Positions 1 to 64,000 of a stretch of DNA of 64,000 bases are shown here, piece by piece. Position numbers and translations under genes: made by a program. Source of the stretch: Candidatus Anstonellales archaeon (lineage in GTDB: Archaea; Micrarchaeota; Micrarchaeia; Anstonellales; CG1-02-47-40); NCBI GenBank assembly GCA_038869735.1, contig JAWCQO010000002.1, positions 1 to 64,000 on the forward strand, in the 5' to 3' direction. Under the pieces are notes generated by a model. That model made no database searches. It was given only the letters and a program-made list of their open reading frames with translations, and was not told the origin of the DNA. How positions within the stretch are numbered: position 1 is the stretch's first letter; each line of letters opens with the position of its first letter.

Positions 1-102
1 AACAAGAGCAAGAGCAAATGTTTGGGCAACCTCAATGCTGACCGGAGCCCTTATAGGAATAGTAATTGTGGTTGTTGCTCCAGCAATACTTAACACAATG
101 TA
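1..102 (+). repeat. Direct repeat copy A (identical to 360-461)
   Basis: These 102 bases match 360-461 base for base, including all third codon positions. Identity stops abruptly at 103, where the C-terminal codons differ. It lies inside tandem pilin genes and looks like recent gene conversion or duplication. Confidence 0.95.
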
Positions 103-127
103 TGGCGGCAGCAGTATAGCATGTTAG
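1..127 (+). CDS. VirB2/TrbC-like pilin, C-terminal fragment (cut by window edge)
   Basis: The reading frame enters the window open (codons from base 2) and ends at the TAG at 125-127. The visible 41 residues are the second half of the pilin-like protein encoded just downstream: a charged TRARAN loop, a second hydrophobic helix rich in Ile, Val and Ala, and a terminal cysteine as the last residue. The first 102 bases are identical to 360-461, so this is a tandem paralogue that has recently recombined with its neighbour. The next gene starts 14 bases after the stop, so they are probably co-transcribed. The start, signal peptide and first helix lie outside the window. Assignment to the VirB2/TrbC type is by architecture and pattern, not by a database match. 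Confidence 0.8.
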   Translation, partial: TRARANVWATSMLTGALIGIVIVVVAPAILNTMYGGSSIAC

Positions 128-141
128 GAGTGTGATACGAC

Positions 142-486
142 ATGAATTTAAGAGGAATAACTGATAAAAAGTTCCAAATACTCGCCTTTGCGCTTCTGCT
201 TCTTGTTGGAGTGCTATACTCCCAAGCAGGGACACTAGCAATAAGGACAGGAATCTCTCAGCTTTGTTCCTTTATAAAAAATCTCATCCCAGTAATCTCA
301 ATGCTCATGCTTGTCGGTGCAGGAGCAGTCTACGCAGGCGGTCAGCTTATGGGAGCAGAAACAAGAGCAAGAGCAAATGTTTGGGCAACCTCAATGCTGA
401 CCGGAGCCCTTATAGGAATAGTAATTGTGGTTGTTGCTCCAGCAATACTTAACACAATGTACGCAGGAATCAGTGGTGCTTGTTAA
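142..486 (+). CDS. VirB2/TrbC-like pilin (114 aa)
   Basis: This small exported membrane protein probably forms the subunit of a surface filament. Residues 1-30 form a signal peptide (basic MNLRGITDKK, hydrophobic core, SQA before a likely type I cleavage site). The mature part of about 84 residues has a cysteine at the start of helix 1 (QLCSFI), a VYAGGQLMGAE turn, a basic TRARANVW segment, helix 2, and cysteine as the very last residue. A signal peptide, two hydrophobic helices around a short polar loop and a mature length near 80 match the VirB2/TrbC pilin plan; the family name is inferred. A GGAG Shine-Dalgarno motif precedes the ATG. Paralogues lie on both sides and at 58569-59072. Confidence 0.75.
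   Translation: MNLRGITDKKFQILAFALLLLVGVLYSQAGTLAIRTGISQLCSFIKNLIPVISMLMLVGAGAVYAGGQLMGAETRARANVWATSMLTGALIGIVIVVVAPAILNTMYAGISGAC
324..461 (+). repeat. Direct repeat copy B (360-461 = 1-102; 324-407 = 815-898)
   Basis: Bases 360-461 equal 1-102 exactly, and bases 324-407 equal 815-898 exactly. The shared part encodes the VYAGGQLMGAE turn and the TRARANVWATSMLTGA segment. Sequence outside these tracts has diverged, giving a mosaic expected from repeated gene conversion between tandem paralogues. Confidence 0.95.
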
Positions 487-490
487 GTTA

Positions 491-545
491 GGAAGGATTG
501 CCTTCTAGGTAGGATGGGTGCGCCCACCTTTAATTTTTCTTTTTT
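491..545 (+). terminator. Tandem hairpins plus T-rich tract after the second pilin gene
   Basis: A 6-bp hairpin (491-506, GGAAGG / CCTTCT around an ATTG loop) is followed by a short GC hairpin (TGGG / CCCA around 516-525) and then a T-rich tract at 530-547. The order fits transcription termination after the pilin pair, or a processing and stability element at the mRNA end. No experimental support is available. Confidence 0.5.
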
Positions 546-629
546 GCTAAAGCAGCGGCAGCGGACCGGCTATTTCCTACTTTATTCTTTTTTAAACTCT
601 TCTACACTAAAAACTATCTTTAGATATCT

Positions 630-980
630 ATGGAAACAGAGCGCTACAAACTATCTGAACCAAGGGCCAGGCTAGTCTTAACTATACTGTTATTTATCTC
701 TTCGCTGTTGTTTGCTCAACAGCAAGACCAATTAAGGTCAGCCCTGAGTGATCTCTGCGTCTTTATAAGAGACTTAGTACCACTGACAGCCATGCTCATG
801 ATAACCTCGGCAGCAGCAGTCTACGCAGGCGGTCAGCTTATGGGAGCAGAAACAAGAGCAAGAGCAAATGTTTGGGCAACCTCAATGCTGACCGGAGCAC
901 TAGTCGGCATTTTAATAGTTATTATTGTCCCAGCAGTACTTGGCATAATGCTTGGTCTTAATGGCCCTATAACATGCTAA
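630..980 (+). CDS. VirB2/TrbC-like pilin (116 aa)
   Basis: This is the third tandem pilin-like paralogue. A basic N-terminus is followed by a hydrophobic signal sequence ending LLFA before Gln-rich residues, so cleavage near residue 29 leaves about 87 residues. The mature protein keeps the cysteine opening helix 1 (DLCVFI), the VYAGGQLMGAE turn, TRARANVW, helix 2 and a final cysteine (GPITC). Its N-terminus and C-terminus differ clearly from the upstream copy, but the middle 84 bases (815-898) are identical to it. A TTTTTAAAC stretch at about 588-597 could be its own TATA box, about 36 bp upstream of the ATG. The glycosyltransferase gene starts 10 bases after its stop, suggesting co-transcription. 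Confidence 0.75.
   Translation: METERYKLSEPRARLVLTILLFISSLLFAQQQDQLRSALSDLCVFIRDLVPLTAMLMITSAAAVYAGGQLMGAETRARANVWATSMLTGALVGILIVIIVPAVLGIMLGLNGPITC
815..898 (+). repeat. Direct repeat copy C (identical to 324-407)
   Basis: These 84 bases match 324-407 without a mismatch, while flanking sequence differs on both sides. The segment encodes the most conserved part of the pilin (turn plus start of the second helix). Confidence 0.95.
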
Positions 981-990
981 ACCAGGTGGG

Positions 991-1677
991 TTGTTGAAAA
1001 AACTAACAGTTATAATCCCAACATTAAACGAGGAGAAAAACATAAAACCACTAATAAAGGAAATATTGAGCATCTACCCAAATACTAATATTATGGTTGC
1101 AGATGACGGTTCAACAGACAACACAAAAAACGAGGTTCTATCTTTCAGATCAAAAAACATTACTTTCCTTGACAGGAGCAAAAAGAAGATTCATGGCCTT
1201 ACAGCGTCAGTTATAGACGCAATTCTCCACACAAAAACCCCTTATTTTATAGTCATGGACGCAGACTTTCAGCACCCCCCAAGCACAATCCCCGATATTG
1301 CTTTCTGTCTTGAATCAGGCGCTGATCTTACAATAGCATATAGAGTCGGAAAGCGAAATTCACTCTCTTTTCCGCGCCGTGCGATATCAACGATTGCTCA
1401 CCAAATTGCATCACTGCGTCTTACACTAGCAGGAAAACCAACTGTGCCAGATCTTACAAGCGGTTTCTTTGGGATGCAAACCACCCTCGCTCGTTCTATA
1501 ATCCTACGCTCAAAATTCCAACTTGAAGGTTATAAAGTCTTATTTGAATTTATAAAATATGCCCCCAAGGGCACGGAAATAGGTCTAGTTCCATATAAGA
1601 GATTCCTAAAGAGGGCATCCGGCAGATCCAAGTTTGGACCAAGACACATCCTATACTTCTTAAGGTCCCTTATCTGA
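991..1677 (+). CDS. Family 2 glycosyltransferase, dolichol-phosphate sugar synthase type (228 aa)
   Basis: This enzyme probably transfers a sugar from a nucleotide-sugar to a polyprenyl phosphate or a membrane acceptor at the cytoplasmic face. The GT-A fold signatures are plain: VIIPTLNEEKNI near the N-terminus, DDGSTDNT near residue 40 and the DADFQHPP metal-binding motif near residue 90, as in DPM1-like enzymes. There is no C-terminal membrane domain, so it is the single-domain form. The start is a TTG at 991 directly after an AGGTGG Shine-Dalgarno motif, with a second TTG one codon later. It follows the pilin genes closely and precedes a GT39-like integral membrane glycosyltransferase, suggesting a role in decorating surface proteins. 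Confidence 0.85.
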   Translation: MLKKLTVIIPTLNEEKNIKPLIKEILSIYPNTNIMVADDGSTDNTKNEVLSFRSKNITFLDRSKKKIHGLTASVIDAILHTKTPYFIVMDADFQHPPSTIPDIAFCLESGADLTIAYRVGKRNSLSFPRRAISTIAHQIASLRLTLAGKPTVPDLTSGFFGMQTTLARSIILRSKFQLEGYKVLFEFIKYAPKGTEIGLVPYKRFLKRASGRSKFGPRHILYFLRSLI

Positions 1678-1688
1678 GCTGTTTTCAG

Positions 1689-3155
1689 ATGCTAGAACCA
1701 CATTTCCTTATCAAAATCATCCGTTCACATTATATCATTGCGCTTTACCTCTTATTTACTCTTCTATGGTTGCCATTCTTTACACTTCCTTTTTCACATG
1801 ATGAGTCCGTATTCATCTTCATCGGAAGGGGGATTACGCAAGGGCAAGTCCTCTACAAAGATCTTTTTGATAATAAAGGACCCTTCCTTTATCTCGTTTA
1901 TGCAGCGTTGTGGGGTCTCTTTGGGTTAAGTGAGGTTTATTACCGTGTCGTCTTCTATTTTTTTGTCATTATCAGCGCGATACTTCTTAGAAAAATATCT
2001 AAAGAGCTTTTTCCATCCCTAAATCCACGCATTACAGAAATTTCATATCTTCTTTTAATGTCAATTCCAACATCGATCCCGTTTGCGATATCTGAAACTC
2101 TCGTAAATCTCCTAATAATCAGCGCAGCTACATTGATTTTAGAATACAAAAAAAGACAATCTTCTTTGTATCTAGTAGCCTCAGGCTTCCTCTTTTCTCT
2201 ATGCATACTTACAAACTTCCTAAGTGTTTTTTCACTACCATTTGTTTTATGGCTTCTTCTTGAGGTCTCAAAGGCCAATCAGAAAGAAAAAAGCCTTTAT
2301 GGAACCTCGCCTCACACACTAACCATCTTTTTTCTATCAGCCATTATCCCCCATCTAATCTTCTCATTCTATCTTCTAACTTCACAAAGCCTGGCTGCCT
2401 TTATGGAGGTTATCTCTGTATTTGCACCTGCATTCTACATCAAGTTTGCGAATTTACCTTACCTGCTTATTTTTCTAACTTTTTTTCTTCCATTTATAAG
2501 ACAAAATGAAAGAAATGCTGTCGCATGCGCCTTTTCTCTAACCCTATCCTATATCCCATCTCTTAATGTCACTCCAACGTTGACATCCCACTACAGTATA
2601 TTCTATTTTCCATTTTTGAGCCTGCTTATCCCTCTTACTTACAAGAACTTCAAAATACTGCATCCAACAATTCAGGTCTTAGTAATTATGTACCTACTAA
2701 ACATATATCTCAACCCGTTCATAGACAACAACTTAAAAGTCTCATATCTCTATGATAACGACGCATACAGTAAAGAGCGAACCTTGGCTTACAAGGAGCT
2801 CTACTCAAACTTCAGCAAAAATATTTCGGGGAAAGATATAGCTGTGTTCTCATACGATATTTCGCCATATCTTTACTTGAATTCTACTCCAAAAATAAGG
2901 TATCCTTACTTTATCTATTTATTCAGCTACACAAAAATAAACTACACGATAGAGGCAGAATATTCCAAGAGGATGAGCGAATCTCCATTTGAGTATATCA
3001 TCATAGGTCAAGACTTATACGGTGTCTCAGAGGTACCGCAATCTGTAATGGAGCATTTAAAAAACAACTATACTCTTCTTTACTCTAAAGAATTCTCTCC
3101 AGAAAGATTAAGTCATCTTGGAAGCAGCAAGCTTCTTCTCTACAAGCGCAATTAA
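1689..3155 (+). CDS. GT39-like integral membrane glycosyltransferase (488 aa)
   Basis: This multi-spanning protein has about ten hydrophobic segments followed by a soluble C-terminal part of roughly 120 residues. The first extracytoplasmic loop contains PFSHDESVF and, further on, DNKGPFLYL. That loop, with its acidic Asp-Glu pair, is typical of the GT39/ArnT/PMT superfamily, which transfers sugars from polyprenyl-phosphate donors on the outer face of the membrane. The ATG at 1689 follows the upstream glycosyltransferase stop by 11 bases. Together with that polyprenyl-phosphate-type enzyme it could supply and use a lipid-linked donor. The acceptor is unknown; the adjacent pilins are one candidate. 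It faces a convergent gene of the same superfamily. Confidence 0.75.
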   Translation: MLEPHFLIKIIRSHYIIALYLLFTLLWLPFFTLPFSHDESVFIFIGRGITQGQVLYKDLFDNKGPFLYLVYAALWGLFGLSEVYYRVVFYFFVIISAILLRKISKELFPSLNPRITEISYLLLMSIPTSIPFAISETLVNLLIISAATLILEYKKRQSSLYLVASGFLFSLCILTNFLSVFSLPFVLWLLLEVSKANQKEKSLYGTSPHTLTIFFLSAIIPHLIFSFYLLTSQSLAAFMEVISVFAPAFYIKFANLPYLLIFLTFFLPFIRQNERNAVACAFSLTLSYIPSLNVTPTLTSHYSIFYFPFLSLLIPLTYKNFKILHPTIQVLVIMYLLNIYLNPFIDNNLKVSYLYDNDAYSKERTLAYKELYSNFSKNISGKDIAVFSYDISPYLYLNSTPKIRYPYFIYLFSYTKINYTIEAEYSKRMSESPFEYIIIGQDLYGVSEVPQSVMEHLKNNYTLLYSKEFSPERLSHLGSSKLLLYKRN

Positions 3156-3184
3156 GCTTAATTCCTCAACCAATCAGCCAGCTT

Positions 3185-4708
3185 CTACTTCTTCTTATAA
3201 ATCCAGACAACCCACGAACTGCCATAAACGCTTTCATTTATGTAGTTTTCGCCAAGAAATTTCCTAAACTGTGCAAAGGAAGGAAATTCCTTTTCCAAAT
3301 CCTCCATATCTAAGTTTCGGGTATGGTCAAAACTTTCATTAACTAAAACAACAATATCCGGCTTGGCCTTCATAACGGGCCCAAAAACTTCTTTCGAATA
3401 CCAACTATCTATCAGAGTTGGTCCAGATGGATAGTACGGAGATGGAATTTGAATGTAATAGTAAAGTGCTCGCACCAGCGGAGATTTATTCAGCATTAAA
3501 TAATACTCTGCCCCAGTTGGAAAAACAAAAAATTTCGATTCCTCCTTCATCACCCATCGTATGCGCTCAACAATCGCGCCTATCCCTGAACAGCCAGATG
3601 TAGATAAGGCAAGTTTTTTACCCACATAATCACTATAAGAAGACCAAGCAAGAATAACTGAAAAGGCAACTGCAAAAATCATTATTGCTAATAGGATAAG
3701 CAGGACCCCTTTTAATCTCCTTATACCTCTAAAAGAATCACTCACAATTCCAATTAAAAAAGAAAAAGGAAGGATAAGGCTATACATAACCAGAGGATAT
3801 ATCCAGACAGAATAAAGTTTTAAGAGAATAATAAATAAAACACTAAGAAAAAACAGGAATGATAACGCACCAAAACGACTTTTTATTAGATTTTTGTTAG
3901 CCAACCCTATAATCATTGGAAAAAATAAAACAAAACAAAACCCTATACTAATTATCACATCCTGTATATGCCTCTCAGATAATAGCATGCGGAAATAAGC
4001 GTCAAAACCAAGGTCATGCCCTGCCGTTAGATACCCTGTCCACTTAGTTCCAAATAAAAAGAAGCCTCCAAAAACCACAGCTGCAAATGCCATCCCCAAC
4101 CCAAAGAAAAAGATAAACTCCCTTTTTCTTCTCTCGTGCCAAAGCAGATAAAGAACCGGGAGAGAAAGTCCAAAAGCAGCCGTTGGTTTTGTAAACGAAG
4201 ATGCTATCAAAAAAAATCCGGTTAAAGCAAGATTTCTCTTAAAATTTGTCTTCTGCAAAGAGACAAGAAAATAAAATGCAAACGCCCATAATAGCGATGC
4301 AATAAACTCTGCCCTGAAAAATATGTTCATCGAAGCATACGAATAAACAAGATAAATAATGGCTGGAATGTACTTTGCAAATCCGCTAAGATATTTTTTG
4401 CAAGTTAAAAATACGATAATTGCAATAAGAAAATTGATTGCTACTGAAAACATACGGGTGCACAAAATACCAGAGCCGCAGGTTTTAACAATCGGAACAA
4501 GTGCAAGATAAAGAACAGGTAGTTTATGTGCAAGAATCGTATCGTAAAGAACCTTTCCATTAGATATCTCTCTTGCAGTTAATAGGTGTTCCGCTTCGTC
4601 GCTTTCAAATCCAAAACAATAAGTTCTACTATCAAACAACGGCAAAACCGATAAAACTAAAAGAAACAACAGATACGCTATAAGAATTCTTAACTCACCA
4701 TCAAGCAT
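3185..4708 (-). CDS. GT39-like integral membrane glycosyltransferase (507 aa)
   Basis: This is a multi-pass membrane protein of the same superfamily as its neighbours. A first transmembrane helix is followed by a loop with GFESDEAEHL and then a hydrophobic core of about ten helices; the C-terminal 100 residues are soluble. The frame is open back to 4747, which would overlap the upstream gene. I chose the ATG at 4708 because GGTG lies just before it and it leaves a 10-base gap. Conservation of the acidic loop suggests catalytic competence. The protein is only distantly similar to the 1689-3155 product, so these are probably separate specificities and not a recent duplication. Confidence 0.7.
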   Translation of the reverse strand: MLDGELRILIAYLLFLLVLSVLPLFDSRTYCFGFESDEAEHLLTAREISNGKVLYDTILAHKLPVLYLALVPIVKTCGSGILCTRMFSVAINFLIAIIVFLTCKKYLSGFAKYIPAIIYLVYSYASMNIFFRAEFIASLLWAFAFYFLVSLQKTNFKRNLALTGFFLIASSFTKPTAAFGLSLPVLYLLWHERRKREFIFFFGLGMAFAAVVFGGFFLFGTKWTGYLTAGHDLGFDAYFRMLLSERHIQDVIISIGFCFVLFFPMIIGLANKNLIKSRFGALSFLFFLSVLFIILLKLYSVWIYPLVMYSLILPFSFLIGIVSDSFRGIRRLKGVLLILLAIMIFAVAFSVILAWSSYSDYVGKKLALSTSGCSGIGAIVERIRWVMKEESKFFVFPTGAEYYLMLNKSPLVRALYYYIQIPSPYYPSGPTLIDSWYSKEVFGPVMKAKPDIVVLVNESFDHTRNLDMEDLEKEFPSFAQFRKFLGENYINESVYGSSWVVWIYKKK

Positions 4709-4718
4709 ACACCAATCC

Positions 4719-6224
4719 CTATTTTGCGCTTTTCTTTTTGTACACACTTAGATTCTGACCAAACCTGTTGACCAGCTCATATCCTTCAACTTCGATCCAA
4801 TCAGGTTTTTCTGCAGTCAGAACCCAGTCGAATTCAGAATATCCACAAGGTATTTTCATATTCCTTTCATCCCAAAAAGCCCTATATACATGAAAATTGT
4901 ATGTATAATTTGTCTTATTATCAAAGCCATATATGTTGCTTTTCCATATATACGGCTCTTCACGGTAACTACTGTTGTAAATGTACACTATACAAGGTTT
5001 AGGTAATCCATCTGCCATCATTTTATAAGCAACAACAGTAGGCACATAGTTTCCAATTACCAATACCTTTTCTTTTCCAGCAAGAAATAAACCCGCTTCT
5101 CTTTCAGCAGCGTATTCATCTACAAATCCACTTGTAAGCACCATCAGAGAGGATATCATCAAAACGGCCATTGAAGTTAGAATAATCAATAACGAAAACC
5201 TATCAAACTTTCCACCAAGCCTATTAAAAATAAGAGAAGAAGAAAAAGCGCAAACGGCTGGCATCAGGGGCAGAGGGTACCAGAAATACCCAACACCAAC
5301 AAAAAAAACCAGAGGAAGTAGCGACATCCATGTCGCTAGCCATATTCTCCTTTTCCAAAACTTACACAATCCAATAATAGATGAAACAACAAGAACGTTT
5401 GAATTTATAATAAATTCCCCCAGTCCACCTACAAACCTCTTGAAAATCTCAAAATCTATCCCACCAGTGCTCCACCACGATCCAAAAATCTTGCTCGGGA
5501 TGTTATACAAATACTCGCCAATTATGGCTTCTCTCTCTTCAAAAAGAGCATCATAAACAAATAAAGAAAGCGGAAGAAAAAAAAGCGAAATAAGAAACTC
5601 AAACTTACGCAACTCTCCCTTCCGCTCAAAGGCATATGCAACGGCAACTATGGGAATAATAAAGGCAACAACAGTTTTTGTCCAATATGCAAATGCAGAT
5701 AAAATCCCCCCCAAAATATAGAATCGCGGATCTGACTTACCATGAAAATAACAGGCAAGTGATGAGAGCACAAAAAACAACAAAACCGAATCTACAAGCG
5801 CACTCGTATCGGCATAAAGAGAAGAAAAAGAAAGCATGAACATCAACGATGTGCATAGTGCAAAATCCGCTGAAAATTCCCTTCTAAACATCAGATAAAT
5901 GAGCACAACAGAACACGCTCCAAAAAATAGAGACGACAAGCGATACGGCAAGCCAAGGTCAATTTCAACATCAAGCAGCCCAATAATCGCCTTTGAAGCG
6001 ACTACAAAGGGTGCAGACAACAGAAAAGGAACTACTGGTCTCCAAGCTACTTCCTGTCCAAAATATGTTGGTATGATCCTTGGCTTTTCCAAGAATTCAT
6101 CCACCATTCTTGCATAAAGTGCCTCATCCTTAATAAGCGGCCTGTTATACGCAACAAAAGTTGCACGGGATAAAAGAAAAACAATCAAAAGCAAAGCAAC
6201 ATGTTTTTTTAGTTCAGATACCAT
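4719..6224 (-). CDS. GT39-like integral membrane glycosyltransferase (501 aa)
   Basis: This is a polytopic membrane protein with the GT39/ArnT hallmark in its first external loop (LIKDEALYARM, then EVAWRPVVPF). About ten hydrophobic segments follow, and then a soluble C-terminal domain of roughly 100 residues. The frame is open to 6245, but the ATG at 6224 lies 26 bp downstream of the TATA box at 6246-6254, so a leaderless start there is preferred. The next gene on this strand begins 10 bases beyond its stop and is probably co-transcribed. It completes a four-gene surface glycosylation group beside the pilins. Substrates cannot be deduced. Confidence 0.72.
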   Translation of the reverse strand: MVSELKKHVALLLIVFLLSRATFVAYNRPLIKDEALYARMVDEFLEKPRIIPTYFGQEVAWRPVVPFLLSAPFVVASKAIIGLLDVEIDLGLPYRLSSLFFGACSVVLIYLMFRREFSADFALCTSLMFMLSFSSLYADTSALVDSVLLFFVLSSLACYFHGKSDPRFYILGGILSAFAYWTKTVVAFIIPIVAVAYAFERKGELRKFEFLISLFFLPLSLFVYDALFEEREAIIGEYLYNIPSKIFGSWWSTGGIDFEIFKRFVGGLGEFIINSNVLVVSSIIGLCKFWKRRIWLATWMSLLPLVFFVGVGYFWYPLPLMPAVCAFSSSLIFNRLGGKFDRFSLLIILTSMAVLMISSLMVLTSGFVDEYAAEREAGLFLAGKEKVLVIGNYVPTVVAYKMMADGLPKPCIVYIYNSSYREEPYIWKSNIYGFDNKTNYTYNFHVYRAFWDERNMKIPCGYSEFDWVLTAEKPDWIEVEGYELVNRFGQNLSVYKKKSAK

Positions 6225-6245
6225 AAGGTAAAATTGAAGCATCAA

Positions 6246-6254
6246 TTATAAAAA
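6246..6254. promoter_or_regulatory. Shared TATA box for divergent genes at 6224 (-) and 6281 (+)
   Basis: TTATAAAAA on the plus strand reads TTTTTATAA on the minus strand, with the palindrome TTATAA at its core. Its centre is about 26 bp from the ATG of the minus gene and about 31 bp from the ATG of the plus gene. These are the distances expected for near-leaderless archaeal transcripts, so one element could serve both directions. Confidence 0.6.
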
Positions 6255-6280
6255 CTCTGTCTTCATCTATCTGCTTTAAT

Positions 6281-8617
6281 ATGGTAAATATACGCCGCGA
6301 TGGAGATGTGCTAATATTTGACTGCGTAAGTATTCCCTACGAACTATTCTCTCCCAGCTTCATAAATGACATGTTCCATACTCTTTCAACACTTGATTTT
6401 GAACCAAAGCAACTGAGATTTGAGGAAGAGTTAGTTGTTGAGTTTTCTCCACAACAAACGAAGATACTGATTGATTATGTGAAAATAATCCGACAAGTGG
6501 ACTCACTGCGTTTAAAGAAGGAGATTTATGGCCATCCACAGGACGACCGCGTAGCAGCAAGAAGGAAATTACTTTCCGATTTTTATGAGCAAATGTTCAT
6601 GAACCCAGTTCTTGCTCTCCAGACTCTTGATGACTACAAAGAGCCGCAGCCCACAAGGTCTCTTTTCGTTGAAGGGTATAGAACGTTTTTTGCTTGGCTA
6701 AATGGAATTATAAAGGCAATGCGGTCCAATAAATTTTATCTACTTTGTAGGGAGGCTGGCGATGCACAGAGTGTAATTCTATCCTTTGGCGGACTCAGAA
6801 GTTTGCGATATGTCCCACTCCTACAACTATCCGTCCCTCCATACGCAAAGCCACTACAAATAGAAGAGGCAAGATACGAAATAGGGGAAGGTTTAACCGT
6901 ACAGATATATGAAACAGGGAGAGAAGCCCATCTTTATGTTATTGAAAACCCTCTCATAGAAAACCTAAAACCAGAACTAACTGAACTGATGAAATCAAAA
7001 ATAGCGGAGGAGCTGGCAGCGATAAAGGACCAACAGATCGTTTGGGATACCATCTATGAAACTAAATCACGCGAATATTCAGATTACTTTCTTTTAACTG
7101 CATCCTCAAAGTCAATAGAACTCTCAAGCAAGCAAGCATACGCAATGGGACGTGAGGCAGCCTCATGGGTCGTTGGACTGGGCTCTCCAATTGAGAACAT
7201 GTCTCTGGACTGCGAAAATATAACAGATATTTATATAGACTCTCAGAACTCCCCAATTTATATAGAGCACGCAAAGTTTGGCCTGTGCCACACTCTGTGG
7301 AGATACAATACTGAAATGCTCGAATCAGCATTTAGAAACATTGTCTCGCTTACCAAGGAAAGCAGAAAATTCGATTCCAGCAACCCAGTTTTAGATGTGG
7401 TCGTGCGAAGACTTAATCTCAGATGCCATCTCCAACGTCCCCCAGCCACATTCGGCGACCTCCAAGCTGCATTCAGGCTCTCAAAACCAACTCCGTTTAC
7501 ATACCCTCAATACTTCTACTATAAGTCATTTACTCCATTCTTTACGGGCTACGATCACGTGATGGTTTCTCTTGGTTGCTCAGAAGCAGTGCTCGGAATA
7601 AAAGCTGTAGGAAAAACCGCCTTTACTGCTTCAAAAATACTTGCCATAGGCACAAAAAAAAGAATACTCCCTATCCAAGACATAGAAGAAATACCAGTGA
7701 GAGCTTACAGAAAGCGTGGCTTTCATATAGGTGCCATGCGTGTTCAATCCTCAGACAAAGAGGGATTGACTCTACAGCCTAAATCAGCCGAGCTTGACTT
7801 AGTAACGATGGCAAACGCAAGCCTGAGGATGGGGGAGGCGTGTTTAATAATAAATGAAGTGCGCTCGCGCCTTGCACTTCAAGGAGTAATCAACCTTCTA
7901 AACACGCAACCCGGAGTCTTCCTCCTCTATAACCTCCATGCAAGGTCACTATCAGAGATTCAGGATCGTCTTGAGATGGTATTTGGAATCCCTGGCGCAT
8001 CCATGTTTTCAACAGATCGCTATTCATTCCTAAAAAAGCTTCGCTTTGGTAGAAAAGACCGGTTTTATCGTGTGCTTGACAACAGCTTCGAGACAGACGC
8101 GGAACAAAAAACTTTCGTGAAAGTCTTTACGTTCATTCAGGGACCAAGTATAGATTCATCTCAGCTTAAGTGTCTCTTTCTCAAAAACAAAGAGGCCTCA
8201 TCGCCTTCGCTGCGAGGACTTGATCTTGGAAAAATGGAAAAAAATCTGGATATCGAATTCATCCCTCCGGTTATGAAACGAGTTGCGCAAGAGCACATCC
8301 TGCAACCGGAAGACTACATCATGCTCTCATTCCTGTACGCCAAAATTTACTCAGATATTTACGATAAATCTTTAGAACTAAAAAACAAGAACATAACTGA
8401 GCTTGACTTTGTACTGGAGTGTGTTTCAGCTCTCAACATTCTGCTAAAAGAAAAAGAGCGTGAAAATGGAAGCGTCGATTTTGCCGACTTACAGCCCGAA
8501 TGGGAAAGACAGTTTCATGGCCTTTTAAGCGACTTTCTTTTAGGAAAGCTAAACGCAAAAGGCAAGCTAACCTCAAAAGAATTAAACGAAGAGGAAGAGG
8601 GAGAAGTTGATAATTAA
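6281..8617 (+). CDS. Divergent secretion ATPase, GspE/VirB11 superfamily (778 aa)
   Basis: This is probably the hexameric motor of a secretion or pilus system. The first 270 residues are unassigned. The VirB11/GspE N-terminal region follows (SWVVGLGSPIENMSLD, ITDIYIDSQNSPIYIEH). The C-terminal ATPase domain has a Walker A of the form GIKAVGKT, an Asp-box equivalent (RILPIQDIEEIPVR), a Walker B region where the usual GEVR reads NEVR, and a His-box reduced to LHARS. The P-loop lacks the usual GPTGSGKT wording and the CxxC zinc site is not visible, so it is a divergent member. The last 120 residues are extra and acidic at the end. It is read away from the glycosyltransferases and lies 5 kb from the pilin genes. 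Confidence 0.78.
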   Translation: MVNIRRDGDVLIFDCVSIPYELFSPSFINDMFHTLSTLDFEPKQLRFEEELVVEFSPQQTKILIDYVKIIRQVDSLRLKKEIYGHPQDDRVAARRKLLSDFYEQMFMNPVLALQTLDDYKEPQPTRSLFVEGYRTFFAWLNGIIKAMRSNKFYLLCREAGDAQSVILSFGGLRSLRYVPLLQLSVPPYAKPLQIEEARYEIGEGLTVQIYETGREAHLYVIENPLIENLKPELTELMKSKIAEELAAIKDQQIVWDTIYETKSREYSDYFLLTASSKSIELSSKQAYAMGREAASWVVGLGSPIENMSLDCENITDIYIDSQNSPIYIEHAKFGLCHTLWRYNTEMLESAFRNIVSLTKESRKFDSSNPVLDVVVRRLNLRCHLQRPPATFGDLQAAFRLSKPTPFTYPQYFYYKSFTPFFTGYDHVMVSLGCSEAVLGIKAVGKTAFTASKILAIGTKKRILPIQDIEEIPVRAYRKRGFHIGAMRVQSSDKEGLTLQPKSAELDLVTMANASLRMGEACLIINEVRSRLALQGVINLLNTQPGVFLLYNLHARSLSEIQDRLEMVFGIPGASMFSTDRYSFLKKLRFGRKDRFYRVLDNSFETDAEQKTFVKVFTFIQGPSIDSSQLKCLFLKNKEASSPSLRGLDLGKMEKNLDIEFIPPVMKRVAQEHILQPEDYIMLSFLYAKIYSDIYDKSLELKNKNITELDFVLECVSALNILLKEKERENGSVDFADLQPEWERQFHGLLSDFLLGKLNAKGKLTSKELNEEEEGEVDN

Positions 8618-8864
8618 AAAAGAAGACTTGGAACGCATTAAAGAATGGTGCAGAAAAATAAAAGAAAAAGAAAAGAGAACCTATATAATACGAAGAAATC
8701 CATTTCAAAACGAGATTCCTTGGACAAGAACTATCCTGTTCATAGACATAGACAAGCCGAAGGAATATTGCTCACGCCTAAATCTTGTCTATGATTCATC
8801 CACCGACACACTTTGGCGCTTCGTTGACAACAAATGGATCTCTCTAAAGCCCCCAAGCCAGTAA
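8607..8864 (+). CDS. Small hypothetical protein (85 aa) coupled to the secretion ATPase
   Basis: This gene starts with TTG at 8607, inside the last codons of the ATPase gene, after a GAGGAAGAGGGAG purine-rich Shine-Dalgarno region. The 11-base overlap indicates translational coupling. The product begins with a very basic helix rich in Lys and Glu and continues with a short beta-rich part (TILFIDIDKP, LWRFVDNKWISLK). I do not recognise a family. Its position argues for a function with the ATPase, for instance as a small regulator or adaptor. It has no signal peptide and no transmembrane helix. Confidence 0.6.
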   Translation: MIIKKEDLERIKEWCRKIKEKEKRTYIIRRNPFQNEIPWTRTILFIDIDKPKEYCSRLNLVYDSSTDTLWRFVDNKWISLKPPSQ

Positions 8865-9088
8865 CCATCTGTCAATCAAATAAAACCTCCAACCTAATCT
8901 GAACTTCCCAAGCCCCACTTTTGCATCTAGCCTCCTTTTAATCCCACCTCACTTTTCTACAAGCCATCTATTCTACCATGAGTTTTTCCCATACTTTGTC
9001 GTTTTACTAATTTACTGGCTAACTCAGCGCCAAAACAGGTCAAAACAAAATATGTACCTCCCACTCTCTTTAGTTTAGCACAAAAAGT

Positions 9089-9271
9089 CTAGAGCTTGGC
9101 CCGTTCAACAACAACCTTCTTTCCACTAACATTCCATTTCTCAATTATATTCCCGTCGCTGTCGGAAAGGACTACGGTAGTAAAATCATTGCCAACAATC
9201 ATCGTCACTATAGGGTCCTGGCCCGGTTTTGGAGATATTTGAAGCGTAAACGGCTTTTCGGTTGCTGGCAA
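9089..9271 (-). CDS. Small hypothetical protein (60 aa)
   Basis: This is a short frame starting at TTG 9271 with a GAGGGA Shine-Dalgarno motif eight bases upstream. It lies 21 bases after the stop of the gene at 9293-9508 and is probably the second gene of that two-gene operon. The product looks like a small beta-rich domain (TMIVGNDFTTVVLSD, then GNIIEKWNVSGKKVVVE). There is no signal peptide, membrane segment or cysteine. I do not recognise a family. The clean ribosome-binding site and operon spacing support a real gene. Confidence 0.5.
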   Translation of the reverse strand: MPATEKPFTLQISPKPGQDPIVTMIVGNDFTTVVLSDSDGNIIEKWNVSGKKVVVERAKL

Positions 9272-9292
9272 AGCACATCCCTCTTTTATTTA

Positions 9293-9508
9293 TTAGTATG
9301 TGTTCTCCATATCGATTTTTTTTATTGCCTTTGCAAGCATCGAGTCAGGAAATCTTTTTTCAACAATATCTGCAAGCAAGGTAAGCTCCCTCCTCATCTC
9401 GTAAATAACCTCTAACTTTTCCCTCTCGGTCTTTACGGGCACAGACTTTAAATCTATGTTAAGTCCGCTCAGGGACTCAGAATAAAAGCTTTTTTGTTTG
9501 AAAGCCAT
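9293..9508 (-). CDS. Small hypothetical protein (71 aa), helical
   Basis: The product is charged and predicted to be largely helical (EREKLEVIYEMRRELTLLADIVEKRF), with no membrane segment. The ATG at 9508 lies about 25 bp from the centre of the palindromic TATA box at 9529-9538, which fits a leaderless transcript. It is divergent from the DHH nuclease gene and may be co-regulated with it through the shared promoter. No family is recognised. It is the first gene of a probable two-gene operon. Confidence 0.6.
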   Translation of the reverse strand: MAFKQKSFYSESLSGLNIDLKSVPVKTEREKLEVIYEMRRELTLLADIVEKRFPDSMLAKAIKKIDMENTY

Positions 9509-9528
9509 AAGTTATTTGTGCCGTTCCA

Positions 9529-9538
9529 TATTTAAATA
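9529..9538. promoter_or_regulatory. Perfectly palindromic TATA box shared by divergent genes
   Basis: TATTTAAATA is its own reverse complement. Its centre is about 25.5 bp from the ATG at 9508 on the minus strand and about 29.5 bp from the ATG at 9563 on the plus strand. Both distances fit TBP-directed initiation at or near the start codon, so a single symmetric TATA element may serve both genes. Confidence 0.7.
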
Positions 9539-9562
9539 CATCTCATCTGCAAGATATGTTTC

Positions 9563-10879
9563 ATGTCGAAGTCAGAATTTCTTAGAAGATGTAAGGAAAT
9601 AAGAGAGCGAGTTTTGAGTTATAAAAATCCACTCATAATAAACCACTTTGATTGCGACGGAATCGCAAGCGGAGCAATAACAGCAATAGCTCTAACCAAA
9701 ATGAAAAAAAAATATAATATTATAACCGTAAGGAAGCTTGACACAAAAACAATCGAATCAGCAATAAGGCACTCGGAGAAAGATGGAGAAGTCATCTTCG
9801 TCGACCTTGGAGGCGCATCACAAGAGATAGACAAGATAGAAGAAGGCGTAATTCTTGACCACCACCAAACTGATGGCACAAAACTACTTCAAGCAAATCC
9901 ACACCTTTTTGGCTTTGATGGAGGAACCGAAATAAGCTCATCAGGGGTTGCGTATCTTGTTTTTGGAATAAGGCCGGATCTCGCAGTAGTAGGGGCAATA
10001 GGAGACATGCAATATCCGCTCTCGGGTCTTAATAGGTTTCTCCTTGAAGAAGGAATGAAAACAGGAGAGGTCCAGATAAAAATAGACCTCCGACTATATG
10101 GAAGAGGCTCACGCCCGCTTGCTCAGATGCTTGAGTTTGCAGATGACCCTCCCCTCCCTCACTTAAGCGCAAATCCTCGGGCATGTGTGGAATTCCTCGA
10201 AAAAAATGGATTTTGGAGCGAGGACAAAAGAAACAAGAGCTATTATGATTTGAGCACTGAGGAGCAAAAAAAGTTTGTTGACTCACTCATACTCTTTTTA
10301 GCTCAAGGAGGAAATGAGGATATCGCAAAGCAGATAATCGGTGAGGTCTATACCTTCCCAAAACAGGATATAAAAACTGAGCTATATGATGCAAGCGACT
10401 TTTCAACACTTCTAAACGCCTGCGGGAGACACAATAAACCAGAAATAGGTATAGGTGTATGTATGGGTGATAAAAACGCATATCAAGAAGCCTCTCTGCT
10501 ACTTGCAAAGCACAGAAAAAAACTCAGAGAAGGCCTCTCTTTTGCATCTTCCCACCTACAAGATTTTGGAAAGTTTCTCTTTTTAGATGCAAGGGGAGTG
10601 ATAGACGATGGAATAATTGGCGTTGTGGCAGGAATGGTTCTTCCTCCAAACTCCAAAAAACCTATTTTTGCAATAGCCACTGATGATATAGGGGGCATAA
10701 AGGTTTCAGCACGTGCTAATAATGCCCTTGTAACCAAAGGTCTAAATCTGGGGCTAATTCTTAAGCTGTCTTCAGTTGCTGTTGGCGGAGCTGGCGGAGG
10801 GCACAAGGTTGCAGCTGGTGCTCAGATACCAAAAGAAAAGTTAAATGATTTCCTACTAAAATTAAATTCAAATTTATAA
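9563..10879 (+). CDS. DHH-family phosphoesterase, archaeal RecJ/GAN-like (438 aa)
   Basis: This is a metal-dependent nuclease of the DHH/DHHA1 superfamily. Archaeal members (GAN type) degrade single-stranded DNA or RNA, and some bind GINS at the replication fork. Motif I is NHFDCDGIASGAI near residue 30, motif II includes VDLGG, motif III is ILDHHQTDG near residue 98, and the DHHA1 domain ends with GGAGGGHKVAAG near residue 412. The length is normal for the family. The ATG is placed by the TATA box at 9529-9538, giving a leaderless start. It is probably monocistronic. I cannot tell whether it is the GINS partner or a nanoRNase-like paralogue. Confidence 0.82.
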   Translation: MSKSEFLRRCKEIRERVLSYKNPLIINHFDCDGIASGAITAIALTKMKKKYNIITVRKLDTKTIESAIRHSEKDGEVIFVDLGGASQEIDKIEEGVILDHHQTDGTKLLQANPHLFGFDGGTEISSSGVAYLVFGIRPDLAVVGAIGDMQYPLSGLNRFLLEEGMKTGEVQIKIDLRLYGRGSRPLAQMLEFADDPPLPHLSANPRACVEFLEKNGFWSEDKRNKSYYDLSTEEQKKFVDSLILFLAQGGNEDIAKQIIGEVYTFPKQDIKTELYDASDFSTLLNACGRHNKPEIGIGVCMGDKNAYQEASLLLAKHRKKLREGLSFASSHLQDFGKFLFLDARGVIDDGIIGVVAGMVLPPNSKKPIFAIATDDIGGIKVSARANNALVTKGLNLGLILKLSSVAVGGAGGGHKVAAGAQIPKEKLNDFLLKLNSNL

Positions 10880-10925
10880 CAAACTCAAATTTATAATCAA
10901 ATAGCAAAAAAGACAGCAACATAGA

Positions 10926-11672
10926 GTGACGCAGATGTCTCTAAACGCGCTTGGAATAGTAAAGACTTCCTTCTCGCTTTACATAAAAAACATGCCGGCA
11001 CTTGTTTGGGCTACGCTAACTTACCTTATCTCCGTAGCCGTGTCAAATGGAGCGGCAATTAGCATTGTCCTGATATTTTTTCTTATTATGGCTGCATTTG
11101 AAGTCCCTTCACTTATATTTACAATTGTTCTTACACTGGCCGCATCCTCCGTCTTAGTTGCTCTTTTTTACGTGCTTTCCGCCCTTAAGTGTGGGTATTT
11201 TCAGATGTGCAATATTGCAAGCAGAGGAGGCTCAGCTTCAGTTCTTGGATTTTTAGAATACTCCTCAAGAAAGGCCCTTCCAGCTTTCCTAATAGAGGTT
11301 GTCCAGCTTTTTGTAATTATCCTCTTTCTCATTCCGCCTCTCATCGTATATTTTTTATCAGCAAACAAACTAATTTCATTCTTTTTGTTCTTGGCTTTCC
11401 TTGTCTTTGGAGTTGGCGCCTCCTTCATCTTTTCTCTAGCCTTGCCGTCCAATATAATGGATGGCACTAACACAATAAACTCATTAAAGCGTTCAATAAA
11501 ATATGTAGGAAAGTATCCTCTCAGATACGGATTGGTAATCCTAATCAATATCTCGATTACCTCAATAGTGTCTCTAGTCCCATTTTTTGGGTTACTTCTT
11601 GTAGTATTCTTTGCCTTGCCACTGTTCGTGATATCTCTCTTTGTTTTTTATGTTGAAGTGCGCACGCTTTAA
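10926..11672 (+). CDS. Polytopic membrane protein, unknown function (248 aa)
   Basis: The product has about six hydrophobic helices separated by short basic loops and lacks a signal peptide. The order of segments (short amphipathic start, helix pairs, conserved-looking basic loop SLKRSIKYVGKYPLRYG before the last pair) recalls the loosely defined family of archaeal and bacterial DUF4013/DUF7847-like membrane proteins, but this is only an impression. The start is GTG at 10926, with an ATG three codons later as alternative. A TTTATAA box at about 10890-10896 precedes it by about 33 bp. It stands alone between the nuclease gene and prs. Confidence 0.6.
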   Translation: MTQMSLNALGIVKTSFSLYIKNMPALVWATLTYLISVAVSNGAAISIVLIFFLIMAAFEVPSLIFTIVLTLAASSVLVALFYVLSALKCGYFQMCNIASRGGSASVLGFLEYSSRKALPAFLIEVVQLFVIILFLIPPLIVYFLSANKLISFFLFLAFLVFGVGASFIFSLALPSNIMDGTNTINSLKRSIKYVGKYPLRYGLVILINISITSIVSLVPFFGLLLVVFFALPLFVISLFVFYVEVRTL

Positions 11673-11737
11673 AAAATTGAAAAAGCAGAATAACACTTTA
11701 TAATAACTAAGATGCAAATTATTTCAGGGGGGGTTGG

Positions 11738-12580
11738 ATGATACTATTTAGTCCAAATTGCTCAGATCTCGGCGTCCCAAACATAGAAATAAAGAAATTC
11801 CCAGACGGTGAAAACTATCTTCGAGTCCCTTCTTTAAAGGATGCAGAGGGAAACCAAGTAACGTTATTCCATCGCGCTTATCCTTCGCAGGATTCCTCAC
11901 TCATCCAGCTTTTCCTCCTGCTTAAAACTCTAAAGAGAGCCACAGATAAAATAACAGCTGTAATCCCATACCTTCCCTATGCTCGCCAGGACAAAATGGT
12001 CTTGGAGGGAGAGTCAAAAAGCTCAGAGTCAATCTGCAACATAATATCTGAATCTGGATGTAAGGAGCTTGTGACGTTCGATGCGCACTTTCTAAAAATG
12101 AAAGGAACTTATAGGTATGGGAACCTAAAAATACGCAATCTAAGTCTTAGCGACGAACTTATATCCTACCTCTACTCTGAGTGTACAAATCCAGTTATAA
12201 TCTCTCCTGACAAAGGCGCTTCCTATATGGTCGTAGAGCGCGGAGGCCTTTCTATGGAGAAAAAAAGAAAAGGCTATGAGCAATCAGAACTTGCAGAACG
12301 AAAGGTAAGTATAATGAAAACCGATGCAAAAATGGAAGACAGAGACGTAATAATCATAGATGATATGATTGCTGGCGGAGGTACAATGGCCCGAGCGGTT
12401 GATATCTGCAAGAAGAAGGGAGCAAGGAAAATATATTGCGGAGCAACTCATGGATTATTTCTTGGAGATTCAGCTAATAAAATACTCAGTGCTGGGGCAG
12501 AGGAAATTGTTGTATCAAATACAATACTATCCCCCTATTCAAAAATAAACTTTATGGACAAGCTTAGGGGTCTTATATAG
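11738..12580 (+). CDS. prs: Ribose-phosphate pyrophosphokinase (280 aa)
   Basis: This enzyme makes PRPP from ribose 5-phosphate and ATP, the precursor used by the purine genes at 57539-64000. Recognisable parts are the N-terminal FPDGE segment, the flexible catalytic loop (PYLPYARQDK, residues about 82-91), the ribose-5-phosphate and PRPP-binding loop VIIIDDMIAGGGTMARA near residue 207, and the RKIYCGATHGLF strand. At 280 residues it has the compact length typical of archaeal PRPP synthetases. A GGGGGGTTGG Shine-Dalgarno region lies just before the ATG. Its stop codon directly abuts the cysS start, so the two genes form an operon. Confidence 0.93.
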   Translation: MILFSPNCSDLGVPNIEIKKFPDGENYLRVPSLKDAEGNQVTLFHRAYPSQDSSLIQLFLLLKTLKRATDKITAVIPYLPYARQDKMVLEGESKSSESICNIISESGCKELVTFDAHFLKMKGTYRYGNLKIRNLSLSDELISYLYSECTNPVIISPDKGASYMVVERGGLSMEKKRKGYEQSELAERKVSIMKTDAKMEDRDVIIIDDMIAGGGTMARAVDICKKKGARKIYCGATHGLFLGDSANKILSAGAEEIVVSNTILSPYSKINFMDKLRGLI

Positions 12581-14026
12581 ATGAGAATATACAACACCTT
12601 CACCAGAAGCAAAGAGGAATTCAAACCTATAAAAGAAGGACAAGTTTCAATGTACGTTTGTGGCATCACTACTTACGACTATACTCACCTCGGCCACGCA
12701 AGAACCTTTGTTTCGTTTGATGTCATAAGAAGATATCTAATCTACAAGGGCTACAAAGTGAGCTACGTTCAAAACGTAACCGACATCGATGATAAAATAA
12801 TAAATCGGGCAAAAGAAACTGGTGAAGACCCACTTGCGCTATCCAACCGATTTGATATACTATCAAGAGAAGACCTCAACTCGCTAGGCATTCTCAAAGC
12901 TGACGCATATCCTCGCGTTAGCGAAAACATTAATGAAATAATCTCGTTGGTCCAGCGGCTTATCGAAAAGGGGTTTGCGTATAAAACGCAAACCGGCGTC
13001 TATTTCTCAGTTGAGAAATTCAAAGCATATGGCAAACTCTCCCACCAGAAGCTTTCAAAAATAAAGGCTGGGGCAAGAGTTGAAGTTGGAGAGACGAAAA
13101 AGAATCCAGCAGACTTTGCTTTATGGAAAATCACAAGTGAAGATGAACTTGGTTTTCCATCTCCTTTTGGACGGGGGAGACCAGGATGGCACATAGAATG
13201 CTCTGCAATGTCCCTAAAATACCACGGAGAAACATTTGACATTCATGGTGGAGCGCAAGACTTAATCTTCCCCCACCACGAAAACGAGATAGCACAGTCA
13301 GAATGCGCAAATGGAAAAAAATTTGTACAATATTGGATGCATGTCGGATTTCTAACCGTAAATGGAGAGAAAATGTCAAAGTCCCTTGGTAATTTCATTA
13401 CTGTTAGGGATGCGCTAAAAAAATTCACTCCACACGCCATTCGCATGTTTTTTATACAGACACACTACCGAAGTCCAATAGACTTTTCAGAGAAATCAGT
13501 CATAAGCGCTCAGAATGCTCTTACAAGCATATACAACACTCTCAAAAGTGCAAGAGAAACGGCTCTCTCAGCTTCCAACGTACCAGATAACGAACTCGAA
13601 CTCAAAATATCCAAAACCTATAAACTCTTTGAAGATAGAATGGATGACGATTTTGATACTCCAAGTGCGCTGGCTGCTCTCTTCAGATTAGTTTCCCTTA
13701 CCAACACCCATATTTCTTCTGACAATCCATCTGCGCCCTCACTATCCCTTGCAGCCAACAAAATAGAGTCTATCCTAAAGCTCTTTGCTCTCATGCCGCC
13801 TCAAAAATCCCTCCCCCTTGCTCCAATCCAAAAAATACTAATCTCTTACGGAATCAAACAGCCCCCTAACACAGCGGAGGCATGCATAAATCAGCTTATC
13901 GAAATGCGGAATTCTGCAAGAAAGAAAAAGAATTTTGAGCTTTCAGATAAAATCAGGGCAGAGCTTGCAAAAGTGGGAGTAATCCTTGAAGATAGTGGAG
14001 ATAAAACAACCTATAAAATATGCTAA
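12581..14026 (+). CDS. cysS: Cysteinyl-tRNA synthetase (481 aa)
   Basis: This class I aminoacyl-tRNA synthetase charges tRNA-Cys. The HIGH signature is HLGH within YVCGITTYDYTHLGHART, whose first cysteine is a zinc ligand. Further zinc ligands sit at HIECS and HHENE, and KMSKSLGN is the KMSKS loop. The anticodon-binding C-terminal domain (QLIEMRNSARKKKNFELSD) is intact and the length is standard. The ATG follows the prs stop without a gap. Its presence shows that this archaeon charges Cys directly and does not depend solely on the SepRS/SepCysS route. Confidence 0.96.
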   Translation: MRIYNTFTRSKEEFKPIKEGQVSMYVCGITTYDYTHLGHARTFVSFDVIRRYLIYKGYKVSYVQNVTDIDDKIINRAKETGEDPLALSNRFDILSREDLNSLGILKADAYPRVSENINEIISLVQRLIEKGFAYKTQTGVYFSVEKFKAYGKLSHQKLSKIKAGARVEVGETKKNPADFALWKITSEDELGFPSPFGRGRPGWHIECSAMSLKYHGETFDIHGGAQDLIFPHHENEIAQSECANGKKFVQYWMHVGFLTVNGEKMSKSLGNFITVRDALKKFTPHAIRMFFIQTHYRSPIDFSEKSVISAQNALTSIYNTLKSARETALSASNVPDNELELKISKTYKLFEDRMDDDFDTPSALAALFRLVSLTNTHISSDNPSAPSLSLAANKIESILKLFALMPPQKSLPLAPIQKILISYGIKQPPNTAEACINQLIEMRNSARKKKNFELSDKIRAELAKVGVILEDSGDKTTYKIC

Positions 14027-14116
14027 CGTCCAAAAACAAACGCACAAAGCCTATAAAGTAAAAATCCAGTTCGCTAACAACATATAAAATTCTAAATCTA
14101 TAAAACCCACTCTACA

Positions 14117-14144
14117 AATTCAAAAATAAGAATTCAAAAATAAG
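14117..14144. repeat. Two tandem 14-bp repeats in the intergenic spacer
   Basis: AATTCAAAAATAAG occurs twice back to back (14117-14130 and 14131-14144), followed by a degenerate third copy. The surrounding 160-base spacer between convergent cysS and the minus-strand gene is AT-rich and poor in G. No gene or promoter is apparent in it. Confidence 0.7.
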
Positions 14145-14189
14145 ACCTCAAAGATAAACATGATTCCCTCTACTCCCTCCTATTACTTT

Positions 14190-14795
14190 TCAAGTAACAC
14201 TTTCAACAAAACTCTCTATCGCCCTCATATAACCATCAACATATCTCCGATCTTCTTTTAGATTATACTTCGCTGCGTAATATGAGGCCGACATTATGTC
14301 ATAATAGGCTTTTCCAAACGCAATTTCAAAGCTAATTTCATCGCGAGATACATCACCTATAGAGAGCAAGGACGCAAGCTCTTTAAGTTGCCGAAGTGCT
14401 TCCTTTCCTCTCTTTGTCAGTTTTATTCCATCCCGTTTTCTTAGGAGTGAGAGAACCCAATTAATCATTGCAGTAACAGTCTGCTTCAAATAAGCCAGAA
14501 AGCTTTGTTTGATTTCTGTTCTCTCCCCCAATAATGCTGCCTCCTTCATTGTTTGCGATATCTCCGAAAGATCAACTATATTAACAACCTGTCCTTCCCC
14601 TTTCATCTGCTGGCGGAGCTGAGCATCTAACTTTGCAATTTCGGATATAGCTTTCATTTCCTTCAACTGGTCCTCATAGATGGCTTGCGATTCCAAAAGA
14701 AGGCTTACTGACCTAAAGTCAGGTCTAATCCTAACGGTCTCCTCTTTAACAAAATTGTCTCTCTTTTTGTGTGTTCTCCTGCTAGATGCAGACAT
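14190..14795 (-). CDS. Hypothetical protein at the end of the ribosomal/ftsY cluster (201 aa)
   Basis: This charged, mostly helical cytosolic protein has no signal peptide. Its middle holds one moderately hydrophobic stretch (TVTAMINWVLSLLRKR) followed by KLTKRGKEALRQLKELASLL, which resembles the recognition half of a winged helix. The rest (YYDIMSASYYAAKYNLKEDRRYVDGYMRAI) is rich in Tyr and Ala. I do not recognise a family. The ATG has a GAAGGG motif a few bases upstream. It lies 90 bases downstream of ftsY on the same strand and may be co-transcribed, so a role in membrane targeting or translation is possible but unsupported. Confidence 0.65.
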   Translation of the reverse strand: MSASSRRTHKKRDNFVKEETVRIRPDFRSVSLLLESQAIYEDQLKEMKAISEIAKLDAQLRQQMKGEGQVVNIVDLSEISQTMKEAALLGERTEIKQSFLAYLKQTVTAMINWVLSLLRKRDGIKLTKRGKEALRQLKELASLLSIGDVSRDEISFEIAFGKAYYDIMSASYYAAKYNLKEDRRYVDGYMRAIESFVESVT

Positions 14796-14885
14796 TAAAA
14801 CCCTTCAGGCACACGCCTGCCTACTGGTCGCTAATTTTACTTTTCTTGAAAAATTTATAAACCCATCTTTTACGTTGCAGGGTTT

Positions 14886-16001
14886 TCATCCAACTACGTT
14901 TTTTACTATCCACGTAGGGTCAAAAGGACTTAAATCATCGTAATTCTGTCCAGTCCCAAAATAAATAACCGGAACCGAAGTAGCTCGAGCAATTGAGATG
15001 GCATTCCCTCCTTTAGAGTCGCAATCAAGTTTCGTCAGAATAATCCCGTCTATTCCAACTGCACTTTTAAACTCTCTTATCTGTTCTAAAACAGCGTTTC
15101 CACCAAAGCTTTCTCCAACATAAATTTTCATATCAGGAGCAGTGACACGCACGATTTTCTTAAGTTCATCAAGAAGATTTTTGTTTGTTTCTTGTCTTCC
15201 GGCAGAATCTATTAATACGACAGGAATTTTTTGGGCTTTTGCGTATTTTATTGCATCAAAAGCCACTGAGGCCGGGTCTGCACCGTAAGGACTCTTGATT
15301 AATCTAATACCCAATCTGCTTGCGTGGGCTTCTAACTGTTCAATTGCGGCGGCCCTAAACGTATCTGATGCTGAAATCACACACTCAAATCCTTCCTTTA
15401 GAAGCATATGTGCAACTTTTGCAATCGTAGTTGTTTTGCCAGACCCGTTCGGACCAATAAAAAGTATTTTTACTGGTTTTGGAGTATTACGAACTCTCTC
15501 AACCAAATCAAATTCAAATCCAGTGCTAGCTGCCTCTTCTAAGACGGAGAATAATATTTGGCGCACTTCTTCCTTGACCCTGTCGCTTCTTATTCGTCTT
15601 CCAAGCAACTTTTTTCGAAGACTATTAACTATCTCATCTGCAACTTCGTATGCAACGTCTGCTTCAAGTAGCGATAACTCAAAAGAGCCAAGTAATTCCT
15701 CTACCTCTTTTTCTGAAAGCTCAATTTCTGGAAAAAAAACAGTCTTTACCTTATTGATGGTAGAAAGCTCAACATCTTTTTTTACTTTTCCTAAAGCAGC
15801 TTTTTTTATACCCTCGATTTCCTGCCCTTCCCGCCCTTCCCTTTTATACGGAGCTTGCGATTCATTAACTTCCTTCTCTCCCACTTTTTCAGAAGAGGGA
15901 CTTCGAGGAGAGACGGCTGAATGCTTTCCAAGAACGCCTTCCCCAATTTTTTCAACTTTCTCTATAAAGTTAGAAATCTTACTTTTGAGGAGGTTGAACA
16001 T
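14886..16001 (-). CDS. ftsY: Signal recognition particle receptor FtsY (371 aa)
   Basis: This is the SRP GTPase receptor that docks ribosome-nascent chain-SRP complexes at the membrane. After a charged, variable N-terminal A domain of about 90 residues come the N domain and the G domain: P-loop FIGPNGSGKTTT, DTFRAAAIEQLEAHA, IDSAGRQETN, the SRP-specific TKLDCDSKGGNA and the closing YFGTGQNYDDLSPFDP. The frame is open to a TTG at 16010. The ATG at 16001, directly after a GGTAAGG motif, is the likelier start and overlaps the prefoldin gene by 23 bases. The prefoldin alpha - ftsY order is a conserved archaeal arrangement. Confidence 0.95.
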   Translation of the reverse strand: MFNLLKSKISNFIEKVEKIGEGVLGKHSAVSPRSPSSEKVGEKEVNESQAPYKREGREGQEIEGIKKAALGKVKKDVELSTINKVKTVFFPEIELSEKEVEELLGSFELSLLEADVAYEVADEIVNSLRKKLLGRRIRSDRVKEEVRQILFSVLEEAASTGFEFDLVERVRNTPKPVKILFIGPNGSGKTTTIAKVAHMLLKEGFECVISASDTFRAAAIEQLEAHASRLGIRLIKSPYGADPASVAFDAIKYAKAQKIPVVLIDSAGRQETNKNLLDELKKIVRVTAPDMKIYVGESFGGNAVLEQIREFKSAVGIDGIILTKLDCDSKGGNAISIARATSVPVIYFGTGQNYDDLSPFDPTWIVKNVVG

Positions 16002-16431
16002 CCTTACCAATCTCGCCAGCTACCCGCCTAAACTCCATTTCCGCCTTCTCAAGCTTTTCTGACGTCTCCTCAATAGTCTTTCTTACAATTTCCTTAAGCC
16101 TCTTGTTTTCGTTTATCCTCCTCTCAAGCGCCTCTAAAGCTTCCTCCTGAGTTTTCTCTACAACCAGTCCAGCGCCTATATTTAAAAGAACATTATCCCC
16201 CTTTTTTCTTTTGCCCCTAACAAATACCCCTCCACCTATAGGAATAAGCAGAAGGTCGTCTTTACCTTCAGCTGATTCAAGTGTTTCCTTTGCAGCCATC
16301 ATCTCGGTTTCTACTGCCTCAAGACCAGTAGCCTGTTGAATGAGAGCCTGAAGCTGCTGTCGATAGATTTCAATCTGCTGTGCAAGTCTCACACTATCTA
16401 CGGAATCTTGCCGTTCTCCCTTTTCAACCAT
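15979..16431 (-). CDS. pfdA: Prefoldin subunit alpha (150 aa)
   Basis: This is the alpha subunit of the hexameric jellyfish-shaped co-chaperone that delivers unfolded proteins to the thermosome. The architecture is typical: a long N-terminal helix with heptads (QIEIYRQQLQALIQQATGLEAVETEM), a beta-hairpin pair in the middle (LLIPIGGGVFVRG, NVLLNIGAGLVVEK) and a C-terminal coiled coil. The length is normal. The gene overlaps the ftsY start and follows the L18Ae gene by 26 bases, so it belongs to the same operon. The beta subunit is not in this window. Confidence 0.92.
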   Translation of the reverse strand: MVEKGERQDSVDSVRLAQQIEIYRQQLQALIQQATGLEAVETEMMAAKETLESAEGKDDLLLIPIGGGVFVRGKRKKGDNVLLNIGAGLVVEKTQEEALEALERRINENKRLKEIVRKTIEETSEKLEKAEMEFRRVAGEIGKDVQPPQK

Positions 16432-16457
16432 TTTATCTGACTCCTATAAACCCTATT

Positions 16458-16634
16458 CTATTCACTTCTACACTCTTTTATTTCAATCTGACTTCTTTTT
16501 AAACTATGGGTTGCTCCAAATTTTGCATACACTGAATCTATGGCATGCCTTTCACTTCTTGCCTCAACGATTATCCTAAATTGTCTCCTCCCACTCTTTA
16601 ATCCAAGCGTTCCACTCACTGCAAATTTCCTCAT
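16458..16634 (-). CDS. rplX: Ribosomal protein L18Ae/LX (58 aa)
   Basis: This is a small large-subunit ribosomal protein. I translated it from the sequence: it begins MRKFAVSGTLGLKSGRRQFR and carries the family pattern of an alternating strand (FRIIVEA), a helix (SERHAIDSVYAKFGA) and HSLKRSQIEIKE near the end. This matches archaeal LX, which is homologous to the N-terminal half of eukaryotic L18a/eL20. The length of 58 is at the short end of the family. It sits exactly where LX lies in most archaea, between tif6 and pfdA, here with a tRNA-binding gene inserted. A GGAG motif precedes the ATG. Confidence 0.9.
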   Translation of the reverse strand: MRKFAVSGTLGLKSGRRQFRIIVEARSERHAIDSVYAKFGATHSLKRSQIEIKECRSE

Positions 16635-16657
16635 ACTTACTCCCCTTCCCCTCCTTC

Positions 16658-16987
16658 TTAAAGTATTCTAGCACCATTTTTTGCATTGCGCTGAGGAACG
16701 ATTAAAATAGCTGTTTCACCGTCTTCACTTGCCGCAAGAATCATTCCCCGAGATTCTACCCCCATAATTTTTCTTGGCGCAATATTTGCAAGAAAAGCTA
16801 CCTTTAGTCCAATCAAATCAGCAGGATGGTGGTTCTTTGCTATGCCAGCCATAACCGTCCTCTTTTCCTTTCCAATATCAACAACCAGTTTCAACATTTT
16901 ATCAGAGCCTTGGACTTTTTCTGCCTCTGTAATCTGACCTACAACAAGTTCAAGTTTTGCAAAATCACCGTAAGACACTTCAACCAT
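16658..16987 (-). CDS. Stand-alone tRNA-binding OB-fold protein, MetRS beta/CsaA type (109 aa)
   Basis: This is a single EMAPII/MetRS C-terminal-like OB fold. The hallmarks are LELVVGQITEAEKVQGSDKMLKL (usually VG.I......P.AdkL..l) at the start, the VMAGIAKNHHP turn, LANIAPRKIMGVESRGMILAA in the middle, and closing residues of the tRNA-binding fold. In archaea such proteins act as a detached beta subunit that increases the affinity of methionyl-tRNA synthetase for tRNA, or as a general tRNA-binding protein. It sits between tif6 and L18Ae in the operon, where most archaea have nothing. Confidence 0.85.
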   Translation of the reverse strand: MVEVSYGDFAKLELVVGQITEAEKVQGSDKMLKLVVDIGKEKRTVMAGIAKNHHPADLIGLKVAFLANIAPRKIMGVESRGMILAASEDGETAILIVPQRNAKNGARIL

Positions 16988-17043
16988 ATTACCTCACCCT
17001 CTATACATACAACACTAAAGACCAAGCAACTCCCAAAATGCAC

Positions 17044-17739
17044 CTACTTCTCATTAAAAACGGCTTTCCTCTCGTCTCTCCCAATTCCTAATGCTTCCTG
17101 GATATTTACTGATTCATACCCACTTGTTGCTTCTCCCATAAGACATCCCTTCGAATTTGCAACCATCCCAATCTTCACAAGCCCAACCCCCATATTCACC
17201 GTACCGACACCGCCTCGTACACCAAACACTTCCTCAAGGAACTCAAATTCTTCCTCAGAAATTTCGTTTGATGCAAAAAAGCCACAATTGGTAGCTACAC
17301 AAACACTCCCTACCGTATCATAGCCTGCAAGTTGGCTCCTCTCCGTTGGCACTCCGAGGCAATCACCTATCTTTTTTATTTCGTCGTTTGTGATATTCTG
17401 GTTTAAAATTGCTCCCTTGTCATTTGCGCATATATTGTTTCCAGCAGCATTCCATTTACCAGAGATGACATATACATTAAGACCAAGATTCTTAAAAAAC
17501 CGCCTCTCCTCCTCACTCGAGCTTTTTGGTAAAATTGCCCCATTCGAGTTTGCACAAATATAAATTCCAAGAAGCCCGGATTGTGCTGCTGTCGCTGGAA
17601 TCGCCTCAACTCCAAATCCCGAAAAAGCCGCAAGAAACTTTTTAGAGGAAGAAGGAGGACAAAACACATAATCGTCAGTCGCAACTGCAAATATTCCAAT
17701 ATGCACGTTTCCATAAAATGACGTTTTTGCAAAATGCAT
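17044..17739 (-). CDS. tif6: Translation initiation factor aIF6 (231 aa)
   Basis: This anti-association factor binds the large ribosomal subunit and prevents premature joining with the small one. The protein shows the five-fold repeat of the IF6 propeller, with recurring segments such as IGIFAVATDDYVFCPP, LLGIYICANSNGAILP, AAGNNICANDKGAIL and VGSVCVATNCGFFA. The length is right for the archaeal factor. The frame is open to a GTG at 17751, but the ATG at 17739 has a GTGAGGAG Shine-Dalgarno motif seven bases before it. It begins just after the L31e stop, in the standard archaeal order. Confidence 0.94.
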   Translation of the reverse strand: MHFAKTSFYGNVHIGIFAVATDDYVFCPPSSSKKFLAAFSGFGVEAIPATAAQSGLLGIYICANSNGAILPKSSSEEERRFFKNLGLNVYVISGKWNAAGNNICANDKGAILNQNITNDEIKKIGDCLGVPTERSQLAGYDTVGSVCVATNCGFFASNEISEEEFEFLEEVFGVRGGVGTVNMGVGLVKIGMVANSKGCLMGEATSGYESVNIQEALGIGRDERKAVFNEK

Positions 17740-17757
17740 ATGGCTCCTCACTGCAAC

Positions 17758-18147
17758 TTATTTTGTCTTCTCTACTACTTCAGCAGTCTTAGATTCTTCT
17801 TTCTTTGTTGCCCTCTTTTTCCTTTTTTCATCAGATTCCTTCCTTTTCTTTTCCCTCCTCTTTTTAGTCTCAGCAATCATCTCTTCCTCACCAAAGAGAT
17901 ACGCATTTGTCTGCTCTCCCTCCTTAACCACCTTAATCTTTAGCCGCCTTGGCGGTTTTTCAATCCCATCTCTCCAAACAGCGGAGTTAAGTACTGGAGA
18001 AATCATAACGCTATCGATATCAGCTTTCGCGTGCCGAGCAACAAATTCCCGCAAATAAGAAATAGCTTTTTTTGCCCGTACTCTCCTTGGATAGTCGTAA
18101 ATTCCTCCAAAATTTATAGTATAAACACGCTCAACTTTTTCAACCAT
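17758..18147 (-). CDS. rpl31e: Ribosomal protein L31e with a charged C-terminal extension (129 aa)
   Basis: This is a large-subunit protein near the peptide exit tunnel. The N-terminal 85 residues are a clear L31e domain (VYTINFGGIYDYPRRVRAKKA, ISPVLNSAVWRDGI, PPRRLKIKV). The last 40 residues are almost entirely Lys, Glu and Arg, an extension not found in most archaeal L31e proteins of 80-95 residues. The extension could contact rRNA or exit-site factors such as SRP. The gene is preceded by L39e and followed by tif6, with short spacers, as in many archaea. Confidence 0.93.
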   Translation of the reverse strand: MVEKVERVYTINFGGIYDYPRRVRAKKAISYLREFVARHAKADIDSVMISPVLNSAVWRDGIEKPPRRLKIKVVKEGEQTNAYLFGEEEMIAETKKRREKKRKESDEKRKKRATKKEESKTAEVVEKTK

Positions 18148-18153
18148 AATTAC

Positions 18154-18315
18154 TCACTTTTCCTTTATATTCAACTTTTTTCTTCTCCAGTGCCTCCTCT
18201 CTTTATTTTGAATAATCCGCCTCTTTGTTTTTGCTACGACAAAAACAGGAATCCTCCTATTTGTCTTCATCGCATGAGCAAGTCGTGATTTTTTATATGG
18301 TGTCTTTTTTGACAT
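18154..18315 (-). CDS. rpl39e: Ribosomal protein L39e (53 aa)
   Basis: This very small basic protein lines the nascent peptide exit tunnel. I translated it from the sequence: it starts [20 protein letters not shown] and ends in a basic tail with [14 protein letters not shown], which is the signature end of L39e (usually NxxRRxWRRxKLx). Length and composition fit the family exactly. It lies six bases upstream of L31e and 15 bases downstream of the PDCD5-family gene. Confidence 0.95.
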
Positions 18316-18330
18316 AGTCCCCTCATCCAT

Positions 18331-18639
18331 TCACTTTTTTATAAACTCTATTCTTGTCTCTCTCTTTTCTGTGAATTGAGAAAGCATATCCTTTAGTTGT
18401 GCATCTGAGATTTTCTGTCTGATTCTTCCGGACGATGCAGCTTGAGCAAGAGCAGCCGAGAACCTTGCGAAAAGTTCAGGGTTAGATATCCTAACATTCA
18501 TTATCCGCTCATATGCCTCATCAGTTAAAATCATCCTCAAAACTGCCCTGAGCTGTGCTTCAGCCTCCTGCCTCTTCTGCATTTCTTCTAGCCGTTTTCT
18601 AATTTTTCTTTCTCGAATGCTTTCAAGGCTCTCCACCAT
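18331..18639 (-). CDS. PDCD5-family DNA-binding protein (102 aa)
   Basis: This is the archaeal homologue of eukaryotic PDCD5 (TFAR19), a small helical bundle reported to bind DNA. It begins with a long charged helix (ESIRERKIRKRLEEMQKRQEAEAQLRAVL) and contains the family motif LTDEAYERIMNVRISNPELF. After the core helices the end is basic. The length is normal. It is encoded between S19e and L39e, its conserved location in archaea, which suggests a link to ribosome biogenesis or translation. The start is the ATG at 18639. Confidence 0.9.
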   Translation of the reverse strand: MVESLESIRERKIRKRLEEMQKRQEAEAQLRAVLRMILTDEAYERIMNVRISNPELFARFSAALAQAASSGRIRQKISDAQLKDMLSQFTEKRETRIEFIKK

Positions 18640-18668
18640 AAAAATGAGGCACCCTCTTCTTTCCTTTC

Positions 18669-19085
18669 CTATTTACTCCCATTCAAAATATCTCTTGCTA
18701 TTCCATCCAAAAATTTCTGTCCTGCAGGCGTAATCCTTCTTCCAGACTTTGTCTTTTCTAAAAATCCTACCTTCTCAAGGGCAAGAAACGCTCTCCTTAT
18801 AATTGAGCCACTTGCCCTTACAAATCTTTCTCTGGCAACGCCTCGTTTCTTTCTTCCACCATAATGCACCCTAAGACGATTAACGCCAACAGGCGCAATA
18901 TAAGCCTTCCTCATAATGGAAGCACATCGCAAATACCAAAAATTTTTCTGACTCGGCCTTCTTTCGGCATGAGCTCCTGACTTTACAAAGTCAAGATAAT
19001 GTGGCCGCGGAAGCCCCATTGCTTCAAGTCTCTTTGCAGCTTCCATTATCAGCTTTCCAGGTTCGACATCATATACTAAAACCAT
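18669..19085 (-). CDS. rps19e: Ribosomal protein S19e (138 aa)
   Basis: This is a small-subunit protein needed for maturation of the 3' end of small-subunit rRNA. The family pattern is complete: WYLRCASIMRKAYI, a PVGVNRLRVHYGGRKKRG stretch, and the C-terminal winged-helix portion LEKVGFLEKTKSGRRITPAGQKFLD. The length is normal. It is the first gene of the conserved translation cluster on this strand. The 67-base spacer before it contains A/T-rich TATA-like sequence (ATAAAAAATAAAG on the minus strand), so a promoter there is plausible. Confidence 0.95.
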   Translation of the reverse strand: MVLVYDVEPGKLIMEAAKRLEAMGLPRPHYLDFVKSGAHAERRPSQKNFWYLRCASIMRKAYIAPVGVNRLRVHYGGRKKRGVARERFVRASGSIIRRAFLALEKVGFLEKTKSGRRITPAGQKFLDGIARDILNGSK

Positions 19086-19152
19086 TTTAACTACCCACTT
19101 AACCTCTTTATTAGGACTTTATTTTTTATCTCCAAGTATTTTTAAAGATTGG

Positions 19153-21432
19153 TTAAGAAAAACGTGGCATCTCGTTCTTTTCTTTTCCAAATATTCCAAA
19201 AAGCTTCTTTATAAATGTCTTTCCCCACGTGTCTCTTATTGTGTATGACTCAGGATGTGTCGTTTTAGGTGCCACAAATACCTCTTCTTCCTCTTTTTTC
19301 TCAACCGAAGCAGAATCCACAATCTTTTTTTCAATTTTTGATTCAATTTTTGAAATAGACTCAATTTTCGGATATTGTTTAGGGACAGTTTTGTCAAACC
19401 TCGGAGGCGGATGATATTCTTTGATTGGCATATACCTCTTTTTAGTCTCAGTTTCTATATCCTCTTCTACAAGAGGAGGTTTCTCTTTTGGACTCGTTCG
19501 CTCAATCTCCTCCTCTTTTATTATTTCCTCTTCTTTTACCTGTCTAAATTCACCTTTTTTTACTCCTACTCCAACCTCTTCTTTTAAATCAAAGTGCCGT
19601 TCATCCATCTTTTCCTCTCCCCTCTCTATTTTGCCCTCTTCAAGGCGCTTTCCAATATCCGACTCAGAGCCGATGCGCTCTCCTCCAAAAACTTTATCTG
19701 GTTCAATTTTGCCTGCAGAGATGGCCTCCATATCGCCTTTCTTTTCTTTTACCTTATCTATTGTGACGTCTTCAACTTCTTTTATCAAAACAGGTGAAGT
19801 TTGCGCTTCTCCAGCCGCCGTACTTTTTGGTTTTTTAACCTCCTTTTCCTCTATTTGCGTTGATTGTTTTGACAAATCAACCTCTCCTGTAATTTTTCTT
19901 AGCTGTTCAGAGATTCGCCAAATACCCTCTCTTAATTCAGCTATGTCCTGTTGCTTTGCAAAGTTACCTGCAGACAGCTCCTCAACGATTCTTCGCCTTA
20001 TAGTCTCCTCTCTTTCAAGTCTCTCATCAATCCCAGAAATTCTCTTTACCTCTCGTCCAAATTCGCTTATCTCTGAGTTTATCTCCTCAATAAGGCGCCG
20101 TATTACCTTCTCAAAATTTGTCTGAGTCTCTTTTAACTGCTCCTTGAGTTGCTGGATTTCCTGCTCATTTTTTGCTATCCTTTCCCCAATTTCTCCTCTT
20201 ATCTCCTCACTACTTTCTCTAAATCGTTCAACAAGCCTAGCGCTCTCCTCTTCTGCAGTCTTATGGTAATCCTTCAGCTTTGAGAGAATCGCTTCTGATT
20301 CCTCATAAAAAGATCGGTTTGTCTCTGCAATTTCATTTTTTGTATCCTCAACGTATTTCTTCAAGTAAGCTATCTCCTCTTCTATGGACCTGGCGAGGTT
20401 TTCTTTCAGCAATTCAAATTCTTGACGCATTTTTTCGCTTTCTCTTAAAAATTTGTCTATAGCCTCGCTTCTTATCTTTAAGGAATTTTCAAGTTCAGTT
20501 ACTTCTGCCTTTGTTGCAAGAGACTTAAAGTCAAGCTTTAACTTCTCTCCATCTATGCGAAGTTTATTTACTGCGGATGTGATTTCAGATACGCGCTGAA
20601 ACATCGGTTCAAAATTGGAGAATTTTTTTTGGAACATAACGTAAATATACTCTACCTTATCTGCATGCTGCTCTATGGATGCTTCTGTTTTTTTAAGCTC
20701 GGCAAGTTCTTTTTGCATCTCTTCATTTAATTCACGGATCGCATCAGCTCCACGAAATACAGCTATCCGTGCGCGAACATCTTTCAACTCTTCATTTATC
20801 TTATCCTGAAATGCGCTAATCTTTTCGTGGGCACCGGATAATTTTTCAATTTCAACTTCAAGTCGTTTTATTTCCTTCAACAGATGTTGAGGTTGCACTG
20901 CCTCTACAAGGGAAGCAGCAATTTCTGCTCTTTTCTTCAGCTCTACGGTATTCTTATCGATTTCAAAAATAGTGTTCTTAAGCTGTCCTATCTCCTCACT
21001 TATCTTATAAAACCTCTCTTCAGATATGCTCCGCATCTCCCGCAAGGCGGTTACTTGTGCCTTAAGCTTATCTATCTCTATTCCAAGCCGTACCCACGAT
21101 ACTTTCTCCCCGCTTGGGAGTTTTTCCCCCTCAAACTCCTCCTGCTTCTCAACTTCAGTAGCGTACTTCTCCTCACTTGATATAAGTTTTGTATCCTCTA
21201 CTGCTTCACTTATCTCCGATGACTGTGTGTATGTTCCTTCTTTAGGTACTTCATTTTTTATCTTACTAGAAGCTTTTGCAGTGACAGCATCCTCTAACCC
21301 GGCCGTACTATCTTTTTTGTCCTTATTCTCTCCCTCCTCTCCTATCGCACGGGCTATGTCCTCTTCACCTGATGGAGGTTCAGCTTCTTCAAGCTCCTTC
21401 CTGAGTGACTCTATGAACTTACGGATGCCCAT
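19153..21432 (-). CDS. Long coiled-coil protein of unknown function (759 aa)
   Basis: The first 110 residues are acidic and low in complexity. Residues about 110-540 are an almost continuous heptad-rich coiled coil (Glu/Lys/Leu rich, no proline runs). About 190 acidic, Pro/Lys-rich residues follow, and the last 40 contain a basic amphipathic end (KTFIKKLFGIFGKEK) that could contact membrane. There is no signal peptide, transmembrane helix, Walker motif or zinc site, so it is not an SMC or Rad50. A GAGAGGAG Shine-Dalgarno motif precedes the ATG, and TTTATATAG lies about 45 bp upstream. A structural or cytoskeletal role is a guess from shape alone. Confidence 0.8.
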   Translation of the reverse strand: MGIRKFIESLRKELEEAEPPSGEEDIARAIGEEGENKDKKDSTAGLEDAVTAKASSKIKNEVPKEGTYTQSSEISEAVEDTKLISSEEKYATEVEKQEEFEGEKLPSGEKVSWVRLGIEIDKLKAQVTALREMRSISEERFYKISEEIGQLKNTIFEIDKNTVELKKRAEIAASLVEAVQPQHLLKEIKRLEVEIEKLSGAHEKISAFQDKINEELKDVRARIAVFRGADAIRELNEEMQKELAELKKTEASIEQHADKVEYIYVMFQKKFSNFEPMFQRVSEITSAVNKLRIDGEKLKLDFKSLATKAEVTELENSLKIRSEAIDKFLRESEKMRQEFELLKENLARSIEEEIAYLKKYVEDTKNEIAETNRSFYEESEAILSKLKDYHKTAEEESARLVERFRESSEEIRGEIGERIAKNEQEIQQLKEQLKETQTNFEKVIRRLIEEINSEISEFGREVKRISGIDERLEREETIRRRIVEELSAGNFAKQQDIAELREGIWRISEQLRKITGEVDLSKQSTQIEEKEVKKPKSTAAGEAQTSPVLIKEVEDVTIDKVKEKKGDMEAISAGKIEPDKVFGGERIGSESDIGKRLEEGKIERGEEKMDERHFDLKEEVGVGVKKGEFRQVKEEEIIKEEEIERTSPKEKPPLVEEDIETETKKRYMPIKEYHPPPRFDKTVPKQYPKIESISKIESKIEKKIVDSASVEKKEEEEVFVAPKTTHPESYTIRDTWGKTFIKKLFGIFGKEKNEMPRFS

Positions 21433-21479
21433 AACTCCTCTCTCTAGAGCTTTTAAAATATTTTAATCTATATAAAGAT

Positions 21480-21838
21480 GAGTATCTGGGGTCAAAAATA
21501 ACCAACTATCAAGCTTCCGCTTAAGAAACGTTGCTGTTTTACCTCTTTTTACAAAATTAGTGCCTCCCCTAATCCTCCCCCTAATTCTAATTACATTAAT
21601 CAAAAAAACTCAACCCAAACCACCTAAAAACCCGAACACGCCCATATACTCTAAATAACAAACTACTAACATAATCCTTAAGACCAACCAACAAAACCCA
21701 ACACAAGACATCAACAAATAAGTATGCTAAAATAAGTACAGTGCTCTTACTCAAAAAGAGTCATTTTATCTCTAACGCATCTAAGCCACAACAAAGACCA
21801 GGACCAGTACCTGTTCACTTATTGTACTTTCTTCACAC
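21480..21838. other. Intergenic spacer, strand-skewed, no gene seen
   Basis: This stretch of about 360 bases upstream of the coiled-coil gene is strikingly poor in G on the plus strand, with long runs built from A and C. I see no start codon with a ribosome-binding site leading to a convincing protein, and no tRNA-like arms. Weak hairpins occur (ACTC / GAGT around 21756-21768; CAGG / CCTG around 21799-21813), the first followed by a T-rich run. Confidence 0.5.
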
Positions 21839-23053
21839 TTAACCTTCCTGTCCCTGTTTCGTTTTATTAAAAAGCTTTTTTGCTTCAGCTTCACTTTTTC
21901 CAAGAAGAAAAGCAACCTCATCATACTCAAAACCATAGAAGTCAGAAACCGAAGGCGGGTCTTTAGAAAGTTGCACCTTTACAAGCTCAAAATAAGCACT
22001 AGATTTCTTCCTTGAGCCATGAACTTTCCTTCGAATTTTATCCAAAATTCGCTTCTTTATTTCCCTTCTTGCTTTCGTTTCAGACATTTTTTTAAGATAA
22101 GTTGGAAATGCATATACTAGAAAACCACTCCCCTTTTCAGGATTTAGAAGCGAGATTCCAGCTCCAAGAAGGTCAGCGGAATATCTCAAATAACCCCAAT
22201 ACTGTCTTAACAAGACTCTCCCGTCAAAAACATCTGCGCGAGATAACACATTGAACGCTGACGCAACGCCATCAATAGTCTTATACTCAATAGGTATGTT
22301 CTCATCAACCCACAATTTCAACATATCGCGTGTTTCTTCACACTCAAATACTTTTTTTCTTCCCTCTTCGTAACTCCTTGCCCGGAATATCTCTCTGACC
22401 GAATCAAATATATTCCGTCTGCGGTTCCTCTCAGAAGAAAAATTTTTTGCTTCGAGGTCGTTTATCGCACCCCTCAAATCACCATCTGCAAGATTTGCGA
22501 GTCTCTGAATATGCTCTCTTTCAATTTCTATGTTCTCCATCCTAGAAATTCTTTCAAGAACCCTAAAAATCGCATTAGAATTTATCTTTTTTAGCTGAAC
22601 TTTGACGCATTCGTTTCGGATGTTACTAAGCTTCCTTTCATATGCATCCTCAGCAGTGAGAATTATCGGCTGTTGCGCGCTTATAACTATTTTCCTAGCA
22701 ATATCTAAGAACTCTTCATCTTCACCAAAAACAGCATCCACATCTTCCATCAATATCAACCTTCTTCTTCCAAACAATCCTCCGCACATCCCCAGGGCAT
22801 CCAAAATTCTGTCTTCTTTCCCCATCCTCCTTATATTGTCTGCTTCAAGCTCAACCACTTCAAATTCAAATTCCTTTGCAAGAGCCTTTACTATCGCGCT
22901 TTTGCCACTTCCGCTAGGTCCCCATATGAGAAGTGGTTTTTGAGCTTCTCCTTTCATCCACAACAGCACCCAGCGTCTGATTTCTTCCAGTGCCACCTGG
23001 TTCCCTGCAATATCCTCAAGTTTTTCTGGCGCATATTTTTCCAAAAAAGACAT
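21839..23053 (-). CDS. rfcL: Replication factor C large subunit (404 aa)
   Basis: This is the large subunit of the clamp loader that opens PCNA at primer-template junctions. The N-terminal FLEKYAPEKLEDIAGN box is the RfcL signature. The Walker A motif is WGPSGSGKS near residue 45, the Walker B region is LILMEDVDAVFG, and SNIRNECVKV leads into the sensor region. DGDLRGAINDLEA marks the end of the AAA+ lid. The C-terminal collar domain is short, making the protein smaller than the usual 470-500 residues, and there is no obvious PIP box at the end. The RFC small subunit is not in this window. The gene is divergent from a helix-turn-helix gene. Confidence 0.9.
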   Translation of the reverse strand: MSFLEKYAPEKLEDIAGNQVALEEIRRWVLLWMKGEAQKPLLIWGPSGSGKSAIVKALAKEFEFEVVELEADNIRRMGKEDRILDALGMCGGLFGRRRLILMEDVDAVFGEDEEFLDIARKIVISAQQPIILTAEDAYERKLSNIRNECVKVQLKKINSNAIFRVLERISRMENIEIEREHIQRLANLADGDLRGAINDLEAKNFSSERNRRRNIFDSVREIFRARSYEEGRKKVFECEETRDMLKLWVDENIPIEYKTIDGVASAFNVLSRADVFDGRVLLRQYWGYLRYSADLLGAGISLLNPEKGSGFLVYAFPTYLKKMSETKARREIKKRILDKIRRKVHGSRKKSSAYFELVKVQLSKDPPSVSDFYGFEYDEVAFLLGKSEAEAKKLFNKTKQGQEG

Positions 23054-23119
23054 ACTCCTTTTTCTGCCGCATCTTCTTAATATTTATATTCTTTTTCTCC
23101 AAAACTTTTTTAGAATTCA

Positions 23120-23587
23120 ATGTGCCCAAACCTTCTCCCAGAATCGCAATACATCCTTTCAGAAATAACTATACGAAATATGCTTCTACCTCATGAGGTA
23201 GAACTTACAAAGAGATCTCTTATTCGCTGGTTCGCGCTTTCACTAGGGCTTATCTCTCCAAAAGAATCCCGTACCCTTATCCTAGACATCATAGAAGCTC
23301 TAATCTATTTCCATTTGGCATCGCATCAGCCAACCACGGAGGAAATAATCTCAAAAGTAGCTGAGCTGAGACGGGAAACTAAGACAAAAGAAAAAGCCAT
23401 ACGGTATCACATAACCCAACTTGTAAAGCGAGGCATCCTCACAAGAAAAAGGGGGAAATACTCCTTTTATTTAAATCCGGAAAACCAAGATAGAGACTTA
23501 GGGGCGGCTCTGGAATATCTATACATGCAAAACGCAAGGACTTCCTTTACAAACATAAAACGGGCCGTGCGAGCCCTATTAAGATAA
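23120..23587 (+). CDS. Winged helix-turn-helix protein, possible regulator (155 aa)
   Basis: The N-terminal 60 residues are helical and mildly hydrophobic (RSLIRWFALSLGLISP). Residues about 65-125 look like a winged helix-turn-helix of the MarR/ArsR kind: helices around ILDIIEALIYFHLAS, TTEEIISKVAELRRET, then KAIRYHITQLVKRGILTRKRGKYSFYLNP as recognition helix and wing. I do not recognise a defined family. The ATG at 23120 lies about 36 bp from an AATATTTATATT element that may also serve rfcL in the other direction. An internal ATG at 23180 is an alternative start. Confidence 0.72.
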   Translation: MCPNLLPESQYILSEITIRNMLLPHEVELTKRSLIRWFALSLGLISPKESRTLILDIIEALIYFHLASHQPTTEEIISKVAELRRETKTKEKAIRYHITQLVKRGILTRKRGKYSFYLNPENQDRDLGAALEYLYMQNARTSFTNIKRAVRALLR

Positions 23588-23782
23588 GTCGGGATAGGTA
23601 ATCCCCAGTTACCTCCATCCAAATACAACTCAGCCAAATAAACTTACGCAATAATTGCGACAAGGCAGAATAACTAATGCTACGAACCAACCAAGCAACA
23701 AATCATAAAGCCACAAAGCCACGTGGTATCAAGACGAGGAATAACCAATAAATATAAACACTCACAGAGTAAAATCAAACGT

Positions 23783-24787
23783 ATGTCCGACTACTTGGAA
23801 AAGCTTCACGCACTCTACACGGATAAGCAACTTAATTTATTGATAGAAAAAAAGCTTTCTGAGTATTCCCACTTAATTTCACGCGATACCGCACTCTTCC
23901 TAATAGCAAAAGAAAACAACTGTATTATAGAGGAGACGGTCGACTCCTCCTCACTTCACAATCAACAATCGCGTTTTTCAATAATAGGTACCATTGTAAA
24001 AATATTCCCTCCCTACGAACACACAGCTGCAGGTACTAGCGAATCGCGCACAAAAACAAAAAGTCAACGACTTTGGCTCAGTGATGAAAAGGGAGTTTTT
24101 ACCCTTGTCTTGTGGAATGAAAAAACAAATCTTACTTCAGGTACCATAGGGCTTGGTGATAAGATTAAGATAGTGGGAGCATATTTTAGAGATGGCGAAG
24201 TGCATCTTAGCGCAAGTGGAAGAATAGAAAAGCTAGAGCCCGCTTCAGTTACTAGACTATCAGACCTTAATACGAACGTGACTAACGCCATTTGCGTTGA
24301 GGGATCAATAACAGAAGTCTACCCCGACTATTATTATAAGAACTCAAGAGGCGAAGAAGTGGCGATGCGTTCATTTGACATCACTGACGGCACAGTAGTA
24401 GTAAATGTTTCAGTATGGCATGACCCACAGCTAGTAGCAAAGCTCCAACCAAGTGACCGCATTAGGCTCGAAAACGTAAAATTTAGGCGCGGGGGTCTTC
24501 ACGTAAATTCAAATTCCCGCCTCATCCTTCTTGAAAGAAAGGAAGCCGGGCGTATAGAGGGGGTTGTTGAAGACATATCATTGGAAAAAGACTCTTTCAG
24601 AGTAAAAATATCTGGAGAAACATATCAAGTCCCTTTTCAATTAGGTTGGAGCCTGCTCCTTGGCTTATTCCAAATCCCTCCAGACGTCTCTCCATCAACA
24701 ATTCTTGACATCAAAAAGAATGACGTTATTGGAAAGAAAATTTCAATAAATCTCCAACAAAATAGAGATGGAAATAAGAAGGACTAG
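23783..24787 (+). CDS. RPA-like single-stranded DNA-binding protein, OB folds (334 aa)
   Basis: This protein probably coats single-stranded DNA in replication and repair. At least two OB folds can be made out: residues about 65-150 (IIGTIVKIFPP ... VFTLVLWNEKT ... GDKIKIVGAYFRDGEVHLSA) and about 165-250 (VEGSITEVYPDYYYKN ... VVVNVSVWHDP ... RLENVKFRRGGLHVNS). A possible third small domain lies near residues 255-330. No zinc finger is visible. The frame is open back to a GTG at 23723. I prefer the ATG at 23783 because AATAAATATAAAC lies about 29 bp upstream, fitting a leaderless start. RadA lies two genes downstream. Confidence 0.82.
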   Translation: MSDYLEKLHALYTDKQLNLLIEKKLSEYSHLISRDTALFLIAKENNCIIEETVDSSSLHNQQSRFSIIGTIVKIFPPYEHTAAGTSESRTKTKSQRLWLSDEKGVFTLVLWNEKTNLTSGTIGLGDKIKIVGAYFRDGEVHLSASGRIEKLEPASVTRLSDLNTNVTNAICVEGSITEVYPDYYYKNSRGEEVAMRSFDITDGTVVVNVSVWHDPQLVAKLQPSDRIRLENVKFRRGGLHVNSNSRLILLERKEAGRIEGVVEDISLEKDSFRVKISGETYQVPFQLGWSLLLGLFQIPPDVSPSTILDIKKNDVIGKKISINLQQNRDGNKKD

Positions 24788-24877
24788 CGGACTTCACCTC
24801 CCAGCTCCCAATTATAAATGTGCTCTTGGCCTTCTATACAATTATCTCTAATGAGAAAAGATTTGGAGGTATTCTTT

Positions 24878-25204
24878 ATGGGCAACACACCTGAGAAATT
24901 TCAAAAAAAGCCAGATTTTAGAATAATCCAACCGTCTTTAGATGAAACAGGAAGAACAATTTACAAGGACATAGGAGCAATGTGGAAGAATGTATCAAAA
25001 AATGGCAACGACTTTTACACTCTTAAAATAGGAAGACTAAAACTTCTGGTCTTTCCAAACACTTTGGAACAAAGCCACAAACCAAGTACAAATCCTTCTC
25101 TAGAAAAAATCATAAATGAGTCCTTTGAGATGATAGCAAAACTCCCAGTTGAAGACAAGAAGCTTGAGGGGTGCCCCCTAGAGGATAAGGCCAACGCGAA
25201 ATAA
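24878..25204 (+). CDS. DUF736-like small protein upstream of radA (108 aa)
   Basis: The central part ([12 protein letters not shown], then [23 protein letters not shown]) resembles DUF736 proteins, where a conserved W followed by Lys/Ser/Gly and YxSlKl forms a small beta-sheet domain. That resemblance is my own reading. The C-terminal 40 residues are charged and probably disordered. The frame is open to 24818, but the ATG at 24878 has a GGAGGT Shine-Dalgarno motif eight bases before it. A TATA-like ATTATAAAT at 24809-24817 would give a leader of about 40 bases. The RPA-like gene lies upstream and radA starts 26 bases downstream, suggesting a recombination link. Confidence 0.65.
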
Positions 25205-25230
25205 TATTATATCCGTGCGGAGGTAATAAT

Positions 25231-26250
25231 ATGAAAAAAGGGGAAATAAACGAGATTGAGAATATGGAAGAAGCAGAAGAAGCGGGTTTTGAGGAAGCAA
25301 CCGACAAGCCAAGTTCGGCACATTCATTAGAGGATTTGCCGGGAATAGGGCCTGCAACCGCACTCAAGCTAAGAAAGGCAGGCTATACTGACTTGCAAAA
25401 AATCGCTACTTCCTCTCCATATGAACTTCACGAAGTTGCGGATATCGGAATCGACACCGCAAAGAAAGCCATTGCAGCAGCCCAAGAAAGCCTTGAAATG
25501 AGTTATGAGCGAGCAGACGAAATACTTGACAGAAGAAAAGTAGTTGGGCGGATATCAACAGGCTCCAAGGAGCTTGATGCTCTACTCGGTGGCGGTGTAG
25601 AAACACAGGCAATCACTGAAGCCTATGGTCGATTTAGTTCTGGTAAGACCCAACTTGGATTCCAACTTGCGGTGAACGTTCAGAAGCCACGAGAAAAAGG
25701 CGGTCTTGAGGGAGGCGTTTTGTTCATAGATACAGAAAGCACCTTTAGACCCGAGAGAATAAAACAGATGGCAGAGGAAGAAAATATGGATGCGTTAAGT
25801 GTCCTAAAAAACATCCATGTTGCAAGAGCCATCAATTCAGATCATCAGATAATCCTCGTTGAGAAAGCAGACGAACTCATAAAGAAACATAACATAAGGT
25901 TGTTGGTAGTTGACTCAATGACAGCGCACTTCCGCGCAGACTATATAGGACGCGGGTCACTTGGAGAACGCCAGCAGAAACTAAATAAACATATTCACAT
26001 GCTACAGAAACTCGCAGATCAGTTTAACATTGCAGTTTACATAACAAACCAAGTGATGGACAATCCTGGCATACTATTTGGAGACCCAACAACACCAATA
26101 GGCGGGCACGTACTTGCCCATTCATCAACGTATCGAATATACCTACGAAAAGGAAAAGACGACAAGCGCATTGCAAGGCTTGTAGATTCTCCTTCACTTC
26201 CAGATGGGGAATGCGTCTTTAGAGTAAGTTCAAAAGGAATATGTGACTAA
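25231..26250 (+). CDS. radA: DNA repair and recombination protein RadA (339 aa)
   Basis: This is the archaeal RecA/Rad51 recombinase that forms filaments on single-stranded DNA and catalyses strand exchange. An acidic lead of about 30 residues is followed by a helix-hairpin-helix domain ([17 protein letters not shown]), the polymerisation linker, the RecA core with Walker [11 protein letters not shown], and Walker [13 protein letters not shown]. The L2 and C-terminal region follow ([27 protein letters not shown]). The P-loop reads GRFSSGKT where most RadA proteins have GEFGSGKT. The length is standard. A GCGGAGGTAA Shine-Dalgarno motif precedes the ATG. Confidence 0.96.
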
Positions 26251-26525
26251 AACCAATCTGAAAAGCTACCTTGGCAACAACGCTTCTTTGCGCATTCATA
26301 AAACGAATATTGGAGATTGGAGAGCAGAAAACCTTAACCTAAACGCTAAGGCAGGCTACCGCCAGCTTAACAAACGAGCGGATTTTTATTGACACCTGCC
26401 TCCCACTCTTTTTTTAATTAGTACAAGTCTCTTACAACTTAATCTAGCGCCCATGTAGAAAAAATTACAAAATAATTAAAACACAATACTCTCTAAACTA
26501 TACTACCATTCTATAGGTGAACATA

Positions 26526-28289
26526 ATGGCGAATGTGATTTTAGATGTAGGCTTAATCCTAATCCTTTCTCTGCTTGGCTCACTCATTTCCCTAAGATAT
26601 AATGTCCCCATAGCACTCGGGCTTCTTATCACAGGTGCAATTGTCGGTCCAAACGGACTTTCAATAATTAGTTCAAAAAACATAATCGATGTTTTTATAG
26701 AAATCGGTTCAGTTCTCCTCCTTTTTACTATAGGGGTATCTTTCTCTCTTTCGCATATCATCCAAAATTCAATAAGAGCCCTGATGGTAACTATGCTGAA
26801 AATGGGTCTAGTATTCCTAACAAGTTACTTTTTTTGCCTCCTTTTTGGCCTGTCAGTTGATAACGCCATAATCATCTCACTTATACTCTCAATAACAAGC
26901 ACAGCAATTTTTTCTGGACTCGTAAAAGGCGAACACTCACATCGAAGCGAGATATCTCTACTCTACTCAGTCTTAATACTAGAAGACGTCATAGGAATTG
27001 CAATAATAGCCTTTCTCTCAAGCCTCAAGGCAGAAACATTGAAATCAGCTACAATAAATATACTCCTCCCTCTTGGAGTTTCTCTTTTATTCCTTGGGAT
27101 TGTATACGCCCTTTTTGAGCGTCTGATCAAACGCGTTGTATGGTATGTGGATTCCCTAAATAATCCCGATGCATTAATACTTACCGCATTCTCAAGTGCC
27201 GCCATTCTTTCTTTCATATCCTACTCCCTCAATCTTTCTTTTGGTATAGGCGCATTTCTTGCAGGTTCTCTGGTCTCCTCAGTACCGGCTTTCAAAAAAG
27301 TGGAACATCTCCTGATCCCGTTCAACTCCCTTTTCTCATCTATGTTCTTCTTTTCAATAGGGATGCTTTTTGATTGGAAAATTCTCTTTTCATCATTTGC
27401 ATTGCTTGTAATACTTAATATAATAAACATAATCTCAAAATTCAGCGGAACATTTGTTTCCACATATCTTCTTGGAAGTGATTCTCGGGGCGCAGTATTC
27501 TCGGGGCTTGCAATGCTACCTGTAGGGGAATTCTCAATTCTTATAGCTCATGTAGCCCCGAAGTCCGGATTGGATGTTGTTAGTATAACAACCACAACTG
27601 TAGTCCTGTCCTCGCTTACTTCATTCATATTATTAAAATATGAACGAGAAATTCACACTATCGTTTCTAGACATATCCCGTATTATGAACGCACAAAGCT
27701 CTCAAGCCTCTCGAAATATCTCTGCAACCTTGCTGCATACATCGAACCCGGCGGAAGGGGGTTTAACCGATTTTTGAGTGATTGCTCAAGCGTGCTTTTA
27801 TACAGCGCAATCATCGGAATAATTATTGGGGCTACACTCATAATCTCAAGCTTCTTTTCAGACTCACCCATTTCCATTTCCGGCATCACTATGAAAGACT
27901 TTATATACCTCCTTGGGTTTCTTCTTTTTCTTGCACCACTTGCAAACCTAACCCGCGCTTTAAAAGACACTCTTGAAACAGTCAGTGAAGCATTTCTCCA
28001 AAATGAAATCAGTGGAACCCCACTACGAGAAAGATGCACAAGAGGCATTGTCCTATTTACCATATTATTTCTCACATCAGCATTAATACCACTTCTTTTC
28101 TCAGCAATATCACTGCCACCACTTTCCTCCTCGCTTGCAATCATACCATTTCTAATGAGCATACTCTTTTTGTGGGACGCAGCCCGAACTGCTGCCCAAA
28201 TATTAAAACAAACTAGCATAAGTCCTCATCTAAAAAAATACTTTTCTACTCGCGAACAGAGAGAGAAACTAAAAAAGAAAATAATTTAA
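26526..28289 (+). CDS. CPA2-family cation/proton antiporter (587 aa)
   Basis: This is a monovalent cation:proton antiporter or potassium efflux transporter. The first 390 residues contain about twelve helices with the CPA2 marks: GLLITGAIVGPNGL near residue 35, LLLFTIGVSFSL near residue 65, and later LAGSLVSSVPAFKK and FFFSIGMLFDW. A further roughly 200 residues hold about four extra helices separated by a cytosolic loop, in place of the TrkA-N nucleotide-binding domain found in Kef proteins, so gating may differ. The ATG at 26526 follows a GGTG motif; a GTG three codons upstream is the alternative. Confidence 0.85.
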   Translation: MANVILDVGLILILSLLGSLISLRYNVPIALGLLITGAIVGPNGLSIISSKNIIDVFIEIGSVLLLFTIGVSFSLSHIIQNSIRALMVTMLKMGLVFLTSYFFCLLFGLSVDNAIIISLILSITSTAIFSGLVKGEHSHRSEISLLYSVLILEDVIGIAIIAFLSSLKAETLKSATINILLPLGVSLLFLGIVYALFERLIKRVVWYVDSLNNPDALILTAFSSAAILSFISYSLNLSFGIGAFLAGSLVSSVPAFKKVEHLLIPFNSLFSSMFFFSIGMLFDWKILFSSFALLVILNIINIISKFSGTFVSTYLLGSDSRGAVFSGLAMLPVGEFSILIAHVAPKSGLDVVSITTTTVVLSSLTSFILLKYEREIHTIVSRHIPYYERTKLSSLSKYLCNLAAYIEPGGRGFNRFLSDCSSVLLYSAIIGIIIGATLIISSFFSDSPISISGITMKDFIYLLGFLLFLAPLANLTRALKDTLETVSEAFLQNEISGTPLRERCTRGIVLFTILFLTSALIPLLFSAISLPPLSSSLAIIPFLMSILFLWDAARTAAQILKQTSISPHLKKYFSTREQREKLKKKII

Positions 28290-28291
28290 AT

Positions 28292-28831
28292 GTGCTTTCC
28301 CTTAATCTATGCGTGTATAACCACAACATTGCGCGGACTTACTTCGTCTTTCTTCTCCTCTTCACCTATTCAAGTTGCATTTTTTCAGGCAAATTTTCAG
28401 AAGAGCTTTTAGCAAAATACATGGGCAATGGCGAGGCAAACAGCAGTACCTTGGCGTATATCAACTCTAAGGCAACGCTTATCCCCTCATCTATCTCTTC
28501 ATTTATCCATGATGGAGAGCGCTTGAACCTTATTGCTAAAACAACTGAAGGAAAAGAGATCTATGTCAAGGCTCTCGTAAAAAAGTCAGGTAACACCCTA
28601 CAACTTGTTTATCTATCCCTAGGGTCGCACAACAACCCCACAGTAACTCTTACGATAAGTGAATCAGTTGCAGAAAGAATATACAAATCAAAAGACGAGC
28701 AAAAGGCGCTTGCTGATGCGCTTGCAAAAGGAGAGATTGCGTTGCAATTTCACCAAGACATAGTGCGTCAGTTTATTTGGTTCTTAGCAAAAACAGTATC
28801 GTGGGTAACAAACACTCTTTCCTCATCCTGA
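28292..28831 (+). CDS. Exported or lipoprotein-like hypothetical protein (179 aa)
   Basis: A basic start followed by a hydrophobic core and SSCIFSG looks like a signal sequence with a lipobox-like cysteine near residue 29. The mature part has beta-rich stretches (ATLIPSSISSFIHDGERL, NTLQLVYLSLGSHNNPTVTLTIS), a charged helical stretch, and a C-terminal amphipathic or membrane-active helix (FIWFLAKTVSWVTNTL). I do not recognise a family. The GTG at 28292 is the outer start. A GTG at 28313 lies about 27 bp from ATAATTTAAA and could be a leaderless start instead. The antiporter gene ends three bases upstream. Confidence 0.6.
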   Translation: MLSLNLCVYNHNIARTYFVFLLLFTYSSCIFSGKFSEELLAKYMGNGEANSSTLAYINSKATLIPSSISSFIHDGERLNLIAKTTEGKEIYVKALVKKSGNTLQLVYLSLGSHNNPTVTLTISESVAERIYKSKDEQKALADALAKGEIALQFHQDIVRQFIWFLAKTVSWVTNTLSSS

Positions 28832-28880
28832 TTACGTAAATATCTACTAATATCCCGAATTCCTGATATCAACTCAAGCT

Positions 28881-31800
28881 TTAGGAACATCCAAGTGAGT
28901 TTCCACAGTTTAGACATCGATAACATGAGCCATTTCTAACCGTCATATGTCCACATATATTGCATGCCGGGGCATCACCCATAAGTTCTGATAACTGCTT
29001 GTTTGCTTGGCCTTCATGCGAATCTCTTATCCACTCTTTAATAGTTGTCCTACCACCCGCATATTCCAATCTCTTCTCGTCGTTCGTCGTGTTCGTGCTG
29101 TCATTTTCCTTAACAACACCTCTTACAGCTTCTTTTTCACCAGAGGTATCACGAATTTCATCCACTATTTTTGGCTTTATGTGGAGAAAATCAGTCCTTC
29201 CAAGATATTCCATCCCAAGCACTCTGAATATAAAATCTGGAACAGACGTAGCAGTTTTTATATATGGATGGTCCACAACCCCATTTGGTTCAAAGCGCGT
29301 GAAAGTGAAAGAATCAACATATTTTTGAAGAGGAACTCCGTATTGGAGACCAATTGATATAGCTATTGCAAAGCAATTCATAAGGCTTCTATATGCAGCT
29401 CCTTCCTTGTGCATATCTATGAATATTTCACCCAGCCTTCCATCCGCATATTCGCCAGTTCTTAAAAATATCTTATGCCCTCCTATAGCTGACTCAAGTG
29501 TGAACCCATGCCTCTTCTTTGGAAGCGGCTCTCTTTTTCCTCGCGGGAGCGTTTCTGCTTGTAACGCTCTTTCCTCCTCCAAACTTCCCCCTATTGAAAG
29601 CGGCTGAGAACTCTTTGAACCATCGCGATAAACGGCTATAGCTTTCAATCCCATCTTCCATGACTCAACATAAATTTTTTCTATCTCCTCAACCGTCGTT
29701 TCACGAGGCATATTTATTGTTTTTGAAATTGCGCCAGAAATAAACGGCTGAACTGCCGCCATCATTCTGACGTGTCCCATGGGCTCAATAAATCTCTTGC
29801 CGTTTCCGCACCTGTTGGCACAATCAAAAATTGGTAGGTGTTCTGGCTGCAAATAAGGAGCTCCTTCCAGCGTTTCTGTACCACCAACGTAAATTTTTGC
29901 CTCTAGTATCTGCTCTGCGCTGAGCCCTCTCTTCGCAAGCTCCTTTGGATTTATGTGTGGCGTCCAGTCATCCAGACTCCCCATCCTCTTAACATATGCT
30001 GATGCATCCTTTATCTGCTCATCAGTATATCCAAGAAGGCGAAGCGCATCTGGGTTTATGTGGGGTGCATTATCAAGAGTACGGTGCCCAAGAACATAAA
30101 CTCTCATCTCATCAATCTGCTTTTTGGTGTAGCCCAAATTTGCAAGGGCCTTTTCAACAGAAGTGTTTACTATCTTAAAGTATCCCCCTCCTGCAAGTTT
30201 CTTCCATTTTACAAGTGCAAAATCAGGTTCTATCCCTGTGGTATCGCAATCCATCAAAAGCCCAATAGTCCCGGTTGGCGCTATAACTGTCGCCTGTGCG
30301 TTTCTATAACCAAACTTCTCTCCCATCTCAACAGCCTTGTCCCAGCACTTCTTTGCTTCAGAAAGAAGATACTCGGCGCACTCAGAGGAATTTATCTTCC
30401 ACACGTAGCTGCGGTGTTTTCTCATAATCTCAAGCATAGCCTCTCTATTCTTTTCAAATCCCTCAAAGGGGCCAAGCTTTCCAGCTATCTCTGCTGAAGT
30501 TATGTAAGCCTGGCCGGTCAGTATTGCAGTGATCGCAGCAGCCAGCGCCCTCCCCTTTTCGCTATCATATGGCACTCCACTAATCATAAGAAGAGTCCCA
30601 AGATTTGCGTAGCCTAAACCCAGAGGTCTAAATGCATGGCTGTTTTCAGCAATCTTTTTGGTGGGGTACGAGGAGAAATCAACCAATATCTCCATGGCCG
30701 TAATAACAATGCGAATCGCATACTCGAATGATTCTATGTCCAAAATCCCCCGGTCATCTGCAAACTTTGTCAGGTTCAGACTTGCAAGATTACACGAAGA
30801 ATCATCCAAAAACATATATTCGCTGCAGGGATTCGACGCATTAATCCTCCCAGAATTGGGGCAGGTGTGCCAATTGTTTATTGTTGTGTCAAACTGAATA
30901 CCGGGGTCAGCGCATTCCCATGCCGCCTTTGCAATCATCCTCATAAGCTCTCTTGCATCATATTCTGCTACAACCTTTCCAGTCGTTCTCTCAGTAGTTC
31001 TCCACTTAAGCCCATTTAGATAAGCGTACATAAATTCATCAGTAACCCTTACTGAGTTATTGGAGTTCTGCCCAGAAACGGTGTGATAAGCTTCTCCATT
31101 AAAGTCAGCAGAGTATCCAGCCTTTATAAGTGCCCGCACTTTTTTTTCTTCTTTCACTTTCCAGTTTATGAAATCTAAAATTTCAGGATGATCCATATCA
31201 AGACAGACCATCTTTGCAGCTCGCCGAGTAGTTCCTCCAGACTTTGTTGCACCTGCCCCTCTATCAAGCACTTCAAGAAATGACATAAGCCCCGAAGACG
31301 TGCCTCCGCCAGCGAGCTTTTCGTTTTTTGCACGAAGCTTTGAGAAATTGGTCCCAGTTCCGGACCCATACTTAAATAACCGAGCTTCATTTTTTGCAAG
31401 CTCAAAAATAGACATTAGGTCATCTTCAACGGATTGTATAAAACAAGCTGAACACTGAGGCCGTTCATAATTAGACTCAATTTGATAAGCGCATTTCTTC
31501 TCATCATTCCACGCCCAATTTCCGCCGCCCCCCTTTATTCCATATATGTGATATAACCCACAGTTAAACCATACTGGAGAGTTAAATGCTCCCTTCTGCG
31601 TTATTAGGATATGCGCAAGCTCATCCTCAAATACGTCTGCAGACTTCTTCCCATCAAAATAACCTCTCTCCTCTCCTGCGAGGCGAATGGCATGTGCAAT
31701 CCTATATACCAGCTGCCTTACCGAATTTTCACTCCCGGTTTCCGGCACTCCACTTTTTCTGAAATACTTTGAAGCAGCAATGTCAACCGCAAGCTGACTC

Positions 31801-31979
31801 CAGCTTTTTGGAGCTATTACGTCTTCCATCTCAAAGATTGCCTTTCCGTCAGGTTCTGTAATCCGAGCGCTTCTTTTCTCATATTCAATCTCATCAAGTG
31901 GATTGACTCCCTCCTTTGTAAAATGTCTTTCAAAAACAAGACCAGAAGACCTCTGAGTTTGCACCGTTTCTTCTTTCAT
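28881..31979 (-). CDS. nrdJ: Adenosylcobalamin-dependent (class II) ribonucleotide reductase (1032 aa)
   Basis: This enzyme reduces ribonucleotides to deoxyribonucleotides using a B12-derived radical. The barrel motifs are visible: [44 protein letters not shown] and later [20 protein letters not shown] middle repeat-like region ([37 protein letters not shown]) is typical of the long B12-dependent form. Next come a TSCPD domain and a C-terminal cysteine tail (CNICG ... CYRCLNCG) that re-reduces the active site. No ATP-cone is seen at the N-terminus. The ATG at 31979 follows GAGAGGGGG; a frame extends to 31994. Two NrdR-box-like palindromes lie upstream. Confidence 0.95.
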
Positions 31980-32003
31980 AAAACCCCCTCTCATCGGTGC
32001 TAA

Positions 32004-32019
32004 ACACTATATATTGCGC
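32004..32019. promoter_or_regulatory. NrdR-box-like site, proximal copy
   Basis: ACACTATATATTGCGC matches the NrdR-box pattern (ACAC-W-ATATWTT-G-T/C-G-T) at most positions. It lies 25 bases upstream of the nrdJ start, close to the expected transcription start. Its centre is 32 bp from that of the distal copy, about three helical turns, as in tandem NrdR boxes. Confidence 0.7.
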
Positions 32020-32035
32020 ATTTTAATATTTATCA

Positions 32036-32051
32036 ACACAATATATTGTGT
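32036..32051. promoter_or_regulatory. NrdR-box-like site, distal copy (perfect palindrome)
   Basis: ACACAATATATTGTGT is a perfect 16-bp palindrome and a near-ideal NrdR box. TATA-like sequences lie on both sides (TAATATTTATC at 32024-32034; TATTTAAATA at 32075-32084), so binding here would overlap promoter elements. The regulator itself is not encoded in this window. Confidence 0.75.
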
Positions 32052-32122
32052 TTGCATATTTTATTCATGATTACTATTTAAATATCTTTTGCAAGTCGTT
32101 TAGTGTAGCTAACACCACCCAC

Positions 32123-34282
32123 TCAACCAACATCTATATGTTGATTGGTCCTTCCAAGCATGAACAATAATCTAAAAATTTTTGCAAGGCGCCTATCTCG
32201 GAAATCCTTTATAATAAAATCAGCACCTGCTGCTTCAAGCCTTCGTCTTCCGCAAGTTGTAAGAAGCCCGATACAAATCGCCCCCGCTCGCCTAGCAGCG
32301 ATAACCCCCGCTACCGAATCCTCAAATACAATACAATCCGCGGGCTCAACACCTAGTTTTTTTGCAGCTAAAAGATAGCACTCTGGAGACGGTTTGCTAT
32401 GACTAACTTTATCTCTCCCAATGATATTCATCCCCCCAATATTCATATTTTCTAACATTTTTTCCACACTTTTTCCGTGGCTTCCAGAAACCACCATCAC
32501 TTTTAATCCATTAACCTTTACCCACCTCAAAAAATCCTTTACTCCTGGAATTGAGGGCAACCTGTGCAAATTCAACATACTTATAAATTTCTCCGATCTT
32601 TTTCGTACCCAGTCATCGACATCTCCATCTATTCTGTGCTTCTTGAAAATCTCACGCATTATACTTGGAGAACCAATACCTGCATATCTTTTCCTCCATT
32701 CGTTTTTACTTATATGTAATCCAAAGCGTTTCAATATGTAGTTGAATGACCTCCGGTGCAAATCCTCCGAATCCGCAATGACACCATCCATATCCAGAAG
32801 AACAGCTGCAAATCGCCTTCTTAGCCGCTTACTTAAAAACTCATCTAACGCGTTTCTCTTTCCAACCCAACCAACCTCCCTTAGAATTTTCATTGCACTC
32901 TCCTTTTTAGAGAGCCCTACAAATGGGTTTTTAGCTTCACCAACTATTTTTGTATCTTCAAAGTTTCTTTTTTTACTCCCTTCCTCACGTTGTATGCAGG
33001 AGAACTCTAAAGTATGGCCGCCCCTCCCCATCCTTATTCCGACCCCTTCTCTTTTCAATAAAGATTTTGCTTTATACTTTGTTTTTCCCAATTCATAATG
33101 CCTCATTTTCGTATCATTGTAGTAATCTCTTACTAATCCACTCCTTTCACTATTATTTCTGTTGCTAACTCCTCTCTCCCCCTCTTTTTTGAAGTGCTGT
33201 TTTACCTCGCTTTTCATTTTCACTCCTGTAGTATTACTGCTCTTCTTTCCTACACAGTCAGTCGTAGTAAAGAAGCGCTTAGCCGCCACCTTAACAAATT
33301 CTGCGTTGACGGACCCGCTTCGTTTTGTTACCTCCCCCTGGAAGTAGTCATCGCCACTTCCCAAGATTACCCGTGAAACATTCTCTTTCTGCTCCACACC
33401 ATTTTCATCTTTTAGCAACATATACTCACGTTCTTTTTTGATATCCCCAAAACATCCATCAACCATAGGAAGAAGATGTAAAAACGAGGACCCTATTCCA
33501 TAATGCGTGTTACTTTTTTCATATTTCCATTTATTAGCCTCTGCAAATTTCCAAGCAACTACGTCATCTGCATGAAAAGGAAGGTCAGGAATGCTAGCGT
33601 GGAGCTTGTTTTTCATGAGGTATTCATTTTGAAGGGTTAGCTCGTGAGCAGAATAAGCCAACCCTTTCAAGATTATACCTTTTTCCATCGAAATTTTATG
33701 CCGAGGTATCTCATCTTCAAACCTGGCAATTTGGAGCTGACTGATTTTTATCCTTGAAGTTGAAGCTATCCCAAAAGAGAAACACACACCTGCAAGCTTT
33801 CTTCCCTCTATTACATTTGCTTTGGTTATGTCCAGTTCAGAAAGTGCGCGCTCATACATAAACGTTATTGTTGAGTCCCGGTCTACATACATCGTTTCAG
33901 CAGTCCCCCAGACCACCTCTCCCTTTCTTCTCAAAAAACCAAATCCTCCATCTAAATATATCTGCCACCCCCACCCATCTAAATTTTCTGCATAATCGCC
34001 TATTCTAACTATCCATTTCTGTCCATCAGATGCTTTCTTAAATTCGAGACCGTCTCCATATACAGCTTTTGCTATATCTCCTATATTCACTTTTCCTTTT
34101 TCACAAATAACTAATACAGTTTCGATTTGCTTAACGTTTCCGGCTTCGTCTCTTAACGCTCTTTCAAAATAAGCCCTAATTGCTCGGTGCATCCTCTCTT
34201 TTGGGCAGAGATTAACAACTCTTGCAACGGGGCTTCTATTATGTTCACGATTCTTCCTGTCGGATAACGTTGTACTAAACAT
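32123..34282 (-). CDS. HAD-family phosphatase fused to a long unknown N-terminal region (719 aa)
   Basis: Residues about 490-700 form a HAD hydrolase of the beta-phosphoglucomutase type: motif I LLDMDGVIADSE, motif II VMVVSGSHGK, motif III Lys in SHSKPSPECY and motif IV IVFEDSVAG. The first 490 residues match nothing I know. They include GWGWQIYLDGG and YVDRDSTITFMYE, faintly like a DUF4430 beta domain, and a basic, low-complexity linker near 340-470. Ordinary HAD proteins of this type are about 220 residues long, so this is an unusual fusion. The ATG follows a strong GGGGGGAGG Shine-Dalgarno motif. The gene lies upstream of nrdJ on the same strand. Confidence 0.75.
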   Translation of the reverse strand: MFSTTLSDRKNREHNRSPVARVVNLCPKERMHRAIRAYFERALRDEAGNVKQIETVLVICEKGKVNIGDIAKAVYGDGLEFKKASDGQKWIVRIGDYAENLDGWGWQIYLDGGFGFLRRKGEVVWGTAETMYVDRDSTITFMYERALSELDITKANVIEGRKLAGVCFSFGIASTSRIKISQLQIARFEDEIPRHKISMEKGIILKGLAYSAHELTLQNEYLMKNKLHASIPDLPFHADDVVAWKFAEANKWKYEKSNTHYGIGSSFLHLLPMVDGCFGDIKKEREYMLLKDENGVEQKENVSRVILGSGDDYFQGEVTKRSGSVNAEFVKVAAKRFFTTTDCVGKKSSNTTGVKMKSEVKQHFKKEGERGVSNRNNSERSGLVRDYYNDTKMRHYELGKTKYKAKSLLKREGVGIRMGRGGHTLEFSCIQREEGSKKRNFEDTKIVGEAKNPFVGLSKKESAMKILREVGWVGKRNALDEFLSKRLRRRFAAVLLDMDGVIADSEDLHRRSFNYILKRFGLHISKNEWRKRYAGIGSPSIMREIFKKHRIDGDVDDWVRKRSEKFISMLNLHRLPSIPGVKDFLRWVKVNGLKVMVVSGSHGKSVEKMLENMNIGGMNIIGRDKVSHSKPSPECYLLAAKKLGVEPADCIVFEDSVAGVIAARRAGAICIGLLTTCGRRRLEAAGADFIIKDFRDRRLAKIFRLLFMLGRTNQHIDVG

Positions 34283-34392
34283 TTTTTCCTCCCCCCATCA
34301 TTCAATCAACCTAAAAGCACAGAGCAAGCAAAAGTCTTGAAAAGGAACAATTAAAAATAAAACTGATAAAGACCCATCCCGTTCTCAAAAGA

Positions 34393-34728
34393 TCAACTTA
34401 CGGCTCTTTGATTCTTATACTTTTTATAAGGAAATCTAAATTCAAAACCACAAAAAGTGCACCTATATGTCATTGAGTGGAATCTTGGAACAAATCCGAC
34501 CCTAACACTATATCCGGGAATAAATGGCGCGTTACATCTCTTACAAAAGCGCAGTTTGTCCAATCTCTTAAACCTCACTCTATACTTTTCAGAAAGCCTT
34601 CTAGCCATTCGGATGTACTTCCTTGCCCTCTCAAGATTTTTTCTTGCTGCTTTTTCAGCAAGACCCAGAAGTATTCCGACCCTCTCCCTCACTATTTCGG
34701 CTATCTCCTGTTCTCTTCCCTTCCTCAT
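34393..34728 (-). CDS. rnp4: RNase P protein component 4, Rpp21/Rpr2 (111 aa)
   Basis: This is a zinc-ribbon subunit of archaeal RNase P, which removes tRNA 5' leaders. Two long basic N-terminal helices (EIAEIVRERVGILLGLAEKAARKN) precede the zinc ribbon, whose ligands are the pairs FCKRC and YRCTFC with VGFVPRFHSMT between. The length is normal. A TTG at 34743 is possible, but the ATG at 34728 lies about 28 bp from a TTTTTAATAG TATA-like element, favouring a leaderless start. The RNase P RNA is encoded about 10 kb away at 45229-45522, and a tRNA gene lies just upstream. Confidence 0.92.
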   Translation of the reverse strand: MRKGREQEIAEIVRERVGILLGLAEKAARKNLERARKYIRMARRLSEKYRVRFKRLDKLRFCKRCNAPFIPGYSVRVGFVPRFHSMTYRCTFCGFEFRFPYKKYKNQRAVS

Positions 34729-34794
34729 AACTCTTCTAAACAATACTAACTATTAAAAACCAATCTCAACTTAGTGCGCACTAAAAGAAAAAGG

Positions 34795-34900
34795 TGGGCC
34801 AGGAGAGATTCGAACTCTCGACCTACAGCTTGCCTAGGACACCTCTGTGCTAGAACGCGCCATATAAGACTGCCGCTCTAACCAGCTGAGCTACTGGCCC
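34795..34900 (-). tRNA. tRNA-Ile (anticodon UAU) with a 32-nt intron at 37/38
   Basis: The acceptor stem is GGGCCAG/CTGGCCC with A73, the D-arm is GCTC/GAGC, the anticodon stem GCAGT/GCTGT, and the T-arm stem GAGAG/CTCTC. The 5' half of the anticodon loop reads CTTATA, giving anticodon UAU. The intron spans 34831-34862. A bulge-helix-bulge can be drawn: loop bases CTTA pair with intron TAGG in a four-pair central helix, flanked by three-base bulges UA|U and CA|A, so cleavage after A37 and before A38 is expected. The mature tRNA has 74 nt. CCA is not fully encoded, and a T-run follows. A TATA box lies 26 bp upstream. Confidence 0.87.
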
Positions 34901-34919
34901 ACTTATATTTACTCAAAAT

Positions 34920-34930
34920 AATTTATAAAT
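34920..34930 (-). promoter_or_regulatory. TATA box for tRNA-Ile
   Basis: ATTTATAAAT, a near-palindrome centred at about 34926, lies 26 bp upstream of the tRNA 5' end on the minus strand. This is the standard distance for an archaeal promoter directing initiation at or near the mature 5' end. Confidence 0.6.
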
Positions 34931-35021
34931 CATACAAAGGCATAAGCAAAATCCCAACAATATTCAAAACTGCAAATCAAAACCGACTCCTATTTTAAGA
35001 ATAAAGTCTACAATATGCAAC

Positions 35022-36347
35022 ATGGATCTTGGAAGAGGTCTTCGCATAGCTATTGCAAAAATAACAGGTTCTGCGATAGTGGATGAAAAAACACTAAAAG
35101 AAATGATACGAGACCTCCAACGGACTCTAATAGCAAACGACGTTGAAGTAAGGTTGGTCTTTGAACTATCGCAGCGCATTGAAAAGCGTGCTCTTGACAC
35201 ATCAAAATTAGCCGGGCTCTCCCATAAAGAGCATATAGTCAAAGTGGTTTATGATGAGCTTGCAAACATGCTTGGTGAGAGCTACTCCCCCCAACTTAAA
35301 AAGCAAAAAATTCTTTTACTTGGCTTATATGGAAGCGGAAAAACCACAACGGCAGCAAAACTTGCAAATTACTTTAAAAAGAGGGGGCTATCCTGTGCAC
35401 TCATATGCGCAGACACTGAAAGACCAGCTGCACACGAACAACTCCAGCAACTATCTGCAAAAATCGGGGCCGTTTTCTATGGTAAAAAAGGAGAGCAAAA
35501 CTCAACAAAAATAGTGACGGACGCACTTGAGATTGCAAAGGAAGACGTCTTAATACTTGACTCAGCAGGAAGAAGCGCGTTTGACGAAGAACTCGTGGCC
35601 GAACTCAAACAACTTAACGATATCTTCAAGCCAGATGAAAAATTCTTAGTCCTATCTGCTGATATTGGACAACTGGCTGGAAGGCAAGCTCGCCAGTTTA
35701 ACGAAGCAATCGGACTTACGGGAGTAATAATAAGCAGACTTGACGGAAGCGGAAAGGGAGGCGGAGCCTTGTCCGCAGTCTCAAACAGCGGATCCAAAGT
35801 CGCGTTTATAGGAACTGGAGAGAAAATAGACGACTTAGAGGAATACAACTCAAAAAAATTTGTCGGAAGACTTTTAGGATTTCCAGATATTGAAACTCTC
35901 TTGGTAAAAGTAAGTAAAATTGCGCAAGAAGAGAAAATAAGTAGAGAGGCTTTAACCTCCGACAAATTTACTATACATTTGTTTTATGAGCAGCTAAAGG
36001 CTGCAAAAAAGCTTGGTCCTCTCCAAAGCGTTTTTTCACTACTTGGGGCAGTAGACATACCCAAATCCGTTATTGAGCAGTCAGAAGAGAAACTAAAAAA
36101 ATACGAATCAATCATAAATTCAATGACAAAAGAAGAGCGAGAAAACGCCGGCCTGCTGAAGCAAAAAGGGCGGATAACAAGAATAGCTCGCGGCTCTGGC
36201 GTGTCCGAAAGCGACATCCGCGAATTTCTTCACCAATTCGAGCAGGTAGAAAAACTGTTTACAGATTTTAAGAAAAATCGCGGAATTAGGCGAAAAATAG
36301 AAAAACTACTACGTGGGGGTTCTATACCAAAAAATCTGGTAACGTAA
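35022..36347 (+). CDS. srp54: Signal recognition particle protein SRP54 (441 aa)
   Basis: This SRP GTPase binds signal peptides and 7S RNA and pairs with FtsY (14886-16001). The N domain leads into the G domain with P-loop GLYGSGKTTTAAKLA, CADTERPAAHEQLQQL, ILDSAGRSAFDEEL and SRLDGSGKGGGAL, closing with FIGTGEKIDDLEEY. The M domain has GPLQSVFSLLG, SMTKEERENAGLL and GRITRIARGSGVS, the RNA-binding segment. The usual DTFR of the second motif reads DTER, an unusual substitution. The length is normal. The stop directly abuts the stop of a convergent gene. ATTTTAAGAATAAAG about 26 bp upstream could be the promoter. Confidence 0.94.
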   Translation: MDLGRGLRIAIAKITGSAIVDEKTLKEMIRDLQRTLIANDVEVRLVFELSQRIEKRALDTSKLAGLSHKEHIVKVVYDELANMLGESYSPQLKKQKILLLGLYGSGKTTTAAKLANYFKKRGLSCALICADTERPAAHEQLQQLSAKIGAVFYGKKGEQNSTKIVTDALEIAKEDVLILDSAGRSAFDEELVAELKQLNDIFKPDEKFLVLSADIGQLAGRQARQFNEAIGLTGVIISRLDGSGKGGGALSAVSNSGSKVAFIGTGEKIDDLEEYNSKKFVGRLLGFPDIETLLVKVSKIAQEEKISREALTSDKFTIHLFYEQLKAAKKLGPLQSVFSLLGAVDIPKSVIEQSEEKLKKYESIINSMTKEERENAGLLKQKGRITRIARGSGVSESDIREFLHQFEQVEKLFTDFKKNRGIRRKIEKLLRGGSIPKNLVT

Positions 36348-37079
36348 CTACTTCTTTGTCAATGCAAGTTCTTTTTCAATAAGCTCATTTAAAATTTCCT
36401 TTGGTATAAATCTTCTCCTTCCAATCTTCTCATAGGGTATTCGTTTTCTGTCAAGTCTCCTTTCAAAAGCGTTTCTTCTTATCTTAACCCCAGCTTCTTG
36501 GAGTTTTGCAACGGCTTCTCCTACGTCATAATAATTACTGTTAATGTGAGTAAGCCCCTCAATGGCGCTCTTGGGCACCCACCTCGTTTTCCCGATTTTT
36601 AGTGAAGGAATTCTTCCTTTCTCAATCCTCCCAATAAACGCCCTAAAGTTGATATCTTCCGTTTTTGCGACTTCGTTGAAAGCTTCTTTTACGGTATAAT
36701 ACTCCTTCGTTATTGAAATTAGATCCTTTATGATAGGTCGCGGAATTAACCTTCTGCTTCCAACTTTTACTGATGGTAACGTCCTTCTCTCAACCCTCCC
36801 CCCAAATGCCCGGAATGATAAGTTGATTCCCCCGGCCTTAAGCTCTTCATAAGCTTCTTGGATGGGTAGCAGCCCTATACTCCTAAGCTTCTCCCTCTCA
36901 AGCTTTTTTTGTTTATAAAGCTGATTTGCTTCTCGAACCATCTGTTCGATTGTTGCACTAAGGTTTTTCTCTACAGTCTTTCTCTTTGCTTCTATCTCTT
37001 TTATATTAAGGTTCTTTATTCTATATATAATCGGGTCAGCAATTTTCTTCTCAATAACAAGCTTCTTTCCTCGAGGCAT
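36348..37079 (-). CDS. Protein with three excisionase/MerR-like HTH repeats (243 aa)
   Basis: After a basic helical N-terminal third come three homologous units of about 50 residues, each with the same order: a helix near a short polar start (LPIQEAYEELK, YYTVKEAFNEVA, YYDVGEAVAKLQ), a recognition-like segment with FRAFGGRVERR, FRAFIGRIEKG or RNAFERRLDRK, then P-S/Y-x-K-x-G and RRLIP, TRWVP or RRFIP. This is the helix-turn-helix-17/excisionase pattern. A tandem of three suggests sequence-specific binding to a repeated or bent site. The ATG at 37079 has GGGTGA seven bases upstream; a longer frame starts at 37106. There are no recombinase or phage genes nearby. Confidence 0.72.
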   Translation of the reverse strand: MPRGKKLVIEKKIADPIIYRIKNLNIKEIEAKRKTVEKNLSATIEQMVREANQLYKQKKLEREKLRSIGLLPIQEAYEELKAGGINLSFRAFGGRVERRTLPSVKVGSRRLIPRPIIKDLISITKEYYTVKEAFNEVAKTEDINFRAFIGRIEKGRIPSLKIGKTRWVPKSAIEGLTHINSNYYDVGEAVAKLQEAGVKIRRNAFERRLDRKRIPYEKIGRRRFIPKEILNELIEKELALTKK

Positions 37080-37265
37080 ATATTCACCCTTTCTATCCCT
37101 CTTCATATACTTTATGAGTTCATTGGTTTATATTCCTTTACCTTTTTTCCCACCTGCTTTTTTGCGGCTTTACTTTATAAACAATCTATTTAAAGAATCT
37201 TTATAATTCTTCCTATGCTCAGCACTCAGCTTATCCTTCCAAAAATGTCAAAGTAAGGTGTAAAT

Positions 37266-38426
37266 ATGCAAGACATATACGGTGCCCAATCGGTAAAACT
37301 TTGTGAATTATGCAGTAAAGTTATATCAACCAAACCAACATCCCTAACTAAGGACTGCCTTCTCTGTGGTGGAGCGTTTGACTTAATTCCTCAACTTATC
37401 TTAAATGCGACATCAAAACTAACAGGAATAGAATGGAATTCTTTTTCAACCAGTTGTAAAGTCCCTAAACAGATTCTTATAAAACAAGAGCAACTTTGGC
37501 TCATCAATGGGCTCGAATCCTCCAATCACATAAAAAATATAATAAACAGAAAAACAGCAAACGACATATCCAAACTAACAGGCAAGAAGCGGAACCAAAT
37601 AAATCCCGACATTCTCTTTGTTTTTGACTTTTGTAATCGGGAGTGTAAGGCTCTAATCCAGCCAATATTTATTTTTGGTCACTATAAAAAGCATTCCCGT
37701 GAGCTTTCACAAAGCGTCTGGCATTGCAAAAAATGCTACAACAAATCACGAGGCAGCTCCATCGACTGCAAGAGATGCGGGGGAAGAGGAGTAATGTACG
37801 AATCGGTTGAGGGAATAATAAGCCAACATCTTATACCAATATTCGAATGTACCAAAACAGCATTTCATTCTTCAGGAAGAGAAGACGTCGATGTCATAAT
37901 GCGCGGAGGAGGCCGTCCATTTGCAATTGAACTTCAGACTCCAAGGAAGAGAACAGCAGATTTGAAAGAAATTGAAAAGAAAATAAACAAAGACACCCGG
38001 CTCAAAGTTTCAGGTCTCTGTTTCGTCTCTCCTTACTTTGTAAAAGTGCTTTGCAACTCTCATTTTGATAAGGAATATGCCGCAGTTGTCTCTGTTGAGG
38101 GAGGAGCCACGGATGCAGACGCAAAAAAAGTTTTTTCACTATCCGGAAAGATAATTTCACAAAAGACGCCAACAAGGGTTCTCCACAGAAGGGCTGATCT
38201 TGAGCGAAAGAGAAAAATATGGGTCCTCTCTTCTTTCCGTCGAGGGAATAATCTGAATATTAGGATACGCGCGCAAGCAGGTACTTATATAAAAGAGCTT
38301 ATAAGCTCCGATTCATCCCGTACCGTCCCAAGCGTATCAGAAATACTTTCTAAGAAAGCATGGATTGAAAAACTGGATGTAATAAAAATACACGACCAAT
38401 TTTTAAGGGGCGTGAGGAAAAGATAA
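37266..38426 (+). CDS. pus10: tRNA pseudouridine synthase Pus10 (386 aa)
   Basis: This enzyme makes pseudouridine 54 and/or 55 in the T-loop of archaeal tRNAs, replacing bacterial TruB for that position. An N-terminal THUMP-like region has CxxC zinc pairs (CELCSK, CLLCG; then CKKCYNK, CKRCGG). The catalytic domain shows the Pus10 signature FHSSGREDVDVIMRGGGRPFAIEL with the catalytic Asp in REDVDV. The end has RIRAQAGTYIKEL and the short C-terminal segment. The length is typical of archaeal Pus10. It is the first gene of a probable run with the A24 peptidase and rtcA, with spacers of 2-17 bases. Confidence 0.93.
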   Translation: MQDIYGAQSVKLCELCSKVISTKPTSLTKDCLLCGGAFDLIPQLILNATSKLTGIEWNSFSTSCKVPKQILIKQEQLWLINGLESSNHIKNIINRKTANDISKLTGKKRNQINPDILFVFDFCNRECKALIQPIFIFGHYKKHSRELSQSVWHCKKCYNKSRGSSIDCKRCGGRGVMYESVEGIISQHLIPIFECTKTAFHSSGREDVDVIMRGGGRPFAIELQTPRKRTADLKEIEKKINKDTRLKVSGLCFVSPYFVKVLCNSHFDKEYAAVVSVEGGATDADAKKVFSLSGKIISQKTPTRVLHRRADLERKRKIWVLSSFRRGNNLNIRIRAQAGTYIKELISSDSSRTVPSVSEILSKKAWIEKLDVIKIHDQFLRGVRKR

Positions 38427-38428
38427 TT

Positions 38429-39277
38429 ATGGATTACACTTTTTTGCGTGTTGGCTTTGCAGTCATTGGAGTTGGGGTCTTATCATATTTTGATGTTTTT
38501 AACAACAAGAACATCCCAGAGCATCTGCTCTACCTATTCCTCATTTTGTCTTTCATACTTTTTGCTTTATCTCCACCAGAAGAACCCCTAATTTCGAGCC
38601 TTTCAATATTATTGGTTTTCGCAATAGGGTTTTTTGCTTATCGGGCAGGTCATATAGGTGGAGCCGACGTTTTGGCTCTCACATCACTCTCTCTTCTTCT
38701 TCCAGAAAATCCGCACATCTTCTCATCTTCCTCGGAATATTTCTCAATCCTTCCCTTCATCGTTCCCGTGCTTTACTATTCCGTAATACTTTTTTCAGCA
38801 TATAATTTGGTAGCAAATCTACCAAAATCCATAATGGCAATCCTTGAAGGAAAAGTAAAAATAAACACTCTAAAGACCGTCTGGGCATTTTTTCTTCTTG
38901 CAGCCTTTGCCATCTTCCTCTACTTCTCATTCGGGCGCTTTCTTACAACTTATCTACTTTCCATTACAATCATGTTTATTTCAGCTGTATTCCTTGCTCT
39001 TTTCGGAGATTTTCTCCGCGCATCATCAGTAACTTATCTACCAGCAAAAAAGATAGAACAAGAGGATGTTCTTGCACTTGAATTTATGGATAAGGAACTC
39101 ATAAAAAAATACAACCTCCGTCGATTGGTCGGAAAGAAAGAACTTGCGCAGTTGAGAAAGTTGCCTATAAAGAAATTTGCGGTATATACCGGCATGGTCC
39201 CCTTCCTCCCTTTTTTGTTTTTTGGTCTTATTTTTGCTCTACTTTTTGGAGATGCCTTTCTTATTCCATTCGCATAA
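38429..39277 (+). CDS. A24-family prepilin/preflagellin peptidase-like membrane protein (282 aa)
   Basis: This is probably an aspartic membrane protease that processes class III signal peptides of archaeal pilins or archaellins. The two catalytic aspartates are visible: D22 in SYFDVFNNKNIPE and D80 in GHIGGADVLAL. About seven hydrophobic helices are present. The protein ends with an extra basic segment (KKYNLRRLVGKKELAQLRKLPIKK) and two further helices, making it longer than FlaK or EppA. It starts two bases after pus10 ends. No class III signal peptide is obvious in the four VirB2-like proteins here, so its substrates are probably elsewhere. Confidence 0.78.
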   Translation: MDYTFLRVGFAVIGVGVLSYFDVFNNKNIPEHLLYLFLILSFILFALSPPEEPLISSLSILLVFAIGFFAYRAGHIGGADVLALTSLSLLLPENPHIFSSSSEYFSILPFIVPVLYYSVILFSAYNLVANLPKSIMAILEGKVKINTLKTVWAFFLLAAFAIFLYFSFGRFLTTYLLSITIMFISAVFLALFGDFLRASSVTYLPAKKIEQEDVLALEFMDKELIKKYNLRRLVGKKELAQLRKLPIKKFAVYTGMVPFLPFLFFGLIFALLFGDAFLIPFA

Positions 39278-39294
39278 GAACAAGGGTTCAGAAA

Positions 39295-40281
39295 ATGATT
39301 GAAATTGATGGTTCTATTGGAGAGGGTGGCGGTCAGATATTGAGAACATCCCTCTCTCTTTCAGCCATTCTGGGAGTCCCAGTTTCAATTAAAAACATCC
39401 GCGCAAACAGACCAAAACCAGGCCTCTCATACCAACATCTTGAGGTCGCGAGGGCAATTAAAGAAATTTGCAATGGACATTGTAGCGAGGCATTTCTCGG
39501 AAGTACGTCAATATCGTTTTTTCCAGGTCAGATAAAAGGTGGGGAGTATTCCTTCAAAATAAAGACAGCTGGAAGCGCAATCCTTCTCACTCAAGCAATT
39601 CTCCCCCTCCTTTTGCATGGAGAAGAAAAAAGTCACGTTGTAATCCATGGAGGGACACACGTACCTTTTTCTCCAACAGCCGACTACTTTGCAGAAGTTT
39701 TTCTACCAGCAATAAAAAAATTTGGGGTCAGGGCATCCGTAAACATAAACCGATTTGGCTTTTATCCGAAAGGCATGGGAGAGATGACTCTTGACGTCGA
39801 GCCGCTGAAGGCTCTAAGTAGTTCTGAATTCACTTCCCCTCCCTCTCTACGGCCACACGCAGTAATAGCGACTTCCAGCTTGTTCAGCAAAATAGCCGAA
39901 GAAGAGAAGCAAGAATTAGTCAATACTTTAGAACTTCAAGACGTGGATATAAAATGCCAAAACACGGCATCATCAGGAAACGCTATCACTATCTTTGCAG
40001 AGAGTGTTGGTTCGTGTGCTGTTTTTGAAAAGGGAAAGAGCCCCTCCTCATTAGTAAAGAGAGTCTCTTCGGAATTCTTATACTCATCTAAGTTTGGATT
40101 GGATAAATATCTAACCGACCAGATTCTCTTATATTGTGCCATCGCAAAGGGCAAGTCCGTACTTCTTACACCTCCACTTACCAACCACACAAAAACAAAC
40201 ATCCAAATAATCTCAAAATTTATTCAAAGCGCAAAGTTTATAGTGGACAAAAAATCAAATCTACTAATAGTGAAGATATGA
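39295..40281 (+). CDS. rtcA: RNA 3'-terminal phosphate cyclase (328 aa)
   Basis: This enzyme converts RNA 3'-phosphate ends to 2',3'-cyclic phosphates using ATP. The N-terminal signature is IDGSIGEGGGQILRTSLSLS, followed by RANRPKPGLSYQH, an ILLTQAILPLLL helix, and GGTHVPFSPTADYF. The catalytic histidine that is adenylylated is in NHTKTNIQII near the C-terminus. Length and order are standard. The stop overlaps the next start by four bases (ATGA). It may act in RNA repair; tRNA splicing intermediates, such as those from the intron-containing tRNA-Ile in this window, are one possible substrate. Confidence 0.95.
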   Translation: MIEIDGSIGEGGGQILRTSLSLSAILGVPVSIKNIRANRPKPGLSYQHLEVARAIKEICNGHCSEAFLGSTSISFFPGQIKGGEYSFKIKTAGSAILLTQAILPLLLHGEEKSHVVIHGGTHVPFSPTADYFAEVFLPAIKKFGVRASVNINRFGFYPKGMGEMTLDVEPLKALSSSEFTSPPSLRPHAVIATSSLFSKIAEEEKQELVNTLELQDVDIKCQNTASSGNAITIFAESVGSCAVFEKGKSPSSLVKRVSSEFLYSSKFGLDKYLTDQILLYCAIAKGKSVLLTPPLTNHTKTNIQIISKFIQSAKFIVDKKSNLLIVKI

Positions 40282-40904
40282 AATTAACGCTACTCGATCC
40301 TTCAGCAACAATGCTTACTATATTATTTGGAGTGACAATATTATATTCTGCCGGCTTGAATTATCTACTCCTGATGCTCGTTTTCTTTGTCCTCGGAATT
40401 TTGGTTACAAAATATGAACACAAGGAAAAGAAGAGACTTGGGATATATGAACATGAGCGAAGTTGGGAAAACGTTCTTGCAAATGGAACGGTCCCCGTCA
40501 TCTCGGCAATCTATTCCAGCTCACTCGGTCCATCCGCATACATATGTTCTATTGCTGCAATAACTGCTGACAAATTTGCTTCTGAACTTGGCGTGCTTTC
40601 GGAGGAACCCTACTCACTTAGGACGCTAAAAAAAGTAAAGAAAGGCACCAGTGGAGCAATAAGTCCTTTTGGCACACTTATGTCATTTGATGGGGCGCTT
40701 CTAGTAGCACTATCCTCTTATCTACTTTTTCCAGGTATTAACTTTTGGAAAGTTCTTATAATTTCACTGATAGGTTTTATGGGTTCCTTCATCGATACAC
40801 TTCTTGGAGTATTTGAGGAGGACGGAATAGGGACCAAATCAACAACCAATTTCATATGTTCTCTGACAGGAGCATTGATTGGATATCTCGTTTTAGGATA
40901 TTAA
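40278..40904 (+). CDS. DUF92-family membrane protein (208 aa)
   Basis: This is a polytopic membrane protein with about five helices and the DUF92 (TIGR00297/COG1836) pattern: WENVLANGTVPVISA, then ITADKFASELGVLS, KKGTSGAISPFGTLMS and FEEDGIGTKSTTNF. Plant and cyanobacterial relatives include VTE6, a phytyl-phosphate kinase, so a CTP-dependent prenyl-phosphate kinase role is possible. Such an enzyme could serve archaeal isoprenoid recycling, but that is an inference. The ATG at 40278 overlaps the rtcA stop by four bases. The frame is open further upstream to 40134, but that part lies over rtcA and would be the wrong start. Confidence 0.85.
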   Translation: MKLTLLDPSATMLTILFGVTILYSAGLNYLLLMLVFFVLGILVTKYEHKEKKRLGIYEHERSWENVLANGTVPVISAIYSSSLGPSAYICSIAAITADKFASELGVLSEEPYSLRTLKKVKKGTSGAISPFGTLMSFDGALLVALSSYLLFPGINFWKVLIISLIGFMGSFIDTLLGVFEEDGIGTKSTTNFICSLTGALIGYLVLGY

Positions 40905-41215
40905 AAGTAACAGCTTTCCAGAGAGGCAAATACTCGCTCAAATCGGCTCAAATTGGTTTTCCAGCCTCATCCAATAACAACGATGCAACTTATACAAACT
41001 CTTGTCTTCTCCTCGCCGTCTATCTCTTATTTATGGGTTTTATGCTTCTCTGAGAAAGAGGCCAGCGCGAGCACTTATCTGACGCGCTGGCAAGGCGACC
41101 AGTTCTTTCCTTTGCAAGAAAAGACGCATAAAATCTATAATCTTAATCAGCGCTCATATTTAAATTTTTTGGTTATAAACAATTTCAGCCGTCCTTCGTC
41201 ATCTACCAAAATTTC
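40905..41215 (+). other. Intergenic region with a strong GC hairpin at 41062-41090
   Basis: No convincing gene is present in this stretch of about 310 bases. It contains an eight-pair perfect stem CCAGCGCG/CGCGCTGG around a 13-base loop at 41062-41090, flanked by GAAAG and CTTTC sequences that could extend the structure. It stands out in AT-rich surroundings. It may be a small structured RNA or a terminator for the upstream operon, although no long T-run follows directly. TTATAAAC near 41173 may be the promoter of the downstream gene. Confidence 0.45.
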
Positions 41216-41224
41216 GTGGTGTTC

Positions 41225-41818
41225 ATGGATGAGCATGAATTAAAAGAGAGAATAAACGTACTCCTTAAAGAGAAAGCCACTCTAAGTCGCATTATAAAAA
41301 AAATTACACATAAAATTTCAGAGCAGACTCAGCTGTCTGCCCAACTCAAAAAACTTTTTGAGGGAAAGGAAAATATTCCACCAACAAAGCACCTCTACCG
41401 AATTCGCAATCAAATAGAATTCAAAATCTCAACCGAAGCATATACTCCTAAAATTGAACGTGCGCTGATATCTGAACTAAATGCAGTAGACCGCGCTATT
41501 TCAGAGTCAAAAAGAATCGAATGGATAAAAAGAAAGCACAATCAACTTCTTCATAACATTGAAGATGCAATAAAGAAAAAAAGAGCTGCAGAAGATAAGC
41601 TCTCATCAATAAAAGAGGAAATACATAGCTTAATCCTACAGCTTCAAAAAAGCCGAAGTAAAATAAGTAAAAATAAAACCACACAGAGAGATTCAAAAGG
41701 CAAGCGTGCAAAATTTCCCCCCCATCAAGAATTTAGTGTCTCCCTTGGAGACATCTGTGTAATCGAACATAAATCAGAATTTCCAACTGCTCAAACCAAA
41801 ACATCCGACATATCCTAA
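41225..41818 (+). CDS. Coiled-coil protein, COG1340-like (197 aa)
   Basis: The product is helical and highly charged, with an antiparallel coiled-coil look: heptads over the first 50 residues, a short break with IRNQIEFKISTEAYTPKIERALISELNAVDRAI, then more heptads to about residue 140. That central segment resembles the turn region of the archaeal coiled-coil family COG1340 (QT-x-x-x-P-x-x-E pattern). The last 55 residues are basic and low in complexity, then a short end with a cysteine. There is no signal peptide. The GTG at 41216 and the ATG at 41225 are both possible; the ATG has GTGGTG before it. Confidence 0.68.
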   Translation: MDEHELKERINVLLKEKATLSRIIKKITHKISEQTQLSAQLKKLFEGKENIPPTKHLYRIRNQIEFKISTEAYTPKIERALISELNAVDRAISESKRIEWIKRKHNQLLHNIEDAIKKKRAAEDKLSSIKEEIHSLILQLQKSRSKISKNKTTQRDSKGKRAKFPPHQEFSVSLGDICVIEHKSEFPTAQTKTSDIS

Positions 41819-41851
41819 GTGCGCAAGAAGAGTTGAAAAAGAGTTGAAAAT

Positions 41852-42736
41852 ATGGTAGTACAAAATGTAGCAGAAAAAAGCGATATTCTCCCAGTTATAA
41901 GAAAAGCAACCGCCGCGCTTCTTTCCATGCTTATATTTTTAGAGCTTCCCGTTATCCTTGTTTTTTTCTGCACAAAAGAAGTTTTGCTTGATGAAAACTT
42001 TTATCTAAAGGAGCTCTCTACCAGAAATATCTATAGTCTCTCAAAGGAATGGGTATCCGGCGTAGCACCAACCCCTTACAACTATCTTGTCTCTTCACTT
42101 ACACCTACTTATCTTGAATCCCAATCCAAAATCCTCCTTAGAAATTTCTTTTCATATCTTAAAAAAGAGAAAAACAGTCTTGAACTCATAATAGAGCTTC
42201 CAACTCCCAACTCATTTGACGTAGATCGATTTGGAGATGGTATCAAAACCCAAATCCCCCCAGGACTCGTTCCAGATAAAATAAACCTTTCAGATATTTT
42301 ATTCTCCGACTACCAAACCAGAACTGCTTTAGAGCAAGTCCGGTCTAATATAGAAATACTAAATCTCTCAATCTTCATAGGAGGCGGATTTATTTTTGTC
42401 CAAACTATCCTTATTACTCTCCTAGAATTTGACTTCAAGAAAGCAGCAAGAAAAGTTGGGATTGCTCTAACCGCATCGTCAGCTTCAACGACTTTTCTAT
42501 CTCTAATCATGTACTTCCTTTTTCCGCAGGTGATCTACGGTTTGTTTCCGGAACAGTACACCAACATACCTCTCTATTCTTCTCTAATCCTCATAGCCGG
42601 AGACATAATAGCAGAAATCTCTTCTCGCATCTTTCTTATCTCACTCTTCATCCTCCTACTTTCTGCAGCCCTTCTTGCTCTAAGCAGAAAGGCAGAAAAC
42701 CAACCTGAAGCTCAAAAGAAAATGTTAAGAACATAA
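41852..42736 (+). CDS. Membrane protein with a large external loop, unknown (294 aa)
   Basis: One helix near residues 20-40 is followed by about 130 polar residues that would lie outside the membrane, then three to four helices from residue 170 and a short charged tail. The loop holds ELSTRNIYSLSKEW and TPNSFDVDRFGDG, with several aromatic residues. I do not recognise a family. It has no classical cleavable signal sequence. It lies 33 bases downstream of the coiled-coil gene and 18 bases before polB, so it could be in one transcript with polB, but no functional link is evident. Confidence 0.65.
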   Translation: MVVQNVAEKSDILPVIRKATAALLSMLIFLELPVILVFFCTKEVLLDENFYLKELSTRNIYSLSKEWVSGVAPTPYNYLVSSLTPTYLESQSKILLRNFFSYLKKEKNSLELIIELPTPNSFDVDRFGDGIKTQIPPGLVPDKINLSDILFSDYQTRTALEQVRSNIEILNLSIFIGGGFIFVQTILITLLEFDFKKAARKVGIALTASSASTTFLSLIMYFLFPQVIYGLFPEQYTNIPLYSSLILIAGDIIAEISSRIFLISLFILLLSAALLALSRKAENQPEAQKKMLRT

Positions 42737-42754
42737 GACGCGGATTGAATTCCG

Positions 42755-45211
42755 ATGCAAATAGAAAACAAGAAAACTATACCTAACTCTGAACACAGCC
42801 AAAACAAAAAAGCCAGCGCAATATTAATTGAAGTTGATTACGTGGTTAAGGAAGGGGCACCAATAGTCCGCCTGCTTCTCAAAGGAAGAAGATTTTTTCG
42901 CTTATATGACCCTAACTTTGAGCCCTACTTTTACCTAGACGCTCCGCAGTCAGAAATACCTGAAATAATGAAACTACACGTACAATCACAGGGGCTTGAA
43001 GCAAGAGTTGTGAGGGTCGAAGAATGTAAGGTCAACCTGTACGGAAAAGAAAAACGTCTTTTGAAGGTATTTTGCAATCTTCCACGGGCAGTTCCTATCC
43101 TGCGCGAGCGACTTAAATCCTACCCATCATATGAATACAACATACCCTATGCGAAAAGATATCTTATAGATAAAGGGTTGTCTTATTTCGCTCGTATCTA
43201 TTACCTACGAAAGAAAAATGAAATTGTCAAAATCATAAAATCTAAAGATGACGAAGGATTCAAACTAAACACGCTTGCGTTTGATATTGAAACCTATAAT
43301 CCACAAGGAAACCCCCGACCAAAAAATGACCCTATCATAATGATTAGCTACGCCACGCGCAATAAAGCTCGTGTACTTACTTTCAAGAAAATCGACTCTG
43401 ATTTTGTTGAAGTAAAAAAATCAGAAGAGGAAGTAATCTCCTCTTTTTGCAAAATTTTAGACCAAGAGGATATCGAACTTCTCGTAGGCTACAACTCCTC
43501 TGTGTTTGACATCCCCTACCTAGCCGAGCGTTCAAGGGAGCTTGGCATTGAACTTGCACTTGGCAGAGATAAATCTTCCTATAAAAGGCGCGTCTTTGGA
43601 ATGCGCACGCTTGCAAAAATAAGCGGTAGAATTCACCTTGACCTTTATCATATAATACGCTTCATGGGCATCATAGGCGCTCTCAGGCTACCTAAATATT
43701 CGCTTGAGGACGCATATCGCGAAATCACAGGAAGAGAAAGCCGGACAAAAAGCCTTGTTAAGAAACTTGACATCTACCGTCTCTGGGACGGGAGTGAAAA
43801 GGACAGAGAACTTCTAGCCGAATACTCAAAGAACGATGCATTGGAAACCCTTGAACTAGCTGAAAAACTTCTTCCTATGCAAATAGAAATGAGCAAGATA
43901 ACCAAACTTTCTCTTTTTGAAGTTGTAAGCTCCACTGCCGGTCAGCTTGTTGAGTCTCTCCTTATGTACCGGTCAGCTAAGCATAACGCAATAATTCCCG
44001 ATAAACCAAGTCAGGAATCAGCAAAAAAGAGAGAGCAAAATCCGATTCAGGGTGCATTTGTAAAGATTCCAACGCCAGGGATATATGAGAATATCGCAGT
44101 TTTTGATTTTCGCGGCCTCTACCCTTCAATCATCTGCTCCCACAACATAGACCCATTTACTCTTCTTCCTCCCCACTCGTCTGAAGATGCATACATGTCC
44201 CCTCTTGGACACAAATTCTCAAAGAAGAAAAAGGGACTAATCCCGCAAGTGCTCGAAGAAATAATAAATATGCGGGTAGAAATTAAACAAAAGCTTAAAT
44301 CCCTCCGCCCAAACACAGATAGCTACCATTACCTATTTGCAAAATCACAAGCACTAAAAATACTTGCTAACTCCTACTATGGTTATCTTGCATATGCCAA
44401 AAGTCGTTGGTATTCACGAGAGTGTGCAGAGTCAGTAACAGCGTGGGGCAGACAGTACATCCAAGAAACCATAAAAAAGGCACAAGATGCCGGCTTTGAT
44501 GTCCTTTATGGCGACACAGATTCCATATTCCTGCTTCTTGGAAAAAAATCCAAAAAGGACGCCCTCGAGTTCATGGACAAAATAAATAAATCACTACCCG
44601 GCAATATGGAGCTTGAACTTGAAGGTTTTTTTCCACGCGGTTTGTTCGTAACAAAAAAAGTTTCAAAAGACGCCAGGGGCGCAAAGAAGAAATACGCCCT
44701 CATAGACGAACAGGGCAGAATCAAAATACGCGGCTTTGAACTAGTAAGGCGTGACTGGTCAAAAATAGCAAAGGATACTCAAAAGGCCGTGCTCTCAGCA
44801 ATTTTGATGGATGGAAGCAAAGAAAAAGCTGTCAAGATAGTTAGGGACACCATAGATCGCCTTTACCAGGGAAAAGTGCCGATAGAGGAACTAATAATAT
44901 TTACTCAGCTACAAAAAGACCCCGCCAGCTACGAGGTAATCTCTCCTGAACTTGCCGCCGCACGAAAGGCAATCGAGCAAGGAATAAAGCTTGAAAAGGG
45001 CAGCGTAATCGGATATGTAATAACAAAACACGGCTCCTCAATTTCAGATAAGGCAAAGCTTGCAGAATTTGCAAGAGATTACGACGCCAATTATTACATA
45101 ACGCGCCAGATTCTTCCGGCAGTTATGAAAATACTTGCAGAGCTTGGATATACTGATGACGATTTAAAGTTTAAAGGAAATCAGAGCTCACTAACAGGCT
45201 TTCTGTCTTAG
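42755..45211 (+). CDS. polB: Family B DNA polymerase (818 aa)
   Basis: This replicative or repair DNA polymerase has 3'-5' proofreading. Exo I is FDIETYNP near residue 175. Polymerase motif A is FRGLYPSIICSHN, motif B lies in KILANSYYGYLAYAKSRWYS, and motif C is LYGDTDSIF with the two catalytic Asp residues. KKKYALIDEQGRIKIRGFE and DAKLAEFARDYD-like thumb sequence follow. The N-terminal domain includes the region for uracil sensing (RRFFRLYDPNFEPYFYLD), but the exact pocket residues were not checked. No intein is present. The length is typical of archaeal PolB. It converges on the RNase P RNA gene. Confidence 0.96.
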   Translation: MQIENKKTIPNSEHSQNKKASAILIEVDYVVKEGAPIVRLLLKGRRFFRLYDPNFEPYFYLDAPQSEIPEIMKLHVQSQGLEARVVRVEECKVNLYGKEKRLLKVFCNLPRAVPILRERLKSYPSYEYNIPYAKRYLIDKGLSYFARIYYLRKKNEIVKIIKSKDDEGFKLNTLAFDIETYNPQGNPRPKNDPIIMISYATRNKARVLTFKKIDSDFVEVKKSEEEVISSFCKILDQEDIELLVGYNSSVFDIPYLAERSRELGIELALGRDKSSYKRRVFGMRTLAKISGRIHLDLYHIIRFMGIIGALRLPKYSLEDAYREITGRESRTKSLVKKLDIYRLWDGSEKDRELLAEYSKNDALETLELAEKLLPMQIEMSKITKLSLFEVVSSTAGQLVESLLMYRSAKHNAIIPDKPSQESAKKREQNPIQGAFVKIPTPGIYENIAVFDFRGLYPSIICSHNIDPFTLLPPHSSEDAYMSPLGHKFSKKKKGLIPQVLEEIINMRVEIKQKLKSLRPNTDSYHYLFAKSQALKILANSYYGYLAYAKSRWYSRECAESVTAWGRQYIQETIKKAQDAGFDVLYGDTDSIFLLLGKKSKKDALEFMDKINKSLPGNMELELEGFFPRGLFVTKKVSKDARGAKKKYALIDEQGRIKIRGFELVRRDWSKIAKDTQKAVLSAILMDGSKEKAVKIVRDTIDRLYQGKVPIEELIIFTQLQKDPASYEVISPELAAARKAIEQGIKLEKGSVIGYVITKHGSSISDKAKLAEFARDYDANYYITRQILPAVMKILAELGYTDDDLKFKGNQSSLTGFLS

Positions 45212-45228
45212 CTTATCCAAAAGAAATT

Positions 45229-45522
45229 GGCAGTGGCAGGACATAGCCTGCCTTCAGTTTCGAAACCCTATCTTTAGGATTTCTAAGGCAACATCTGACT
45301 TGCGCAGCCGAAAATTGGCTTTGCACTCCATGCACCACACGAGCCGTTTCATCTCGTCTTGCAAGTCTCGCTTTCCCTCATCCTCATCCTTGCAAAACGG
45401 TTATTCGTTTCTGTTCCCGCTCCTACCTTAAGTAGGGGTGCACTATAAATTGGAGTGGGCAGAACTTCCTCACTTCCTTGTCCGTTAGGACTCGGCAGCG
45501 TTAGTTGCCCGCCTGCCACTGC
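45229..45522 (-). ncRNA. rnpB: RNase P RNA (archaeal type)
   Basis: Read on the minus strand, the ends pair as P1: GCAGTGGCAGG at the 5' end and CCTGCCACTGC at the 3' end, eleven perfect pairs. Conserved pieces occur in the expected order: GAGGAAGTTC near the 5' end, ACAGAAACGAATAACCG (equivalent of the ACAGAAANNAACCG region), GATGAGGGAAAGCG, GATGAAACGGC, then TGGAGTGCAAAGCCAA, and near the 3' end AGGCAGGCTATG. At about 294 nt it has archaeal size. A TATA box lies 26 bp upstream. It works with Rpp21 (34393-34728) and other proteins to mature tRNA 5' ends. Confidence 0.88.
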
Positions 45523-45540
45523 GAAGGAATTATCTTCTTT

Positions 45541-45552
45541 GTTATATAAAAA
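45541..45552 (-). promoter_or_regulatory. TATA box of RNase P RNA, overlapping the tRNA-Arg terminator
   Basis: TTTTTATATAAC on the minus strand is centred 24-26 bp upstream of the RNase P RNA 5' end. The same T-run directly follows the tRNA-Arg gene on that strand, so it can end the tRNA transcript and start the next one. Confidence 0.65.
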
Positions 45553-45556
45553 TATG

Positions 45557-45628
45557 CGCCCCTATGGAGATTCGAACTCCAATCACCGGCTCCGGAGGCC
45601 GGCATTCTCTCCGTTGAACTATAGGGGC
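45557..45628 (-). tRNA. tRNA-Arg (anticodon CCG)
   Basis: The acceptor stem GCCCCTA/TAGGGGC, D-arm GTTC/GAAT, anticodon stem CCGGC/GCCGG with loop CTCCGGA, and T-arm TGGAG/CTCCA with TTCGAAT loop give a full 72-nt cloverleaf with G73. The anticodon CCG reads the arginine codon CGG. There is no intron and CCA is not encoded. A T-rich run follows it, and the RNase P RNA gene lies 35 bases downstream. Confidence 0.92.
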
Positions 45629-45674
45629 ATGTGAAAAATGGCACTAAGAATGAAACAGACACTCCCTAAAAAGT

Positions 45675-46349
45675 CTATTCCATAATCCCAAATGTTCTTT
45701 TTCTTGAGAAAAGCTCCGTCAATATTTCATAAGCTCGTGCCGAGTCCTTTGTTTTTAGAACAAGAATAAATTCAGTGTAAGTTGAAATGGTTTCCTTTAT
45801 GCTTATCCCGTGCCAAGCAAGGGCACGCGTAATAAGTGAAAAAAACCCAACAGAATCCACGAGCGATTTCGGAAACCTTATAGAGAGAAAGGAAAGTCCG
45901 CTTGCCTTTGAAAGAAGTCTTTCGCCTCTCATTCTCTCTTCAATTAAGTGAGCGTATTTCTCAGCAGAAACAATTGATATTTCATAATTTCCATAGCTTA
46001 TATTAAGAACGTCACCACTTTCAGTGTCAACTATCTCAAAAAGAGAATTTGCCTTTTTTACTGCTCTAGGGTCTTTTCTGTAATTGAACTCACATAAGCT
46101 TCCTTTGACAGTTATTTCACACCCAGAAAAATCTATAATATTAGCTTTTTTCCCTTCGCGCCTCCTTTTGACCCTTCTCAGAGCCATCATAATTGCAGGA
46201 ATCGATGCCTCTCCACCGACCTCTCTCTCCACTCTCTTTTGAAGATAGTAAGCAAGCTTGGTGTAGTTAATCAATCCCTTATCCAGCGCATCATCTATAA
46301 ATGGTTCTTCCTCAATAATTTTCTTTACAACGATTGGCACTCTGGACAT
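45675..46349 (-). CDS. ACT-domain regulator of amino-acid metabolism, COG2150-like (224 aa)
   Basis: The N-terminal 70 residues hold a helical DNA-binding-like part (VKKIIEEEPFIDDALDKGLINYTKLAYYLQKRVE, then IPAIMMALRRVKRR). The C-terminal half contains two ACT-like beta-alpha units (FLSIRFPKSLVDSVGFFSLITRALAWHGISIKE and TEFILVLKTKDSARAYEIL). This layout matches the archaeal COG2150 group of predicted ACT-domain regulators. The frame starts at GTG 46358, but ATG 46349 has AGGTGA six bases upstream. It is divergent from the lysine operon with 79 bases between starts, so it is a strong candidate for its regulator, with lysine as possible effector. Confidence 0.75.
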   Translation of the reverse strand: MSRVPIVVKKIIEEEPFIDDALDKGLINYTKLAYYLQKRVEREVGGEASIPAIMMALRRVKRRREGKKANIIDFSGCEITVKGSLCEFNYRKDPRAVKKANSLFEIVDTESGDVLNISYGNYEISIVSAEKYAHLIEERMRGERLLSKASGLSFLSIRFPKSLVDSVGFFSLITRALAWHGISIKETISTYTEFILVLKTKDSARAYEILTELFSRKRTFGIME

Positions 46350-46428
46350 CAACTTCACCTAACAAAACCTATTATTTTTGTTATTTTTTAAACATTACGT
46401 TTAATTACTAAAACATAGAAATTCATAC

Positions 46429-47508
46429 ATGAAAGCTTTAATCTTAGACTCAACTCTCCGCGAGGGAATACAAGCACCGGGAATTTCTTTTACTCCGGAG
46501 CAGGCACTTAGGCTTGCGTCTGAACTTGACACGTTAGGTGTGGATTTTATAGAATTAGCACCTCTTGTCTCACAAAACACGAGAGAAATGTCCAAAAGAA
46601 TCATAGATTCAAAACCCAGAGCAAAAATCATCCTACACGCAAGGGCCACTAAGCAGGATATAGACGCTCTTCTTTCATTAGACCCTGAATGGATAGCTAC
46701 TTACATGTCTGTTTCTGATATCCATCTTGAAAAAAAGCTCAAGATCAACAGGGAAACTGCTAAGCAAAGAGCAGTTGAGGCTATAGAATATGCAAAATCC
46801 CATGGACTCCATGTTAGGTTTACCTGTGAAGATGCAACAAGGGCAGATAAAAGCTACCTTATAGAGATGGTGAACCAAGCCGAGAACCTTGGAACAGAAA
46901 GAGTAGCTATACCAGATACAGTGGGAATAGCAACTCCGCGTTCTTTCTATAACCTAATAAGAGATTTATCTTGTGCGGCCCCTAAAATAGAATTTGATGT
47001 CCATTGCCACAACGATTTTGGACTTGCACTTGCAAATTCCATTGCAGGATTAGAAGCCGGAGCATCTTGTGTCCATGCGACCATAAATGGAATAGGTGAA
47101 AGGGCCGGTATCACAAAACTTGCTGAAATTGCTATGGTTCTAAACGTTATCAATAAAGAGAGAGAAGACTTGAAGATAGAGCGACTTCCTGTGCTCTCTT
47201 CTCTTCTCTCCGACTTTACACACATTCAATGTGACCCCTTTACTCCAATAGTAGGAGAAAACGTATTTCGCCACAAAGGCGGCACGCATATACTTGGAGT
47301 TTTGAACTCAAACGGAGTTGCATATGAACCCTTTTCTCCCACTTCGCTAAACAGAAAACGCAAGATAGTGGTTGGCGAATTCTCAGGCAGAACTTTGTTG
47401 CGTTATCTTTCCAGTGAACTTGGCCTTGGACTTACAGAGCAACAAATAGAAAAAACAATATCTCGCTTGAAAGAGAAAGAGGGAGACCTATTCGAGTTTG
47501 AGTTTTAG
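46429..47508 (+). CDS. lysS: Homocitrate synthase (359 aa)
   Basis: This enzyme condenses 2-oxoglutarate and acetyl-CoA to homocitrate, the first step of the alpha-aminoadipate lysine pathway. The family start is LDSTLREGIQAPGISF (DTTLRDGEQ type) and the catalytic and metal residues lie in VHCHNDFGLALANSIAGLEAGA and INGIGERAG. The protein lacks the long C-terminal LeuA allosteric domain, as in LysS/NifV-type enzymes. An isopropylmalate synthase role cannot be excluded from sequence alone, but the operon context with LysW to LysK decides for homocitrate. GTTTAATTA lies about 27 bp upstream of the ATG as a promoter. Confidence 0.88.
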   Translation: MKALILDSTLREGIQAPGISFTPEQALRLASELDTLGVDFIELAPLVSQNTREMSKRIIDSKPRAKIILHARATKQDIDALLSLDPEWIATYMSVSDIHLEKKLKINRETAKQRAVEAIEYAKSHGLHVRFTCEDATRADKSYLIEMVNQAENLGTERVAIPDTVGIATPRSFYNLIRDLSCAAPKIEFDVHCHNDFGLALANSIAGLEAGASCVHATINGIGERAGITKLAEIAMVLNVINKEREDLKIERLPVLSSLLSDFTHIQCDPFTPIVGENVFRHKGGTHILGVLNSNGVAYEPFSPTSLNRKRKIVVGEFSGRTLLRYLSSELGLGLTEQQIEKTISRLKEKEGDLFEFEF

Positions 47509-47517
47509 GGTTTTAAT

Positions 47518-47769
47518 ATGGAAAACAAAATTAGTGTATTTATAGGCGTAGTGTCAGAAGAAAAGGTAAAAACAATCGAAGTTGTAAAGAAGCTCCTCGA
47601 GATTCCCGGCGTCCAGAAAATATGGGAACTGACCGGCTCTTTTGATTTGCTTGTCTTTGCGACTTCTACCTCCATCTCTGATCTAAATTCAGTGGTAGAA
47701 TCTATTCGCGCATGCCCAGGAATAAAAAGCGAGACTACATTCCTCATTCTTGATTCGCATTCCAGGTAG
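47518..47769 (+). CDS. lysM: Stand-alone Lrp/AsnC effector domain (RAM) protein (83 aa)
   Basis: This is a single ligand-binding module of the Lrp/AsnC family without a helix-turn-helix: IGVVSEEKVKTIEVVKKLLEIPGVQKIWELTGSFD is the typical first beta-alpha-beta half, and LNSVVESIRACPGIKSETTFLIL the second. Such single modules bind amino acids and can dimerise with full-length Lrp-like regulators. In Sulfolobus the lysine regulator LysM is an Lrp-type protein; this one may have a related sensing role with lysine or alpha-aminoadipate. It lies nine bases downstream of lysS and six upstream of lysT. Confidence 0.8.
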   Translation: MENKISVFIGVVSEEKVKTIEVVKKLLEIPGVQKIWELTGSFDLLVFATSTSISDLNSVVESIRACPGIKSETTFLILDSHSR

Positions 47770-47775
47770 TTTCAA

Positions 47776-49026
47776 ATGAGTGGAGAAACGCTTACTCAAA
47801 AAATCCTTTCAAAAAAAGCCGGAAGAAAACTTTCGGAAGGAGAGTTGGCAGTAGTAACTTTCGATTATCTGCTTACTCATGACACTACTTCTACATGGGC
47901 AATAGACGCTTTTGAGTCATTTTCTGACAAAGTGTTTGACCCGTCAAAGATTTTTATATTCTTTGACCATGCATATCCTGCCCCAAATACTCAGGTTGCT
48001 GCCATGCACTCAAAAATCATGGCGTTTGCAAAAAAGCACTCTATCCCTGTCTTTGCGCAGGGCGTTTGTCATCAAGTTATGGCTGAATTTTTTACATACC
48101 CAAACACATTTCTCGTAGGTGCCGACAGCCACACTCCAACAGGGGGTGGCCTCGGCTGCCTTGCTGTTGGTTTCGGTTCAACAGATGCCGCAGTGGCAAT
48201 GGCAACAGGAAAAATATGGGTTCGCGTACCACAAACTCTTCTTATTAATCTTGAAGGAGAGCTTTTAGCTGGTTCATATCCCAAAGACGTTATCCTCACA
48301 ATAGCAAAGGAGCTATCAAGCGAAGGAGCAAACTACAAAGTCGTTGAATTTGGCGGTAGTTCAATAAGCAATTTTGATGTTCCATCGCGCCTTACGCTAT
48401 GCAATATGTGCGCTGAGATAGGTGCAAAAAGCGCCATCGTCCCTGCAGACAAACAAACAGAAGCCTATTTGCGTTCCCAGAAGCGCTTTAAGCCTTTTTT
48501 ACACATGAGATCAGACAAAGATGCGGATTTTTCAGACACACTGACTTTTGATATCTCAAAAGTAGAGCCAACAGTTGCGTGCCCTCCAGATATAAACTTT
48601 GGTGTTCCGGTAGGTGAGGTAGAAGGCACACCAATAACACAGGTCTTCATCGGCTCATGTACAAATTGCAGAATTGAAGACCTTGAAGTAGCTTATAAGA
48701 TACTAAAAGGACAAAAGATACACAAAGAGCTAAAACTCATAATAACCCCATCAAGCCGTTATGTTCTTGAGGAAGCTTCCAGAAGAGGATATCTCAACGA
48801 GTTTTTGAGGATAGGTGCAACAATAACTCCTCCAGGTTGCGGTTCATGTCTTGGAAGGCATATGGGCGTACTATCCGACAACGACGTATGTTTGAGCACC
48901 AGCAATAGAAACTTCACAGGCAGAATGGGATCTCCAAAGGCAAAAATATACCTTTCCTCACCGGCAACCGCAGCAGCAAGCGCAATTGAAGGAAAGATAG
49001 CTGACCCAAGAAAATATCTGTCATAG
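47776..49026 (+). CDS. lysT: Homoaconitase large subunit (416 aa)
   Basis: This Fe-S hydro-lyase subunit, with LysU, converts homocitrate to homoisocitrate through homoaconitate. The 4Fe-4S ligands are the cysteine in IGSCTNCRIED and the pair in CGSCLGRH. Other motifs are THDTTS, GVCHQVMAE, GADSHTPTGGGLGC and ATGKIWVRVPQT. Large subunits of isopropylmalate isomerase have the same layout, so the homocitrate assignment depends on the operon. An AGGTAG motif precedes the ATG, and lysU begins at the next base after the stop. Confidence 0.88.
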   Translation: MSGETLTQKILSKKAGRKLSEGELAVVTFDYLLTHDTTSTWAIDAFESFSDKVFDPSKIFIFFDHAYPAPNTQVAAMHSKIMAFAKKHSIPVFAQGVCHQVMAEFFTYPNTFLVGADSHTPTGGGLGCLAVGFGSTDAAVAMATGKIWVRVPQTLLINLEGELLAGSYPKDVILTIAKELSSEGANYKVVEFGGSSISNFDVPSRLTLCNMCAEIGAKSAIVPADKQTEAYLRSQKRFKPFLHMRSDKDADFSDTLTFDISKVEPTVACPPDINFGVPVGEVEGTPITQVFIGSCTNCRIEDLEVAYKILKGQKIHKELKLIITPSSRYVLEEASRRGYLNEFLRIGATITPPGCGSCLGRHMGVLSDNDVCLSTSNRNFTGRMGSPKAKIYLSSPATAAASAIEGKIADPRKYLS

Positions 49027-49530
49027 GTGATAAATATTTCAAGAGCCTGGAAATTCGACGACAACATAAACACAGATTTGATTACTCCAGGTAGATACAA
49101 TCTCGTATCAACTCGCTCGGAGCTTGGAAAAATAGCATTTATTGAATACAGGCCCGAATTTTCAGCACAAGTAAAAAAAGGGGATTTCATAGTTGCGGGA
49201 CGAAACTTTGGCTGCGGCTCATCTCGCGAAAGCGCAGTCTATGCCATCATCGAATCCGGAATTCAAGCCGTGATTGCTAAATCCTATGCACGAATATTTT
49301 ACCGCAACGCAATAAACAATGGACTTCTTTTAATTATTGGAACTTCAACTTTCATAGACTCAACGAAAGACGGCGACGAACTTATCTTAGACGGCAAAAA
49401 ACTAAGAAACTTGACAAGACACACCGAATTAGAAATTACTATCCCACCTCTAATGGAAAAAATACGAAAATATGGAGGTATAATTGAGTTCTTAAAGAAG
49501 AACAAAATTGATGATTTGGAGCGAGACTAA
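49027..49530 (+). CDS. lysU: Homoaconitase small subunit (167 aa)
   Basis: This is the swivelling small subunit that completes the substrate pocket of homoaconitase. It starts with a GTG at 49027 directly after lysT. Recognisable pieces are FDDNINTDLITPGRY and the FGCGSSRE turn with the catalytic Ser-Ser-Arg. The loop after GRY reads NLVSTRS, which differs from the YLRT-type loop of many LeuD/IPMI subunits and may tune substrate choice towards homocitrate or a broader range. It fits the C-terminal half of archaeal LeuD-like proteins in length. Confidence 0.86.
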   Translation: MINISRAWKFDDNINTDLITPGRYNLVSTRSELGKIAFIEYRPEFSAQVKKGDFIVAGRNFGCGSSRESAVYAIIESGIQAVIAKSYARIFYRNAINNGLLLIIGTSTFIDSTKDGDELILDGKKLRNLTRHTELEITIPPLMEKIRKYGGIIEFLKKNKIDDLERD

Positions 49531-49532
49531 TT

Positions 49533-50534
49533 ATGGTTGGAAAAAGAATACTCTACATAAATGGAGACGGTATAGGCCCAGAATTAGTTACCTATGCCCG
49601 CAGAATAGTTGATATGCTCGTTAGTGTTGATTGGGTTGAAGGTGAAGCTGGATATTCTACTTTTAAAAAATATGGAGACCCTTTACCCCCCCACACCGTA
49701 CAAGCCGCCCAGGAATGCGATGCAATTCTTTTTTGTGCCGTGACTACCCCCCCACACATACCCAACTATAAAAGTGCTATCGTCACATTAAGAAAAGAGC
49801 TGGACTTATACGCAAACCTACGTCCTTTTTTTTCACTGCCCAATGTTCCATGTATACGCCCTGACTTACGCTTTGCAATAGTAAGGGAAAATACTGAAGG
49901 TTTCTACAGTGGCATTGAGGAAGGAGACGATGAAAAGGCAACATCACTACGCATAATAACAAAAAAAGGTAGCGAACGGATAATTAGATTTGCATTCGAA
50001 TACGCAAAAAAAGAAGGGTTTTCAAAAGTTACATTGCTTCACAAAGCATCAATATTCAGAAAAACAGATGGACTATTTCTATCTTGTGGAAATAAAATTG
50101 CAGAAGAATACAAAGACAGACTTGACTTTGAAGATGCCCTTATAGACTCCGCAGCAATGAGGCTTATCCTGTCCCCTTACGATTTTCAAGTTATTGTTAC
50201 TACAAATTTGTTTGGAGATATATTATCAGACGAGGCTTCAGCACTTGTGGGAGGACTGGGTGTTGCTCCCTCTGGAAACTACGGAGAAAAAATTGCGCTT
50301 TTTGAACCTATCCACGGTTCTGCTCCAAAATATGCAGGTAAAGACTACGTAAATCCTACAGGAATGCTTCTTTCAGCATCTATGATGCTAAAATATCTTG
50401 GTTTTAAAAAAGAGGCAAAAAAACTCGAGGAGGCAATATCAAAAACATACCTCAAAAACATAAAGACCAAGGATGTAGGTGGAAATTCAAAAACAAGCGA
50501 ATTTATCTATGCTGTAGAAAGAAACATAGAATAA
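49533..50534 (+). CDS. Homoisocitrate/isocitrate-type dehydrogenase (333 aa)
   Basis: This enzyme oxidatively decarboxylates homoisocitrate to 2-oxoadipate with NAD(P). The beta-decarboxylating dehydrogenase pattern is clear: INGDGIGPEL, LRKELDLYANLRP, IVRENTEGFYSG, TNLFGDILSDEASALVGGLGVAPSGNYG and FEPIHGSAPKYAGKDYVNPTGM. The homoisocitrate assignment is by operon context, because the residues that separate homoisocitrate, isopropylmalate and isocitrate activity were not modelled. The ATG lies two bases after lysU. A 90-base AT-rich gap follows before lysW, possibly with a second promoter. Confidence 0.85.
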   Translation: MVGKRILYINGDGIGPELVTYARRIVDMLVSVDWVEGEAGYSTFKKYGDPLPPHTVQAAQECDAILFCAVTTPPHIPNYKSAIVTLRKELDLYANLRPFFSLPNVPCIRPDLRFAIVRENTEGFYSGIEEGDDEKATSLRIITKKGSERIIRFAFEYAKKEGFSKVTLLHKASIFRKTDGLFLSCGNKIAEEYKDRLDFEDALIDSAAMRLILSPYDFQVIVTTNLFGDILSDEASALVGGLGVAPSGNYGEKIALFEPIHGSAPKYAGKDYVNPTGMLLSASMMLKYLGFKKEAKKLEEAISKTYLKNIKTKDVGGNSKTSEFIYAVERNIE

Positions 50535-50625
50535 CAATTTTTGTATTTTTTGTTAAATTTTTAACAATAGTATTATTTAGACATGCACAATAAATAAACA
50601 CACAAAAATCTACCGGGTTGATATT

Positions 50626-50790
50626 ATGGCCGATTGTCCAGAATGCGCAGGAACAATAGAAATCAAAGAAGGCACAGAACTAGGCGAAATACTTCAATGT
50701 CCAGATTGTGGTTCAAGGCTTGAAGTAAGAAGCATAAATCCGATACAGCTTGAAAGAGCTCCTGAAATCCAAGAGGACTGGGGCGAATGA
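50626..50790 (+). CDS. lysW: Amino-group carrier protein LysW (54 aa)
   Basis: This acidic zinc-ribbon protein has a C-terminal glutamate that is attached to alpha-aminoadipate, carrying the intermediates of lysine biosynthesis. The translation starts MADCPECAGTIEI, has a second CxxC pair (CPDCGSRLEV), and ends EDWGE. The EDWGE tail is the LysW hallmark that LysX, Y, Z, J and K recognise. The cysteine pairs form the zinc site. The gene is easily missed because it is so short. It is separated by one base from lysX. Confidence 0.95.
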   Translation: MADCPECAGTIEIKEGTELGEILQCPDCGSRLEVRSINPIQLERAPEIQEDWGE

Positions 50791-50791
50791 C

Positions 50792-51643
50792 TTGGTATGC
50801 GCTCTTATTTATACCATCCTTACTCCAGAAAATAAACTCTTGATTGAAGAGGGAAAAAAACAGGGTCTGGAGTTCGAGCGTATAAATGACAACCAAGCTA
50901 TACTTCAACTTACTCAACAGCCAACCACAGTGCCTGAAACAATACTTCAACGTTCAAGTTCATTTACAAGGACCCTTTACCTAACTCATTACTTTGAGAC
51001 TCATGGCTCTTGGGTAGTGAACACTTTCTTTTCACAACAGGTATGTGGTGATAAAGCATATTGCTCCACCCTTCTTGCAAAGGCCGGAGTCCCCACTCCT
51101 CGCACTTTTCTGGCATTTAGCCAAGAAAGCGCAATGAAAGCGATAGATAATCTTGGCTACCCCTGCGTAATAAAGCCTACCATTGGTTCGTGGGCAAGAC
51201 TTGTACATCGGATAAACGACCGGGATGCAGCAGAAGCAGTTCTCGAATGCCGAGAGGTGATGGGATCTGCGTGGCAGCAGATTTACTATGTGCAAGAACA
51301 CATCAACAAACCCGGACGAGACATACGTGCATTTGTTGTTGGCGATGAAGTCATCTGCGCTATTTATAGAATATCAACAGAAAAATCAGGATGGGTAACT
51401 AACACAGGGCGTGGTGGAAAAGCTGAAAATTGCCCCCTTACTGATGAGCTGGAAGAAATATGTCTCAAAGCAGTAGGAATTTTGGACGAAGGTATATACG
51501 GCATTGATATCATGGAAACAGACGCTGGATATGTAGTACATGAAATAAATCACACCACTGAGTTTAGAAACTCCATTGCACCGACAGGTGTAAACATAGC
51601 TGAAAAAATGATTTCCTGGATTAAACAAAAATCAAAACAGTGA
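50792..51643 (+). CDS. lysX: LysW-alpha-aminoadipate ligase LysX (283 aa)
   Basis: This ATP-grasp ligase joins the amino group of alpha-aminoadipate to the C-terminal glutamate of LysW. It has the LysX/ArgX pattern: CALIYTILTPENKLL near the start, KPTIGSWARLV, NTGRGGKAENC, and the diagnostic EINHTTEFRNS near the end. The start is TTG at 50792, one base after the lysW stop, because ATP-grasp homologues begin just before the LIY strand. The ATG at 50750 would read into lysW. LysX and ArgX cannot be told apart without modelling the substrate pocket. Confidence 0.9.
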   Translation: MVCALIYTILTPENKLLIEEGKKQGLEFERINDNQAILQLTQQPTTVPETILQRSSSFTRTLYLTHYFETHGSWVVNTFFSQQVCGDKAYCSTLLAKAGVPTPRTFLAFSQESAMKAIDNLGYPCVIKPTIGSWARLVHRINDRDAAEAVLECREVMGSAWQQIYYVQEHINKPGRDIRAFVVGDEVICAIYRISTEKSGWVTNTGRGGKAENCPLTDELEEICLKAVGILDEGIYGIDIMETDAGYVVHEINHTTEFRNSIAPTGVNIAEKMISWIKQKSKQ

Positions 51644-51649
51644 AGATAA

Positions 51650-52708
51650 ATGGAAAAGATACGTGCATCCATAATCGGAGCATCAGGCTATACTGGTGGA
51701 GAGCTGACAAGATTACTAATCATGCATCCATTCATTGAAATAAAAAGCCTCACCTCTGAAAGATTCAAAGGCGTACCTATAACAAAATTAAATCCAAATC
51801 TGCGTTCCTTTACAAAAGCGACCTTTGTCTCCGCAAGAGAAGTCAACCCTGAGGAGAACGATGTAATATTCCTCTGTGTCCCACACGAAAAATCTCAAGA
51901 TTACGTTGCAGAGTATATTACTTCCCCACACCTAAAGATAATTGACCTTTCCGCTGACTTTCGCCTTCGCGACAAATCAGAATACGAACGTTACTATTCA
52001 ACGCACAAATATCCCGAACTCCTCAAATATGCCGCATACGGGCTTCCCGAAATACATAGAGAAGAAATAAAAAGGTCAAGACTTATTGGCTGTGCCGGCT
52101 GTCTACCGACAAGTGCAATTCTTTGTATTTACCCTCTAGTTAAGGCAGGTGTTATCGATCTAGATCACATAGTTATAGACAGCAAGATAGGCTCATCAGC
52201 CGCAGGTGCAAGCTTTGATATATCCACTCACCATCCTGAACGGCAGGGAGTCGTGAGGGCGTATAAACCATCGGGTCATCGCCATATAGCTGAAATAGAA
52301 CAGGAGCTTTCACAAGCCGCTGGAAAGAAGATCAATGTTTCCTTTTCTCCTCATGCAGTCGAAATGGTTCGCGGAATCTTTACAACAGTACACGCATTTC
52401 TTAACCAGAAATTAACTGATACGGACCTATGGAGATTATATAGAACCTTCTATTCTTCTTGTCCGTTTATAAGATTAGTAAAAGATAAGGAGACTCTTCA
52501 TCGTTATCCAGAACCAAAGGCAGTTGCAGGCACAAATTTTGCAGACATAGGATGGGAGATTGATGAGCATGCAAACAGAATAGTCCTAATGGAGGCAATA
52601 GACAATCTTGTAAAAGGCAGTGGTGGCCAGGCAGTACAATGCATGAACATAATGTTCAACCTTGATGAAAAAACAGGTTTGTGGTACCCCGGCTTCCATC
52701 CCTACTAG
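51650..52708 (+). CDS. lysY: LysW-gamma-alpha-aminoadipyl-6-phosphate reductase LysY (352 aa)
   Basis: This NADPH-dependent reductase converts the carrier-bound acyl phosphate to semialdehyde. It is an ArgC-type enzyme: GASGYTGGELTRLL at the N-terminus binds NADP, the catalytic Cys is in GCAGCLPTSAI, and the closing part has KGSGGQAVQCMN. The stretch RGIFTTVHAFL contributes to the dimer interface. The length is typical. It begins six bases after lysX. In Sulfolobus the equivalent reductase also serves arginine synthesis, so the same is possible here. Confidence 0.93.
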   Translation: MEKIRASIIGASGYTGGELTRLLIMHPFIEIKSLTSERFKGVPITKLNPNLRSFTKATFVSAREVNPEENDVIFLCVPHEKSQDYVAEYITSPHLKIIDLSADFRLRDKSEYERYYSTHKYPELLKYAAYGLPEIHREEIKRSRLIGCAGCLPTSAILCIYPLVKAGVIDLDHIVIDSKIGSSAAGASFDISTHHPERQGVVRAYKPSGHRHIAEIEQELSQAAGKKINVSFSPHAVEMVRGIFTTVHAFLNQKLTDTDLWRLYRTFYSSCPFIRLVKDKETLHRYPEPKAVAGTNFADIGWEIDEHANRIVLMEAIDNLVKGSGGQAVQCMNIMFNLDEKTGLWYPGFHPY

Positions 52709-52750
52709 CCTATGATGAACTTATCAGATAGACCCTCAAAAGGTTTTTTT

Positions 52751-53569
52751 ATGGATGAACGGCCAACACTCATTGTTAAAATCGGAGGAAGCGTTGCGGA
52801 TTCACTACAAAACGTAGCAAAAGACATCGCAACTTTAACCTCTATCTACACAATAATAATAGTACACGGATGCAGCGCTCAAATGAACGAGCTTTGCAGA
52901 AAGATGGGTTTAACTCCAAAATTTATAACTTCACCATCAGGATTCAAATCACGATATACGGATGCAGAAACTTTAGTTGTGTATAATCTCGCGGTTTGTG
53001 TTGCCAGTACGAACGTAATTCTTGCTCTTAGAAGAGAAGGGGTAAATGCAGTGAGACTAAACGGTCTTGATGGCGCATCAATTATTGCAAAGCAAAAAAT
53101 AGTGTATCACATAGACGAACAAGGAAAGGAAAAGCTAATAAGAGATGACTTCACTGGAAAAATAGAAAAGATAAACATACAGCTTCTAACTTTGCTTCTT
53201 AAAAATAACTACGTTCCAGTAATCGGGGCCCTTGCAATCGGAGAGAATAACCAGCCCCTTAACGTCGATGGAGATAGATTGGCAGCTGCAATTGGAATAG
53301 CCACAAAAGGAAGCACTATCATTTCACTAACTGACGTAGATGGATACTATGAGGAAGGAACGATAGTTCCCTCACTAAGCTTAGAGGAGGTTTTCAAAGC
53401 AATAAAAAAAGCAGGCGGGGGAAGGGAAAGTGGAGGAATGAAAAAGAAACTGTACGCCTGCGCAGAAGCATTGCAAGGCGGAGTCAAAGAATTCATCATC
53501 GGTAACGGAAGACTCCAAAATCCGATATCTAATCTCCTGGCCGGTGCCGGGACACATTGTAGAATATAA
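52751..53569 (+). CDS. lysZ: LysW-alpha-aminoadipate 6-kinase LysZ (272 aa)
   Basis: This amino-acid kinase phosphorylates the carboxylate of LysW-bound alpha-aminoadipate. It is an ArgB-like protein: LIVKIGGS at the start, IIIVHGCSAQMNEL, NAVRLNGLDG, LNVDGDRLAAAIG and SLTDVDGYYEEG as nucleotide and substrate loops, then GGMKKKLYACAEAL. The frame is open back to 52712, but the ATG at 52751, after an AAAGG motif, fits the start of the homologous strand better. The length of 272 is normal. It lies just downstream of lysY. Confidence 0.9.
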   Translation: MDERPTLIVKIGGSVADSLQNVAKDIATLTSIYTIIIVHGCSAQMNELCRKMGLTPKFITSPSGFKSRYTDAETLVVYNLAVCVASTNVILALRREGVNAVRLNGLDGASIIAKQKIVYHIDEQGKEKLIRDDFTGKIEKINIQLLTLLLKNNYVPVIGALAIGENNQPLNVDGDRLAAAIGIATKGSTIISLTDVDGYYEEGTIVPSLSLEEVFKAIKKAGGGRESGGMKKKLYACAEALQGGVKEFIIGNGRLQNPISNLLAGAGTHCRI

Positions 53570-53596
53570 TCCAGTTTAAACTACTCGTGATATACT

Positions 53597-54775
53597 ATGA
53601 CGACAAAAGAAGAAATTATTAAGCGAGAAAAAAACGCCGAATTTTCTTGCTATATAAAACGCCCATTTGTAGCAGAGAGAGGAGAAGGTCATTATCTATA
53701 CGACTCAGAGGGTAAGAGGTATCTAGATTGTGTGATGGGTCACGGAGTTGCTGGGTTGGGTCACTGCCACCCCAAGTTAGTACGGGCAATAGAGGAACAG
53801 GTAAAAAAGCTAATCTCTTGTCCGGAGGTTTTTCCCCTTCAACTCAGAGTTGAGTTTGAAGAACTCCTACTTTCTATTGCACCAGGAGAACGCCTCAAAA
53901 AAGGAAAAGTCTTTCTATGCAACTCCGGAACAGAATCTGTGGAAGGAGCAATAAAGCTTGCAAGGCTCAACACAAAAAGAAAAGGGTTTATTTGCACCAT
54001 GAATGCTTTTCATGGAAGAAGCATAGGCGCACTCTCACTTACGTTCAATCCAAAATACCGTGAGCCGTTTGAGCCACTTCTTAGCACAATAAAAAGAGTA
54101 AGATTTGGAGATGCGCAAGCAGTTGAATCAGCAATTGACCAGGAGACAGCCGGTGTTATAGTTGAGCCTATACAGGGAGAGGGTGGAGTCAGAGTTGCAC
54201 CCAACGGCTATCTTCAAGCCCTACGTGAGATATGCAACAGAAAAGGCGTGCTTCTAATTTTTGATGAAGTCCAAACCGGTTTTGGAAGGACAGGCAAGAT
54301 GTTTGCTTGCGAGCATTGGGGCGTTTCCCCAGATATTCTCTGTCTTGCAAAGACAATAGCTGGCGGCTTTCCATGCGGTGCAATAATTGCACGAGATGGT
54401 CTTGACTTTGCTCCCCTTCAGCATGGGAGTACTTTTGGGGGAAACCCTCTTGCTTGCGCAGCAGGATTAGCCACAATAAAAACAATAAAAGAAGAGCACC
54501 TCTGCGAAAATGCCTTTTCTGTGGGGTCATATTTTATTTCCCGCCTCAACGAGGTTAAGTCAAAAGTTCCTATTATAAGAGAGGTTAGGGGGATGGGACT
54601 TATGATTGCAATTGAACTAAAAAAACCAAGCAGAGATTACATATTAAAGTTAATGGACCATGGCGTTCTTGCACTTCCGGCAGGCGATATGGTCGTTAGG
54701 TTCCTCCCACCCCTTTCATTTACGAAGGAACACGTTGATGAAGTTATAATAGCTCTTGAAAAGGCGCTTCAATGA
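53597..54775 (+). CDS. lysJ: LysW-gamma-lysine aminotransferase LysJ (392 aa)
   Basis: This PLP enzyme aminates the carrier-bound semialdehyde to LysW-lysine. It is an ArgD-type class III aminotransferase: [51 protein letters not shown], and the PLP lysine in [10 protein letters not shown] followed by [13 protein letters not shown]. The length is normal. It overlaps lysK by four bases (ATGA), so the two are translationally coupled. Like other LysJ proteins it may also act in arginine synthesis. Confidence 0.93.
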
Positions 54776-55839
54776 ATCACACGGACGAATCAGCAAGAGA
54801 ATTTCTCTATTCATTAGTCAACACACAAAGTTTTTCCGGGCATGAACAAGCAGCAGCAAATCTTTGCAAAGAAAGAATGATCGAGCTTGGATACAGCTAC
54901 GTAAAGATAGATAGTGCTGGAAATGTAATTGGTGCAAACTACGATTACAATAAATACCCTTATCCGGATATTCTCCTCTTCTCCCATCTTGATACTGTCA
55001 GCGGTTTCTGGGAAGCTAGAAAATCCAGAGAAGGAATTTCAGGGAGAGGAGTCGTTGACGCAAAAGGATGCCTTGCGTCCATACTAGAAGCAGGGATACA
55101 TTCCCCCTCTGACGTTAAGGTCGTCGTTGCAGGCGTAGTGGAAGAGGAAGCGCCAACTTCAAAGGGAATACGCCATCTTCTTAGTTATCTACAACCAAAA
55201 ATGGCTCTAAACGGTGAGCCTTCTGGATGTAGTGGCGTAATCATTGCATACAAGGGCAGGATAGTTATAAATTGTAGGGCGGATGGTGAAGAGGCTCATG
55301 CCGGCATTAGTACAGAGAATCCGATAGAAAAAATGGTATCCTACTATCAAAATCTACGACCCCATTTCCCAAAGAAAAATACCTTTGACTCTGTCGTGTT
55401 TAACGTTACTCATATAGACTATGGACGAGTAGATAAACTAAACGTCATACCTGGCTATTTAGACTTCTACATGGATGTAAGAGTTCCCCCAACAAAGAAT
55501 CCAGAAGAAATAATCGCCCTGTTTAGGTCGCTTGCACCTAAAGGAATCAAAATAAATATAAAAGAAAAGCTTTTTGGGTGTGAGATTAACCAATCACACC
55601 CACTAGTTCGCAAACTGGTCCTCGCAATTCGCTCCACTAATCTAACACCAAAATATATCAAAAAACTTGGGAGTGCAGATATGAATATAACCATGGCAGA
55701 GGGTATTCCTACAGTTGCCTACGGTCCAGGAGATGCTCGTCTTGATCATACAAACAAGGAATTTCTCAGTTGGAAAGATTATGATACCGCAATTGCTGTA
55801 CTAAAAAATTTTTTGTCAAATCTTACTTCTTCTCATTAG
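54772..55839 (+). CDS. lysK: LysW-lysine hydrolase LysK (355 aa)
   Basis: This M20-family metallopeptidase releases lysine from LysW, the last step of the pathway. The family metal ligands are seen: SHLDTVSGFWEA, GRGVVDAKGCLAS with Asp, EEEAPTSKGIRHL, and NGEPSG. The C-terminal half has the LysK-like KKLGSADMNITM and AYGPGDARLDHTNKEFLSW. The length is normal. It is the last gene of the operon; its end overlaps a convergent small gene by 17 bases. Confidence 0.93.
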   Translation: MNHTDESAREFLYSLVNTQSFSGHEQAAANLCKERMIELGYSYVKIDSAGNVIGANYDYNKYPYPDILLFSHLDTVSGFWEARKSREGISGRGVVDAKGCLASILEAGIHSPSDVKVVVAGVVEEEAPTSKGIRHLLSYLQPKMALNGEPSGCSGVIIAYKGRIVINCRADGEEAHAGISTENPIEKMVSYYQNLRPHFPKKNTFDSVVFNVTHIDYGRVDKLNVIPGYLDFYMDVRVPPTKNPEEIIALFRSLAPKGIKINIKEKLFGCEINQSHPLVRKLVLAIRSTNLTPKYIKKLGSADMNITMAEGIPTVAYGPGDARLDHTNKEFLSWKDYDTAIAVLKNFLSNLTSSH

Positions 55840-56062
55840 CTTTTTCATTCTTTTTTGTATACATTTCAACAGCCATTGCCGATATCTCCCTAGCTTCGTA
55901 GGCATATGCAGAAACAAAGACAACGAAAAGTATACTTACAACAGTTAAAATGAAAAGTCTTCCTTTCAATTTCTCCTCGAAAACCATGAGGCACAAAAGC
56001 AAAAAGATAAGCATACTTATTAATAAGTGTGGCTTAAAAGGACTAACTATCAGTGGTCGCAT
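55823..56062 (-). CDS. Small membrane protein with two helices (79 aa)
   Basis: Two hydrophobic helices (MLIFLLLCLMVF and LFILTVVSILFVVFVSAYAY) are joined by a short basic turn, and the C-terminal 25 residues are charged. I do not recognise a family. The gene converges on lysK with a 17-base overlap. TTTTTTATAAAAAA just upstream of the ATG at 56062 could be a TATA box for a start slightly further in (internal ATG at 56014). The 130 bases upstream are nearly pure A/T. Confidence 0.5.
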   Translation of the reverse strand: MRPLIVSPFKPHLLISMLIFLLLCLMVFEEKLKGRLFILTVVSILFVVFVSAYAYEAREISAMAVEMYTKKNEKANEKK

Positions 56063-56196
56063 AGAAGTTTTTTATAAAAAATAATTTTTAAAGCATTTTG
56101 TCTTTCAAAAATCTTTTATGGTTTTTTTTTAATTTTTAAAAAAGAATTTGTCTGTCATTTTAAAAACTATAAAAATGCGCTGTTACATACGTATTC

Positions 56197-57564
56197 CTAT
56201 ATATTTTTTCCAATCCAAAACCCAAAATACAAAAATATCACTCCTACAACCACTAAGCCATAATCTCCTGCAATTAGCATGCCTTCATCCATTCGAAATA
56301 ATCCTGCACTCGGAAAATATCCTTCATTTCCCAAGAACGATTCAAATAAAATAGAGCCGGACTTTATCCTCTCCCTCTTTTCGTTAACAACTTCTCCATC
56401 CATCCCAACTATTTTGAAATTTCCGTTTTTTGCATCCCCCACAATACTTGCAGTTTTTTCTTTTGTAATGATTGAAAAATTAAAATATCTGTCTTTAAAA
56501 AAGTCATTCGTAACCACAATAGAGATGTTGCTCTTTCCTCTCTCAAAATAGACTTCCTTCTTTATCATATAAAGATAAGAAAATGAAGAATTTTCTCCAA
56601 GGACAGCTAATGGCTGTGAGAAAGCTTCCTTCCACAAGATTCCTTCAGCCTCTTGGAAGCTCTCGTTTTCAATTCTAACACGCCATACTCCAAAGTTATC
56701 AGAACGGTTATGAAATTTATGCATCTGTCTGAATGCAATCACTCCATCATCTTTTAATACCATTATCCTTTGGAGCTTCTGTCGAGAAAAAATAAAAATT
56801 TCTAAAACGTTCCTGCCAACGACATTCTCAAGAAGACTCGGCCCAAAAACAAAATAATCAAGCTTTTCGGCTTCGACCTCAAAGCTTCTTCGGTCACTTA
56901 CGAATTTCTCAAACGTTTTTATTCTCCCCGACTCATAGCGCTCACACTTGCAAGAGCCTTCTTCATCACAGCGATACTTGTAGCCTTGTTCAGTCTCATC
57001 GTAATCAAAGTAAATAGTTCCATTCAGAGTTACTTCAATCTTATTCTTGCGCGCAGCTGTACTGTTCTCTTCCTTTTCAATGTCAGCTTCAAGTTCATCC
57101 TTTGAGAAAGGAACTGAAATAATAGGGCCTGTGACATCAACAAGCCGCTCAACCCTAAGGAACCTGAATGTAGCCTTAAGGCTGTTCCTAACCCCTCTTT
57201 CACTTAGAGTAACGCGTGTTGGTTGGCAAGGCGAATTTGGGATCACTTTTTCTATATTGCCGGCGTGTTTCTCGCCCCACCCAACCAGAATAAAAGTGCT
57301 CTCTCCACTATTAATTCTTCCGTCAACTTCCGGCATAGCTGAAAGAACCTTTGCTTCTGAAAAAACCACCGGGTCATCAAAAGAAGGAGTCCTCTCTTCA
57401 ATACCACCAAAATTCTCACTATAATGCCAAAACGTTTGCGCAATTTCCATATTTTTGTTGGCTATTTCATGCACGACATCTCCAAAACTAGCCATGCAAA
57501 AAAGCTCCGCTAGAAAAAAAGAAAGAACCAAAAACGCCTTAAAGAAGCGATATACTCCTCCCAT
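56197..57564 (-). CDS. Exported membrane-anchored protein, unknown function (455 aa)
   Basis: A short basic start and a hydrophobic core ending FCMA form a signal peptide. About 390 external, beta-rich residues follow, with several potential N-glycosylation sequons (for example NSSF and NRSD) and four cysteines near YRCDEEGSCKCERY. A single transmembrane helix (GLVVVGVIFLYFGFWIG) anchors the C-terminus. This layout is typical of a surface protein or S-layer-associated component. I do not recognise a family. The start overlaps the purM end by 26 bases, so it is co-transcribed with purM although no functional link is evident. Confidence 0.7.
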   Translation of the reverse strand: MGGVYRFFKAFLVLSFFLAELFCMASFGDVVHEIANKNMEIAQTFWHYSENFGGIEERTPSFDDPVVFSEAKVLSAMPEVDGRINSGESTFILVGWGEKHAGNIEKVIPNSPCQPTRVTLSERGVRNSLKATFRFLRVERLVDVTGPIISVPFSKDELEADIEKEENSTAARKNKIEVTLNGTIYFDYDETEQGYKYRCDEEGSCKCERYESGRIKTFEKFVSDRRSFEVEAEKLDYFVFGPSLLENVVGRNVLEIFIFSRQKLQRIMVLKDDGVIAFRQMHKFHNRSDNFGVWRVRIENESFQEAEGILWKEAFSQPLAVLGENSSFSYLYMIKKEVYFERGKSNISIVVTNDFFKDRYFNFSIITKEKTASIVGDAKNGNFKIVGMDGEVVNEKRERIKSGSILFESFLGNEGYFPSAGLFRMDEGMLIAGDYGLVVVGVIFLYFGFWIGKNI

Positions 57565-58516
57565 CTCTAACTAACCTTACTCCTCTATCTTCCATTACTT
57601 TTCCGATAACGTCAGAACCGATTCCTTTTCTTTTTGCAATTTTTATTACACTCTCTGCTTCGTCAGGAGGACAAATAACACAAAAGCCGATTCCACAATT
57701 AAACGTTCTATACATCTCATAATCGTTCTTCCCTAACTTCTCATATAACTCTCTAAAAATACCACCCAATTCAGGCATATTGTCAAGCACGAATCCACCA
57801 CCAAAATGACGAGATAAGCGAGTAAGCTTTGAAAATGCGCCACCAGTTATGTGTGCAAGTCCATTGATCTTGCACTTCAAACTCATCTCACGGATAGCAC
57901 TTACGTATATGCGCGTTGGCTTAAGCATTTCCTCTTCCCATCCTTTTCCTAATAGCTTTCTTGCAAGCGTGTAGCCATTAGAATGCAAACCACTTGACTC
58001 AAGTCCAACTATCACATCACCTCTCCTAATCTTGCTTCCATCAATCACTTCTTTTTCAACAACACCTACACACGTAGCCTCAATGTCAAAGCCATTTATT
58101 ATATCGGAAAGTATTGCCGTCTCTCCACCAACAATTACACAACCAGCTTCACGTGCGCCCTTTGCAAGTCCCTTTATCAACTCCAAAACAAGCTTATCAT
58201 CCTGCTTTTGGAGCGCTATGTAGTCTACTATAGCAACTGGCCTAGCCCCTACACAGATGATGTCGTTTGCAACCATTGCGACACAGTCAATACCAACAGT
58301 ATCAAATCTATTTAGGCTTCGCGCAACGAGAATCTTGCTTCCAACACCGTCGTTTGTGACGGCTATTTTTTCTTTTCCAATCACTAAAATTCCAGCATAA
58401 TGGCCAAAAAGCCCATAGCTGAATTCGTTTTCTGTTGATCTGACTATCTTCTCTATTAGCTCATGGATCTTTGCAGCCTTTTTGATATCGATGCCGACGT
58501 CTCTGTACTTGACCAT
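57539..58516 (-). CDS. purM: Phosphoribosylformylglycinamidine cyclo-ligase PurM (325 aa)
   Basis: This enzyme makes AIR from FGAM and ATP in purine synthesis. The N-terminal part has KIAVTNDGVGSKILVA and VAMVANDIICVGARPVAIVDY, followed by AREAGCVIVGGETAILSD and VIVGLESSGLHSNGYTLARKLL, all PurM/PurL superfamily signatures. The length is normal. It is divergent from the pilin gene at 58569 and shares a TATA box with it. The remaining purine genes purL, purQ and purF follow on the other strand after the pilin. Confidence 0.95.
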   Translation of the reverse strand: MVKYRDVGIDIKKAAKIHELIEKIVRSTENEFSYGLFGHYAGILVIGKEKIAVTNDGVGSKILVARSLNRFDTVGIDCVAMVANDIICVGARPVAIVDYIALQKQDDKLVLELIKGLAKGAREAGCVIVGGETAILSDIINGFDIEATCVGVVEKEVIDGSKIRRGDVIVGLESSGLHSNGYTLARKLLGKGWEEEMLKPTRIYVSAIREMSLKCKINGLAHITGGAFSKLTRLSRHFGGGFVLDNMPELGGIFRELYEKLGKNDYEMYRTFNCGIGFCVICPPDEAESVIKIAKRKGIGSDVIGKVMEDRGVRLVRDGRSISLL

Positions 58517-58538
58517 CGCAGATATTCAGGAAGTATAC

Positions 58539-58550
58539 CTTTAAAATTTT
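58539..58550. promoter_or_regulatory. Shared TATA box for purM (-) and pilin gene (+)
   Basis: CTTTAAAATTTT, with TTTAAA at its core, is centred about 28 bp from the purM ATG at 58516 and about 25 bp from the pilin ATG at 58569. Both distances fit leaderless archaeal initiation, so one element may serve both directions. Confidence 0.6.
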
Positions 58551-58568
58551 CAACCATGATGTAAATAC

Positions 58569-59072
58569 ATGCGTAAACTCTCTTTTTTTCTGGTCTTTTT
58601 TTTATTTCTCTTTTCTTTTCCACGGGCTCAGATTGAAAACATATCAAATGCTCTAACTGACCTATGTTCTTTTATATCCAACCTCCTTCCTACAATTTCA
58701 ATGATTATGGTGATAGGAGCAGGTTTGGTTTATGCAGGCGGCCAGCTTATGGGTGCAGAAATGCGGGCCCGCTCGTCACTGTGGTCAACATCTTTATTAA
58801 TGGGAGCTCTTATAGGAATCCTTATTTCAGTGATAGCTCCTGCAGTTCTTGAAACTATCTATGGCCAGCAGTGGAACTTATCGTGCCGTGGCGGTGCAGG
58901 AGGTGGAGGAGGCGGAGGAGGCGGAGGCCAGATGTTCTGCGGTGTCCAACCCTATGATCCAAATACCCATAGGTGCTGTTACAACAGCTTCGTTTGTCTA
59001 ATAAATCAGAGATGTTGCCCAGAAGGTTGCAGACCACAAAATGCTCAATGTCAAGGTTTAGGAATAGGTTAA
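58569..59072 (+). CDS. VirB2-like pilin with a glycine linker and Cys-rich tail (167 aa)
   Basis: A signal peptide (MRKLSFFLVFFLFLFSFPRA, then QIENIS) leads to the same two-helix pilin as at 1-980: DLCSFI, LVYAGGQLMGAEMRAR, GALIGILISVIAPAVL, and a cysteine (LSC) where the short forms end. Here the chain continues with a run of about twelve glycines and then a 40-residue domain with eight cysteines in CC and C pairs (MFCG, RCCY, VCL, RCCPEGC, AQC). Such a tail looks like a small disulfide knot displayed on a filament, possibly a tip or adhesive subunit. Its DNA is clearly diverged from the tandem copies. Confidence 0.75.
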   Translation: MRKLSFFLVFFLFLFSFPRAQIENISNALTDLCSFISNLLPTISMIMVIGAGLVYAGGQLMGAEMRARSSLWSTSLLMGALIGILISVIAPAVLETIYGQQWNLSCRGGAGGGGGGGGGGQMFCGVQPYDPNTHRCCYNSFVCLINQRCCPEGCRPQNAQCQGLGIG

Positions 59073-59410
59073 TAAACGTCCAGAGTCCGAAGAAGAAATA
59101 AAAAACCTACACAAGACCTTCTAAGTGGTGGCAGACAAAAAGCAGAAATCCACAACAGGAGAGCTCTGTTATCTCATGTTGATTTAATCTTACTCCTCAC
59201 TTTATCACTCAATAAGGTTTTGATGAGACCTCAAGAATTTATAGAAAACAAACCAACTATCAAGAAACTCGCAAACATCCTTGAGTCCTAAAAAATCTCA
59301 TCCCTCTGCCGGCACAAATAAAACATTTACCTACAATACACACAATACCCACAATAAGCTAACAAAATCACCAGAGGCAAAATTAATAAACATCAAAGCG
59401 AAAAAGAATT
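59073..59410 (+). other. Intergenic spacer upstream of purL
   Basis: No convincing gene or RNA is seen in these 340 bases. The plus strand is poor in G over the second half. The end holds the purL promoter: TTAATAAAC at about 59383-59391 is centred some 24 bp upstream of the ATG at 59411, which fits a leaderless transcript. A short direct repeat (ACACACAATAC / ACCCACAATA) precedes it near 59337-59355. Confidence 0.5.
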
Positions 59411-62383
59411 ATGGTAACTCGCATAGAGGTAGGACTCAAGGACCAGTCAAAGGACACTCGTGGTATATGGACAACGCAGAGAATACGCAATGACCTTGGC
59501 ATAAATTCAGTTATTTCAGTTCGTACAGTCTCTGTGTATGTCATCGATGATGAGCTTACGAGAAGCGAAGCAGAACTTCTTGCAAAAAGTCTTTTTTGCG
59601 ACTTAGTTGTTGAAAAATATTCCATATCCACCCCATTAAAATCAGACTTGCCATTTTCACATGCAATAGAAATAGGCTTTCTTCCAGGAGTAACAGATAA
59701 TGTTGGTACAACCGCAAAGGAAGCCTGCGAAGACCTTCTTGGAAGGAAACTAAGGGGAGCAGTATATACCTCTACTCAATACTTCATCTCAGGGAGTATC
59801 TCTGATACTCAGGCACGCGAAATAGCGGTCAAGATTCTATCAAACCCCTTAATCGAGCGAGCAACTATAATACCTAGCAGAGAGTGGGACATCAAAAAAG
59901 GATTTCCCATAACAATTCCAAAAGTCGTCCTCTCGCAGACCCCAAACGTAGAGGAGATAGATATAAACGTTCCGTCCGATGAGCTTTTGCTCCTTTCTCA
60001 AAAGAGATGTCTTGCTCTTTCATCTGAGGAATGGACCGCCATAAAGAAATATTATAACGACCAGAGGACTCAGGAATTACGAAGAAAATACGGCTTATCT
60101 CTCAAACCAACTGATGTTGAAATTGAGGCAATTGCCCAGACTTGGTCGGAGCACTGCAAACACAAAATATTCAACGCACTGATAGAATACAAAGACGAAA
60201 ATGGCAGGGTAGAAAAAATAAATTCACTTTTCAACACATATATCCGTTCATCAACTGAAGAAGTCTCTAAACACGCCGATTGGCTTGTATCTGTGTTTTC
60301 AGATAATGCAGGAATAATAAAGTTTACTGACAGCTACAATGCTGCATTTAAGGTTGAAACTCACAATGCTCCTTCAGCTCTTGACCCTTACGGCGGTGCT
60401 CTTACTGGAATAGTTGGTGTCAACCGTGACGTTATTGGTGCAGGGTTGGGTGCTCAGCTTTCCTTCAACACAGACGTTTTTTGCTTTGCTCCACCTGACA
60501 CTCCACCAAACAAGATTCCAGCCGGAGTGCTACATCCAAAAAGAATCTTTGAAGGAGTGCGAAGGGGGGTTGAGCATGGAGGAAATAAGATGGGCGTCCC
60601 AACGATAAATGGTTGTATAGTTTTTGATGAGCGCTATATTGCAAGGCCACTTGTATATTGCGGAACCGGGGGGATTATGCCCTCAACTATAATGGGAAAA
60701 AAAACCCATCAAAAGGAGATAAAGGACGGTTACCTTGCAGTCATGGTCGGAGGAAGAATAGGAAAAGATGGGATACACGGAGCTACTTTTTCATCAGTCC
60801 ATCTTGACAAGGAAGCTCCACCTACTGCAGTGCAGATAGGCGACCCCATAACTCAGAGAAAGATGTACGATTTTCTTATGGAAGCAAGGGATAAAGGACT
60901 ATATACTGCAATAACAGACAACGGAGCCGGTGGTCTCTCGTCATCTATAGGCGAACTTGCGCAACTATCAGGAGGATGCGAAATTGAACTTGAGAAAGCA
61001 CCCCTAAAATATCCTGGATTGAAGCCGTGGGAGATTCTCCTTTCAGAGTCCCAAGAGAGAATGACCGTTGCAGTCCCCCCAGAAAAAATTTCAGACTTCC
61101 TCTCTCTGTCAAAAAAGAGATCTGTTGAATCAACAGTTGTTGGAAAATTTACAAACACAGGATTCTTCCATGTGAAGTATGGAAGCAAAACCGTCGGCCT
61201 CTTATCCATGGACTTTTTGCATAAAGGCGTTCCACAAATGAAACTCAGAGCCGAGTGGAAAAAGAAAGAAAGCCCTCATCCTACACTCCCAGAACCCCAA
61301 AATCTTCTGGAGGAGCTTCTTGAGCTTCTTTCCTCATACAATATATGTTCCAAAGAATACGTGATTAGACAGTATGACCACGAAGTAGGGGGAGGCCTGT
61401 GTATAAAGCCTCTCACGGGTGCAGAAAACGACGGACCATCAGACGCCGGAGTTATAAAACCCCTCCTCAACGAGAAAGCCGGATTGGTTGTAGGAAATGG
61501 TATATGCCCGCGATACTCTGATATAGACCCCTACTGGATGGCAGCCTGTGCCTTTGACGAAGCAATTAGAAACGTGGTTGCAACAGGTGCAGATCCATCA
61601 AGAATTGCGATTTTAGATAATTTCTGCTGGCCTGATCCAGTGGAATCAGAAGAAAATCCAGACGGTAAAGAGAAGCTCGGGGCATTAGTTAGAGCTTGCA
61701 AAGCTCTATACGACTGTGTAATAGCTTATTCAGCACCCTGTATATCCGGAAAAGATAGTATGAAAAACGACTTTTTGGTTGGCAAAAAAAGAATATCTAT
61801 CCCTCCAACACTCCTTTTTACAAGCATAGGTTTCATTCCAGATGTAGAAAAGGCCATTACAATAGATTTCAAGTCTTCTGGAAATCCAATTTATCTTTTG
61901 GGTCAAACAAAAGACGAACTTGGTTCAAGTCAATACTTTTCTTTAAAAGGTGTTTTTGGGGGAACCGTTCCAAGGACAGATGCAAAGAAATTTTCAAATC
62001 AATACTTTTTGCTTTATAAGGCAATATGTTCGGGGTCGGTCCTATCATCACACGACTGCTCAGATGGAGGGCTTGGAGTTACTCTATCAGAAAGTGCTTT
62101 TTCAGGAAAGATAGGCGCGGAAGTTGATTTGAGAAGGATAAATTACAAGGGACAGATGAGAGACGACTATATCCTTTTTTCAGAGAGCGCAGGGAGGATA
62201 CTGATTGAAGTAAAAAAAGGTAAAGAGAAAGAATTTGAGAGGATAATGGGAAAAAGCGTCTCGTGTATAGGAACGACAACATCTCAACCGCAACTCAAAA
62301 TCAGAGGTCTCAACGGAAAGGTAATCCTAGACGCAAGCTTAGAGGATCTAAAGAGCGCGTGGAAACGAACCCTCAATTGGTGA
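59411..62383 (+). CDS. purL: FGAM synthase PurL with fused PurS-like N-terminus (990 aa)
   Basis: This enzyme converts FGAR to FGAM using ammonia from PurQ. Residues about 1-75 and 84-160 are two PurS-like repeats (RIEVGLKDQSKDTRG and HAIEIGFLPGVTDNVG), mimicking a PurS dimer. Next come the linker and the synthase: AIAQTWSEHCKHKIFNALI, KVETHNAPSALDPYGGALTGIVGVNRD, GGGLCIKPLTGAENDGP and SGKDSMKN. The glutaminase domain is absent; it is encoded by purQ six bases downstream. At 990 residues it is intermediate between small PurL (about 740) and large PurL (about 1300). The ATG is placed by a TATA box 24 bp upstream. Confidence 0.92.
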   Translation: MVTRIEVGLKDQSKDTRGIWTTQRIRNDLGINSVISVRTVSVYVIDDELTRSEAELLAKSLFCDLVVEKYSISTPLKSDLPFSHAIEIGFLPGVTDNVGTTAKEACEDLLGRKLRGAVYTSTQYFISGSISDTQAREIAVKILSNPLIERATIIPSREWDIKKGFPITIPKVVLSQTPNVEEIDINVPSDELLLLSQKRCLALSSEEWTAIKKYYNDQRTQELRRKYGLSLKPTDVEIEAIAQTWSEHCKHKIFNALIEYKDENGRVEKINSLFNTYIRSSTEEVSKHADWLVSVFSDNAGIIKFTDSYNAAFKVETHNAPSALDPYGGALTGIVGVNRDVIGAGLGAQLSFNTDVFCFAPPDTPPNKIPAGVLHPKRIFEGVRRGVEHGGNKMGVPTINGCIVFDERYIARPLVYCGTGGIMPSTIMGKKTHQKEIKDGYLAVMVGGRIGKDGIHGATFSSVHLDKEAPPTAVQIGDPITQRKMYDFLMEARDKGLYTAITDNGAGGLSSSIGELAQLSGGCEIELEKAPLKYPGLKPWEILLSESQERMTVAVPPEKISDFLSLSKKRSVESTVVGKFTNTGFFHVKYGSKTVGLLSMDFLHKGVPQMKLRAEWKKKESPHPTLPEPQNLLEELLELLSSYNICSKEYVIRQYDHEVGGGLCIKPLTGAENDGPSDAGVIKPLLNEKAGLVVGNGICPRYSDIDPYWMAACAFDEAIRNVVATGADPSRIAILDNFCWPDPVESEENPDGKEKLGALVRACKALYDCVIAYSAPCISGKDSMKNDFLVGKKRISIPPTLLFTSIGFIPDVEKAITIDFKSSGNPIYLLGQTKDELGSSQYFSLKGVFGGTVPRTDAKKFSNQYFLLYKAICSGSVLSSHDCSDGGLGVTLSESAFSGKIGAEVDLRRINYKGQMRDDYILFSESAGRILIEVKKGKEKEFERIMGKSVSCIGTTTSQPQLKIRGLNGKVILDASLEDLKSAWKRTLNW

Positions 62384-62389
62384 AATACA

Positions 62390-63181
62390 ATGGAGAAGAA
62401 ACCAAAAGTTGCAATCCTCTCTGGCTTTGGAATAAACTGCCAGATTGAAACAAGCCATGCATTTTCATTGGCAGGGGCAGAGGCAAAAATCATCCATCTA
62501 AACGACTTTCTTTGTGGCGAGGAACATTTCTCTAATTACCATTGCATTGCATTTCCCGGTGGATTTTCATTTGGAGATGACATTTCATCCGGAAAAGTTT
62601 ATGGAAACAAGATAAGAACAAGGCTTTGGGACCAACTCCTTGAATTCATAGATGAAGAAAAGCTCATTATTGGAATATGCAATGGCTTTCAGACACTTGT
62701 AAAAATAGGTCTCCTTCCAAATATTTCAGGTACCTTTACCCAAGAAGCAACACTCTTCTCAAATGCCTCCGGAAGATTCGAAGACAGATGGGTCTATCTA
62801 ACCGCAAATCCAAAAAGCAGGTGTATTTTTACTAAGGGGATAACCCGCCTTTATCTTCCAGTAAGACATGGAGAAGGCCAGTTCATAGTAGAAAAAAAAG
62901 AGATAAAGACTAAGCTGAAAGATGACGGATATATCTGTCTTCAATATACTGATTCAAAAGGCAATCTGGCACCTTATCCGTCCAACCCCAACGGTTCGGA
63001 GGAAAATATAGCAGGAATATGTGACAAAACAGGGAGAATCTTCGGCCTTATGCCTCATCCGGAATGTCATATCTTTTTTCATCACCATCCAAGATGGACT
63101 CGTGGAGAGGGAGGAAGAGAAATTATGGGAATCAACATATTTGAAAATGCAGTAAGATACATGAAAGGTGAGCTATTGTGA
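62390..63181 (+). CDS. purQ: FGAM synthase glutaminase subunit PurQ (263 aa)
   Basis: This class I glutamine amidotransferase supplies ammonia to PurL. The catalytic Cys lies in GICNGFQTL, and the His-Glu pair in MPHPECHIF. KVAILSGFGINCQIETSHAF opens the fold, and FPGGFSFGDDISSGK follows. At 263 residues it is slightly longer than the 220-residue small-type PurQ and resembles the glutaminase domain of large PurL, in line with its fused PurSL partner. It overlaps the purF start by four bases. Confidence 0.94.
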   Translation: MEKKPKVAILSGFGINCQIETSHAFSLAGAEAKIIHLNDFLCGEEHFSNYHCIAFPGGFSFGDDISSGKVYGNKIRTRLWDQLLEFIDEEKLIIGICNGFQTLVKIGLLPNISGTFTQEATLFSNASGRFEDRWVYLTANPKSRCIFTKGITRLYLPVRHGEGQFIVEKKEIKTKLKDDGYICLQYTDSKGNLAPYPSNPNGSEENIAGICDKTGRIFGLMPHPECHIFFHHHPRWTRGEGGREIMGINIFENAVRYMKGELL

Positions 63182-64000
63182 ATCCTAAAAGCCAATTACA
63201 AAGAGTCCCACTAAAAGAGCTCAACGAAGAGCTAGACCCATATTCACGTAGAGAAGGAAAACGCGAAGCATGCGGTATCTTTGGTATATATTCAAAGATA
63301 GGTCACCCAGTTTCGTTTAGAATATACAATGGCCTCTCAATGCTCCAACACCGAGGTCAGGATTCAGCAGGAATTGCCACAAGCAATGGAAGCAAGATAT
63401 TTGTAAAGACAGGCCTTGGGTTAGTAGCCGATATATTTGACAGAAAAGCCATAGAAAGCTTGATTGGACATGTCGGAATAGGTCACACCCGATATCCAAC
63501 AATCGGGGGGTGTACAAAAGAAGATGCACAACCCCAAATAATATCAAGCCCAAAAAGAGGCATGGCGCTTGCCCATAACGGCAATATTGCAAATTATTCT
63601 GAAATTTCTAGCGAGCTTGCCAAGAGCGGTAGAATGATATCCTCGGGGTGCGACGCAGAGATAATACTACATCTCTTTGCACTTGAATATGAAAAAACCC
63701 ACAACTTTTTCTCTGCTGCGCGAAAATGCATGGAAAAGCTTGATGGTTCCTATTCTGCAGTTTTAGTAAGCGGTGAAGGAGACCTTGTAGTTTTCAGAGA
63801 CCCCTACGGAATAAAGCCTCTTTGCTATGGAGAAGACAACGAGAAGATGATTTTTGCCTCAGAATCCGTTGCTCTGGACATTAATGAAGTAGAGCTATCT
63901 GGCTACGTCCAGCCTGGCGAAGTTGTCGTTGTAAATGAACACGGAATTAGCAGAAAAGTAGTTATGCCAAACAAGAAGCCGGCTCACTGCATGTTCGAAT
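63178..64000 (+). CDS. purF: Amidophosphoribosyltransferase PurF, N-terminal part (runs off the window)
   Basis: This enzyme starts purine synthesis by making phosphoribosylamine from PRPP and glutamine. The start is GTG at 63178, overlapping purQ by four bases (GTGA). About 30 propeptide residues precede the catalytic Cys in EACGIFGIYS, which becomes the N-terminal nucleophile after processing. MLQHRGQDSAGIA, GIGHTRYPTIG, LAHNGNIANY and FRDPYGIKPLCYG follow, all from the Ntn glutaminase domain. The frame is still open at the window end; the PRTase domain lies outside. PRPP would come from prs at 11738. Confidence 0.94.
   Translation, partial: MNPKSQLQRVPLKELNEELDPYSRREGKREACGIFGIYSKIGHPVSFRIYNGLSMLQHRGQDSAGIATSNGSKIFVKTGLGLVADIFDRKAIESLIGHVGIGHTRYPTIGGCTKEDAQPQIISSPKRGMALAHNGNIANYSEISSELAKSGRMISSGCDAEIILHLFALEYEKTHNFFSAARKCMEKLDGSYSAVLVSGEGDLVVFRDPYGIKPLCYGEDNEKMIFASESVALDINEVELSGYVQPGEVVVVNEHGISRKVVMPNKKPAHCMFE

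Follow-up and report, generated by a model that had tools for sequence, protein, structure and literature searches.

A conserved cysteine pair in VirB2/TrbC-like pilins of Micrarchaeota suggests disulfide-stapled subunits of a Ced-like pilus

Pilins of the VirB2/TrbC superfamily differ in how the ends of the subunit are held. RP4 TrbC and R27 TrhA are cyclic, and closure of TrhA is essential for the pilus (PMC13031515). The T-pilin VirB2 of Agrobacterium, a signal-peptide-bearing hairpin, is not cyclic according to cryo-EM (PMC9905601); it has a native cysteine, C64, for which no disulfide has been described and whose replacement (C64S) leaves substrate transfer near wild type (PMC4074166). 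The original prediction for the locus described here had treated bacterial TrbC and VirB2 pilins alike as closed head to tail by a peptide bond, which is correct for TrbC, and also for TrhA, and incorrect for VirB2.

The archaeal pilins of the Ced and Ted DNA-import systems (CedA1 of Aeropyrum, TedC of Pyrobaculum) are small two-helix proteins encoded by cellular rather than mobile-element genes, and their partners are VirB4-type CedB/CedD ATPases and polytopic CedA proteins (PMC9905601, PMC11868833); the cryo-EM paper on CedA1 and TedC mentions no cysteine or disulfide (PMC9905601). Tandem arrays of 2–11 divergent T4SS pilin genes occur in the Patescibacteria, reduced-genome episymbionts, where pilins were found with PF18895, PF04956 and others and the arrays are thought to aid adaptation to different hosts; no cysteine pair has been described for them, the sole mention of cysteine being of a peptidoglycan hydrolase (PMC12102498). 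No paper on disulfide-linked VirB2-type pilins or on a T4SS pilus of Micrarchaeota was recognised among the open-access papers searched.

The pilins of the present locus are like CedA1 and TedC in being small two-helix proteins encoded by cellular genes, with ATPases and polytopic proteins of comparable kinds as candidate partners. Unlike the Ced and Ted systems, those of Micrarchaeota have many paralogues, ectodomain variants and poly-pilin fusions, and a separate CedA1-like pilin with no cysteines is encoded in the same genome. The proteins share the layout of a signal-peptide-bearing hairpin with VirB2, and superfamily and similar size with TrbC and TrhA. In contrast to the peptide bond of the latter two, the bond here, if formed, would be a disulfide linking a residue within a helix to one in the tail. 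The genes form tandem arrays like those of the Patescibacteria, here in archaea and with a cysteine pair.

Pilin genes in the window and elsewhere in the genome

The window analysed covers the opening 64 kb of contig C2, in a genome of 884 kb that is 97% complete. It had been predicted to open with tandem VirB2/TrbC-like pilin genes, with one cysteine opening helix 1 and another as the last residue of the protein. Both complete copies have this arrangement, with LCxFI at the start of helix 1 and a common VYAGGQLMGAETRARANVW loop, and the partial first copy also ends in cysteine. Two further paralogues had been missed, one within the window at 58569-59072 and one outside it at C11:4228-4569(-). 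The features of the window referred to below are as follows.

1-127 (+): VirB2/TrbC-like pilin gene truncated by the contig edge, C-terminal half; ends in a Cys codon and stop (...SIAC-stop)
142-486 (+): complete pilin gene, 114 aa; signal peptide (by eye) and 87-aa putative mature hairpin with Cys at mature residues 15 and 87
265-267 (+): codon of the N-terminal Cys (N-Cys) of the 142-486 copy, residue 42 (mature 15), in helix 1
481-483 (+): codon of the C-terminal Cys (C-Cys) of the 142-486 copy, residue 114, the last
630-980 (+): complete pilin gene, 116 aa; Cys at mature residues 14 and 87
756-758 (+): N-Cys codon of the 630-980 copy, residue 43
975-977 (+): C-Cys codon of the 630-980 copy, residue 116, the last
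6281-8617 (+): TadA/FlaI/VirB11-like ATPase, 778 aa; TIGR03819 E 6.8e-8, FlaI 5.1e-7, VirB11 2.4e-6, all far below cut-off
58569-59072 (+): fourth paralogue, 167 aa; Cys-pair pilin core, then Gly-rich linker and Cys-rich C-terminal domain
58665-58667 (+): N-Cys codon of the fourth paralogue, residue 33 (mature 13)
58884-58886 (+): C-Cys codon of the fourth paralogue, residue 106, not terminal, with 61 residues after it
58887-59069 (+): C-terminal part of the fourth paralogue (Gly-rich linker, Cys-rich domain), without a Pfam match

The probable N-terminal half of the first copy, with LCSFI, was found at the very end of contig C5 (78605-78817). The C5 piece is 90% identical, and the C5 and C2 pieces join at query residue 74. 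Copies 1 and 2 share a near-identical stretch (126 nt, 93%), and the break falls inside it; breaks within such repeats are a usual assembly failure, and the two pieces are likely one split pilin gene. Both cysteines are present in all of these copies, namely those of the array, the first taken together with its C5 half, the fourth paralogue of the window and the C11 paralogue. The same genome encodes a Cys-less, 81-aa pilin-like protein beside a polytopic membrane protein (C2:102381-103627).

Contig C11 also encodes a long protein, truncated by the contig edge, that consists of helical repeats almost identical to one another (KALSNYKVASLFAQHPDAVVQIAQATGKDA...; L011:1-1464).

Family identity, partner genes and distribution

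The identification of the window proteins as VirB2/TrbC-like pilins is supported by consistent sub-threshold Pfam matches, by ATPase operons in relatives and by a predicted hairpin. A window copy matched TrbC (PF04956) at E 9.3e-6, the best window score being 26.2 bits against a cut-off of 27.9, and scores against T4SS_pilin (PF18895) were at most 22.8 bits against 26.6, so that no window pilin reached a Pfam gathering score. At E ≤ 0.01, T4SS_pilin was matched by 35 of 49 relatives (best 2.8e-9) and TrbC by 23 of them, and none of eight relatives searched as full-length proteins exceeded the T4SS_pilin cut-off. The top match in a PDB profile search was TrwL, the VirB2 of R388, at a non-significant E of 0.085. 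The sequences have the VirB2-type layout of a signal peptide (by eye), two hydrophobic helices and a short charged loop, and AF2 with the 49 relatives predicted a two-helix hairpin (helices 2-42 and 45-79; mean pLDDT 90.7). Foldseek of this model against the PDB gave no match at E ≤ 0.001, a plain hairpin carrying little information.

Gene context in the relatives is stronger evidence for the family than the Pfam and fold searches. At three loci (L048, L055 and L111) a Cys pilin gene is the first of a one-strand operon and is followed, after a gap of ~10-15 bases, by genes for two membrane proteins of 253-271 aa and then for a CedB/VirB4-like ATPase; the layout at L043 and L175 is similar. At L043, the CedB/VirB4-like ATPase behind three Cys pilins (2665-5829) contains an intein (TIGR01445).

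In the window's own genome no ATPase gene adjoins the pilin array, and that the ATPase at 6281-8617 belongs to the same system as the window pilins is a guess. A CedB-like ATPase is encoded on C5 (E 8.8e-25) and a CedD/CedB-like one on C1 (2.3e-20), both far below equivalog cut-offs and each behind a membrane protein of the kind seen in the relatives. The genome also has two tandem arrays (C4:28139-34771 and C5:28523-38699), each of about six polytopic membrane proteins, some of those on C5 with large Cys-rich parts. These are possibly CedA/VirB6-like, a name that rests on gene context: the one match to CedA was weak (E 0.015), an AF2 model of a CedA/VirB6-like candidate (pLDDT 64.7) gave no significant Foldseek match, and Pfam, NCBIfam and PDB profiles gave nothing useful on a VirB6 assignment.

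The family was found in 205 of the 223 genomes searched in the phylum Micrarchaeota, with up to 10 matches per genome, and homologues came from Micrarchaeota, Iainarchaeum and other archaea, so that the window's genome most likely belongs to Micrarchaeota; none was found in viral contigs. Adjacent pilin genes in arrays of 2-4 are frequent. Since the paralogues differ mostly at their outward ends, they may vary the surface of a pilus. Unusual architectures include a natural fusion of 633 aa (L205:1810-3708), in which a secreted ectodomain is followed by four successive pilin units, each with its own Cys pair. In two others (L060:5851-7404 and L061:1125-2777), two no-Cys pilin units are fused to a polytopic membrane protein within an array of similar polytopic proteins.

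The latter fusions are what might be expected of a channel subunit, and together with the family scores below curated cut-offs and the lack of a Foldseek match they would fit small two-helix membrane subunits other than pilins, such as holin-like proteins or pore or channel accessories. An unrelated family of this kind had been named at the outset as a possible outcome; T4SS_pilin and TrbC were instead the top recurrent families, and no holin family was among those matched by the 49 relatives. The operons with CedB/VirB4-like ATPases and the tandem arrays of paralogues with their variable ends and ectodomains, which recall the VirB2 arrays of Patescibacteria (PMC12102498), also argue against a non-pilin identity, which we regard as scarcely probable.

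Co-conservation of the two cysteines

Among 185 distinct pilin units, both cysteines were present in 160, neither in 24, the N-Cys only in one and the C-Cys only in none (Fisher p 2.9e-29, uncorrected for kinship). That 160 units should have both positions occupied contrasts with a cysteine content of 0.27% in the family's membrane core. At the sequence level the two cysteines are therefore coupled, a strictly paired and phylum-wide feature, and no true single-Cys homologue was found; the original prediction was right on this point and understated.

The one apparent exception, L040:6346-6681, has its C-terminal Cys encoded in frame past a TGA, indicating truncation or a sequence error, and the adjoining paralogue is intact. 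L163 is cut by the edge of the locus, and in L060 and L061, which might have been taken as C-Cys-only units, the cysteine counted belongs to the fused polytopic part.

On a tree of the family the N-Cys state changes five times and the C-Cys state six, with about five joint changes; the additional C-Cys change is that of L040. Explaining the no-Cys units takes five changes on the best tree, three or more of them on strongly supported branches, and the largest no-Cys group is a CedA1-like lineage that includes the 81-aa protein of the window's genome. The tree was built from 78 columns and its forks are weak. Independent joint changes are few (three well supported); a sign test on independent pairs gave the same direction in 3/3, too few pairs for significance.

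The N-Cys lies at mature residue 13-15 and at -22 (106 units) or -25 (55 units) from a conserved Tyr (n=192 before deduplication). The two spacings differ by about one helical turn, which would place the N-Cys on about the same face of the helix. The C-Cys lies 48-68 residues past the Tyr, with widely varying tail lengths, and is terminal in only 59 of the 160 units, 13 having more than 20 residues after it. Neither position suits a general processing signal: the N-Cys is too far into the mature chain for a lipobox, and the C-Cys is too seldom terminal for a lipid or ligation tag. Some members extend up to 324 residues past the C-Cys, which argues against a head-to-tail peptide bond in those members.

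Candidate disulfide and pilus model

Co-conservation of this kind is the pattern that a disulfide predicts, and it fits a bond within or between subunits equally. Gain and loss of the cysteines only as a pair suggests that a disulfide probably staples the subunit or links neighbours. The arginines in the loop, read by the positive-inside rule, would place both chain ends outside the cell. A membrane-anchored DsbA-like protein with a CPFC site (C7:48137-48952) is encoded in the genome, as are several secreted or membrane proteins rich in cysteine; a search of the genome for VKOR homologues gave none. In the AF2 model both cysteines lie at the same, open end of the hairpin and not on opposite faces of the membrane, a placement that had been raised as a possible objection. 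In an ideal hairpin the N-Cys would be an estimated ~13-15 Å away from where helix 2 ends, a distance that the tails to the C-Cys, of 6-25 residues and never fewer than six, are long enough to span. The modelled ends of VirB2 in the T-pilus are ~34 Å apart (PMC9905601), so that the Micrarchaeota hairpin, if stapled, must differ near its ends.

It had been proposed that a disulfide between terminal cysteines would produce a pseudo-cyclic subunit comparable to the cyclic bacterial pilins. The coupling of the cysteines speaks for a bond, and its description as head-to-tail closure does not hold. Because the N-Cys is internal and protein often follows the C-Cys, the bond would not join the ends of the chain but hold the hairpin shut at its open end.

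We consider it probable that these genes belong to a Ced-like T4SS pilus of Micrarchaeota whose subunits are disulfide-stapled hairpins. The genes would encode the major and variant pilins of this reduced type IV secretion pilus, each exported by Sec and then relieved of its signal peptide. In the membrane the product would form a two-helix hairpin, its arginine-bearing loop facing the cell interior and its two chain ends exposed outside, and a disulfide between the cysteine at the start of helix 1 and that of the short tail after helix 2 would form across its open end, probably aided by the DsbA-like protein. Subunits would be pulled into the filament by the CedB/VirB4-like ATPases. The staple may substitute for the peptide closure of TrbC and TrhA, holding the ends together and stiffening the subunit.

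The main rival is a bond between subunits, in which the tail Cys of one pilin is joined to the helix-1 Cys of its neighbour and the whole filament is covalently cross-linked. The chain ends of related pili such as that of TrhA lie at the surface, where they can meet neighbours (PMC13031515), and both the short linker that is all that separates the C-Cys of one unit from the N-Cys of the next in the four-pilin fusion and the widely varying tail lengths would suit such an arrangement. However, the predicted monomer already brings its own two cysteines together at one end, and cross-linking would have to follow assembly and would hinder retraction; we consider it unlikely.

Alternatively, the cysteines could stay reduced or have some other joint function, for example in binding a metal, in a thioether linkage to a lipid or in redox sensing. 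The disulfide is so far predicted from sequence, VKOR was not found, and the near-normal transfer seen when the lone Cys64 of VirB2 is replaced by Ser (PMC4074166) illustrates that a pilin cysteine need not be bonded. Each side nevertheless has one invariant cysteine with no other metal-binding motif, exactly one cysteine follows helix 2 in 94 of 116 complete order-level homologues, gain and loss are strictly joint, and an extracytoplasmic DsbA-like protein is encoded along with other Cys-rich secreted proteins, all of which makes such a role very improbable.

The most likely meaning of the pair is thus a disulfide that staples the hairpin subunits of a Ced-like pilus at their open ends. If true, this would be a third way of holding VirB2-type pilins together, alongside peptide cyclisation and the absence of closure, and would help in asking what closure is for. 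How ultra-small DPANN archaea contact and exploit their hosts is poorly understood, and a T4SS-type pilus with a stapled subunit, encoded by most sampled Micrarchaeota genomes, would be a concrete and testable appendage. A broader picture, of disulfide-held T4SS pili across the phylum, possibly zipped between neighbours, with adhesive variants and pre-joined four-pilin chains and serving host contact or DNA uptake, is tentative and as a whole somewhat unlikely.

The Cys-rich domain at 58887-59069 is possibly an adhesive or minor-pilin domain, and the pilins of L027 and L028 have similar extensions. Immediately 3′ of the pilin array at the start of the window (991-6245) are genes for a family-2 glycosyltransferase and three PMT-like mannosyltransferases, which could have surface proteins such as the pilus as substrates.
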